Assembly: GCA_947628845.1 (NCBI GenBank)
Contig: CANRBK010000004.1
Location: forward strand, 1-41,427
Source of the DNA: an uncultured Clostridia bacterium
GTDB taxonomy: Bacteria > Bacillota > Clostridia > TANB77 > CAG-508
DNA length: 41,427 bases
Direction of reading: 5' to 3'
The notes under the pieces were generated by a model. It was not told the DNA's origin and did no database searches. It worked only from the letters and a program-made list of their open reading frames with translations. Made by a program: the position numbers and the translations under genes. Positions 1 to 41,427 of this stretch are shown piece after piece; within the stretch, counting starts at the first letter, position 1, and every line of letters starts with the position of its first letter.

Positions 1-74
<74 letters not shown>

Positions 75-95
75 TATATAGAAAAGGAGAAAATC

Positions 96-848
96 TTGAA
101 AGATAATTTACAAAAATTTTTAAATTTAAGACAATTTCATATATGTATAATATTTATTTTTATTATTAGTATATTGTTTATAGTGGGAGTAATATCATTA
201 ATATATAGCGTAGAGGGAGAAAATCATTTACCATTTCAATTATCAAAAATAGTATTAATAAGTACTATAGAAGGTATTGATATAGAAGATACTACGAATA
301 GATGGAATTTAGATGTTAATCAAAATAATGATATTTATTTATACATAAAAAAAAATGAACAATATGAAGATACAGAAATAATAGAAAGTATCAAATTAGA
401 CAATTTTAATTTTATAAAGGCTCCAAAAGTTGGAAGTGCTAAAATATTAAAACCAGATAGCAATATGGAAGGAAGCATTTTTAAAAATACTAAGGAAAAT
501 GAAGTGAATAATATTGAATTTATAGGTAGTATGGATTCTAGTATAAAAGAACTAAAAATATCTAATCAAGGAGGATTAGTTATTTTTAGATATGCAATTG
601 ATGATTTAGGAAATTATATTTCAAACGAAGATGAACAAATAAATCATAATGAGCTACTAAAAAATCTAAATATTAACAATGAAGATTTAAAAACGAAATT
701 TTCATTTGACATTTATATGTATTTAAATTCAAAAAAAACGTATAAATCTACTATTATTTTAGATTTTCCTATTAATGATATTGTAAATGAAGGAACTCAA
801 AGTACAGAAATTACAGATTTGGAAAATATTGTTTTCAAAAGAATGTAA
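96..848 (+). CDS. Unknown membrane-anchored protein
   Basis: I do not recognise this 250-residue protein. A TTG start at 96 is chosen because AAGGAG lies at 84-89, six bases upstream; the in-frame ATG at 45 lies inside the tRNA. The N-terminus is short and basic, followed by one long hydrophobic helix at about residues 13-36. The rest is hydrophilic, rich in Asn, Glu, Ile and Lys, with alternating hydrophobic residues that suggest a beta-rich extracytoplasmic domain. No cysteine pair, sorting signal or catalytic motif is evident. It sits alone between a tRNA and the SRP RNA promoter. The likely location is the outer face of the membrane (inference); the function is unknown. Confidence 0.7.
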   Translation: MKDNLQKFLNLRQFHICIIFIFIISILFIVGVISLIYSVEGENHLPFQLSKIVLISTIEGIDIEDTTNRWNLDVNQNNDIYLYIKKNEQYEDTEIIESIKLDNFNFIKAPKVGSAKILKPDSNMEGSIFKNTKENEVNNIEFIGSMDSSIKELKISNQGGLVIFRYAIDDLGNYISNEDEQINHNELLKNLNINNEDLKTKFSFDIYMYLNSKKTYKSTIILDFPINDIVNEGTQSTEITDLENIVFKRM

Positions 849-855
849 AAAATAC

Positions 856-884
856 TTGATAAATTTATTAAGTCATTATATAAT
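856..884 (+). promoter_or_regulatory. Sigma-A promoter of the SRP RNA
   Basis: TTGATA at 856-861 and TATAAT at 879-884 are separated by exactly 17 bases. The predicted transcription start, about 891, is just before the base-paired 5' end of the SRP RNA. The promoter may also drive dnaX by read-through. Confidence 0.75.
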
Positions 885-890
885 TACAAA

Positions 891-1019
891 GATATAAAGT
901 TTAATCTTTGTATAGAGGGTAATCCAATAGAGACCTATGAACCTTGTCAGATCCGGAAGGAAGCAGCAATAAGTAGACAATCTTTATGTGGAATACTCTC
1001 TATAGAGAGATTAAACTTT
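891..1019 (+). ncRNA. ffs: Signal recognition particle RNA, small bacterial type
   Basis: The conserved SRP core (TCAGATCCGGAAGGAAGCAG at about 947-966) carries the GGAA tetraloop and the asymmetric loop bound by Ffh. The arms extend outward to a perfect 12-bp closing stem, 896-907 with 1008-1019, and an inner TATAGAG/CTCTATA helix. The RNA is about 125 nt and shows no Alu-like domain, unlike the 270-nt scRNA of Bacillus. The closing stem ends in TTTT at 1017-1020 and may double as terminator. dnaX starts 23 bases downstream, an arrangement often seen in Firmicutes. The ends are estimated from the promoter and the stem. Confidence 0.92.
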
Positions 1020-1041
1020 TAAGTATAAAGGATGTGAGAAA

Positions 1042-2688
1042 ATGGGGTACACAGCTCTTTATAGAAAATTCAGACCAATTACATTTTCAGAACTTGTTGG
1101 TCAAGAACATATAACAAAAACTCTAAAAAATCAAATTATATCAGATAGAGTGGGACATGCTTATCTATTTAATGGAGGTAGAGGAACAGGAAAAACATCT
1201 TCAGCAAAAATTTTGGCAAGAGCAATAAATTGCTTAAATCCAAAAGATGGAGAACCTTGCAATGAATGTGAGATTTGCAAAGGAGCGCTTAATGGTTCAC
1301 TTACAGATATTGTAGAAATGGATGCTGCTTCAAATAATAGTGTTGAAGATATTAGAAGTATTAGAGAAGAAGTAAATTTTTTGCCTACAAAGGCAAAATA
1401 TAGAGTATATATTATTGATGAGGTTCACATGCTTTCGCCAGGAGCATTTAATGCTTTACTAAAAACATTAGAAGAACCACCTGAACATGTTAAATTTATA
1501 TTAGCAACTACAGAACCTCAAAAACTACCAGCTACAATACTTTCTAGGTGTCAGAGGTTTGATTTTAAAAGAATATCAAATGAAGATATAATAAAAAGAT
1601 TAGAAATTGTTTGTAAAGAAAGTAATCTTGAAATAACACAAGGTGCATTAAATATAATAGCAGTTTTATCTGAGGGAGCAATGAGAGATGCTTTATCAAT
1701 ATTAGAAAGATGTGTTCAAGATGGAGAGAATAAGATTGATGAAGATAAAATAAAAGATTTAATAGGAATACCAAAAATAACTTTTATACATAGTATCACT
1801 AGTGCTATTATTGAATATGATATAGATAAAGCACTAGAAAATATAGAAGAAATATTAAATCAAGGAAAAGATTTAAATAATTTTCTATGGGAAATTATTA
1901 AATATGTAAAAGATATTTTAGTATATAAGTCATCTGGAAAGGTGGATTTATATAACGAAGAAGAAGTTGAAAATATAAAAAATATCGCTAATAATATCAC
2001 AAAAGAAAGATTAATTAATTTAATTTATGAGTTATCAAATCTAGAAAATGATATGAAATGGTCAACACAAAAAACTATAGTGTTTCAAGCTGGAATTATT
2101 AAATTATGTTGTAAAGAAATAGGAAATAGTACTAATATAGAAGAAAGAGTTGAAAAAATAGAAAAATTTTTGAAATCTGGAAAAGCTACTACACAAGTGG
2201 CTGCACAAGTTGTAAATGCAATTCCAGTAAATAAAAATTTTGTAAATATACAAAATGAAGTAAATAATACAAATGAAAATACTAAAAAAGTAATAGCTAC
2301 CAATATTAAAAGTAGTACTATTAGTAATAGTGATACCAAAAATTATTCAAAAGACTTAAGTAAAAGTTGGCCTAAAATAATAAATGATTTAAAGCAAAAT
2401 GGTAAAATAGTATTATATACTAATTTAATAAATACAAAAGTTGAGCAAATAGATGATAATGTAGTTGAGATTAGATTTCAAAAAGGAATAACAGCATTTG
2501 GAAAGACTATTTTAGAGAAGCAAGACAATATTAAAGAGCTAACTAATTTAGTTTCAATTGCATGTGGAAAAGATATGCAAATAAGATATATATCTGATAT
2601 AAAGAATCAAGTAGCCTCACATACACCAGAAGATGATATACAAAAATTGGCAAATGATTCTAATATACCATTTAATATAATAGATTAA
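1042..2688 (+). CDS. dnaX: DNA polymerase III subunit gamma/tau
   Basis: DnaX is the clamp-loader ATPase that organises the replisome. The AAA+ N-terminus shows Walker A GGRGTGKT (residues 45-52), four zinc-ligand cysteines at 64, 73, 76 and 79, Walker B with DEVH at 126-129, sensor I in LATTEPQKLP, and the arginine-finger segment LSRCQRF near 167-173. Domain III follows to about residue 370, then a low-complexity Asn/Thr/Lys linker and a C-terminal tau-like domain. The length of 548 aa is normal for Firmicutes. The start is supported by AAGGA about ten bases upstream. It is the first gene of dnaX-ybaB-recR. No strong gamma/tau slippage heptamer was found. Confidence 0.97.
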   Translation: MGYTALYRKFRPITFSELVGQEHITKTLKNQIISDRVGHAYLFNGGRGTGKTSSAKILARAINCLNPKDGEPCNECEICKGALNGSLTDIVEMDAASNNSVEDIRSIREEVNFLPTKAKYRVYIIDEVHMLSPGAFNALLKTLEEPPEHVKFILATTEPQKLPATILSRCQRFDFKRISNEDIIKRLEIVCKESNLEITQGALNIIAVLSEGAMRDALSILERCVQDGENKIDEDKIKDLIGIPKITFIHSITSAIIEYDIDKALENIEEILNQGKDLNNFLWEIIKYVKDILVYKSSGKVDLYNEEEVENIKNIANNITKERLINLIYELSNLENDMKWSTQKTIVFQAGIIKLCCKEIGNSTNIEERVEKIEKFLKSGKATTQVAAQVVNAIPVNKNFVNIQNEVNNTNENTKKVIATNIKSSTISNSDTKNYSKDLSKSWPKIINDLKQNGKIVLYTNLINTKVEQIDDNVVEIRFQKGITAFGKTILEKQDNIKELTNLVSIACGKDMQIRYISDIKNQVASHTPEDDIQKLANDSNIPFNIID

Positions 2689-2707
2689 ATATAAGGAGGA
2701 ATTTATA

Positions 2708-3052
2708 ATGTCAAAAAGAGGAGGATTCCCAGGAGGAATGGGAGGATTCGGAGGAATGAATATAAACAATTTAATGAAAGAAGCAAAAAAAATGCAAGCA
2801 GAAATGCAAAAATCACAAGAAGAACTAGCAACAAAGGAATTTGATGCAACAGCTGGTGGTGGAGCAATATCTGTAAAAGTTACAGGAGAGAAAGTAATAA
2901 AAGAAATAAAAATTAAACCAGATGTAGTTGACCCAGAAGATGTAGAAATGTTAGAAGATTTAATTTTAACATGTGTAAATGAGGCATTAAGAAAAGTAGA
3001 TACTGCACAAAGCCAAGAGCTTGGAAAATTTAATATACCTGGTTTAATGTAA
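2708..3052 (+). CDS. ybaB: YbaB/EbfC family nucleoid-associated protein
   Basis: This 114-residue DNA-binding protein belongs to the YbaB/EbfC family, which forms dimers that coat or bridge DNA. A Gly/Met-rich N-terminus (MSKRGGFPGGMGGFGGMN) precedes the family core: an amphipathic helix around residues 20-45 (LMKEAKKMQAEMQK), then TAGGGAISVKVTGEKVIKEI and the conserved acidic DPEDVEMLEDL segment. The ribosome site AAGGAGG ends about seven bases before the ATG. Its place between dnaX and recR is the classical synteny and suggests a role in replication or recombination. Confidence 0.95.
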   Translation: MSKRGGFPGGMGGFGGMNINNLMKEAKKMQAEMQKSQEELATKEFDATAGGGAISVKVTGEKVIKEIKIKPDVVDPEDVEMLEDLILTCVNEALRKVDTAQSQELGKFNIPGLM

Positions 3053-3105
3053 ATTTTAGTTATATAATTTAAAATTATATATAGTAATAGAAAGAGAGAT
3101 TTATC

Positions 3106-3705
3106 ATGTCACTATATTCACCATCAATAGAAAGACTAATTGAAAGTTTTGAGAAACTACCTAGCATAGGTCATAAGACTGCTGCTAGGCTTGCTTTTTA
3201 TATTTTGAATTGCTCAGAACAAGAGACAAATGAATTTATAAAATCAATAGTAGATGCAAAACAAAATTTAAAATATTGTACTAAATGTTATAATATATCA
3301 GATACAGATCCATGTCCAATATGTGCTAGTCCAAAAAGGGACCAAAGTTCTATATGTGTTGTAGAAGATGTTAGAGATATAATTGCTATGGAAAAAACAC
3401 ATGAGTTTAAAGGAGTATATCATGTCCTACATGGTTCAATATCTCCAATGAACGGAATTGGACCAGATGATATAAAAATAAAAGAATTATTATCAAGACT
3501 TATGGAAGGACAAGTTAAAGAAGTTATATTGGCAACGAATCCTAGAGTAGAAGGAGAAGCAACTGCAATGTATATATCTAAATTAATAAAACCACTAGGA
3601 ATTAAGGTGACTAGAATAGCTCATGGAATTCCAGTAGGAGGCGATTTAGAGTATACGGATGAAATTACTTTAATTAAAGCATTAGAAGGCAGGAGAGAAA
3701 TGTAA
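3106..3705 (+). CDS. recR: Recombination mediator RecR
   Basis: RecR works with RecF and RecO to load RecA at single-stranded gaps. The 199-residue length is typical. An N-terminal helix-hairpin-helix ([17 protein letters not shown], about 18-34) is followed by a C4 zinc finger with cysteines 58, 61, 70 and 73. The Toprim domain begins at ICVVEDVRD (about 83-91). The Walker-like C-terminal motif [12 protein letters not shown] is present near the end. It is the third gene of the dnaX-ybaB-recR unit. A short AT palindrome lies in the 53-base gap before it but has no U-tract, so it is unlikely to stop transcription. Confidence 0.97.
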
Positions 3706-3756
3706 AATATTTGTTACCTTTTAATTTATATATTTTTTGAATAAAAAAGAAAAAGA

Positions 3757-3786
3757 GGAATATTTTTTCAAAAAAAATACAAAATA
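3757..3786 (+). promoter_or_regulatory. Possible forespore (sigma-G-like) promoter
   Basis: GGAATA at 3757-3762 and CAAAATA at 3780-3786 are 17 bases apart. Each differs by one base from the sigma-G pattern (TGAATA; CATnnTA). The position before a sleB-ypeB pair, which is made in the forespore in Bacillus, fits, but the AT-rich background makes chance matches likely. Confidence 0.3.
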
Positions 3787-3814
3787 TACTTAATAAATTA
3801 AAAAAGGTGATGTT

Positions 3815-4288
3815 ATGAAAAAATTTTTAAAAATATTTGTTATTATATTTTTAATGGTATTATCCACAATTTGTATATTTGTTGTGGATAATAGACAAAC
3901 AAATACCATTAGTTTAGCAAAAACAAATAGCACATCAGATGTTCAATTATTAGCAAGAGCTATAAATGGTGAAGCAAGAGGAGAACCTTATGAAGGACAA
4001 GTTGCTGTTGGAGCAGTTATTTTAAATAGAGTTAAAGATTCTAGATTTCCTAATTCTATTTCAGGAGTTATATATCAATCAGGAGCTTTTACAGCTGTAT
4101 CAGATGGGCAGATAAATGTACCAATAGATGAAGGTTCAACAGTTTATAAAGCTGCCCAAGATGCAATGAGTGGTTGGGATCCGACTTCAGGATGTGTATA
4201 TTATTTTAATCCATCAACAGCTACAAATAAATGGATTTGGTCTAGACCATTAGTAAAAACAATAGGAAAACATAGATTTTGTAAATAA
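3815..4288 (+). CDS. sleB: SleB-type spore cortex-lytic enzyme
   Basis: The catalytic domain of SleB/CwlJ-type hydrolases (Hydrolase_2 family, lytic transglycosylase of spore cortex) fills residues 42-157. It opens with the family signature LARAINGEARGEPYEGQVAV, in which Glu53 aligns with the catalytic glutamate, and continues with AVILNRVKDSRFPN and CVYYFNP. A signal peptide or anchor covers residues 1-26. At 157 aa it lacks the N-terminal peptidoglycan-binding domain of Bacillus SleB, as in short clostridial forms. GGTGATG gives the ribosome site. The gene is followed after 22 bases by ypeB, its usual partner. Known role: germination-time cortex hydrolysis. It could instead be a vegetative hydrolase, but the ypeB linkage argues against that. 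Confidence 0.9.
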   Translation: MKKFLKIFVIIFLMVLSTICIFVVDNRQTNTISLAKTNSTSDVQLLARAINGEARGEPYEGQVAVGAVILNRVKDSRFPNSISGVIYQSGAFTAVSDGQINVPIDEGSTVYKAAQDAMSGWDPTSGCVYYFNPSTATNKWIWSRPLVKTIGKHRFCK

Positions 4289-4310
4289 ATAAAAAGAAAG
4301 GATGATTTTT

Positions 4311-5675
4311 ATGAGTGGATGGATAGAAAGATTAAAAAAAGCACATATGTTAAGTATAATTACAATATTTTTAGTTATAATATTGTGCTTAATAGCTGTG
4401 CTTATAAATAAGCAAGAAGAAGCCAAACAAGCTTCAGAAAACTCATACAATATGGCATTTTATGAATTAGTGGATTATGTACAAAATGTAGAAACATTTC
4501 TTGCTAAATCTTTAATTTCAAGTACACCAGAACATGGAGCAGAAACTTTAACAAATGTATGGAGAGAAGCAAATTTAGCACAAGCTTATCTTTCTAGATT
4601 ACCAATAGAGAGTCAAGAACTGGAAAATACAGAAAAGTTTTTAAATCAAGTTAGTGATTATAGTTACTCATTGTCAAGAAAAAATATTTATAATGAGAGC
4701 TTATCAGATGATGATTTAAATAATTTAAAGACTTTGCATTCATATAGTGTTGAGTTGGAAAATACTTTAAATCAATTGTCAGATGATATAAATCAAGGAA
4801 GAATTAAATGGAATGAACTTACTAATAAAGGACAAACGACCTTTGCACAACAAGTAAGTACTAGCTCTTTAGATGGATTTAGTAATTTAGAAGAAAATTT
4901 TCATGAATATTCAGGGTTGATATATGATGGGGCATTTTCAGAGCACATAACAAGTGTCGAGAAGAAAGGATTAACAGGAGAAGATATAAATGAAGAAACA
5001 GCAAAACAAAAAGTTATTGAATTTATAGGTAATAAAGATATAAAAGAAATAGAAAGTTTAGGATATGCAGAAAATGCAGTAATTCCTCAATATAATTTTA
5101 GTGTAAAAACAAATTCAGAAGAAAATGTTAATATTTCAATTTCTAAAACTGGTGGACATATAATATATATGAATTCAAATAGAGATGTTAATACTGAAAT
5201 AATTTCTCAAGAAGAAGCTAATCAAAAAGGTAAGGAATTTTTAATTAATCATGGATTTGCTGATATGAAAGAAACTTATTATTTGAAACAAGATGGAATT
5301 GTTACAATAAATTATGCTTATACTCAAAATAATGTAGTTGTTTATTCAGATTTAATTAAAGTAAAAGTAGCTCTAGATAATGGTGAAATATTAGGGATTG
5401 AAACAACTGGATATTTAAATAATCATACTCAAAGGGATACTTCTAATGTTAAGATTAGTGCTGAACAGGCAAAAAATAGTTTAAATAAAGATTTAGAAGT
5501 TAATTATGAGGGGTTAGCTATAATACCTACAGAGTATAAAACTGAAATTTTATGCTATGAATTTAAGGGAAAGGTTGAAGATAAGGATTTTTTAGTTTAT
5601 ATAAATGCTACAAATGGGAGAGAAGAAGATATTTTAATGATTATAAATACTCCTAATGGAACATTAACAATGTAA
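4311..5675 (+). CDS. ypeB: Germination protein YpeB
   Basis: YpeB is needed for localisation and stability of SleB in the spore. The start at 4311 is preferred over 4302 because GAAAGG lies nine bases upstream. The 454-residue protein has one N-terminal membrane helix (about 12-32), a helical YpeB domain with conserved SRLPIESQELENTEKFLNQ around residues 98-116, and PepSY-type repeats in the C-terminal half (around residues 230-440, with KISAEQAK-like repeat starts). It is adjacent to sleB in one unit and ends in an intrinsic terminator. The length matches the family. Confidence 0.93.
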   Translation: MSGWIERLKKAHMLSIITIFLVIILCLIAVLINKQEEAKQASENSYNMAFYELVDYVQNVETFLAKSLISSTPEHGAETLTNVWREANLAQAYLSRLPIESQELENTEKFLNQVSDYSYSLSRKNIYNESLSDDDLNNLKTLHSYSVELENTLNQLSDDINQGRIKWNELTNKGQTTFAQQVSTSSLDGFSNLEENFHEYSGLIYDGAFSEHITSVEKKGLTGEDINEETAKQKVIEFIGNKDIKEIESLGYAENAVIPQYNFSVKTNSEENVNISISKTGGHIIYMNSNRDVNTEIISQEEANQKGKEFLINHGFADMKETYYLKQDGIVTINYAYTQNNVVVYSDLIKVKVALDNGEILGIETTGYLNNHTQRDTSNVKISAEQAKNSLNKDLEVNYEGLAIIPTEYKTEILCYEFKGKVEDKDFLVYINATNGREEDILMIINTPNGTLTM

Positions 5676-5681
5676 AAAAGT

Positions 5682-5717
5682 GGGGAAAGGAAAAAATATT
5701 CCAATCCCCCTCTTTTT
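5682..5717 (+). terminator. Intrinsic terminator of sleB-ypeB
   Basis: GGGG (5682-5685) pairs with CCCC (5706-5709), and an inner GGAA/TTCC stem is present. The hairpin is followed by TCTTTTT. It lies seven bases after the ypeB stop codon. Confidence 0.8.
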
Positions 5718-5721
5718 ATGT

Positions 5722-6115
5722 TGAGCATTTGCCATAGAAGTATAAGTATCTTTTTGAAAGTTAACTATTCATTGCGTTCAAAAAGAAATTTTAATATAAA
5801 AAATCGAGCCTCTTTCACTCAGGCTAAAATGATTACTAATATATTCTTTTAAATGAAACGACGAATGTGCCGTGGAATGGCTGTAGAAATTCTAAATAAA
5901 ATCAATTAGGGAATCTCGTTACACGAGGGCGCTGATTGATTTTATCTAGAATTTCTAGGACATGTATCAAGCCGAGGAGTGTAAAGCAAAAGAATATATT
6001 AGTAATCATTTTTCCGTGAACATCCCTCAATTTTTTATATAAGAATTTCTACTTTTTCACTTCAATCAAACGTTAACTTTCAAAAAGATACTTATACTTC
6101 TATGGCAAAGGCTCA
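5722..6115. repeat. 394-bp nested inverted repeat; candidate large structured RNA or MITE-like element
   Basis: Three nested pairs of arms are visible. The outer arms 5722-5765 and 6072-6115 match over 44 bases with a single mismatch, the inner 38 being perfect. Middle arms 5826-5850 and 5988-6012 match perfectly over 25 bases. Inner arms 5884-5906 and 5935-5957 match over 23 bases with one mismatch. The stretches between outer and middle arms (5766-5825, 6013-6071) are also partly complementary. Two interior segments, 5851-5883 and 5958-5987, are not, and they are richer in G and C than the surroundings. The apical part 5907-5934 contains a CTCG/CGAG mini-hairpin. No open frame or transposase is present, and no clear target duplication flanks it. 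I cannot assign it to a known family. Confidence 0.85.
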
Positions 6116-6120
6116 GTATC

Positions 6121-6146
6121 AAAAAAGGGAAAATGTTTTCCCTTTT
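6121..6146 (-). terminator. Intrinsic terminator of the VanW-family gene
   Basis: On the minus strand AAAAGGGAAAA pairs with TTTTCCCTTTT across a tiny loop and runs into TTTTTT. The hairpin overlaps the TAA stop codon at 6145-6147. Confidence 0.75.
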
Positions 6147-6993
6147 AATGTCTTTTATATGTATCTCTTGAAAGAACTTCTGTGCTAATAATATTACCAT
6201 TCTTTTTTAAAGTCTTATAAGCTTCAGAATATATATAATTTAAAGTTGTACCAGTTATCTTAGAAGAAACTTCTACTTCATAATCATTTGCGGATTTTAA
6301 ACCATAAATTTGAAAACTAGCAATTCCATTTGAAACAGAACAAACTAATTTAATAGGATACTCACGATTATTTTTAAATTGAAAATCAATATTTCCATAA
6401 ACAACAGTTGCATCTCTACTTGCATTTGCATACGAAGGTACAAATTGATGGTTACTTCTTTGTAGGACTTCTAAATTTGCATATAATACAGCATTATAAA
6501 GAGTTGTAGTAATTTGACAAATTCCTCCTCCAATACCATTTTCAACTTTACCACTTACATATATAGGAGCTTCTTTATATCCAGCTTCTATTGTTCTTTC
6601 ACCAACAATTTTATTATATGAAAATATTTCTCCAGGCATTAAGACCATTCCATTTATTTTATTAGCTGCTAAAATTAAATTTGTTGTACGATTTTTATTA
6701 CTTGCAGCATATTTTGTTGAAAATTGAGATAATAAATCTGGAAATGCTTCTATCCCTATCATATTTGTAGTAACATTAGGGTATAATATTTTTAATGGGA
6801 TAGTATATTCTTTATTATCATCTTTTAATAAATTTTTAGCTTCGTCAATAGAAATCGCAAAGTCTACGCCATTTTCGCTTGGAACAATACTATATGGATT
6901 TTGTACATAAGAAGCATTTACTGGTTCTTTATGTATTTCATTATAAATATCGTCTATGTTTATTTCTCCTGGAGAACTTTCTTCAACTAACAA
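6145..6993 (-). CDS. VanW-family protein, C-terminal part (frameshifted gene)
   Basis: This is the catalytic-type half of a VanW/YoaR-like protein. The VanW domain lies at about residues 85-225 and is marked by LMPGEIFSYNKIVGERT, ENGIGGGICQITTTLYNAVL, SNHQFVPSYANASRDATVVYG-like segments and the FKNNREYPI strand. The frame stays open upstream to about 7190 but has no start codon before the TTG at 6993. That upstream stretch encodes sequence that continues the neighbouring N-terminal fragment perfectly. Deleting one T from the TTTTT run at about 7196-7200 joins the two into one protein of roughly 510 residues. VanW proteins are exported, wall-associated and of uncertain biochemical role; the name does not imply vancomycin resistance. 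Confidence 0.85.
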   Translation of the reverse strand: MLVEESSPGEINIDDIYNEIHKEPVNASYVQNPYSIVPSENGVDFAISIDEAKNLLKDDNKEYTIPLKILYPNVTTNMIGIEAFPDLLSQFSTKYAASNKNRTTNLILAANKINGMVLMPGEIFSYNKIVGERTIEAGYKEAPIYVSGKVENGIGGGICQITTTLYNAVLYANLEVLQRSNHQFVPSYANASRDATVVYGNIDFQFKNNREYPIKLVCSVSNGIASFQIYGLKSANDYEVEVSSKITGTTLNYIYSEAYKTLKKNGNIISTEVLSRDTYKRH

Positions 6994-7192
6994 TTCTATT
7001 GCATTATTTTTAACATTTAAATTATAAATATTATCTTTTATAGAATTTGCTGTTTCATCTATTTTTATTACACAACCTTTTGAACCTTTTGTAATAATTA
7101 AATTAGTATCTTCAATATAGTAGCTATTTTCAGTAACTTTATCTGGTAATTTTGCTGAAATATCTTGTAAATAATACGCTAATTGATTATCA

Positions 7193-7675
7193 TCAATTGA
7201 AAAACCGTGGTTCTATATTAATCTTTGAAAATAATGATTTTATGCTTGTAAAATTATTTTCTAATATATTTCCATTTTTGCCTATTTGATATGCCATTTC
7301 AACAGCTTCATCAACATTAAAATATATTGATAATTGTGATGATGAAAGTGATGTTTCAAAATCCTCATGTTTTAATGTAATTTCTTCAGGAATTGAAGAA
7401 TTTATGTATTCTGATACTTTTTCTTTAGCTTCCTCCCTTGAAAGTCCAGAAACATTAACACCTTTTATATAAACACCAGATATTATATTTTTAGTATTTG
7501 TATTTATTAAACAAAAAATGCAAAAACAAATTAATATAATTAATATAAAAATAAAAGAGATATATAATGAAATTATTAAAACATCAGAATTCTTTTTGTA
7601 TTCGTATTTATTTTCTATAGATGAACTTATTTCTTCTTTTGTTATTGTTAAATTATCTTTTTCTTTTACTTCCAT
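7193..7675 (-). CDS. VanW-family protein, N-terminal part (frameshifted gene)
   Basis: This 160-residue fragment has a cytoplasmic charged N-terminus, one membrane helix at about residues 34-57, and the start of the PG_binding_4-type domain that normally precedes VanW domains. Typical features are GVYIKGVNVSGLSREEAKE and the following alternating strands. It ends in INIEPRFFN and a TGA, where the other frame would continue as FSIDDNQLAYYLQDIS, the standard continuation of this domain. GGAGTAATT provides a ribosome site. The break is a +1 base in a T5 run (observation). Sequencing error, recent pseudogenisation and reversible slippage all remain possible. Confidence 0.85.
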   Translation of the reverse strand: MEVKEKDNLTITKEEISSSIENKYEYKKNSDVLIISLYISFIFILIILICFCIFCLINTNTKNIISGVYIKGVNVSGLSREEAKEKVSEYINSSIPEEITLKHEDFETSLSSSQLSIYFNVDEAVEMAYQIGKNGNILENNFTSIKSLFSKINIEPRFFN

Positions 7676-7829
7676 AATTACTCCTTATTTATATAGTATA
7701 TCACGATTTGGAAAATTTTACTACTACAAATTTTATTAAAAACACATAAAATTGCCAAAATAATAATATTTTTTTTGTTAATAATAATATTGATAAAACT
7801 TAAATAAGGTTTATCAGAAGGAGGATGTT

Positions 7830-8009
7830 ATGTCTAGAAATAGTAAATTAATATCTGAAAATTTAAGAGAAGAAATTGCTAAAGAATTAGGTGTTTATGA
7901 TCAAGTAAAAAAAGATGGTGGTAGCTGGGCAGGTGTATCATCAAGAGATTGTGGTAATATAGTTACAAAAGCAATAGAAATAGCAAATCGTTCAGTAGAA
8001 AATAAATAG
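7830..8009 (+). CDS. Small acid-soluble spore protein, alpha/beta type
   Basis: This 59-codon gene encodes a DNA-coating spore protein that protects spore DNA and is degraded at germination. Family signatures are LREEIAKELGVYDQV (residues 12-26), which contains the EIA protease-cleavage context, then GSWAGVSSRDCGNIVTKAIE (31-50). A strong AAGGAGG at 7818-7824 precedes the ATG by five bases. An intrinsic terminator follows, so it is monocistronic. A short inverted repeat (TGATAAA...TTTATCA, about 7792-7816) overlaps the leader. No confident sigma-G promoter was found in the 154 bases upstream. Confidence 0.9.
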   Translation: MSRNSKLISENLREEIAKELGVYDQVKKDGGSWAGVSSRDCGNIVTKAIEIANRSVENK

Positions 8010-8031
8010 TGAATTTTAGCAATATTAAACC

Positions 8032-8069
8032 AAAGCTATTAAATGTTTATTCATTTGATAGCTTTTTTT
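8032..8069 (+). terminator. Intrinsic terminator of the SASP gene
   Basis: AAAGCTATTAAATG pairs with CATTTGATAGCTTT around a six-base loop and is followed by a run of T. Confidence 0.85.
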
Positions 8070-8078
8070 AAATTTTAA

Positions 8079-8107
8079 TTGCCAAATAAAAAAAAAAAGC
8101 ATATAAT
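8079..8107 (+). promoter_or_regulatory. Sigma-A promoter of murF-ddl
   Basis: TTGCCA (8079-8084), a 17-base spacer that is mostly A, and TATAAT (8102-8107). The murF start lies 27 bases further on. Confidence 0.75.
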
Positions 8108-8134
8108 CTATCAAGAATAAAATGAGGTGATTAA

Positions 8135-9511
8135 ATGAAAGTAAAAGAAATAATACAAGCAACTAAAGGAGAACTAATACAAGGAAATTTAGAAGATAAT
8201 TGTGAAAATTTTTCTAAAGATACAAGAATAATAAATCAAGGTGATACATATATAGGTATCAAAGGAGAAAATTTTGATGGAAATTTACTTTGGGAGGAAT
8301 CACTAAAAAAAGGTGCAAAAACTGTAATTTTACAAGGTATTGATTTTGAAAAACAAATTTTAGAATTATATAAAGATAAAAATATAATTAAGGTGAAAGA
8401 TACTATTAAAGCAATAGCAGATATAGCACTATATAAAAGAAATTTATATGGAAATGATTTTCCAATTGTTGGAATAACAGGTAGTGTGGGAAAGACAAGT
8501 ACAAAAGATATAATTGCAAGTGTATTATCTCAAAAATATAAAACATTAAAAACGCAAGGAAATTATAATAATACAATAGGAGTACCATTTACAATTTTTA
8601 ACTTAAAAGATCATGAAGCTGCTGTAATTGAGATGGGTATGGATCAATTAGGACAAATAAGTAAGCTTACTAAAATAGCTAGACCAAAGATATCGGTTAT
8701 TACTAATATTGGAACATCACATATTGGAAATTTAGGTTCAAGAGAAAATATATTAAAAGCTAAATTAGAAATATTAGAAGGAATGGATAAAAAAGTATTA
8801 GTAATAAATAATGACAATGATTTATTGCATGATTTTTATTTAAAAAATAAAGATATAGAGATGTATACATATGGAATTAATAATAAATCTGATGTTATGG
8901 CAGAAGATATTATTTTAAATAATAACGAAAGTGAATTTACATGTAATTTTAAAGGAAAAAAATTTAAAGTAAAAGTCCCAGTTGGAGGAACACATTTTGT
9001 ATATAATGCATTATGCGCTGCAATTGTAGGTGATTTATTAGGTTTAACAATTGAACAAATACAAAAAGGAATAGAAACATTTGAATTAACTAAAAAAAGA
9101 ATGGATATTACACAACTTGATAATGGAGTAACAATAATAAATGATAGCTATAACGCAAGTTTAGAGTCAATGCAAGCATCACTAAAATATTTGAGTGGCT
9201 TAGATAATAATAGAAAAATTGCAGTTTTAGGAGATATGCTTGAATTGGGGGATTATTCAAAAGAACTTCACGAAAGAGTAGGAGAAGAAGTTGTAAAAAA
9301 TAATATAGATTTATTACTTTGCTATGGAGAAAATGCAAGATTTATTGCGGAATCAGCTGGAAAACATGGAATGGAAAAAAATAATATATATTATTTTGAA
9401 GAAAAAAAGGATTTAGAAAAATTTATAAAACAGATTTGGGAATCTGGAGATGCTATTTTATTTAAAGCATCAAATGGAATGAAGTTTTTTGAAATAGTAG
9501 AAAAATTATAA
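8135..9511 (+). CDS. murF: UDP-MurNAc-tripeptide--D-Ala-D-Ala ligase
   Basis: MurF adds D-Ala-D-Ala to UDP-MurNAc-tripeptide, the last cytoplasmic step of the peptidoglycan precursor before the membrane. The 458-residue length is standard. The Mur ligase domains run in order: the N-terminal substrate domain (1-105), the central ATPase with P-loop GITGSVGKTS at 113-122 and TQGNYNNTIGVPFT after it, an EMGMD motif, HIGNLGSRENILKAK, then the C-terminal domain with INDSYNASLESMQASL and VLGDMLELGDYS. GAGGTGAT gives the ribosome site. ddl, which makes its dipeptide substrate, follows after 23 bases. Confidence 0.97.
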   Translation: MKVKEIIQATKGELIQGNLEDNCENFSKDTRIINQGDTYIGIKGENFDGNLLWEESLKKGAKTVILQGIDFEKQILELYKDKNIIKVKDTIKAIADIALYKRNLYGNDFPIVGITGSVGKTSTKDIIASVLSQKYKTLKTQGNYNNTIGVPFTIFNLKDHEAAVIEMGMDQLGQISKLTKIARPKISVITNIGTSHIGNLGSRENILKAKLEILEGMDKKVLVINNDNDLLHDFYLKNKDIEMYTYGINNKSDVMAEDIILNNNESEFTCNFKGKKFKVKVPVGGTHFVYNALCAAIVGDLLGLTIEQIQKGIETFELTKKRMDITQLDNGVTIINDSYNASLESMQASLKYLSGLDNNRKIAVLGDMLELGDYSKELHERVGEEVVKNNIDLLLCYGENARFIAESAGKHGMEKNNIYYFEEKKDLEKFIKQIWESGDAILFKASNGMKFFEIVEKL

Positions 9512-9534
9512 TTTTTAAGAAAGGATAATTTTGT

Positions 9535-10560
9535 ATGGAAAAATTAAAAATAGGAGTTATATTTGGAGGAATGTCAACGGAAAACGAGGTGTCTTGTGTT
9601 TCTGCAAATTCAGTAATTAAAAATCTTGATAGGTCTAAATATGATATTTATCCTATATATATAAGTAAAATAGGGGAATGGTTTAAAGTTACTAATATTA
9701 TTGAAAATAAGAAAATTCTTATTGATAATATAGTAGAGGTTTTAAAATCATTAGATGTTGTTTTTCCAGTATTACATGGATTATATGGAGAAGATGGTAC
9801 AATACAAGGCTTTTTAAAACTTTTGAAAATACCTTATGTAGGATGTGGAGTGTTAGCATCTTCAATAGGAATGGATAAAGTTTATACAAAAATTGTTTTT
9901 GAAAAGGCAGGAATAAACCAAACAAAACATATATATTTAAGAAAAAAGAATGATAATTATATTTATGTAGATGAAAAATTTAATGAAAAAGTATTAGAGT
10001 TGCATGATATAACTAAAATTATAATAGAAAAATTGAAATTTCCTATGTTCATTAAACCTTCAAATTCTGGATCAAGTGTAGGAATTAGTAAAGCAAATAA
10101 TCTAGAAGAATTACAAAAAGCAATAATTGAGGCGTCAAAATATGATAAAAAGATATTAATAGAAGAAGGAATTATAGGTAGGGAAGTAGAATGTGCAGTT
10201 TTGGGAAATGAAAATGTGATAAGCTCATGCATAGGTGAAGTAAAATCAGCTGATGAATTTTATAGTTATGATGCTAAATATAATAATCAAGAATCAAAGA
10301 CTATAATTCCGGCAGAAATTTCTGAAAGTAAATCAAAAGAAATACAAGAATTGGCAATTAAAGCTTTTAAAGCTATTGATGGAAAAGGGCTTTCTAGAGT
10401 AGACTTTTTTATAGAAAAAGATACAGAAAAAGTGTATATAAATGAAATAAATACTTTACCAGGTTTTACAAATATTAGTATGTATCCAAAGCTTTTTGAA
10501 CAAATAGGAATACCATATTCATTGTTATTAGATAAATTGATAGAATTAGCATCTGTATAG
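9535..10560 (+). CDS. ddl: D-alanine--D-alanine ligase
   Basis: Ddl is an ATP-grasp enzyme that makes the D-Ala-D-Ala used by MurF next door. The 341 residues show the N-terminal GGMSTENEVSCVSA motif, HGLYGEDGTIQG, the ATP-binding segment FIKPSNSGSSVGISK, and EINTLPGFTNISMYP at the C-terminus. The omega-loop reads EFYSYDAKYNN, keeping the tyrosine typical of D-Ala-D-Ala ligases, so D-lactate or D-serine specificity is not suggested. GAAAGGA lies upstream of the ATG. It is co-transcribed with murF and ends at an intrinsic terminator. Confidence 0.96.
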   Translation: MEKLKIGVIFGGMSTENEVSCVSANSVIKNLDRSKYDIYPIYISKIGEWFKVTNIIENKKILIDNIVEVLKSLDVVFPVLHGLYGEDGTIQGFLKLLKIPYVGCGVLASSIGMDKVYTKIVFEKAGINQTKHIYLRKKNDNYIYVDEKFNEKVLELHDITKIIIEKLKFPMFIKPSNSGSSVGISKANNLEELQKAIIEASKYDKKILIEEGIIGREVECAVLGNENVISSCIGEVKSADEFYSYDAKYNNQESKTIIPAEISESKSKEIQELAIKAFKAIDGKGLSRVDFFIEKDTEKVYINEINTLPGFTNISMYPKLFEQIGIPYSLLLDKLIELASV

Positions 10561-10570
10561 AAATTTTATA

Positions 10571-10601
10571 AAAAAATCCATTAAAATATATGGATTTTTT
10601 T
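10571..10601 (+). terminator. Intrinsic terminator of murF-ddl
   Basis: AAAAAATCCA pairs with TGGATTTTTT across a ten-base AT loop and is followed by more T. Confidence 0.8.
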
Positions 10602-10646
10602 ATATTTTATGTTATAATATAGCTACCTTTTGGGAGAGGATGTTAA

Positions 10647-11516
10647 ATGAAATATAAAGATTATTATAAATTACTAGAATTAGAAACAAGTAAAGTTTCA
10701 ATAGAAGAAGTAAAATCGGCATATAGAGCTGTTGCAAAGAAATATCATCCAGATTTAAATATAGGAGATATTTTAGCAGAGGAAAGAATAAAAGATATAA
10801 ATGAAGCATATAGAATATTATCTACACCGTCTACAAAAAGAAAATATGATAGAATATGGAATTCTCATAATAATGTAAAAAATTCTAAAAAATTTACAGG
10901 GCAGAACATATTTAATATATTTTTGGGAAATATACCAAAAAAACAAGCTACTGATAATAGATATAGAAAAATTTCTATTAAAGGGGAGAATATTGAAACA
11001 GAAATAAAGGTAAGTTTAGAAGATGCTTTTTATGGAGCAGAGAAGAAAATATCTTTAAAAACTATTGAAGGAAAAACAAAAACTTTCTCCGTAAAAATTC
11101 CAGAAGGAATAAGAGATGGAGAAAAAATAAGATTAATTGGACAAGGGAAAAAAGGAATTAATGGCGGAAAAAATGGGGATTTATTTATAAAAATAGATAT
11201 AGAAAAAAATAAAGTATTTAAATTATATGGAAGTGATTTATGTACAGATTTAAAACTTTCGCCATGGGAAGCAGCTTTAGGAGCTAGAGTTAATATTAGG
11301 ACAATAGATGGAGAAACTAAGGTATATATACCACAAGGAATACAAAGTGGGGAAAAAGTAAAAATACCAAATAAAGGCTATAAGGATGGAAAAGGTAGTA
11401 GAGGAGATTTAATAGCAGAAGTAAAGATAATGGTACCTAAAAGTTTAGAATTAGATGAAAAAGAAATGTTTGAAAAATTAAGAGAAATGTCAAGATTTGA
11501 TCCAAGACATGATTAA
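10647..11516 (+). CDS. DnaJ/CbpA-like co-chaperone without zinc finger
   Basis: This is a J-domain protein that should stimulate DnaK. The J domain covers residues 4-70 with HPD at 34-36 (KKYHPDLN). A short linker leads to the DnaJ C-terminal substrate-binding domain (about 110-280) with two repeats ending in IPEGIRDGEKIRLIGQGKKG and IPQGIQSGEKVKIPNKGYKDG. The central CxxCxGxG zinc repeats of canonical DnaJ are absent and there is no long Gly/Phe region, so the type is CbpA-like. GAGAGGATG precedes the ATG. A possible TATAAT lies at 10613-10618. No dnaK or grpE is adjacent. Confidence 0.9.
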   Translation: MKYKDYYKLLELETSKVSIEEVKSAYRAVAKKYHPDLNIGDILAEERIKDINEAYRILSTPSTKRKYDRIWNSHNNVKNSKKFTGQNIFNIFLGNIPKKQATDNRYRKISIKGENIETEIKVSLEDAFYGAEKKISLKTIEGKTKTFSVKIPEGIRDGEKIRLIGQGKKGINGGKNGDLFIKIDIEKNKVFKLYGSDLCTDLKLSPWEAALGARVNIRTIDGETKVYIPQGIQSGEKVKIPNKGYKDGKGSRGDLIAEVKIMVPKSLELDEKEMFEKLREMSRFDPRHD

Positions 11517-11539
11517 ATAAAAATTTACATAAAATAATA

Positions 11540-11568
11540 TTGACAAAAGCCCAGAAATTAGGTATAAT
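11540..11568 (+). promoter_or_regulatory. Consensus sigma-A promoter of the coupling-ATPase unit
   Basis: TTGACA at 11540-11545 and TATAAT at 11563-11568 both match consensus exactly, with a 17-base spacer. This is the best promoter in the window. The leader to the first gene is about 55 nt and contains a small CTATG/CATAG hairpin close to the ribosome site. Confidence 0.85.
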
Positions 11569-11629
11569 TATTAATAGTGATATAACAAAAGACGAGCTAT
11601 GGATTGAATCATAGAAATGAGGTGAAAAA

Positions 11630-12148
11630 ATGGATAATATACAAGGAAAACACTTTAGTATAACAGATCCTAAAGGAGTAAACACTATTATTTATCAAGT
11701 AAATAAAACAGAAAAAGAGTATTTAGATGAATATCCAAAATATACAGTAGAGAGACTAGATCATATAGAAGAAATAAGAGGAGATTTTAATAAGAAGACC
11801 TTTTATGTTGAAAATCCATCAAAAAATGGAAATAAATTAGTTATATTATCTTTTGGGCAAGATAAGGTTGTTATTAATAATGGAATATTAATAAATGATG
11901 AAGTTAAAATTACTAAAAAACCAACGCCATTTAAATTTACAGCTTTATATTCAGAAGATGCGAGTGAATACAAAGAATTTAAGTATACACCAAATTTAAA
12001 AAGGCCTATATCAATTATAGATCCAGAGACCACAGAAGAAATAAAACCTACTTTGTATTTTGATGAAAAAACAAATGAGGTTAAAGGTAAATGTAAATTA
12101 AAACCATATAAATCTTATTTCGCATTTGAAATAAGAGATAGCGAATAA
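11630..12148 (+). CDS. Unknown cytoplasmic protein, first gene of the VirD4-like unit
   Basis: I do not recognise this 172-residue protein. It has no signal peptide, membrane helix or cysteine. It is strongly charged, with many Lys, Glu and Asp, and alternates short hydrophobic strands with turns (ENPSKNGNKLVILSFG, NNGILINDEVKI), which suggests a beta-sheet fold. GAGGTG precedes the ATG by seven bases. It is transcribed from a consensus promoter and followed after 14 bases by a second unknown gene and then the coupling ATPase. The tight order suggests a shared role, perhaps as an accessory or cargo protein (inference only). Confidence 0.8.
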   Translation: MDNIQGKHFSITDPKGVNTIIYQVNKTEKEYLDEYPKYTVERLDHIEEIRGDFNKKTFYVENPSKNGNKLVILSFGQDKVVINNGILINDEVKITKKPTPFKFTALYSEDASEYKEFKYTPNLKRPISIIDPETTEEIKPTLYFDEKTNEVKGKCKLKPYKSYFAFEIRDSE

Positions 12149-12162
12149 GGAGGAGAAGCCAA

Positions 12163-12477
12163 ATGGCAAAAAAATCGAAGGATGTTAAAACTAGACCAGC
12201 AGGGATAAATGATGACTTTAAGGTTGAATCAATAGAAATGCAAGAAATATTTAAAGATGATAGATATGTCTTAGTATCAAATAAAAGTGCAAGCGTTCAA
12301 AATTTAAGTACACAATTGGTAGAAGGAATGTCTATTAAAGCACAAGATGGAATAGATTATGACAAAATAACTGAATTTAAAGAAAGAAAAGCAAAGATAT
12401 TAGAGAAAAATAATAAAGATAGATTAAAAAGAGTTGAAGATAAAAAAGTTAAAGATGAAGAACAAGAAATTATATAA
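12163..12477 (+). CDS. Unknown small charged protein, second gene of the VirD4-like unit
   Basis: This 104-residue protein is not recognised. It has a basic N-terminus (MAKKSKDVKTRPAG), a middle segment with some beta character (DDRYVLVSNKSASVQNLS) and a highly charged C-terminal helix from about residue 65 that could form a coiled coil (FKERKAKILEKNNKDRLKRV). AAGGAGGAG lies just upstream of the ATG. No membrane segment is present. It lies 14 bases after the previous gene and 29 bases before the coupling ATPase. Confidence 0.75.
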   Translation: MAKKSKDVKTRPAGINDDFKVESIEMQEIFKDDRYVLVSNKSASVQNLSTQLVEGMSIKAQDGIDYDKITEFKERKAKILEKNNKDRLKRVEDKKVKDEEQEII

Positions 12478-12506
12478 TAATACTAAAGATAGTAGGTGAA
12501 AAGGAT

Positions 12507-12992
12507 ATGAATTATAAAATACAAGGTGCGATAAGAAGAAATAGAAGTAAGTTTATAGTGTGCGCAATACTATGGATAGTTTTAACTATAGTATTAGTTG
12601 CACCTTTTTCGTTTAGTGTAACTCAAGCAAAAATAAATGGTAATTTTTCGTTTAATATATTTATAGAAAATATAGCTCCAAATATAATAAATCCATTTGG
12701 AAGTATTATAGGGATTTTTTCTACACAAGGAGGATTGCATAATTTTATTTCAGTTTTAATAGGATTTACTATAATATTTTTATTAGCATTCTTTATTGGA
12801 TTTGCAAAATCTGCACCAAAAAATGAATATACAGATTTTGAACATGGATCAAGCGATTGGAGTCAAAGAGGTGAACAATATCAAGTATTAAGTAGAAATA
12901 AAGGAATTATTTTAGCAGAGGACAATTATTTGCCACTTGATAAAAGAGGTAATGTAAATGTTTTAGTAGTTGGACGGATCAGGTTCTGGTAA
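12507..12992 (+). CDS. VirD4/TraG-type coupling ATPase, N-terminal part (frameshifted gene)
   Basis: This fragment holds the membrane anchor of a type IV coupling protein. Two hydrophobic helices at about residues 16-38 and 81-103 enclose an outside loop. They are followed by the FEHGSSDWSQRG...LSRNKGIILAEDNYLPL region that precedes the nucleotide site in this family. The frame reads correctly to VLVVG and is then shifted by one extra base at about 12975 to end as RIRFW and a stop. Without that base the next residues would be GSGSGKS, a complete Walker A. The ribosome site is AGGTGAAAAGGAT. The reconstructed protein would have about 671 residues, normal for the family. Confidence 0.85.
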   Translation: MNYKIQGAIRRNRSKFIVCAILWIVLTIVLVAPFSFSVTQAKINGNFSFNIFIENIAPNIINPFGSIIGIFSTQGGLHNFISVLIGFTIIFLLAFFIGFAKSAPKNEYTDFEHGSSDWSQRGEQYQVLSRNKGIILAEDNYLPLDKRGNVNVLVVGRIRFW

Positions 12993-14523
12993 ATCTGCAT
13001 CATATTCAATACCAAATGCATATCAATGTTTGGGATCTTATGTATTTACTGATCCTAAAGGTGAGCTTTATGATAAAACGGCAGGATATTTAAGAGAACA
13101 TGGATATGATATAAAAATATTAAATTTAGTAAGGCCTCAGCTTAGTGATGGATATAATCCATTAATGCATATTTCATCAGAATTGGATGTTGATGTTATT
13201 GCTAATACTGTTGTAAAAGGACAAAAAACAGAGAGTGGATCAGATCCATATTGGGATGATATGGCAGAAATGCTATTAAAAGCATTAATTTATTATTTAA
13301 TTGCTACAAGGCCAGAGGAAGAACAAAATTTAGCAAGTTGTGCAGAACTTGTAAGAGCAGCAAATAAAAATGGAGGAAGTAACTTGCTTTCTGATTTAAT
13401 GAGTCAATTACCTTATGATCATCCAGCCAGAATGTATTATAAATCAATTGAAATAGCTCCAGAAAAAACTTATGGATCAATATTAAGTTCTTTACAATCA
13501 AAACTTGGTAAATTTGATTCAAAAGAAATTGCAGAGCTTACATCAACAGATACAATAGATTTTGATGAGATAGGAAGCAAAAAGACGGCAGTATATGTAA
13601 TATCATCAGATACACATACAGCTTATGACTTTTTACTTACAATCTTTTTCTCACAAATGATACAACAATTATATGATTATGCAGATAAAAATGGTGGAGC
13701 ATTAAAAGAAAAAACATATTTTATATTAGATGAGTTTGCAAATATTGGAAAAATACCTGATTTCGATAAAAAGATTTCAACATCAAGAAGTAGAGGAATA
13801 TCATTTAGTGTTATTTTACAAAATATAGATCAATTAGAAGCAGTTTATGAAAAATCTTATGAAACTATAATGGGTAACTGCGATACACATGTATTCCTAG
13901 GAAGTAACTCATTTAAAACAGTTGAATATTTTTCAAAGGCACTTGGAGAAAAGACAATAGGGAGAGATAGTATATCAGTAAATAAAGATAGACAAAACCA
14001 TAGAACTGGAAAAAGTGTTTCAGATAGTGTAATGGCTAGAGCACTAATGACTCCAGATGAATTAAGAAGAATGGATAATGATTTATGTATTATTTATGAA
14101 AAAGGAATAAAACCTGTAAAAGCGTCAAAATTTTATTATTTTAAACATCCAATGGCTAGAGAGTTAGAGAGATATTCTATTAATCATAATGATATTGAAA
14201 AAATAGATAGAGGAGCATGGAGAAAGTTTAACCCATACAATCCTTATACTGAAGATAAAGAGGATAAAGAGATAAATAATTTAGATATAGAATCTTTAGA
14301 TGATCTATTTGATGATATAGATAAAGCCAAAGAGAAAAGTGATATTCCAAAAGCAAATGAAAATATGGAGAAAAAAAATGAAACTTTAGATATATTGGAT
14401 TTGGATTTAAATTCAGAGGAAAATGCTCCTATTCTTCCACTAGAAGATGAAGATACTTATGATTTACAGAAAGAATTAGAGGCAAAATTTGATGAATTAT
14501 TTGGACCATTTGATGAAAACTAA
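12970..14523 (+). CDS. VirD4/TraG-type coupling ATPase, C-terminal part (frameshifted gene)
   Basis: This is the motor domain of a type IV coupling ATPase, a hexameric pump that delivers DNA or protein to a secretion channel. From the break it reads SGSGKSASYSIPNAYQ, then VFTDPKGELYDKT, IKILNLVRPQLSDGYNPL, the Walker B region TYFILDEFANIGKIPDFD, TSRSRGISFSVILQNIDQLE, and MGNCDTHVFLGSN. The last 90 residues are acidic and low in complexity (DSLDDLFDDID-like). The TTG at 12970 is only a formal start, because the true start is 12507. No relaxase, VirB4 or mating-channel gene is near. A terminator follows directly. Confidence 0.88.
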   Translation: MDGSGSGKSASYSIPNAYQCLGSYVFTDPKGELYDKTAGYLREHGYDIKILNLVRPQLSDGYNPLMHISSELDVDVIANTVVKGQKTESGSDPYWDDMAEMLLKALIYYLIATRPEEEQNLASCAELVRAANKNGGSNLLSDLMSQLPYDHPARMYYKSIEIAPEKTYGSILSSLQSKLGKFDSKEIAELTSTDTIDFDEIGSKKTAVYVISSDTHTAYDFLLTIFFSQMIQQLYDYADKNGGALKEKTYFILDEFANIGKIPDFDKKISTSRSRGISFSVILQNIDQLEAVYEKSYETIMGNCDTHVFLGSNSFKTVEYFSKALGEKTIGRDSISVNKDRQNHRTGKSVSDSVMARALMTPDELRRMDNDLCIIYEKGIKPVKASKFYYFKHPMARELERYSINHNDIEKIDRGAWRKFNPYNPYTEDKEDKEINNLDIESLDDLFDDIDKAKEKSDIPKANENMEKKNETLDILDLDLNSEENAPILPLEDEDTYDLQKELEAKFDELFGPFDEN

Positions 14524-14529
14524 ATGAAA

Positions 14530-14569
14530 AAATAAAGGTTACATTTAATGTAGCCTTTATTTCTTTTTT
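14530..14569 (+). terminator. Intrinsic terminator of the coupling-ATPase unit
   Basis: AATAAAGGTTACA pairs with TGTAGCCTTTATT (one G-T pair) around a short loop and is followed by TCTTTTTT. Confidence 0.85.
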
Positions 14570-14586
14570 AAAATTTTAATAATTGC

Positions 14587-14615
14587 TTGATTTTTAGATA
14601 AAGATAATGTATAAA
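14587..14615 (+). promoter_or_regulatory. Probable sigma-A promoter of yhaO-yhaN
   Basis: TTGATT at 14587-14592 and TATAAA at 14610-14615 have a 17-base spacer. They lie 36 bases before the ATG. Confidence 0.6.
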
Positions 14616-14651
14616 TATAATAGTAAAGTGTCAAAATATGGAGGAAAAAAT

Positions 14652-15737
14652 ATGAAATTTGTACATATTGCTGATATGCATTTTGATAGTCCTTTTGTCA
14701 ATCTTTCAGATAAAGACACATTAGGAGATTTAAGAAGATTAGATCAAAGAAAAGCATTAAAAAAAGTAATAGATTATATAAAATACAATAAAATACCATA
14801 TTTATTTATTTCAGGAGATTTATATGAGCAAAAATATATAAAAAAATCAACAATAGAATATATAAATGATTTATTTAAACAAATTCCAGAAACAGATATA
14901 TTTATTGCACCTGGAAATCATGATCCATATATAAAAAATTCATATTATAATAAATTCAAATGGTGTAAAAATGTAAAAATATTTGGTTCAGATATTGAAA
15001 AAGTAGAAACAGAAAATGCAGATATATATGGTTTTGGATTTAGTGAATTTTATTGTGTAGATAGTGGAATACAAAAAATAGAAATTAAAAATAAAGAAAA
15101 ATTAAATATTTTAGTAATTCATGGTTCATTAGAAGGAGGAAACATTGAAGATAATGAGTATAATCCATTATCGAAAAAAATACTAAAAGAAAAAGGATTT
15201 GATTATGTAGCTTTAGGGCATATACACAAATTGGATTATGATACAGAAGAAAATCAAAGAATTGTATATCCAGGCTCAACTATTTCATTAGGCTTTGATG
15301 AGCTTGGTAAACATGGAATGATTGTAGGAGACTTAACAAAGTATGGAATAAATTTAAGATTTTTACCTATTGATGAAACTGAATTTAAATTAAAGGAAAT
15401 TGATGTGACAAATATTCATTATAAGGAAGAATTGATAGAAAAAATAGATGATTTAGAATTTGAAAAAAATAATTTGGTAGAACTTATTTTAGTTGGAAGA
15501 AGAAATTTTGAGATTGATAAATATGAATTATATAAATTAATATCTAATCCCAAAATAATTAAAATAAAAAATAAAACGAAAATAAATTATGAATTAGATA
15601 AAATGGCAAATGAAAATACATTAAAGGGATTATTCGCAAAAGAAATGATGCAAAAGCTTAATGAAAAAAATTTATCTGATGAGGATAAACAAATAATAGA
15701 AAAAGCAATAGAAATTGGATTAGATGCATTAGAATAA
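14652..15737 (+). CDS. yhaO: DNA repair exonuclease, YhaO/SbcD family
   Basis: This calcineurin-like phosphoesterase is related to SbcD/Mre11. The start at 14652 is chosen because GGAGG lies seven bases upstream. Metal-binding motifs appear in order: ADMHFDSP (D8, H10), SGDLYE (D56), PGNHDPY (N89, H90), VIHGS, and ALGHIHK. The length of 361 aa is close to Bacillus YhaO. The C-terminal third is the accessory domain expected to contact the ATPase partner. yhaN follows after 46 bases, the usual pairing of nuclease and SMC-like ATPase. Expected role: processing of DNA ends or structures. Confidence 0.92.
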   Translation: MKFVHIADMHFDSPFVNLSDKDTLGDLRRLDQRKALKKVIDYIKYNKIPYLFISGDLYEQKYIKKSTIEYINDLFKQIPETDIFIAPGNHDPYIKNSYYNKFKWCKNVKIFGSDIEKVETENADIYGFGFSEFYCVDSGIQKIEIKNKEKLNILVIHGSLEGGNIEDNEYNPLSKKILKEKGFDYVALGHIHKLDYDTEENQRIVYPGSTISLGFDELGKHGMIVGDLTKYGINLRFLPIDETEFKLKEIDVTNIHYKEELIEKIDDLEFEKNNLVELILVGRRNFEIDKYELYKLISNPKIIKIKNKTKINYELDKMANENTLKGLFAKEMMQKLNEKNLSDEDKQIIEKAIEIGLDALE

Positions 15738-15783
15738 TAAAAAACAATAGAAAAAGTTTGATATAGGTTGAAGGAGAAAAAAA

Positions 15784-17739
15784 TTGAAAATAAATAAAAT
15801 AAAAATAAATTCTTACGGAAAATTAAAGGAAAAAGAAATTGAATTTAAAAAAGGAATAAATATAGTGTATGGTCATAATGAAGCAGGTAAATCTACATTA
15901 ATTAATTTTATTATTAATTCTTTTTATGGAATTTCTAAAAATAAAAGAGGTAAAGAGATTTCGGATTATGATAAATATAAACCTTGGTTAGGAGAAGATT
16001 TTTCTGGAAAAGTAGAATATGAATTGGATAATAAACAAAAATTTGAAATATATAGAGATTTTAATAAGAAAAATCCAAAAATATATAATGAAAATATGGA
16101 AGATATTTCAAAGCAGTTTAATATAGATAAAAATAAAGGAAATGAATTTTTTTATGAACAAACAAAAATAGATGAAGATTTATTTTTATCTACTTTAGCT
16201 ATAAATCAAAATGAAGTAAAATTAGAAAGTCCAGCTCAAAATTTTTTAATACAAAAAATTGCTAACTTAGCACAAACTGGAGATGATAGTGTATCTTTTA
16301 AAAGAATTATAGATAGAATAAATAGAAGACAATTAGATGAAATAGGAACTGATAGGTCAAGAGAAAAGCCTATTAATATATTAGAAAGAAATATACAAGA
16401 ATTAAAAACTGAAAAACAAAAATTAGATAAATATGTTAATTTAAAATATGAATTTGATGAAGAAGAAAAATTTTTATATGATAAAATACAAAGTCTGGAA
16501 TATGAAAATAATTTTTTAAGAGAAAAAAAATTATTAAGTGAAAATGAAAAAATAGAAAATGAAAAAATAAAAATAAAAGAAAATTTAATAAAAACAAATT
16601 CAGAAAATTTAAATGTATTAAATGAAAAAATAAAAAAATTAATAAATAAAAATGATAGTGTTTATGAAAAAAATTTTAAAATAAAAGAAATAGAAAAATA
16701 TAAATTAAAAAAATTAAAAATATTTTTAATTTTTATTTTTATAATTTTAATAATAATGAATATTTTACAATTTATTTATTTAAAGGATACAAAAATTAGA
16801 TATACGTTTCTTCTTACAATACCAACGTTTTTGGTATTATATTTATTTTTAATGTTATATAAAAATCATAAAATAAAAAGTAAAGAAAAAATAGAAAAAA
16901 ATGATGCGAAAAAAATAAATATAGAATTAACAAGTTTAGAAAATGAAAGAAAAATAATAAATGATAATGTAAATAATTTAAAAAAAGAATTAGAAGAAAT
17001 AAAAAATGAATATATTAAGAAAAATAAATTTGAAAATGAAAAAATAAAAAATAAATATAAAAATAAAATAGAAGAAGAAAAAATAAATAATATTATTGAG
17101 ATAAAGGACTTAAAAAATATAAATTTAGAAATTGAGCAAAAACAAAAAATAATAGATGATAGAAAATTGGAATTACGATATTTAGATTTAGATAAAAGGA
17201 ATGTTGATGAACAATTAGATAATTTATCAAAAATAGAAGAAGATTTATTGAATAATAATGAAAAATTGTCAAATTTAAATAATATAAATAAAAGTATGAA
17301 TTTAGCAAAAGAAGTTTTAGCAAAAAGTTATGAAAAGATGAAAAATTCAGTAACACCTAAAGTTACAGAAAATTTATCTAATAATATTTCTAAAATAACA
17401 GATGGGAAATATAATAAAGCCATAATAAATGAAGATGATGGATTAATAGTTGAGCTAGAAAATAGTGATTATGTTTCAGTAAATAGATTGAGTATTGGAA
17501 CAATTGACCAATTATATTTATCTTTAAGACTTTCAATGATAGATGAATTATCAGAAGAAAAAGTGCCAATTTTATTAGATGAGACATTTGCTTTTTATGA
17601 TGATGAAAGATTAAAAAATATTTTATTATTTTTAAATAATGAATTTTCTAATAGACAAATTATTCTTTTTACTTGTACTAATAGAGAAAAAGAAATATTA
17701 AAAGGTACTGATGTTGAATTTAATTATATTTCTTTATAA
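15784..17739 (+). CDS. yhaN: SMC/Rad50-like ATPase, YhaN family
   Basis: Walker A GHNEAGKST is at residues 30-38. The ABC signature (LSIGTIDQLYLSLRLS) and Walker B (VPILLDETFAFYDD) are near the C-terminus, separated by long Lys/Glu-rich coiled coils. Two hydrophobic helices interrupt the coil at about residues 311-357 (FLIFIFIILIIMNILQF and FLLTIPTFLVLYLFLML). This feature is known in YhaN and would place the ATPase at the membrane. The 651-aa length is shorter than the roughly 960 aa of Bacillus YhaN. The TTG start at 15784 follows GAAGGAG. The middle has extreme A-rich codon use, matching the coil. Confidence 0.9.
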   Translation: MKINKIKINSYGKLKEKEIEFKKGINIVYGHNEAGKSTLINFIINSFYGISKNKRGKEISDYDKYKPWLGEDFSGKVEYELDNKQKFEIYRDFNKKNPKIYNENMEDISKQFNIDKNKGNEFFYEQTKIDEDLFLSTLAINQNEVKLESPAQNFLIQKIANLAQTGDDSVSFKRIIDRINRRQLDEIGTDRSREKPINILERNIQELKTEKQKLDKYVNLKYEFDEEEKFLYDKIQSLEYENNFLREKKLLSENEKIENEKIKIKENLIKTNSENLNVLNEKIKKLINKNDSVYEKNFKIKEIEKYKLKKLKIFLIFIFIILIIMNILQFIYLKDTKIRYTFLLTIPTFLVLYLFLMLYKNHKIKSKEKIEKNDAKKINIELTSLENERKIINDNVNNLKKELEEIKNEYIKKNKFENEKIKNKYKNKIEEEKINNIIEIKDLKNINLEIEQKQKIIDDRKLELRYLDLDKRNVDEQLDNLSKIEEDLLNNNEKLSNLNNINKSMNLAKEVLAKSYEKMKNSVTPKVTENLSNNISKITDGKYNKAIINEDDGLIVELENSDYVSVNRLSIGTIDQLYLSLRLSMIDELSEEKVPILLDETFAFYDDERLKNILLFLNNEFSNRQIILFTCTNREKEILKGTDVEFNYISL

Positions 17740-17759
17740 GTAACTATTTGATATTTTAC

Positions 17760-17788
17760 TTGTAAATATAGCTTAATTGTAGTATAAT
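17760..17788 (+). promoter_or_regulatory. Sigma-A promoter of prfA
   Basis: TTGTAA at 17760-17765, a 17-base spacer and TATAAT at 17783-17788. The ribosome site AAGGAG follows about 20 bases later. Confidence 0.7.
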
Positions 17789-17819
17789 ATTAAAAGTTAT
17801 TTTGAAAAGGAGAATATTT

Positions 17820-18881
17820 ATGTTTGAAAAGTTAGAAGCCGTAGAAAAAAGATATGAAGAATTGACAAAAATGATAAGTGATCCAGAAATAATATCTAAT
17901 CAATCAGAATGGCAAAAGTTAATGAAAGAGCATTCAAGTATAGAAGACGTAGTTTTAAAATTTAAAGAATATAAAAAAATAAAAGAATCAATGGATGAAG
18001 CTAAAGAAATGATGGAAGACAAAGAATTAAAAGAATTAGCTGAGGCAGAATATTATGAATCAAAAGAACAATTGCCAAAAATAGAAGAAGAATTAAAATT
18101 ATTATTAATACCAAAAGATCCTGATGATGATAAGAATATTATTTGTGAAATTAGAGCTGGGGCAGGTGGAGAAGAAGCAGCTTTATTTGCGGGAACATTA
18201 TTTAGAATGTATACTATGTATGCAGAAACAAAACATTGGAAAGTAGAAGTATTAAATGAAAATGAAACAGGGTTAGGCGGATATAAAGAAATAACATTTA
18301 TGATTACAGGAAAAGGTGTATATAGTAGATTAAAATTCGAAAGTGGAGTACATAGAGTACAAAGAGTTCCAGATACAGAAAGTAGTGGTAGAATTCATAC
18401 TTCAACTGCTACGGTAGCTGTACTTCCAGTTGTCGAAGATGTAGAAATAGAAATTAATCCAGCAGATATAAAGATGGAGGTTTTCCGTTCTTCTGGTGCG
18501 GGGGGACAACATATAAACAAAACATCTTCAGCCGTAAGGCTTATACATGAACCAACAGGAATTGTTGTTGAATGCCAAACAGAAAGATCTCAATTCCAAA
18601 ATAGAGATAATGCAATGAGAATGCTTAGAACAAAGCTTTATGAAATAGAAAAACAAAAACAAGATAGTGAAGTAGCAAATGCAAGAAAATCTCAAGTTGG
18701 TTCTGGAGATAGAAGCGAAAAAATCAGAACATATAATTATCCTCAAGGAAGAATTACTGATCACAGAATTGGAATGAGTATTTATCAAATGGAAAATTTC
18801 TTAAATGGAAATTTAGATGAAATGATAGATAATTTAATAGCTGCAGATAGAGCAGAAAGATTAAAGGGAGAAGATGAATAA
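17820..18881 (+). CDS. prfA: Peptide chain release factor 1
   Basis: RF1 terminates translation at UAA and UAG. The start at 17820 ([15 protein letters not shown]) is chosen over a TTG at 17802 because AAAAGGAG lies just upstream of it. The 353-residue length is typical. [12 protein letters not shown] is at about residues 114-125, the codon-recognition PxT tripeptide appears as PDT at 184-186 within [17 protein letters not shown], and the catalytic GGQ is at 228-230. No prmC, the methylase of that glutamine, is adjacent. The gene ends at a hairpin that also covers the next gene's ribosome site. Confidence 0.97.
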
Positions 18882-18884
18882 AAT

Positions 18885-18934
18885 AAAACTCTTTAAAATA
18901 TATTTAAATAAAATATATTTTAAGGAGTTTTTTT
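18885..18934 (+). terminator. prfA terminator overlapping the ribosome site of the ZIP gene
   Basis: A 20-bp stem, 18885-18904 with 18912-18931, has one G-T pair and a seven-base loop and is followed by a T7 run at 18928-18934. The right arm contains TAAGGAG (18921-18927), the ribosome site for the ATG at 18936, so one structure ends prfA transcripts and hides the next start site. Confidence 0.8.
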
Positions 18935-18935
18935 G

Positions 18936-19679
18936 ATGAATGAAATTTTAAGAACAACATTATTAGGATTATTTTTTGGTACATTTGGAACTACATTAGG
19001 TGGAATCTTAGGGGTAGTAATAAAAAAGAATTCGAATAAATTTTTAAGTTTTATATTATCATTTGCTTCGGGACTAATGATGGCGGTAATATGTTTTGAT
19101 TTAATTCCTGAGGCTTTAGAGATTAGCAATATTTATAGTGTAATTTTAGGAGTATTATTTGGAATTATTGCAATGATTTTCTGTGATGTATTTGTACAAA
19201 ATAAATTTAGTAAAAAAGAAAAGGAATATAGCCATAATAATGATCTATTAAGAACAGGGATAATTGTTTCAATAGGATTAGCAATTCACAATTTTCCTGA
19301 AGGCTTAGCTATAGGTTCTGGCTTTGAAGCGTCATTAAGACTGGGTCTAGGTTTAGCTATTGCAATTTGCTTACATGATATACCAGAAGGTATATCAATG
19401 GCAGTTCCTATGAAAAATGGCGGAATGAATAAAGTAAAAGTTATCTTTTATGTTATTTTATCAGGAATAACTACAGGAATAGGTGCATTTTTTGGAGCAA
19501 TTGTTGGATCAATATCACAAGCTGTAATTGCAGTTTGCCTAAGCTTTGCAGCAGGTGCAATGTTATATATTGTTTCTGGTGAATTAATTCCTGAATCAAA
19601 TAAATTATATAAAGGAAGAATGAGTGCAATTGGAAATATGATAGGATTTATAATTGGAATTTTTGCAACAAAACTATAG
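18936..19679 (+). CDS. ZIP-family metal transporter
   Basis: ZIP transporters import divalent metals such as zinc or iron across the cytoplasmic membrane. The ATG at 18936 is preferred to the TTG three bases earlier, because AAGGAG ends eight bases upstream of it. About eight hydrophobic helices are visible. The metal-site motifs HNFPEGLAIG (118-127) and HDIPEGISMAVP (147-158) lie in helices 4 and 5. A charged loop at about residues 88-106 with one histidine (KKEKEYSHNND) separates helices 3 and 4. The 247-residue length fits the GufA/ZupT group. The ribosome site is buried in the upstream terminator stem, which suggests tightly limited or regulated expression. Substrate is not predictable from sequence. 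Confidence 0.92.
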   Translation: MNEILRTTLLGLFFGTFGTTLGGILGVVIKKNSNKFLSFILSFASGLMMAVICFDLIPEALEISNIYSVILGVLFGIIAMIFCDVFVQNKFSKKEKEYSHNNDLLRTGIIVSIGLAIHNFPEGLAIGSGFEASLRLGLGLAIAICLHDIPEGISMAVPMKNGGMNKVKVIFYVILSGITTGIGAFFGAIVGSISQAVIAVCLSFAAGAMLYIVSGELIPESNKLYKGRMSAIGNMIGFIIGIFATKL

Positions 19680-19712
19680 CGAAAAAATGTTTGAAAAAAC
19701 TTTTAAATTCTA

Positions 19713-19741
19713 TTGACTTTTAATATAGGAAATTATATAAT
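19713..19741 (+). promoter_or_regulatory. Sigma-A promoter of pcrA
   Basis: TTGACT at 19713-19718 and TATAAT at 19736-19741 with a 17-base spacer, 39 bases before the ATG. Confidence 0.8.
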
Positions 19742-19780
19742 TGGTCGAGAAAATAAAAGTCAAAAGAATAGGAGAAAAAG

Positions 19781-22081
19781 ATGCAAAATATATTAGAAGG
19801 ATTAAATGATAAACAATATGAAGCAGTACAAAATACAGAGGGACCTTGTTTGGTTATAGCAGGGGCAGGAAGTGGAAAAACAAAAGTATTAACACACAAA
19901 ATAGCTTATTTAATACAAGAAAAAGGAGTATTACCTTGGAATATTTTAGCAATTACATTTACAAATAAAGCAGCAAATGAAATGAAAGAAAGAATTGCAA
20001 ATTTAGTGGGTGATGTTGCAAAAGATATATGGATGGGAACATTTCACTCTATATGTGTCCGTATATTAAGAAGATTTATAGATAGAATTGGTTTTGATTC
20101 ATCATTTATTATATTTGATACATCTGATCAAAGAACTTTAATAAAATCATGTATAAAAAGTGTAGGCTTAGATGATAAATTATATACGGATAGGAGCGTT
20201 TTATCAGAAATAAGTAATGCAAAAAATGAAATGCTTGAACCAGAGCAATATGCTGTTAAAGCAAATGGGGATTATAGAAAAGAAAAAATAGCATTAGTTT
20301 ATGAATTATATCAAAAAAGATTAAAAGAAAATAATGCATTAGATTTTGATGATATTATAAATTATACTATAAAAATTTTAATGGATAATCCAGATATATT
20401 AGATTACTATTCAGATAAATTTAAATATGTTTTAGTAGATGAATATCAAGATACAAATAAATCACAATTTACATTAGTTACTTTATTAGCATCAAAAAAT
20501 GGAAATATAACAGTAGTTGGAGATAATGACCAAGGGATATATAGCTTTCGAGGTGCGGATATTTCTAATATTTTAAATTTTGAAAAAGATTTTCCAGGAA
20601 CTAAAATAATAAAATTAGAGCAAAATTATAGATGTACAGGAAATATTTTGAAAGTTGCTAATTCCGTAATAAAAAATAATGAAGTAACTTATAAAAAAAT
20701 ATTATGGACAGAAAATGATATAGGAAAATTACCTCGAGTATATTCAGCAAGTAACGAATATGATGAAGGAACATATATAGCAGAACAAATTGAACATTTA
20801 AGAAGGGAAGAATATTATAAATATTCGGATTTCTCAATTTTATATAGAATTAATACACAATCAAGAGCTATAGAGGATATTTTAAGAAGGGAAAATATAC
20901 CATATAAAATTATAGGTGGACAAAAATTCTATGAAAGAAAAGAAATAAAAGATATTATTTCATATTTAAGGTTAATACAAAATGTATCAGATAATTTGAG
21001 CTTAAAAAGGGTAATAAATGAACCTAAGAGAGGGATAGGAAAAACTAGCTTAGATAAAGTTGAAGAAATATCAAATAATAGTGGAATTTCTATGTATGAA
21101 ATAATTAAAAATTCAGATCAATATGGTTTAAATAGAGTTTTTGTAAATTCTAGAGAGTTTATAAATTGCATAGAGGAATTAAAAGCAAAAAAAGATAATA
21201 TGAAAATATCAGAATTAATTAAGGATACACTTAGTAAATCTGGATATATTAAATCATTAGAAAATGAAAATACTATTGAAGCTGAAAATAGAATAGAAAA
21301 TTTAAATGAATTTTTAACAGTAGCAATAGAATTCGAAGAAGAATTTGTAGATAACAAGTTAAGCGATTTTTTAGAAGGAATAACCTTATCTAGTGATATT
21401 GATGAAATGGAAGAAACAGAAGATGCAGTAACACTTATGACATTACATAGTGCAAAAGGTTTGGAATTTCCAGTTGTATTTTTAGTCGGATTAGAAGAAG
21501 GAATTTTTCCAGGCTATAAATCAATATCAGAACAAAAAGAGCTAGAAGAAGAAAGACGTTTATGTTATGTAGGAATTACCAGAGCAAAAGAAAACTTATT
21601 TTTAACATTTAGTAAACAACGTACAATATTTGGATCTACTAGTTGTAATCAAGTCTCAAGATTTTTAAAAGAGATACCAAGTGAATTGCTAGATGGTTAT
21701 GATGAAGCATTAGGAGATAGGCAAGAAAATGATATTTTTGAAGATTCAAAATATAGTTGGACTTATGGAAGAAAAAGTAATGAAAATATTAAAACTTATA
21801 AATTTGATAAACAACCATCAATTGTTGCAGCATCAAATAATAGTGGATTTATGTTTAGAACTGCAGAGAGCTTTTTAAATTCTCTAAGCAAAAAGTCTAG
21901 TGATAATGATGTTGATTTATCTAAATACAAGGTAGGAGTAAGAATTTTTCACAAAAAGTTTGGAGAAGGTTTAATTAGTAATGTTGAACCTGAAGGAGAA
22001 GATTTAAAAGTTGATATTCAATTTGATAAGGTTGGACATAAACGTTTAATGGCAAAATTTGCTAATCTAGAAATAATATAG
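19781..22081 (+). CDS. pcrA: ATP-dependent DNA helicase PcrA/UvrD
   Basis: This superfamily 1A 3'-5' helicase acts in repair and plasmid or replication-conflict processing. Helicase motifs appear in order: Q motif (LNDKQYEAV), motif I GAGSGKT (28-34), Ia (ITFTNKAANEMKERI), GTFHSICVRILR, motif II LVDEYQDTN, motif III VGDNDQGIYSFRGAD, motif IV LEQNYRC, motif V TLMTLHSAKGLEFPVVFLVG, and motif VI EERRLCYVGITRAKE. The C-terminal tail ends in a GVRIFHKKFGEG RNA-polymerase-interaction-type fold. The length of 766 aa is typical. GGAGA precedes the ATG. It stands alone between a promoter and a terminator. Confidence 0.97.
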   Translation: MQNILEGLNDKQYEAVQNTEGPCLVIAGAGSGKTKVLTHKIAYLIQEKGVLPWNILAITFTNKAANEMKERIANLVGDVAKDIWMGTFHSICVRILRRFIDRIGFDSSFIIFDTSDQRTLIKSCIKSVGLDDKLYTDRSVLSEISNAKNEMLEPEQYAVKANGDYRKEKIALVYELYQKRLKENNALDFDDIINYTIKILMDNPDILDYYSDKFKYVLVDEYQDTNKSQFTLVTLLASKNGNITVVGDNDQGIYSFRGADISNILNFEKDFPGTKIIKLEQNYRCTGNILKVANSVIKNNEVTYKKILWTENDIGKLPRVYSASNEYDEGTYIAEQIEHLRREEYYKYSDFSILYRINTQSRAIEDILRRENIPYKIIGGQKFYERKEIKDIISYLRLIQNVSDNLSLKRVINEPKRGIGKTSLDKVEEISNNSGISMYEIIKNSDQYGLNRVFVNSREFINCIEELKAKKDNMKISELIKDTLSKSGYIKSLENENTIEAENRIENLNEFLTVAIEFEEEFVDNKLSDFLEGITLSSDIDEMEETEDAVTLMTLHSAKGLEFPVVFLVGLEEGIFPGYKSISEQKELEEERRLCYVGITRAKENLFLTFSKQRTIFGSTSCNQVSRFLKEIPSELLDGYDEALGDRQENDIFEDSKYSWTYGRKSNENIKTYKFDKQPSIVAASNNSGFMFRTAESFLNSLSKKSSDNDVDLSKYKVGVRIFHKKFGEGLISNVEPEGEDLKVDIQFDKVGHKRLMAKFANLEII

Positions 22082-22087
22082 AGTATT

Positions 22088-22119
22088 AAGAAGGTAATTT
22101 TATATAATTATCTTCTTTT
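22088..22119 (+). terminator. Intrinsic terminator of pcrA
   Basis: AAGAAGGTAATT (22088-22099) pairs with AATTATCTTCTT (22106-22117), with one G-T pair, and is followed by T. Confidence 0.8.
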
Positions 22120-22195
22120 ATTTAAATGTATGTATAAAGAGTTAAAAATTGAAAATAATAAATAAATAAAATAAAAATGGAAAGGAAGTATAAAA

Positions 22196-22384
22196 ATGGC
22201 AGATTTAAATCAAATGGAATTGCAACATCTAAGACATCTAATAGGAGAACACGAGACTATATATCAAAAATTAAACACATATTCATCACAAGCAGTAGAT
22301 CCACAAATAAAGCAAATATTTACAAAAGCAGCTCAAGATAGTTTAAATACAAAACAAAAATTAATGACTTTTTTAAATAATTAA
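22196..22384 (+). CDS. Small spore coat-like protein
   Basis: This 62-residue, mostly helical protein (MADLNQMELQHLRHLIGEHE...) resembles the short coat-associated proteins found next to CotF-type genes in clostridia. It is rich in Gln, His and Leu and has no membrane segment. AAGGAAG precedes the ATG. The next gene, a clearer CotF-family member, begins 63 bases downstream, and the two share the pattern of a long helix followed by a KAAQDSLNTKQKL helix. Its assignment rests on that context and general resemblance, so it is less certain than its neighbour. Confidence 0.7.
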   Translation: MADLNQMELQHLRHLIGEHETIYQKLNTYSSQAVDPQIKQIFTKAAQDSLNTKQKLMTFLNN

Positions 22385-22447
22385 TTTAGCAGACAAAATT
22401 TTGAATAGCGATGAACGTAGCTAAGCAAAGTGAAAGGAGGAAAAATA

Positions 22448-22693
22448 ATGGACGAAAAAACTATGGTAAATGATATTTTATCAGGAATTAAATCGGATTT
22501 AACAGCTTACCAAACGGCTATTTCCGAAGCAGAAAATATGAATTTAAGACAAGCGTTTCAACAAATAAGAAACAATGATGAAAGTTTTCAATATGAACTT
22601 TTTAAAATAGCACAAGCAAAAGGGTATTATAAACCTGCTCAAAAGGCTACACCTACAGAAATTGATACTATAAAAAATGAATTACAACAATAA
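22448..22693 (+). CDS. CotF-family spore coat protein
   Basis: This 81-residue protein matches the Coat_F family, ferritin-like helical proteins of the spore coat. Signatures are MVNDILSGIKSDLTAYQTAI at residues 6-25, then EAENMNLRQAFQQIRNNDES and a C-terminal AQAKGYYKPAQKAT segment, where KGYYKPA is a hallmark. The ATG at 22448 is chosen over the GTG at 22430 because the latter codon overlaps the AAAGGAGG ribosome site. It forms a pair with the preceding small gene and ends at a terminator. Confidence 0.88.
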   Translation: MDEKTMVNDILSGIKSDLTAYQTAISEAENMNLRQAFQQIRNNDESFQYELFKIAQAKGYYKPAQKATPTEIDTIKNELQQ

Positions 22694-22700
22694 AAATAAA

Positions 22701-22736
22701 AACGAGAAATATAAAAATATATTTCTTGTTTTTTTT
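22701..22736 (+). terminator. Intrinsic terminator of the coat-protein pair
   Basis: ACGAGAAATATA pairs with TATATTTCTTGT (one G-T pair) around AAAA, followed by a run of T. Confidence 0.85.
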
Positions 22737-22739
22737 ATA

Positions 22740-22770
22740 TTGTAGGAAAGTTCTCTGAATTTTCTATAAT
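22740..22770. repeat. Short palindromic repeat, copy 1 (degenerate)
   Basis: TTGTAGGAAAGTTC folds back on GAATTTTCTATAA through G-T pairs and one bulge. The 25 bases at 22731-22755 recur exactly, in reverse orientation, at 41230-41254. Both copies touch an intrinsic terminator. Confidence 0.6.
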
Positions 22771-22877
22771 ATAAAGCATTCCACTAATAAAAAATTACGG
22801 GAATATATATTTAGGCTATTGCAAAAAAATAAAAAAAAGTATAAAATAATGTTATAAAATTTTAAGGAGATTTTGTA

Positions 22878-23897
22878 ATGTTAAAAAAGATATTAATACA
22901 TACAAGAAAATCAGTAAAATTAGTAGTTTTAATAACAATTACACTTTTAATAGCTTTAGGATTTATAGCATCATTTTATAAAATAAGTTATAGTGTAAAT
23001 ATAGATGGAAAAGTAATAGGATATACAGATAATAAAAGTAAATTACAATCACAAATTAACGAATATATAGAAAATGGTGAAAATGAGAATGCAGCTTTTG
23101 TGCAAGTAGAAAGCCTACCAGAATATAATATGTGCTTGGTAAAAAAAGATGTTAGCTCAGATGATAATGAAATTTTTGATGCAATAAAATCTGAAGGTGT
23201 AACATATTATAGATATTATGCTATATTAGATAATCAAGAAGAAAAGATATATGTGGCTAATTTTTCAGAGGCAGAGGCAATAGTAAATAATTTGAAAGAG
23301 CAAAGTAGCTCAAATATAGATAATATAACAATTGCAGAAAAATATGAAACTGAATTAAAAGATATGACAACAATAGAAGATGGAATTGCTAAATTGTATG
23401 TTAAACCTGAAAACAAAATAACTACATTAGCATCTAATAATAAATCAACAAGTAGTGATAAAACTTCTACGGGGCAGGTTAATGTGGCATCAAATATTTC
23501 TAGTAATAAAGTTGATTTAGGAATATCTTTAGTAAAACCGGTATCAGGAATAATAACATCTAGATTTGGAGTAAGTAGTAATATTAGAAGATCATCTCAT
23601 ACTGGATTAGATATAGCAACATCAGCGGGAACGGCAATAAAAGCAGCAGCATCTGGAAAAGTTACTTTTTCAGGATGGAAAGGATCATATGGTTATATGA
23701 TAGTAATAACACATAGCAATGGAGTACAAACATATTATGGACATTGTAGTGCTTTATATTATACAACAGGACAATCTGTATCACAGGGACAAACAATAGC
23801 AGCAGTAGGTTCTACTGGTAATTCAACAGGACCTCACTTACATTTTGAAATTAGAGTTAATGGGGTAGCATATAATCCTCAAAAGTATGTATATTAA
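22878..23897 (+). CDS. M23-family cell-wall endopeptidase
   Basis: This membrane-anchored LytM/lysostaphin-type zinc endopeptidase is predicted to cut peptide cross-links outside the cell. One N-terminal helix (about 13-34) anchors it. An extracytoplasmic region (35-180) of unknown fold is followed by a Ser/Thr/Asn linker (185-210). The M23 domain (220-339) keeps all active-site motifs: HTGLD (H241, D245), YGHC (H289) and HLHFE (H320, H322), so it is probably active. The architecture resembles sporulation proteins of the SpoIIQ type, but general wall remodelling is equally possible. GGAGATTTTGTA precedes the ATG. It is monocistronic, between terminators. Confidence 0.9.
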   Translation: MLKKILIHTRKSVKLVVLITITLLIALGFIASFYKISYSVNIDGKVIGYTDNKSKLQSQINEYIENGENENAAFVQVESLPEYNMCLVKKDVSSDDNEIFDAIKSEGVTYYRYYAILDNQEEKIYVANFSEAEAIVNNLKEQSSSNIDNITIAEKYETELKDMTTIEDGIAKLYVKPENKITTLASNNKSTSSDKTSTGQVNVASNISSNKVDLGISLVKPVSGIITSRFGVSSNIRRSSHTGLDIATSAGTAIKAAASGKVTFSGWKGSYGYMIVITHSNGVQTYYGHCSALYYTTGQSVSQGQTIAAVGSTGNSTGPHLHFEIRVNGVAYNPQKYVY

Positions 23898-23905
23898 ATA
23901 AAAAA

Positions 23906-23936
23906 ATAAATGGAACCAAATTATGGTTCCATTTTT
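23906..23936. terminator. Bidirectional terminator between the M23 gene and mecA
   Basis: AAATGGAACC and GGTTCCATTT pair around AAATTAT. T runs follow on the plus strand (TTTTT) and on the minus strand (TTTATTTTTTT), so it can serve both convergent genes. Confidence 0.85.
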
Positions 23937-23939
23937 GCG

Positions 23940-24545
23940 TTATCCAAAATATTTTATTCCTGTTTTAATAGCATTGTTTTTAATAACAATTTTTCCATGT
24001 TCTTTCAATTTAAATTTAAAATTTTTAGTATATGCTAAAAATGTAGAAAATTCTGATAAAGATGAGTGAAATAAATTTAATGATTTATGAAAAGCATCTA
24101 TATTATCAACTATTAAGTAATATGTATTATTATAAAAATATAAAATAGATGATTTAAAAAGATGTTTTAAGTCGATATTATTATTTTTATTTAAAAAGCT
24201 ACAGAAGTCACAAAAATCTTCAAAATCATTAAATTGATATATATAGCAAGAAGTATGAACTTTTTTGGCTGTTAAAAATTTTTTTGGTCTATTTTTAGAA
24301 TCAATATATTTTGTTATTGTAAATATAAAAACATCATCATTTTGAAAGTAAGCTTCTATTAATATTTTGTGTCCCTCAGTATCAAAATTTATTTCTTTTT
24401 TTGCTTTATTTAATATTTCCAAAAATAATTTTTGAGATTCCGGTGTTGTTAGCAATATTTTTCGGATATCAATGTTTTTATCTTTGAGATCATCATTTCT
24501 TAATATTATTCTTATTTTGTTATCAGTTAATTTTTCTATTTTCAT
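23940..24545 (-). CDS. mecA: Adaptor protein MecA
   Basis: MecA delivers substrates to the ClpC-ClpP protease. In Bacillus it controls competence, and in clostridia its targets are largely unknown. The N-terminus MKIEKLTDNKIRIILRNDDL is the typical target-binding start, with KNIDIRKILL and the conserved LFLEILNKAKKEINFD following. A variable linker leads to the C-terminal ClpC-binding domain (about 100-195), recognised by YQFNDFEDFCDFC and LYFYNNTYYLIV-type strands. The 201-residue length fits. GGAGG on the minus strand lies eight bases upstream of the ATG. No competence gene is adjacent. Confidence 0.9.
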   Translation of the reverse strand: MKIEKLTDNKIRIILRNDDLKDKNIDIRKILLTTPESQKLFLEILNKAKKEINFDTEGHKILIEAYFQNDDVFIFTITKYIDSKNRPKKFLTAKKVHTSCYIYQFNDFEDFCDFCSFLNKNNNIDLKHLFKSSILYFYNNTYYLIVDNIDAFHKSLNLFHSSLSEFSTFLAYTKNFKFKLKEHGKIVIKNNAIKTGIKYFG

Positions 24546-24647
24546 TGAAATACCTCCAATACTATTAATTATATTATACTACTATTTATATTATATTTAA
24601 AGGAACAAATTTTGGTAATTATAATTTGGTAAATTTGTATAAATTAC

Positions 24648-24676
24648 TTGAAAAAAATGTTAAATCAAGATATAAT
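24648..24676 (+). promoter_or_regulatory. Sigma-A promoter of the DUF4321-radC-mre-mrdA-minC unit
   Basis: TTGAAA at 24648-24653 and TATAAT at 24671-24676 with a 17-base spacer. No terminator was found between here and the end of minC, so this promoter may drive all seven genes. Confidence 0.8.
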
Positions 24677-24733
24677 ACCTATATATTAAAAAAAGCACAT
24701 CCGTAAGGACAAAAGAAAAATTGGAGGTATAAA

Positions 24734-24991
24734 ATGGCAACAAGAGAAAAAAATATATGGGTATTATTAGTATTTTTATTAGCTGGACTAGTAGTAGGGG
24801 GACTACTTGGAAAATTAGCATCAAATGTACCATGGTTGTGGTGGTTATCTTATGAGCAAGAGTTTGGATTAGAAAGTCCAATAGTTTTAGACTTAAGTGT
24901 ATTAAAATTAACATTTGGATTAATGATAAAAATTAATGTTGCAAGTATAATAGGAATGATATTATCAATATTCATATATAAAAAAGTATAG
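24734..24991 (+). CDS. DUF4321 membrane protein
   Basis: This 85-residue protein has two hydrophobic helices, about 9-28 and 63-82, joined by a loop with aromatic residues (NVPWLWWLSYE) and the phrase LESPIVLDLSVLKLTFGL. These are the features of the DUF4321 family, which often precedes radC-mreB in clostridia. TTGGAGG lies seven bases before the ATG. Its role is unknown; context hints at the cell-shape machinery. Confidence 0.85.
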   Translation: MATREKNIWVLLVFLLAGLVVGGLLGKLASNVPWLWWLSYEQEFGLESPIVLDLSVLKLTFGLMIKINVASIIGMILSIFIYKKV

Positions 24992-25027
24992 AAGTGGGAC
25001 AAATAAAAAACGAAGGGAAGTTTTAAT

Positions 25028-25750
25028 TTGTCATTAAAAATAAAAGAGTTACCAGAGGCAGAAAGACCTTATGAAAAGTTAGAATTATATGGTGAGAAAA
25101 ATCTATCAGATGCAGAATTATTAGCAATAATAATAAAATCAGGAACTAAAGATGAAACTTCAGTTCAAATAGCACAAAAAATTATAAGTTTAAATTATAA
25201 TCCACAAATGGGAAATTTGAATTTTTTAAAAGATATGACTTTAGAAGAACTAATGGAGATAAAAGGGATTGGGAGAGTTAAGGCTATACAATTAAAAGCT
25301 GTATGTGAATTGGCAATTAGAATGTCTAGACCTAGTAACTATAAAAAAATTCAAGTTAGGAGTACAGAAGATGTAGCAAATTTAGTATTAGAAGAATTAA
25401 GGTTTCAAAAAAGAGAATATGTAAAAGTAATATTATTAAATAATAACAATGAAATTTTAAAAACTTCTGATATGGCTATGGGAGGTACTAATTTTGTTAA
25501 TATAAGTATTAAAGAAATTATTGCAGAGGCACTAAAAACGAGAACACCTAAAATGATATTAGTTCATAACCACCCAAGTGGTGATCCTACACCAAGTAAA
25601 GCAGATATTGAATTCACCGATAAATTATATAATGCTACAAAGATATTTGATATAGAATTATTAGATCACATAGTCGTTGGTAATAATAATTTTAAAAGTA
25701 TTTTTCTTGAAACTAAGAAAATAGTTGAAAAAAATAAAAATAAGGAATAA
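25028..25750 (+). CDS. radC: RadC family JAB-domain protein
   Basis: RadC proteins pair a helix-hairpin-helix with a JAB1/MPN-type metalloprotease-like domain. Their true role in DNA metabolism is unsettled. The HhH is LMEIKGIGRVKAIQLKAV (75-92). The JAMM motif HNHPSGDPTPSKAD (180-193) keeps both histidines and the aspartate. The start is TTG at 25028 after GAAGGGAAG. The length of 240 aa is normal. The position directly before mreB is the classical Firmicute order. Confidence 0.93.
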   Translation: MSLKIKELPEAERPYEKLELYGEKNLSDAELLAIIIKSGTKDETSVQIAQKIISLNYNPQMGNLNFLKDMTLEELMEIKGIGRVKAIQLKAVCELAIRMSRPSNYKKIQVRSTEDVANLVLEELRFQKREYVKVILLNNNNEILKTSDMAMGGTNFVNISIKEIIAEALKTRTPKMILVHNHPSGDPTPSKADIEFTDKLYNATKIFDIELLDHIVVGNNNFKSIFLETKKIVEKNKNKE

Positions 25751-25781
25751 ATATGTTTGTTCAAAGAAAGGATATGGAAAT

Positions 25782-26813
25782 ATGAAAATTTTTACATTTG
25801 GTTCAAAAGATATTGGTATTGATTTAGGAACAGCTAATATTTTAGTAACATTAAAAGGGAAAGGAATAATATTAAAAGAGCCTTCTGTTGTGGCAATAAA
25901 TAGAAGAACAGGAAATATTGTAGCTACAGGTAATGAAGCTAAAGAAATGCTTGGCAGAACACCTGATGAGATAAAAGCAGTTAGACCATTAAAGGATGGT
26001 GTTATTGCTGACTTTACAGCTACTCAATTAATGCTTAAAAATATTATAGAGAAAGTAGAAAAAAGATATAATGTAGGTAGACCTAGAGTTGTGGTAGGAG
26101 TTCCATCAGGAATTACTGAAGTAGAGGAAAGAGCAGTAGAAGAATCAGTTATTCAAGCTGGTGCTAAAGAAGTATATTTGATTGAGGAACCAATGGCTGC
26201 AGCTATAGGAGCTGCATTGGATGTTGCTGAGCCAAGTGGAAGTATTGTAGTTGATATTGGAGGAGGAACTACTGAGGTTGCTGTTATTTCATTAGGAGGA
26301 ATAGTTGTTAGCCATTCACTAAGGGTAGCAGGAGATGAACTTGATGAAGATATAATAAATTATATAAAAAGAGAAATGAATTTAGCAATAGGAGAAACAA
26401 CTGCAGAACAAATTAAAATGCAAATAGGATGTGCGATGCCTCTTATGACTGAAATGTCTATGGAAATAAGAGGTAGAGATTTAACAGATGGATTACCTAG
26501 AAATGTAACTATAACATCAACACAAATGGAAGAAGCAATGAAAGAATCTATTTTAAAAATTATTGACTCTGTAAAAAGTACATTAGAGAAAACACCACCA
26601 GAGCTTGCTTCAGATATTATGGAAAAAGGAATTGTGCTTGCTGGAGGAGGAGCATTAATAAAAAATTTGGATAAATTATTAAGTATAGAGACAGGTATGC
26701 CAACATACATTGCGGAAGAACCATTGGATTGTGTTGTTAGAGGAACAGGAAAAACTTTAGAAGACTTAGAAAGATTAAAAACAGTATTAATTAATTCTAG
26801 AAAAAGAAGATAA
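25782..26813 (+). CDS. mreB: Rod shape-determining protein MreB
   Basis: This is an actin-like ATPase that forms membrane-bound filaments and directs lateral wall synthesis. The start at 25782 is chosen because AAAGGAT lies eight bases upstream. An earlier in-frame TTG at 25725 would overlap radC. The 343-residue protein shows phosphate-1 (IGIDLGTANILV, 11-22), VVGVPSGITEVEERAV, phosphate-2 (VVDIGGGTTEVAVISLGG) and the adenosine motif IVLAGGGALIKNLDKLL. An amphipathic N-terminus (MKIFTFGSK) fits membrane binding. Consecutive with mreC. Confidence 0.96.
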   Translation: MKIFTFGSKDIGIDLGTANILVTLKGKGIILKEPSVVAINRRTGNIVATGNEAKEMLGRTPDEIKAVRPLKDGVIADFTATQLMLKNIIEKVEKRYNVGRPRVVVGVPSGITEVEERAVEESVIQAGAKEVYLIEEPMAAAIGAALDVAEPSGSIVVDIGGGTTEVAVISLGGIVVSHSLRVAGDELDEDIINYIKREMNLAIGETTAEQIKMQIGCAMPLMTEMSMEIRGRDLTDGLPRNVTITSTQMEEAMKESILKIIDSVKSTLEKTPPELASDIMEKGIVLAGGGALIKNLDKLLSIETGMPTYIAEEPLDCVVRGTGKTLEDLERLKTVLINSRKRR

Positions 26814-26842
26814 TGGTATTAAGATGTAGAAAGGAGAAGAAT

Positions 26843-27658
26843 ATGTACAAAAATAAAAAAAACGGAATATTAGGAATTTCTATTACAATTGCTATTTTAA
26901 TTTTAATAGTTATATTTTCTAATAGAGAAGCAAATACATCATTCTTTGAAAATGTTGCTAATAAACTAGTAATGCCTATACAGAATGGACTTACATACTT
27001 AAAAAATAAAGTTAGTGGCAATTCTACATTTTTTTCAGATATAAATAATTTAAAAATAGAGAATCAAGAGTTAAAAGAGAAAAATAGTGAGCTAGAACAA
27101 TCTTTAAGAGAGCTAGAAAATATAAAAACAGAAAATGAAACATTGAAAGAATATTTAGGGCTAACAGAAAAATATGGTGAATACAAAACAATGCCTGCTT
27201 ATGTAATTGATAAGGATATCAGTAATTATTCTAAAACTATAGTTATTAATGTTGGAAAAAATGATGGAATAAAGGAAAATATGATTGTAATTGCTGATGA
27301 AGGCTTGGTTGGACATATTATATCAGTTACAGATAATACTGCAAAAGTAAGAACAATAATAGATACAGCGAGTTCTATAAGTTGTTTAATGAGTACGAGT
27401 AAAGATAGTATAGTTTGCAAGGGTACTTTAGATAGTAATTCAGAATTAAAAGCAATGTATATTTCAACAGATTCAAATATAATACAAGGAGATAGTATTG
27501 ATACTTCGGGATTAGGTGGAATATATCCAAAAGGAATACATGTTGGAATTATAAAGAAAATTGTATCAGCTAAAAACATAACAGATAGATATGCGATAGT
27601 TGAAACTGCAGTAAATTTTAATAAACTAAATACAGTATTAGTAATAAGAGATAACTAA
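26843..27658 (+). CDS. mreC: Rod shape-determining protein MreC
   Basis: MreC is a bitopic membrane protein that scaffolds the elongation complex outside the membrane. The start at 26843 (MYKNKKNGILG) follows AAGGAG by six bases. An earlier ATG at 26813 overlaps the mreB stop and lacks a site. The 271 residues contain one membrane helix (about 8-27), a coiled coil (about 58-100, LKIENQELKEKNSELEQ) and two beta-barrel domains with conserved TIVINVGKNDGIKENMIVI and GLVGHIISVTDNTAKV. The length is typical. Confidence 0.94.
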   Translation: MYKNKKNGILGISITIAILILIVIFSNREANTSFFENVANKLVMPIQNGLTYLKNKVSGNSTFFSDINNLKIENQELKEKNSELEQSLRELENIKTENETLKEYLGLTEKYGEYKTMPAYVIDKDISNYSKTIVINVGKNDGIKENMIVIADEGLVGHIISVTDNTAKVRTIIDTASSISCLMSTSKDSIVCKGTLDSNSELKAMYISTDSNIIQGDSIDTSGLGGIYPKGIHVGIIKKIVSAKNITDRYAIVETAVNFNKLNTVLVIRDN

Positions 27659-27687
27659 ACAATACTATTTGTAAAGAGGTGAAGCAA

Positions 27688-28221
27688 TTGAAAAAAACTT
27701 TCATAAATTTGAGTTTAATATTGATAGGATTTCTAGTATATTTTATACAATCAAATTTTTTTAGTTGGTTTACAATTGCTGGAGTAAAACCAAATCTTTT
27801 TGTGATTTATATATTATTCATAGGATTATTTTCAAATAAAAGTATGGGGATTATATATGGTGCTATATATGGTATTATATTAGATTTATTATTTAGACAA
27901 AAAATAGGAGCAAATTTAATAGGTTTAATTATAATAGGAGTTGTAGCAACTATCTTTAATAAAAATTTTTCTAAAGATAGTAGAATGACTATAATATTTA
28001 TGGTATTTGGTTCAACTATTATATTTGAAGTAATATCATATATTGTAAATTATATTTTATATTCTTCAAATTTAGAAATATTAAATTTTGTAAAAATCCT
28101 TATAATAGAAACAATTTATAATGTTATAGTTACTATTATAGTTTATCCACTAATTAAAAAATTTGGATATTACATAGAGAATGAGTACAAAGGAAATAAA
28201 ATTTTAACAAAATATTTTTAG
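27688..28221 (+). CDS. mreD: Rod shape-determining protein MreD
   Basis: MreD is the polytopic membrane partner of MreC and of the elongation synthase. The start is taken as the TTG at 27688, six bases after AAGAGGTG; a GTG at 27679 lies inside that ribosome site. The 177 residues form about five hydrophobic helices with the typical GVKPNLFVIYILFIGLF and GIIYGAIYGIILDLLF segments. It is 29 bases from mreC and 17 bases from mrdA. Confidence 0.9.
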   Translation: MKKTFINLSLILIGFLVYFIQSNFFSWFTIAGVKPNLFVIYILFIGLFSNKSMGIIYGAIYGIILDLLFRQKIGANLIGLIIIGVVATIFNKNFSKDSRMTIIFMVFGSTIIFEVISYIVNYILYSSNLEILNFVKILIIETIYNVIVTIIVYPLIKKFGYYIENEYKGNKILTKYF

Positions 28222-28238
28222 AAAAAGAAGGTGAAAAA

Positions 28239-30356
28239 TTGTCGAGAGGAATTAATAAGAAAAATATTAATTTTAGATATAATATAGTAACTATTTTTAC
28301 ATATTTTATAGGAATTATATTAATAATAAAATTATTTAGCCTTCAAATAGTACATGGAGCAGAATATAGAGAACAATCTAATACAAGATTAACTAGGGAA
28401 AGTATATTAGATGCAGCAAGAGGTGAAATATTAGATAAGTCCGGAAATGTTTTAGTAACTTCTAGTCAGAGATTTAATTTAGAATTATATAAAAGTAAAA
28501 TAGATACGGAAGTTTTAAATAATACAATATTAAGGATAATAAATGTACTAGAAAAATATAATATTTCTTATACTGATTCTTTTCCTATTAGTATAAATCC
28601 TTTTGCATTTAATATAGATGGAGATAATTTAGATAAGTGGAAAGAAACTTATGATATACAAGAAGATGCTAGTGCGGAAGATGCATTTAATAAATTTAAA
28701 GAAAAATACAAAATACAAAATGAAGATATATCAGAGGCAAGGAAAATAATGGCTATTAGGTATGCAATAGTAAGAGAGGGATATAGTAGTACAAAATCAC
28801 TAACAATTGCAAAAGATATTCCTAGAGAGGCAGTAGCAGAATTTAGTGAAAATGCTGATCAATTTCCAGGTATAAATATTTATGTTGAGCCAGTAAGACA
28901 ATACACAGCAGGAAATTTAGCATCTCATATTTTAGGATATGCTGCAAAAATAAATGATATAGAGTATCAGGAAAAAAAAGATACATATAGCCAAAATGAT
29001 ATTATAGGAAAAACGGGAATTGAATATCTATTTGAAGAATATTTAAGAGGCGAAAAAGGTATAAAACAAATAGATATGGCAGTTGATGGAACAATAACTG
29101 CAGAAGTTGTTTCAGAAGAAGCAGTTGCAGGAGCAGATATTGTACTAACAATTGATTCAAAATTGCAACAAATTGCAGAGCAAGCTTTAAAAGATAATAT
29201 AGAAAAAATAAAAAATGGAGGCTTTGGTGAAAAATATGATGCAAGAGGGGGATCTTGTGTTGTTATGAATGTAAAAACTGGAGAAGTACTAGCAATGGCT
29301 AGTTACCCAGATTATACACCACAATCTTTTGCAGATGGAATAAGCAATGAAGAATGGAAAAGTTATTCTGAAAATAAATCATATCCATTATTGAATAAAA
29401 CTATTCAAAGTGCTTATGAACCGGGATCTATTTTTAAAATGGTTACTGCTATGGCAGGTCTAGAATCAGGAAATATTACTTTAACCGAAAGAATTAATGA
29501 TACTGGAATTTATAAAAAATATGGTAGTGAGTGGAAATGTTGGTATTATACTGACTATCATAGAGGACATGGATATCTTAATGTAATTGGAGCTATAGAA
29601 AAATCATGTAACTTTTTCTTTTATGAAACTGCAGATAGAATGGGAATTGATGTTTTAGATAAATATGCTAAATATTTTGGTTTAGGTGTTAAAACTCAAG
29701 TAGAATTGCCAGGAGAAATTTCTGGAACACTTGCAAGTAAAGAATATGCAGAATCTATAAATAGAACATGGAACCCAGGAGATACAATAAACGCAGCAAT
29801 TGGACAAGGATATAATAAGTTTACACCATTACAAATGACTAAATATTTAAGTATGGTTGCAAATGGTGGAAATAATATTGATGTAAGTATAATAAAAACT
29901 ATAAAAAATGCAGATGGTACAGAAGTATCTAAAGAAGAAATTAATAATTTTGTTGCTCAAAAGTTAGGTCTTGATTCGAATGAACAAAGTGAAGATATAC
30001 AATTAAATTCTGAATATTTAAATGCTGTTAAACAAGGAATGAAATCAGTTACAAGTGGAGAATCTGGTACAGCATATGTAAGATTTAGAGATTTTAATAT
30101 TCCTGTTGGAGGAAAAACTGGTTCTGCGGAAGCTGGATTTGATGAGAATAATAATAAACTAGTAAATGCTTGGTTTGCGGCTTTTGCTCCATATGATCAA
30201 CCTGAAATAGCAGTAGTTGTTATGGTAGAGAATGGTGGACATGGTAACTATACTGCAGAAGCGGTAAGAAATATAATGGCAGAATATTTTGGAATGAATA
30301 CTCAAAATGTAACAGAAGATATAAGTGCAATGTCATATATGGAGAGTATAAGATAG
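28239..30356 (+). CDS. mrdA: Penicillin-binding protein 2 (elongation transpeptidase)
   Basis: This class B PBP cross-links peptidoglycan with the mre proteins. The start is TTG at 28239 after AAGGTG. The 705 residues have one membrane helix (about 17-38), a PBP dimer domain (about 55-270, ARGEILDKSGNVL; GKTGIEYLFEEYLRGEKG) and a transpeptidase domain with SIFK (397-400, Ser397 nucleophile), SCN (456-458) and KTG (626-628). All catalytic motifs are intact. FtsI/SpoVD-like proteins share this layout, but the place in the mre operon favours MrdA. No PASTA domain is present. Confidence 0.93.
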   Translation: MSRGINKKNINFRYNIVTIFTYFIGIILIIKLFSLQIVHGAEYREQSNTRLTRESILDAARGEILDKSGNVLVTSSQRFNLELYKSKIDTEVLNNTILRIINVLEKYNISYTDSFPISINPFAFNIDGDNLDKWKETYDIQEDASAEDAFNKFKEKYKIQNEDISEARKIMAIRYAIVREGYSSTKSLTIAKDIPREAVAEFSENADQFPGINIYVEPVRQYTAGNLASHILGYAAKINDIEYQEKKDTYSQNDIIGKTGIEYLFEEYLRGEKGIKQIDMAVDGTITAEVVSEEAVAGADIVLTIDSKLQQIAEQALKDNIEKIKNGGFGEKYDARGGSCVVMNVKTGEVLAMASYPDYTPQSFADGISNEEWKSYSENKSYPLLNKTIQSAYEPGSIFKMVTAMAGLESGNITLTERINDTGIYKKYGSEWKCWYYTDYHRGHGYLNVIGAIEKSCNFFFYETADRMGIDVLDKYAKYFGLGVKTQVELPGEISGTLASKEYAESINRTWNPGDTINAAIGQGYNKFTPLQMTKYLSMVANGGNNIDVSIIKTIKNADGTEVSKEEINNFVAQKLGLDSNEQSEDIQLNSEYLNAVKQGMKSVTSGESGTAYVRFRDFNIPVGGKTGSAEAGFDENNNKLVNAWFAAFAPYDQPEIAVVVMVENGGHGNYTAEAVRNIMAEYFGMNTQNVTEDISAMSYMESIR

Positions 30357-30373
30357 GAAGGTAGGATGTAGAA

Positions 30374-30985
30374 ATGGATAATTGTGTATGGATAAATTTA
30401 AAAAAAGATGTAATTATTATAAAAATATCTGAGCATGCAGATCAAAGAAAAATTATATTAGAATTAACAAAAAAATTGCCATATTTAAAAAAATTATATA
30501 AAGATGCGAAAACACCAATAAAAATTGTAGGAAAGGTGCTTAAAAATAAAGAAATAGAAGAAGTAGAAAAGTTGATAAAAGAAAATATAGATGTAGACAT
30601 ACATTTTGATATGCCAAAAAGTTTAGGATTATCAAGTATAACAAGAGCATTTACCCAAAAAATTGCTACTTCTGAAACTAAATTTCATAGAGGCTCTTTA
30701 AGGTCAGGCCAAAAAATAGAATCAGAAGGAAGTTTAGTTATTTTAGGAGATGTTAATTCAGGTGCAGAAGTAATTGCATCAGATAATATAGTAGTTTTAG
30801 GAAAATTAAGAGGTTTAGCACATGCTGGTGCTAAAGGAAATAGAAATGCCATAATATCAGCAGGATATTTAGATCCAGTGCAAATCAGAATTTCTAATAT
30901 AGTTAAAGAAATTAATAGAGAAGAAAATATATCTCGTGTAATGGCATATGTATATATAAAAGATAATGAAATTATAATTGAATAA
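30374..30985 (+). CDS. minC: Septum site-determining protein MinC
   Basis: MinC blocks FtsZ assembly away from midcell. The 203 residues have an N-terminal FtsZ-interaction domain and a C-terminal beta-helix with the diagnostic RSGQKIESEGSLVILGDVNS, GAEVIASDNIVVLGKLRG and AHAGAKGNRNAIISA. The last part, LDPVQIRISN, forms the MinD-binding face. AGGATG precedes the ATG. It closes the mre unit. minD and minE, usually next, are not present in the window. Its stop codon is four bases from the stop of an opposite gene. Confidence 0.95.
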   Translation: MDNCVWINLKKDVIIIKISEHADQRKIILELTKKLPYLKKLYKDAKTPIKIVGKVLKNKEIEEVEKLIKENIDVDIHFDMPKSLGLSSITRAFTQKIATSETKFHRGSLRSGQKIESEGSLVILGDVNSGAEVIASDNIVVLGKLRGLAHAGAKGNRNAIISAGYLDPVQIRISNIVKEINREENISRVMAYVYIKDNEIIIE

Positions 30986-30989
30986 TTAT

Positions 30990-31286
30990 TTATGAAAAAA
31001 GTAGCAATAGCAAAATTATATATAGCATTTCATCTTTTACTTCTTGTTTATATAAAAAGAACAAAATACCTAATATTATTAAATCATCTATATATAGTTT
31101 AATTCCTAAAATTTCGAAAATAGCTTGTTCAGAATTTGAAGATTTTTTACAATCTATAGTATTACTAATTTCTTTAGAATTAGTAATACTATTTTTTTGT
31201 TCATGAGCTGTATATTGAATAGGTCTTCGATAATAGTTATAATATGGATAGTTGAATGGATAGCCAAAAAATGGAAATCTAAACAT
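30990..31286 (-). CDS. Unknown small membrane protein
   Basis: This 98-residue protein is not recognised. Its N-terminus is unusually aromatic (MFRFPFFGYPFNYPYYNYYR), the middle is polar, and the last 40 residues hold hydrophobic segments (LGIKLYIDDLIILGILFFLY; MLYIILLLLLFS). It overlaps its upstream neighbour by 8 bases, which suggests translational coupling. The coding strand opposite residues around 30-43 contains a plus-strand terminator for minC. The combination of Tyr/Pro-rich head and terminal helices resembles small sporulation-associated proteins, but this is only a guess. Confidence 0.7.
   Translation of the reverse strand: MFRFPFFGYPFNYPYYNYYRRPIQYTAHEQKNSITNSKEISNTIDCKKSSNSEQAIFEILGIKLYIDDLIILGILFFLYKQEVKDEMLYIILLLLLFS
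31157..31198 (+). terminator. Plus-strand terminator of the mre-minC unit inside an opposite gene
   Basis: A perfect 14-bp stem, TAGTATTACTAATT (31157-31170) with its complement at 31178-31191, has a seven-base loop and a T7 tail (31192-31198). It lies within the minus-strand 98-residue gene, about 170 bases past the minC stop. Confidence 0.85.
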
Positions 31287-31704
31287 TGTTTTTATTCTCC
31301 TTGTTATTATCTTTCATAATTTCTGCTATTTTTGTCACATTTAATAAATTTATATAATTATCTAATTGTCCCTTTTTACTATCTCTTAAATATGGCTTTA
31401 GGGAATTTAATAAGTTAGCTCTTGGATCATCTTTAGTATTATTCATTTTTCCAAGAACAGAAGACATTTTTTTAATTGTGTTAATATCAATATTATTAAA
31501 ATCAAAATTAGAATTGTCATTAGATGTATTTGAATTAGGCTGATTTGAATTAGTTTGATTTGAATTTCCTTGATTTGATAGCATTTTTGAAAAATTTTCA
31601 ATCATCTCTGGAGATATTTGAGAAATTGCATCTGATATATTACCATTATCAACCATGTTTTTAATATTTTTCATTGTATTTTCATCAATGTTCATATTAT
31701 TCAA
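31279..31704 (-). CDS. Unknown Asn/Ser-rich protein
   Basis: This 141-residue protein is not recognised. The start is put at a TTG (31704), six bases after GAGGTG; ATG 31695 is an alternative, and a GTG at 31713 lies in the ribosome site itself. It has two helical ends separated by an Asn/Gln/Ser-rich linker with a repeated NSNQ/NQPN pattern (about residues 45-70). The C-terminal part (LGKMNNTKDDPRANLLNSLK; LDNYINLLNVTKIAEIM) is a probable helical domain. No signal peptide or membrane helix is seen. It is the first gene of a two-gene unit with the small aromatic protein. Confidence 0.7.
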   Translation of the reverse strand: MNNMNIDENTMKNIKNMVDNGNISDAISQISPEMIENFSKMLSNQGNSNQTNSNQPNSNTSNDNSNFDFNNIDINTIKKMSSVLGKMNNTKDDPRANLLNSLKPYLRDSKKGQLDNYINLLNVTKIAEIMKDNNKENKNNV

Positions 31705-31891
31705 TATAATCACCTCTAGTATAATATATTAAATTTAATTAGATATATGTAAGATAATAAATATTATATGCGTTTATACTTTTTGTGTTACATCTTATGA
31801 TTAAAACAAATATGAAAACATGGTATAATCTTTTACAAACTAAGTGTAAACTAAAAAATGTAAAAAAAATACAAAAATATATAAAAAAACA

Positions 31892-31920
31892 TTGAAAAAA
31901 TGGTTTTTTTGGTATATAAT
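31892..31920 (+). promoter_or_regulatory. Sigma-A promoter of the giant surface-protein pair
   Basis: TTGAAA at 31892-31897 and TATAAT at 31915-31920 with a 17-base spacer. Upstream at 31832-31850 there is a TTTACA/TGTAAA dyad that might be an operator, and another TATAAT at 31824-31829 lacks a good -35. Confidence 0.75.
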
Positions 31921-31976
31921 GGAATATGAAGATATTATGTAAAAGAAATTATTTTTTGATAAATAGGAGGTATAAT

Positions 31977-34900
31977 ATGAATCAAAGAATTCTAAAAGTT
32001 ATAATGGCGTTATTATTAATTATTACACTAACAATGGCAGATTTTTTATTGCTATGTGTAAACGCTGTATCTTATGCTGTAGATACATTAAGTCTAGAAA
32101 AAAAGACAAACCATAAGAATATAGAATTTATGGCTTATTTTAAGGATTCAGATGGTAATAAAATTACAGATTTAGATGCAGAGACAAATAATAATAATTT
32201 AAAATTGTATTTTAATATATCTGTTAAACAAGAGGGATATTTTAATGGAAATATAGTATTAAAGGAATCCAATTTTAAATTAAAGACAGATATAATGAAT
32301 AATACAATAAATAGAATTGAAGGAAATACAATATATTTAAATCAAATAAATGCCGGTGAAAATAAAGAAATAGAAGTAGGAATAGACTTATTAAAAGAAG
32401 ATGAATTTGATTTAAATTTATTAAACATGAAAAGTATTATATCAATAAATGGAACTTATAGAGATAGTACACAAAAAGATATTTCAATATATTCAGATAG
32501 AAATGTTTCTTTAACTTTTATTAGTCCATATTCTGATGAACAAGAAAGTATTATATTGTCACAAGAAGTTATAACTAATAAAATATTAAGATATAATGGT
32601 GAGGATAAAAGAGTTATACAAGTACAAGTGAAATCAGGTTTAAATAATAACTTATTTCCAATAAAGAACACACTAATAAATGCTAAAGCTATAGAAATTT
32701 CAGGTGAATATGCTGAAAAAATATTAGTAAATTCAAATAGTACATTAGTTACAAATGGAAAGAAGATATCAGAAGATAATTGGAATTATAATAAAGAAAA
32801 TGGAGTTATTTCTATCAATATACAAAATGAGCCAAATAACAATAAAATATCTTGGAATAAAGAAGGGCAAGATACAATTATAATTACATACATATTTGAT
32901 AAGGATATAGAAATAAATAATGAGGAATTACAATTAGATTCAAATATTGAACTTTATGATGAAAATAATACTACAATAAAAGCTTCAAATAAAATTGCAT
33001 TAGATAAGAATGAAAAAGATGCTACTATTACAACAAAAATAGTTGAAAGTGAAGCAAACATATATAAAGGAAAATTATATGCTGGAATTTCAAGAGATAT
33101 TACTCATACTACTATTTTAGATATTAACTTAAACAATGTAGCAGATGAAATAAATGTGATAGAAGAAAATAGTCAAATTGGAGAAATAGGAATTGATTCA
33201 ATATATAAGTATACAAGAATAAATAAAAATAATCTTCAAAGTATATTAGGAAATAGCGGTACTTTGAGTATCTTAAATGCAACAACTAACGAAGTTATAG
33301 CTGTTATATCTAAAGATACAGAGGCAGATGAAAATGGAAATATAATTATAACTTATCCAGAAGGAATTAATCAAATTAAAATAAAAACTACAGCCCCTGA
33401 GAATATTGGAAATATTGAGATACAAAGTACAAAAACTATAAATCAAATTTCAAGAGATGTTGTAAGAGAAGCTTCAAATATAATTTCAAGAGTAGATGGA
33501 GATTATCTATCTAATTCTAATATAAACAAAATAAATGTTGTAGAGTCTAGCGTAGAATTAAAAGAGACAAAAACATCAGCAGATATTGAATTAAATAAAA
33601 CTGATATATCAACAATGAGCTCAAATAATGTTGAAATGAGAGTTACATTAAAGTCAAGAGATGAAGAATATGAATTATACAAGAACCCAATATTAAGGGT
33701 ACAACTACCTTCAAAAATAGAAAATGTAGAAATTGTATCAATAAATTTAGTATATGAAGACCAATTAAAAATACAAACGGCAAAATTGATAGATGGAAAT
33801 ATTATAGAAATACAATTATTGGGAGAGCAAACAAAGTATAAAGAAGAAGCTATTGATGGTGCAATGATTATAATAAATGCTAACTTAACAACAAGTAAAA
33901 AATTGACAAGCAGTAGTGAACAAATTGTTTTGACATATATGAATGAAAATGTAGTAAATTATGAAAATGGAACTGAAATAGGACAAGTATCAAAACAAAT
34001 CAATTTAGTATCTTATGCAGGAGTTGTTACAATAAATAAAGTAGCAGAATATGGGGCAGAAATTATAAATAATGATAGTGAAGGAAAGATAGTTAATATA
34101 GATATTGATTCAACTGATAAAAAAGTAAAAGTAGAGAATGAAATAATAAATAATGAGCCAAATAAGATTTCTAATGTAAAAGTAATGGGAACATTACCAA
34201 GTAAAGATGCTGTACAGAATGTTAATAATATGGATGTATCAATAGATGGACAAGTAGCTTTAGAAGGAATTTCTTTAGATAAAGCAAAGGTTTATTATTC
34301 AGAAAATGCTAGTGCAACAGCTGAATTAAGCAATGAAGAAAATGGATGGACTGAAACAATAAAAGATTCTAAAAACGTAAAAAAATATTTGGCAATAATT
34401 AATGAATTAGATGTTAACGAAGGTGTAAATATAAGTTATAATGCAGATATACCAGAAGAACTAGGTTATAACTTAAATGCTGAACAAGGATATTCAGTAT
34501 ATTATACGAGCGAAGCATCAGAAGAAAAGGTTGATGTAAATCCTATAACATTAAGCACACCAAAAGGCGCTATGATAGAAACAGAATTAAAAGCACTAGT
34601 TGGAGGAAAAGAAAGCAATGAAGCAAAAGAAGACGAAGTTATAAGATATGCAATAAATATATCAAATACAGGATCTGAAGTAATATCTAATATTAAAGCT
34701 TTAGCAAAAGTACCAGAAGGAACAATATTTGTTAATACAGATGCTTTAAATAATGAAATTGAATTAGAAAATTTAGTATTTGAAGATGAAGATAAAAAAG
34801 AAGTTGAATTCGAAATTGAGACATTAGCTCCAGGACAAAAAATTGTAAAATATTATGAAGTAAAAGTAAAACGAGGAATAGCTGGTAGTGATATAAATAA

Positions 34901-36863
34901 TTCTGTTAATATACAATATGGAGATGTTACTAAAACTTCAAATGAAGTAAAGACTAATATTAAAGAAGGAAAATTAGAATTAAAACTTATTTCAGTTGAT
35001 GCTCAAGATGGATTATTAAAGAGCGGATATCAATATAGATATGTATTATATATTACTAATACTTCTGATAAAGATGTAAAAAATATTGAAACAACAATAG
35101 ACACAGGTGATATGTTAAACATATCAGAGATGTATTACATAGATTCTAATAATAATGCAATTATAAAAGAAAATACAAATAATATTAAAATAGATCAATT
35201 ATCAGCAGGAGAAACTATTGAATTATCAATATCTTCAAATGTAGAAATATTTAAAGATAATATAAATAGAGAAGTATCTTTAAAAGCAAATTGTATATTA
35301 GATGAAGAAACATATAGCTCTAATGAAATTAATTTAACTGTCGAATCTAACTTAAATATAGATATGGTAGTTACATCAGAAAATAGTGGAGAATATGTAA
35401 AAGCAGGAGATACAATAAAATATGATATAGCTATAAAAAATAATGGTAATGAGGCTGCTAATTCAATAACATTTAATAATTGGATTTCAAATGATGTTAC
35501 ATTAAGTAAAGTTGAAAAAAATGAAGAAGAATTATCAGATCAAGAATATTCATTAGAAATGGACAATAATAAGAATCAAAAATCATTAACAATTAAAGAA
35601 GATTCTATAGATGCTGGACAAAGTGTAAATTATGAAGTAGAAGTAGTAGCAAACTTATTATATGGAGATACAGGAGCAGTAGAAATAATAAATGATTCTT
35701 TACTAAAGGTTGATTCTTTTGAGGTTGCAACAGCTAAAGTAGAGCATATATTACAACCTTTTGAAATGACTTTAGATGAAGAAGATGATGGAAATTCACA
35801 AAATGATAATCAAAATGGAAATCAAGGAAATAATAATTCTCCAAGTTCAAATGAAACACAACAATATAAGATTATCTCAGGTATTGCTTGGATAGATGAA
35901 AATGAAGATGGACAAAGAGGAACAAATGAAAAGACAATGGAAGGAATAAAGGTAAAATTACTAGATATAACTACAAATGAGTTTGCTAAAGATGAAAGTG
36001 GAAATATTTTAACATCAGAAACAAATTCAACAGGATTCTATAATTTTACAAAGGTAAAAAAAGGACAATATTTAGTAATATTTGAATATAATACAACTCA
36101 ATACGGATTAACAACTTTTGAAAAAGAAGGTATTTCAGACGAATTAAATTCAAATGTAATTACAAAGAAAATAGATATAAATGGAACAGAACAACTAGTT
36201 GCAGCAACAGAAATTATAAGTATTAATAATGCTAATATTTCAAACGTTAATATAGGCTTAATACAAGCTAAGAAATATGATTTTCAGTTAGATAAGTATA
36301 TAAGCAAAGTGACAGTACAAAACAACAAGACAATAACAAAAAATTATACAAATCAAACTTTAGTAAAACAAGAAATAGATGCAAAACAAGTTAATTCTAC
36401 AACAATAGTTGTTGAATATACAATAAGAGTAACAAATAATGGTGATGTTGCAGGATATGTTAAAAAAATAGCAGATTATTTATCAGTAGATTATAAATTC
36501 AATTCAGAATTAAATAAAAATTGGTATCAATCTGGAAATGAAGTATATTGTACAAGTTTAGCAAATGAAAAAATTGAGCCAGGAGAAAGTAAAGAAGTTA
36601 CATTAACAGTAATTAAAGAAATGAAAGAAAACAATACAGGATTAATTAATAATACAGCAGAAATAGTAAGTTCATATAACGAATTAGGATTAACAGATAT
36701 AAACTCAACAGAAGGAAATAAAGCAGCTCAAGAAAATGATATGGGATCAGCAGACTTAATTATAAGCATTAAAACTGGACAGGTTATTGTAACATTTTCT
36801 TTAATATTCTTAACAATAGGAATAATAGTAATTGCAATAATATATATAAAGAGATTTATATAA
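31977..36863 (+). CDS. Giant surface protein with repeated beta domains, transmembrane-anchored
   Basis: This 1628-residue protein is predicted to project from the cell. The ATG at 31977 is chosen because AGGAGG lies seven bases upstream. An N-terminal signal or anchor (about 7-35) is followed by a long series of beta-rich, DUF11-like domains with phrases such as NISNTGSEVISNIKALAKVP, YVLYITNTSDKDVKNIETTI and DIAIKNNGNEAANSITFNNW. An acidic Asn/Gln/Ser hinge (about 1266-1293) precedes an SdrD B-like domain (about 1297-1385: ISGIAWIDENEDGQRGTNEK). Another DUF11-like domain and a terminal membrane helix (about 1605-1626) end in KRFI. No LPxTG-like signal is present. The gene is 15 bases from the next one. 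Role inferred: adhesion or surface layer. Confidence 0.85.
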   Translation: MNQRILKVIMALLLIITLTMADFLLLCVNAVSYAVDTLSLEKKTNHKNIEFMAYFKDSDGNKITDLDAETNNNNLKLYFNISVKQEGYFNGNIVLKESNFKLKTDIMNNTINRIEGNTIYLNQINAGENKEIEVGIDLLKEDEFDLNLLNMKSIISINGTYRDSTQKDISIYSDRNVSLTFISPYSDEQESIILSQEVITNKILRYNGEDKRVIQVQVKSGLNNNLFPIKNTLINAKAIEISGEYAEKILVNSNSTLVTNGKKISEDNWNYNKENGVISINIQNEPNNNKISWNKEGQDTIIITYIFDKDIEINNEELQLDSNIELYDENNTTIKASNKIALDKNEKDATITTKIVESEANIYKGKLYAGISRDITHTTILDINLNNVADEINVIEENSQIGEIGIDSIYKYTRINKNNLQSILGNSGTLSILNATTNEVIAVISKDTEADENGNIIITYPEGINQIKIKTTAPENIGNIEIQSTKTINQISRDVVREASNIISRVDGDYLSNSNINKINVVESSVELKETKTSADIELNKTDISTMSSNNVEMRVTLKSRDEEYELYKNPILRVQLPSKIENVEIVSINLVYEDQLKIQTAKLIDGNIIEIQLLGEQTKYKEEAIDGAMIIINANLTTSKKLTSSSEQIVLTYMNENVVNYENGTEIGQVSKQINLVSYAGVVTINKVAEYGAEIINNDSEGKIVNIDIDSTDKKVKVENEIINNEPNKISNVKVMGTLPSKDAVQNVNNMDVSIDGQVALEGISLDKAKVYYSENASATAELSNEENGWTETIKDSKNVKKYLAIINELDVNEGVNISYNADIPEELGYNLNAEQGYSVYYTSEASEEKVDVNPITLSTPKGAMIETELKALVGGKESNEAKEDEVIRYAINISNTGSEVISNIKALAKVPEGTIFVNTDALNNEIELENLVFEDEDKKEVEFEIETLAPGQKIVKYYEVKVKRGIAGSDINNSVNIQYGDVTKTSNEVKTNIKEGKLELKLISVDAQDGLLKSGYQYRYVLYITNTSDKDVKNIETTIDTGDMLNISEMYYIDSNNNAIIKENTNNIKIDQLSAGETIELSISSNVEIFKDNINREVSLKANCILDEETYSSNEINLTVESNLNIDMVVTSENSGEYVKAGDTIKYDIAIKNNGNEAANSITFNNWISNDVTLSKVEKNEEELSDQEYSLEMDNNKNQKSLTIKEDSIDAGQSVNYEVEVVANLLYGDTGAVEIINDSLLKVDSFEVATAKVEHILQPFEMTLDEEDDGNSQNDNQNGNQGNNNSPSSNETQQYKIISGIAWIDENEDGQRGTNEKTMEGIKVKLLDITTNEFAKDESGNILTSETNSTGFYNFTKVKKGQYLVIFEYNTTQYGLTTFEKEGISDELNSNVITKKIDINGTEQLVAATEIISINNANISNVNIGLIQAKKYDFQLDKYISKVTVQNNKTITKNYTNQTLVKQEIDAKQVNSTTIVVEYTIRVTNNGDVAGYVKKIADYLSVDYKFNSELNKNWYQSGNEVYCTSLANEKIEPGESKEVTLTVIKEMKENNTGLINNTAEIVSSYNELGLTDINSTEGNKAAQENDMGSADLIISIKTGQVIVTFSLIFLTIGIIVIAIIYIKRFI

Positions 36864-36878
36864 GGAAGGAGGGAAAAA

Positions 36879-39800
36879 ATGAAGAAAAAAATAGTATTAT
36901 ATTTACTAATATATATATTAGTAATAGGATTTTTAACTACAGGAGTAATTGCAACAGACTTAAGTATACTAAAAGGTACAGGAAGCAGTAGAATAGGTCA
37001 AGTGTTCCCATTATCAGTTGCAAATTTAGTAGGAAATCCAGATATGTATTGTATTCAACATAATAAAACATTTAGAGGACAAGTTAATTTTATACTAAAA
37101 GATTATGTAGAAATAGATGGTAATCAATCAACTATATATCGTAGTGCAAATGACCCAAATCCTAAAGTAGTAAATAGTAATTATAATGGACAAGTTGCAT
37201 ATATTTTAAGTAAAAGGCAAGGATATGGAACAGTTGGAAATCATCCAGAAGCACAATTATCATTATGGCATATAACTAATAATTGGACTACAGAAATATT
37301 TGGTGATTATACTTATAGTTGGAACCTAAATACATTAGTTGGAAGTACTCAAATGAATACTGAAGCTGAACAATATGCTATAAATATTGGAAACCAAAAA
37401 AGTTCAATGCAAGATAATACAGAAGAAACCAAACTTAAGGTGGAAGATAAAACAGATAATGATTCTATAGCAATTCTAAATGTAGGTGAATACACTAGAG
37501 TAGGACCATTTAGATGGGATTTTGAAGGTGTATTACAAAGTATAAAAGTTATAAGTAATAAAGGAGATATTTCTAATGAAGATGTTAGATTTGTTAAATA
37601 TAATGGAAAAGTTGCAAATATTGTAGAAGTATCAGAAATATCATCTGGAGAAGCATTTTATGTTGATGTAAAACAAGATAACAAGATTGAAAAAATTAAA
37701 AAATTAGAATTACATACTAAAGGAGAAGAAAATCCTACAGATAAAATATATACTGCAAAGATTTGGTTCTTTCATACAGCAGCAAATCAAAATATAATAT
37801 ATACGGATGTAGGAGAAGGAAAGCCATATATACCAGAAGGAGATGGCAGTGGAGAATATGATGTAAAATTTGGATTAGATATAGGAATAGTAAAAGTTGA
37901 TGATAGAAACGAAAATATACCATTAAAAAATGTAGGATTCAAATTTAAAGCAAAAGTAAATAGATATGTAGAAGTAGGATCACATAAAGAAATGGTAGAC
38001 AAAGATGGAGATGGAGTAAAAGAGACAGAAACTATAGTAAAAGATAAAGACTGGAAATGGGTATATAGATACCTAGGAAAAGATTTAAAATGGTCTGTAG
38101 AGACCGAAGATAAAGCAGAAATATTTTATACAAATGATGAGGGAAAAATAAATATTACAGAAACAACTGGAGAAAATATTGATCCAGGAAAATTAAGAGC
38201 TATTGAGGTTAGTAACCCATATTATGGATATGATATAGGAAAAGAATATGAGGTAAATCAAATACATGAAGTTACAAAAATGCCGAACCACCAAGAAAGA
38301 GTTAAATTATCAGGATATGTATGGTTAGATGAACATTCTCAAAAAACAACAATAAGAAATAATGAATATGATTCAACAGCAGAACATCAAGAAAAAGGTG
38401 TTAATGAAATACCAGTATATTTAAAAGATAAAGATGGAAGGCAAATAGCAAAAACGACGACATCTGAATTAGGATTATATTCAGAAATCGAAGGTGGAGA
38501 GTATCAATTTGTAGATGTAGACTTGGATGAATTACAAGCTGGAAATTATTATGTAGAATTTGAATATTGTGGTATAGATTATCAATCAGTAGACGTAAAT
38601 GTAAATAAAAATAATGGTTCAAAGGCAAGTGATACTGAAACAAGAGAAATTTTAGATAATAAATTTACAAGTGTAGATACTACAGGAACTCAAAGTCTAA
38701 ATATTAACGATGTAAAGGTAAATTATAATAATGTAAATGAAAACTATGAAAGTACAATTGAAAGTCATACAGGATGTAATGTATATGCTAGAACAAATGA
38801 CAAAACAGCAAGATATAATTTATATAGTGGATTTACACCTACATCAGAAGAAATTAGATATGTAAATTTAGGAATATTCAAAAAAGTACAAACAGATTAT
38901 GCATTAACACAAGATTTGCATAATGTAAAAGTTGATGTAAATGGATTATCTCATATATATAAATATCAAAAAGTAAGATATAATGAAGATGGAAGTGTAA
39001 ATGAAGAATCTTCTTGGAATTTAGGAGTAAAATTTCAAAAAAATACGGGAACATATAGTAGAGCAATATATACAGCAGATGCAGAATATGAACAACCAGA
39101 TGGAAAAGATGATAAAGAAATAAAAGTATATGTAACATATAAAATTGCGTTAAAAAATGAATCTACATATTTAGCAAGAATTAATAATATAGTAGATTAT
39201 TGTGACCCTAGAGTTGAATTGATAAAAGCAGGAACAACTATAGATCCAAATACTTTTGAAATATCAGGAGATATTAATAGTGATAATATTTCAAAAAGTG
39301 AATATAATGAAAAATATTCAAAATATACATTAAATATTAATTCAGATGTAAATAGTGGAGAAATAAAAAATATATATTTACAATTTAAACTAGATAGAGA
39401 TGTAGTATTAACAATAATAAATAATGGAGAATTAATAAATAATGTAGCAGAAATTACTTCATATACAACATTTAAAGATGGTGAGCTAATTTCGGTTATT
39501 GATAAAGATTCTGTTCCAGGAAATGCAATACCAGGTCAAGTTAATACTTACGAAGATGATACAGATGCTGCAAGATCATTGAAATTAGAATTAAAGAATG
39601 CGAGAGCAATACAAGGAACAGTATTTGTAGATTCAACAGGAAAAGATGATGAAGTATATACAAATCAAGAAAGAATTGGAGATGGTGTATATACTGAAGG
39701 TGAAGAAACAACAATAGGAGGAATATTAGTTACATTAACAGAAACATCTGGAAGCAATAAAGTATATACAACTAAGACTATCGAAAGTGAAGGAAAATAT

Positions 39801-41168
39801 GGATTTAAACTAGTACAAAATGAAGATGGAACACTTTATTATGAACCAGAACAATATAATGAAGATAATAAGAGTGAATATGCTTATGTTTCTTCTGGTA
39901 ATTTACAAAAAGGAGACTTTTTAATATCAAATTATATTCCAGGTAAATATGTATTAACATATACATGGGGAGACAAGACATATAAAGTTCAATATTATAA
40001 AGGAACAATATATGACGAAGCAAGAAAACAAGACAATCCATATTGGTATAGAGGTTCAGAATATAATGATGATACTATAAGCATAGAAGAAAGAAAAACA
40101 GATGCTATGGATAGTTCTTCTATAAGAGAAGCAATAGATAATGAAATGGAAGCTTTAAAATATAATACACTTGAAAATGAAATAAATAAAGCATATGAAG
40201 AAGGATCAGACTATATTAGCATTACAAAAATGGAATCTACAACACCAGGAATGGAATTTAGTGTGGAATATGAAACAACAATAACAGACGGAACTATAGA
40301 TCAAGTTAGATTTACGATTAGAAATGTAGATTTTGGTATTGTTGAAAGACCAAAACAACAATTAGAATTTTCTAAGAGAATTTCAGGATTTAAAATCACA
40401 TTAGCTAATGGATCAATTCTAGTTGATGCTGAAATAACAGAACAAGGTGAATTAAAAGGAGAACATAAAAATACAACATATATGGGACCAACTTCTACTT
40501 TTGAAATAAATACAAATGGAATAGTAAGGTCAGAAGTGGATTCTGAAATAATTCAAGGAGCAACACTTGAATTAACATATACAATGAAAGTAACAAATAT
40601 TAGTGAATTAGATTATACATCAGATAGATATTACTATTATGGTAATAAAACTGATGCAGAACCTATAAAGAACTCAATAATAGGATTAATAGATTATGTA
40701 GATGGAAGATTATCAGTTTTAGATGATAAATGGACAGAAGTAGATACTCAATACTTAAATGATGTTAATGCAAAGGAAAAGGATAATGAATCTTACTTAG
40801 TTTCTAATAGAATCTATTTAACAGATAAATTAGCTAAAGAATTAGCACCAAATGAATCTAATGAAGTTACTTTGCATACATCAAAATTATTAACAAGTAC
40901 AGATGATAATACGTTTAATAATCAATCTGAAATTGTAGAAATTATGAAAAATGACGGATTTAATACAGGTACTCCAGTTAAAGCGTTAAAAGATGAAGAA
41001 GCAGATAAATTCTATTACGACTTTGATTACTCAGAGACAGCTGTTATTATACCAAGTACTGGAGAAAATAAATCTTATGAATTACCTATAATAATAGGAA
41101 TATCAACATTGATAATATTGGGAGCAGGAATATTTGTTATAAAAAAATTTGTTATTAATAATAAATAA
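36879..41168 (+). CDS. Giant surface protein with predicted Cys-Gln thioester domain and IPSTG sortase signal
   Basis: This 1429-residue protein has a signal peptide (1-26) and an N-terminal domain resembling bacterial thioester domains: MYCIQH (Cys58) and EAQLSLWHI (Gln126), the positions that form the internal thioester in Cys-Gln surface adhesins. SdrD B-like domains follow at about 480-610 (LSGYVWLDEHSQ) and 910-1060 (IQGTVFVDSTGKDDE), with DUF11-like segments between. The end has IPSTG (1391-1395), a hydrophobic helix and KKFVINNK, a sortase signal with Ile instead of Leu. GGAAGGAGGG precedes the ATG. It is co-transcribed with the larger neighbour. No sortase gene is in the window. Known family role: covalent adhesion to host or matrix. 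The function here is inferred. Confidence 0.87.
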   Translation: MKKKIVLYLLIYILVIGFLTTGVIATDLSILKGTGSSRIGQVFPLSVANLVGNPDMYCIQHNKTFRGQVNFILKDYVEIDGNQSTIYRSANDPNPKVVNSNYNGQVAYILSKRQGYGTVGNHPEAQLSLWHITNNWTTEIFGDYTYSWNLNTLVGSTQMNTEAEQYAINIGNQKSSMQDNTEETKLKVEDKTDNDSIAILNVGEYTRVGPFRWDFEGVLQSIKVISNKGDISNEDVRFVKYNGKVANIVEVSEISSGEAFYVDVKQDNKIEKIKKLELHTKGEENPTDKIYTAKIWFFHTAANQNIIYTDVGEGKPYIPEGDGSGEYDVKFGLDIGIVKVDDRNENIPLKNVGFKFKAKVNRYVEVGSHKEMVDKDGDGVKETETIVKDKDWKWVYRYLGKDLKWSVETEDKAEIFYTNDEGKINITETTGENIDPGKLRAIEVSNPYYGYDIGKEYEVNQIHEVTKMPNHQERVKLSGYVWLDEHSQKTTIRNNEYDSTAEHQEKGVNEIPVYLKDKDGRQIAKTTTSELGLYSEIEGGEYQFVDVDLDELQAGNYYVEFEYCGIDYQSVDVNVNKNNGSKASDTETREILDNKFTSVDTTGTQSLNINDVKVNYNNVNENYESTIESHTGCNVYARTNDKTARYNLYSGFTPTSEEIRYVNLGIFKKVQTDYALTQDLHNVKVDVNGLSHIYKYQKVRYNEDGSVNEESSWNLGVKFQKNTGTYSRAIYTADAEYEQPDGKDDKEIKVYVTYKIALKNESTYLARINNIVDYCDPRVELIKAGTTIDPNTFEISGDINSDNISKSEYNEKYSKYTLNINSDVNSGEIKNIYLQFKLDRDVVLTIINNGELINNVAEITSYTTFKDGELISVIDKDSVPGNAIPGQVNTYEDDTDAARSLKLELKNARAIQGTVFVDSTGKDDEVYTNQERIGDGVYTEGEETTIGGILVTLTETSGSNKVYTTKTIESEGKYGFKLVQNEDGTLYYEPEQYNEDNKSEYAYVSSGNLQKGDFLISNYIPGKYVLTYTWGDKTYKVQYYKGTIYDEARKQDNPYWYRGSEYNDDTISIEERKTDAMDSSSIREAIDNEMEALKYNTLENEINKAYEEGSDYISITKMESTTPGMEFSVEYETTITDGTIDQVRFTIRNVDFGIVERPKQQLEFSKRISGFKITLANGSILVDAEITEQGELKGEHKNTTYMGPTSTFEINTNGIVRSEVDSEIIQGATLELTYTMKVTNISELDYTSDRYYYYGNKTDAEPIKNSIIGLIDYVDGRLSVLDDKWTEVDTQYLNDVNAKEKDNESYLVSNRIYLTDKLAKELAPNESNEVTLHTSKLLTSTDDNTFNNQSEIVEIMKNDGFNTGTPVKALKDEEADKFYYDFDYSETAVIIPSTGENKSYELPIIIGISTLIILGAGIFVIKKFVINNK

Positions 41169-41205
41169 ATATAAAAAACGAATTCTATAAATTCCCATAT
41201 TTATC

Positions 41206-41245
41206 TTGTACGGAAAGTCCTCCTACTAGGAGAACTTTCCTACAA
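41206..41245. repeat. Short palindromic repeat, copy 2
   Basis: TTGTACGGAAAGTCCTCCTA folds back on TAGGAGAACTTTCCTACAA with one bulge and one mismatch. Its right half, extended to 41254, is identical in reverse to 22731-22755. Confidence 0.7.
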
Positions 41246-41250
41246 TATAA

Positions 41251-41287
41251 AAAAGAAATTTAGCAAAAAAGCTAAATTTCTTTTTTT
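41251..41287 (+). terminator. Intrinsic terminator of the surface-protein pair
   Basis: GAAATTTAGC (41255-41264) and GCTAAATTTC (41271-41280) pair perfectly around AAAAAA, with a T7 tail. Confidence 0.85.
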
Positions 41288-41328
41288 AATAGTTTCTGGT
41301 TTTTCACAATCATTATTCTACAATAATG

Positions 41329-41372
41329 AAAAAACCGAAACTTAAAATACTAATTTTAAGTTTCGGTTTTTT
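41329..41372. terminator. Bidirectional terminator near the window end
   Basis: A perfect 20-bp stem (41329-41348 with 41353-41372) with a four-base loop is flanked by T runs on both strands. This suggests a convergent gene beyond the window. No gene is visible in 41169-41427. Confidence 0.75.
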
Positions 41373-41427
41373 GCAAAAATAATTTAATAAATATAAGTAT
41401 AATTGGTAAAATATGGATATTATTATT

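Follow-up and report, generated by a model that had tools for sequence, protein, structure and literature searches.

The window analysed here, a 41,427-nucleotide stretch of DNA from an uncultured Clostridia bacterium (contig CANRBK010000004.1), carries ypeB (TIGR02889) and a VanW-domain gene that converge on a long palindrome, each gene having its own terminator. We found four inverted-repeat pairs, from 5708 to 6129, nested around unpaired islands (Table 1), a span that reaches slightly beyond the ends given by an earlier note made from the sequence, into the A/T runs of both flanking terminators. The palindrome folds with an MFE of -172 kcal/mol on the plus strand (shuffle mean -76; z -16.7) and -177 kcal/mol on the minus strand (shuffle mean -82; z -15.9), and no ORF of at least 80 aa was found inside it. 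The nested inverted repeat of the earlier note is thus real (four nested pairs, fold z about -16 on both strands), and its description as ORF-less and lying between convergent genes holds as well. Elsewhere in the window, Rfam identified a tRNA cut by the window start (1-71) and a small SRP RNA (911-1007), with dnaX and recR downstream.

The earlier note had been unable to match the palindrome to a known RNA class, and our Rfam search agrees: no family matched at gathering threshold, and what a permissive search returned was weak and sub-threshold throughout, for the most part miRNA-type hairpins that scored far under their cut-offs. Known RNA classes (raiA, OLE, ROOL and others) were therefore rejected. 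The element resembles these large Rfam RNAs in size, in being non-coding and in having conserved islands within helices; unlike them, it is mobile and multicopy.

Table 1. Features of the palindrome and its flanks, with positions in the window. C35 and C39 are the other copies in the same genome.
Feature	Position	Strand	Basis
Intrinsic terminator of ypeB, adjoining the element on its upstream side	5680-5717	+	GTGGGGAAAGG...CCCCCTCTTTTT by reading; same layout at copies C35 and C39
Outer arm, left	5708-5785		78-nt pair, 85% complementary to 6052-6129; matched changes relative to copy C35
Helix 1, left strand	5784-5808		25-nt inverted-repeat pair, 88%; both-side changes over 22 copies
Outer internal-loop module, left strand (GAGCCTCTTTCACTCAGG)	5806-5823	-	Conserved; fixed spacing to core
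Middle stem, left strand	5819-5850		32-nt pair, 91%; sequence variable, complementarity kept in relatives
Core island, 5' strand (CGACGAATGTGCCGTGGAATGG)	5859-5880	+	GAATGYG....GRA nearly invariant in 50 diverse copies
Core hairpin (P stem), 5' strand	5884-5909		26-nt pair, 92%; 20 of 22 consensus pairs changed on both sides
Apical loop motif AGGGAATCTC..GAGGGCGCT with CTCG/CGAG hairpin	5908-5933	+	Fold and conservation; strand-specific G-U excess in adjacent pairs
Core hairpin (P stem), 3' strand	5932-5957		Inverted repeat; both-side changes
Core island, 3' strand (..CATGTATCAAGCCGAGGAG..)	5958-5987	+	RCCGAG nearly invariant
Middle stem, right strand	5988-6019		Inverted repeat
Outer internal-loop module, right strand (CCGTGAACATCCCTC)	6014-6028	-	Conserved; fixed spacing to core
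Helix 1, right strand	6026-6050		Inverted repeat; both-side changes
Outer arm, right	6052-6129		Inverted repeat
Intrinsic terminator of the convergent VanW-domain gene	6121-6146	-	By reading

The outer module (GAGCCTCTTTCACTCAGG / CCGTGAACATCCCTC) is present in some copies of the element, not all, and its spacing to the core is fixed at 38-40 nt in 13 copies of several species. On the minus strand (GAGGGATGTTCAC..GTGAAAGAGGCTC) it resembles, in an unscored comparison by eye, the apical motif (GAGGAAGCGCG..CGAGAGGCTC). At two loci (L054 and L173) an outer-type module sits at the core apex instead.

Copies of the element and their hosts

The window genome (1.3 Mb, 97% complete) contains three copies, namely the window copy, C35 (91%) and C39, which is cut by a contig end. 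DNA-level matches were present in 50 of 98 species of the genus. A pattern built on the core was found in 34 of 96 species; the richest genome gave 17 matches, and a reversed control pattern almost none. Core model R1 matches the window at 5851-5988 (106.7 bits), and a covariance model of the core (two islands plus hairpin), run on 191 genomes of the order from 39 genera, detected it in 75 genomes and 18 genera. Many of these genomes have at least 17 copies, and all positive genomes but one belong to the same family. At least 30 core copies were counted in a single MAG, BRZ_ES__bin101 (L212, L217, L223 and other loci), some only ~1 kb apart. We also observed three core copies (L334) in G145, a genome that belongs to a different family of the order, and these may reflect transfer or mis-binning. 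Named records with the core are uncultured Clostridia, Clostridium sp. and Eubacteriales MAGs, and their sample labels include chicken, rabbit, goat and sheep. No match to the element was found in phages or plasmids (blastn) or in viral contigs (pattern), and a phage or plasmid origin was rejected on that ground.

At the ypeB-vanW locus of other species, the interval measures 33-84 bp and holds a plain hairpin in three cases (L350, L352, L364), as against 476 bp in the window; the window's core recurs there in three other species, once in the opposite orientation. In the majority of the species examined, a different palindrome fills this interval. These palindromes, often with GGGGACG-type units, were observed at L338, L341, L344, L348, L349, L351, L354, L359 and L362, that of L341 being doubly nested. 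The frequent presence of some palindrome in this gap, together with the terminator T runs that adjoin the window, C35 and C39 copies, would suit an element that serves the host between convergent genes, terminating transcription in both directions or stabilising mRNA. We consider such a function very unlikely, since both neighbouring genes have terminators of their own and 101 copies occupy every kind of gene arrangement, 16 of them divergent. A restriction of the element to convergent genes was rejected on the same count, and the convergent setting of the window copy is atypical of the family.

Ends, target duplications and IS66 transposases

In relatives, GTTAC/GTAAC terminal inverted repeats bound many of the copies. 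Among 47 copies with such ends, 14 are flanked by exact 8-bp target duplications (0.02 expected from mismatched pairing of ends) and 25 by 8-bp duplications with at most 2 mismatches, and exact repeats of 7, 9 or 10 bp at the ends of the same copies showed no comparable excess. Duplications of 8 bp are not expected of Y1 enzymes, which makes it hardly credible that the element is a REPIN-type repeat dependent on a REP-associated Y1 transposase. GGGGACG-type palindromes do abound in the same intergenic regions, as in the outer arms of certain copies, but the window copy, by reading, has no such unit.

The closest relatives (G093) carry a second end type, TTTAAGTTTC, with direct repeats of at least 8 bp in 7 of 40 as against 0.8% in the control, a difference to be read with caution given the low-complexity flanks. 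An autonomous partner or transposase for this end type was sought and not found. The end type TTTAAGTTTCRGTA was observed in G093, G029, G034 and G087, with direct repeats of at least 8 bp in several G093 copies; its transposase was not found.

The GTTAC-type ends recur on IS66 elements. At L166, a 1672-bp insertion sequence with ends GTTACTGTTCAGACTAG and the 8-bp duplication CAATATTT encodes a transposase that matches the IS66 family in Pfam (PF03050, E 1e-27) and scores 164 bits against NCBIfam IS66, whose cut-off is 180. IS66 ORFs (PF03050) lie in sister-species elements ended by GTTACTGTTCAG, GTTACTACTCAG, AGTTACTAGTCAG and GTTACTAGATAATGG, several of them with 8-bp duplications; IS66 elements other than that of L166 have GTTACT-type ends and duplications, and in G087 the end GTTACWGTTCAG is common to a GTTAC-ended element and an IS66 element. 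This sharing holds for the GTTAC-ended relatives and not for the TTTAAGTTTC type or the window copy, which has neither a clean terminal repeat nor a target duplication and whose genome gave no IS66 match at E 1e-20. Because no more than 12 of the 96 genomes gave an IS66 match, and element-rich genomes such as G013, G066, G074 and G085 gave none, we claim no correlation between the element and IS66 across genomes.

The conserved nested core was absent from the IS66 elements checked. It occurs with different end types, and the same IS66-type ends also bound short bare hairpins without a core. Hairpins of ~50-130 bp with IS66-type ends and no core were seen at L167-L170 and at other GTTACWGTTCAG pairs (G066, G085, G038, G087), and G066 alone has 51 end matches. 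At L055 (460-840, genome G029), an element that has the outer module and long perfect arms differs in its centre (CGACAAAGGCTGAGCCTGG...CCATGGAGGAG), and many partial relatives of these arms lie in the same genome. Copying of arms from host genes was rejected, an arm query in G029 having returned its own two arms and partial, graded matches that were not inspected singly.

We conclude that the element is very probably a non-autonomous, MITE-like transposable palindrome without a protein gene that has spread in one family of uncultured gut Clostridia. The mobile-element class is firm for the family and, for the window copy, would follow from homology. Features typical of MITEs are its dispersal, its multiple copies and its lack of a protein-coding gene, with terminal repeats and duplications in relatives only. 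The window copy, with its missing clean ends and duplication, is an old insertion into the stretch where the terminators of ypeB and the VanW-domain gene lie. GTTAC-type ends and 8-bp duplications, common to the relatives and to sister-species IS66 elements, suggest that an IS66-type transposase of the sister-species kind may mobilise the element in trans. Against a MITE stand the window copy without clean ends or duplication, the lack of an IS66 match in its genome and in many element-rich genomes, and the TTTAAGTTTC ends of the closest relatives, for which a transposase was not found; nor does a purely double-stranded DNA element explain the strand bias of the apical pairs described below.

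The earlier note had favoured a stand-alone structured RNA over a MITE, and had held that many copies with target duplications would mark the latter. Such copies exist at family level, in relatives, the window copy having no duplication, and with the terminal inverted repeats and the related IS66 elements of sister species they leave that preference unsupported.

Covariation in the arms and the core

The islands stay nearly invariant across the 50 diverse copies while the stems vary, which bears out the first description of unpaired islands and an apical hairpin inside long helices. In helix 1, 12 of 23 pairs are changed on both sides over 22 copies, with 95% of cells paired, and the core hairpin is changed on both sides at nearly all its pairs (Table 1). 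Such massive covariation, strictly Watson-Crick and found throughout the stems, is not decisive for an RNA, because a DNA palindrome can also produce compensatory changes. Mismatches in the distal arms had no strand preference (71 G-U against 69 A-C), as against 12 G-U and 0 A-C in a tRNA control from the same loci, and between sister copies double changes outnumber single ones; both observations lead us to infer a DNA-level process that keeps the arms complementary. Within one genome, the stem cells of 30 copies comprised 149 double, 22 G-U, 12 A-C and 89 other differences from the consensus, many of the last at pairs that the consensus fold places doubtfully, and many island bases were invariant in 30 of 30 copies. 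Compensatory substitutions, put forward at the outset as a test of the stems, are thus abundant but mostly not RNA-like, with matched double changes and no wobble preference in the arms.

An undivided count over the P stem gave a G-U to A-C ratio of 50:7. When the count was divided by position, the excess proved to lie largely beside the apex, where pairs adjoining the loop have a strand-specific wobble excess (50 G-U against 4 A-C), much of it from a recurrent pair next to the apical motif; the rest of the stem has 18 G-U against 9 A-C (p 0.12). The apical excess leaves room for a core that is read in a folded, single-stranded form, either RNA or ssDNA.

As RNA, the ~140-nt core would be a new structured class (ribozyme, protein-binding or regulatory) carried as cargo by palindromic transposons, with the arms exposing or stabilising it. 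The islands conserved across 18 genera under completely changing stems, the 20 of 22 pairs with both-side changes, the apical G-U excess and the occurrence with different end types all argue for this, but the arms have no G-U excess, that of the main P stem is small, promoter-like matches are no more than chance and the outer module apparently lies on the strand opposite to the core. Moreover, copies in tandem gene settings are more often antisense (38) than sense (21) to their neighbours, an orientation that gives no support for a co-transcribed RNA. We regard the cargo RNA as unlikely, and it is doubtful that the core is an unrecognised RNA class, strand-specific near the apex, riding IS66-type palindromic transposons whose arms are continually rewritten in matching pairs. 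The original proposal of a new large structured RNA is partly supported at best: the conserved islands and apical hairpin speak for it, and the mobile, multicopy family against it.

Alternatively, the element might act in the form of a folded DNA single strand, in the manner of integron attC sites or IS200/IS605 ends, with the islands as protein contacts in an extruded hairpin. Integron attC sites have conserved unpaired bases in a stem of varying sequence whose pairing is kept, and the element likewise keeps its unpaired bases conserved and stays palindromic whatever its sequence, with a strand-specific bias near the apex only. Yet it does not lie in an array, and its 8-bp duplications and ends, together with the IS66-type DDE transposases, point to double-stranded insertion, so we judge this mode of action quite improbable.

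In the MITE-like transposable palindrome that we prefer, arm sequence drifts fast and complementarity stays high, probably through inter-arm correction at the DNA level, either by template switching in the palindrome or by an equivalent step during copying. Template-switch mutation at quasipalindromes has been described (PMC7202029). The islands are under purifying selection and may be bound when one strand is folded, as an extruded DNA hairpin or as RNA; such binding could help the element to transpose, replicate or be tolerated.

Relation to known elements

Single-ORF IS66 elements and their derived MITEs share GTTAC... ends, 8-bp duplications and, in sister species, an IS66 DDE transposase with the element, whose copies differ in holding the conserved nested core and whose window copy has neither clean ends nor an IS66 match in its genome. 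The bcr1-bcr18 repeats of the Bacillus cereus group are intergenic and dispersed, some MITE-like and some with conserved secondary structure (PMC3446304). The element, compared with them by description, is similar in these respects and differs in its host lineage, its concentric islands and its arms that co-vary between sister copies. Correia/NEMIS, ERIC, RUP, BOX and QMITE are bacterial MITEs with stem-loop transcripts, usually of 100-200 bp (PMC2229807, PMC10969869); they too are small, AT-rich and protein-less, with inverted ends, duplications and stem-loop folding, whereas the element reaches ~500 bp and keeps its core across 18 genera under changing stems. Neither an IS66 MITE from Clostridia nor a comparable structured-RNA MITE turned up as a precedent in a literature search, and this family of palindromic, MITE-like elements of IS66 affinity is apparently new, no description having been found.

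Our analysis brings to light, in the uncultured gut Clostridia, a large and apparently undescribed family of mobile palindromes whose core is kept across 18 genera. Matched double changes account for most differences between sister copies, and wobble intermediates are few; where the DNA itself is palindromic, compensatory substitutions therefore do not by themselves make a good case for a functional RNA. The family provides a natural test case for the evolution of long palindromes in bacteria.
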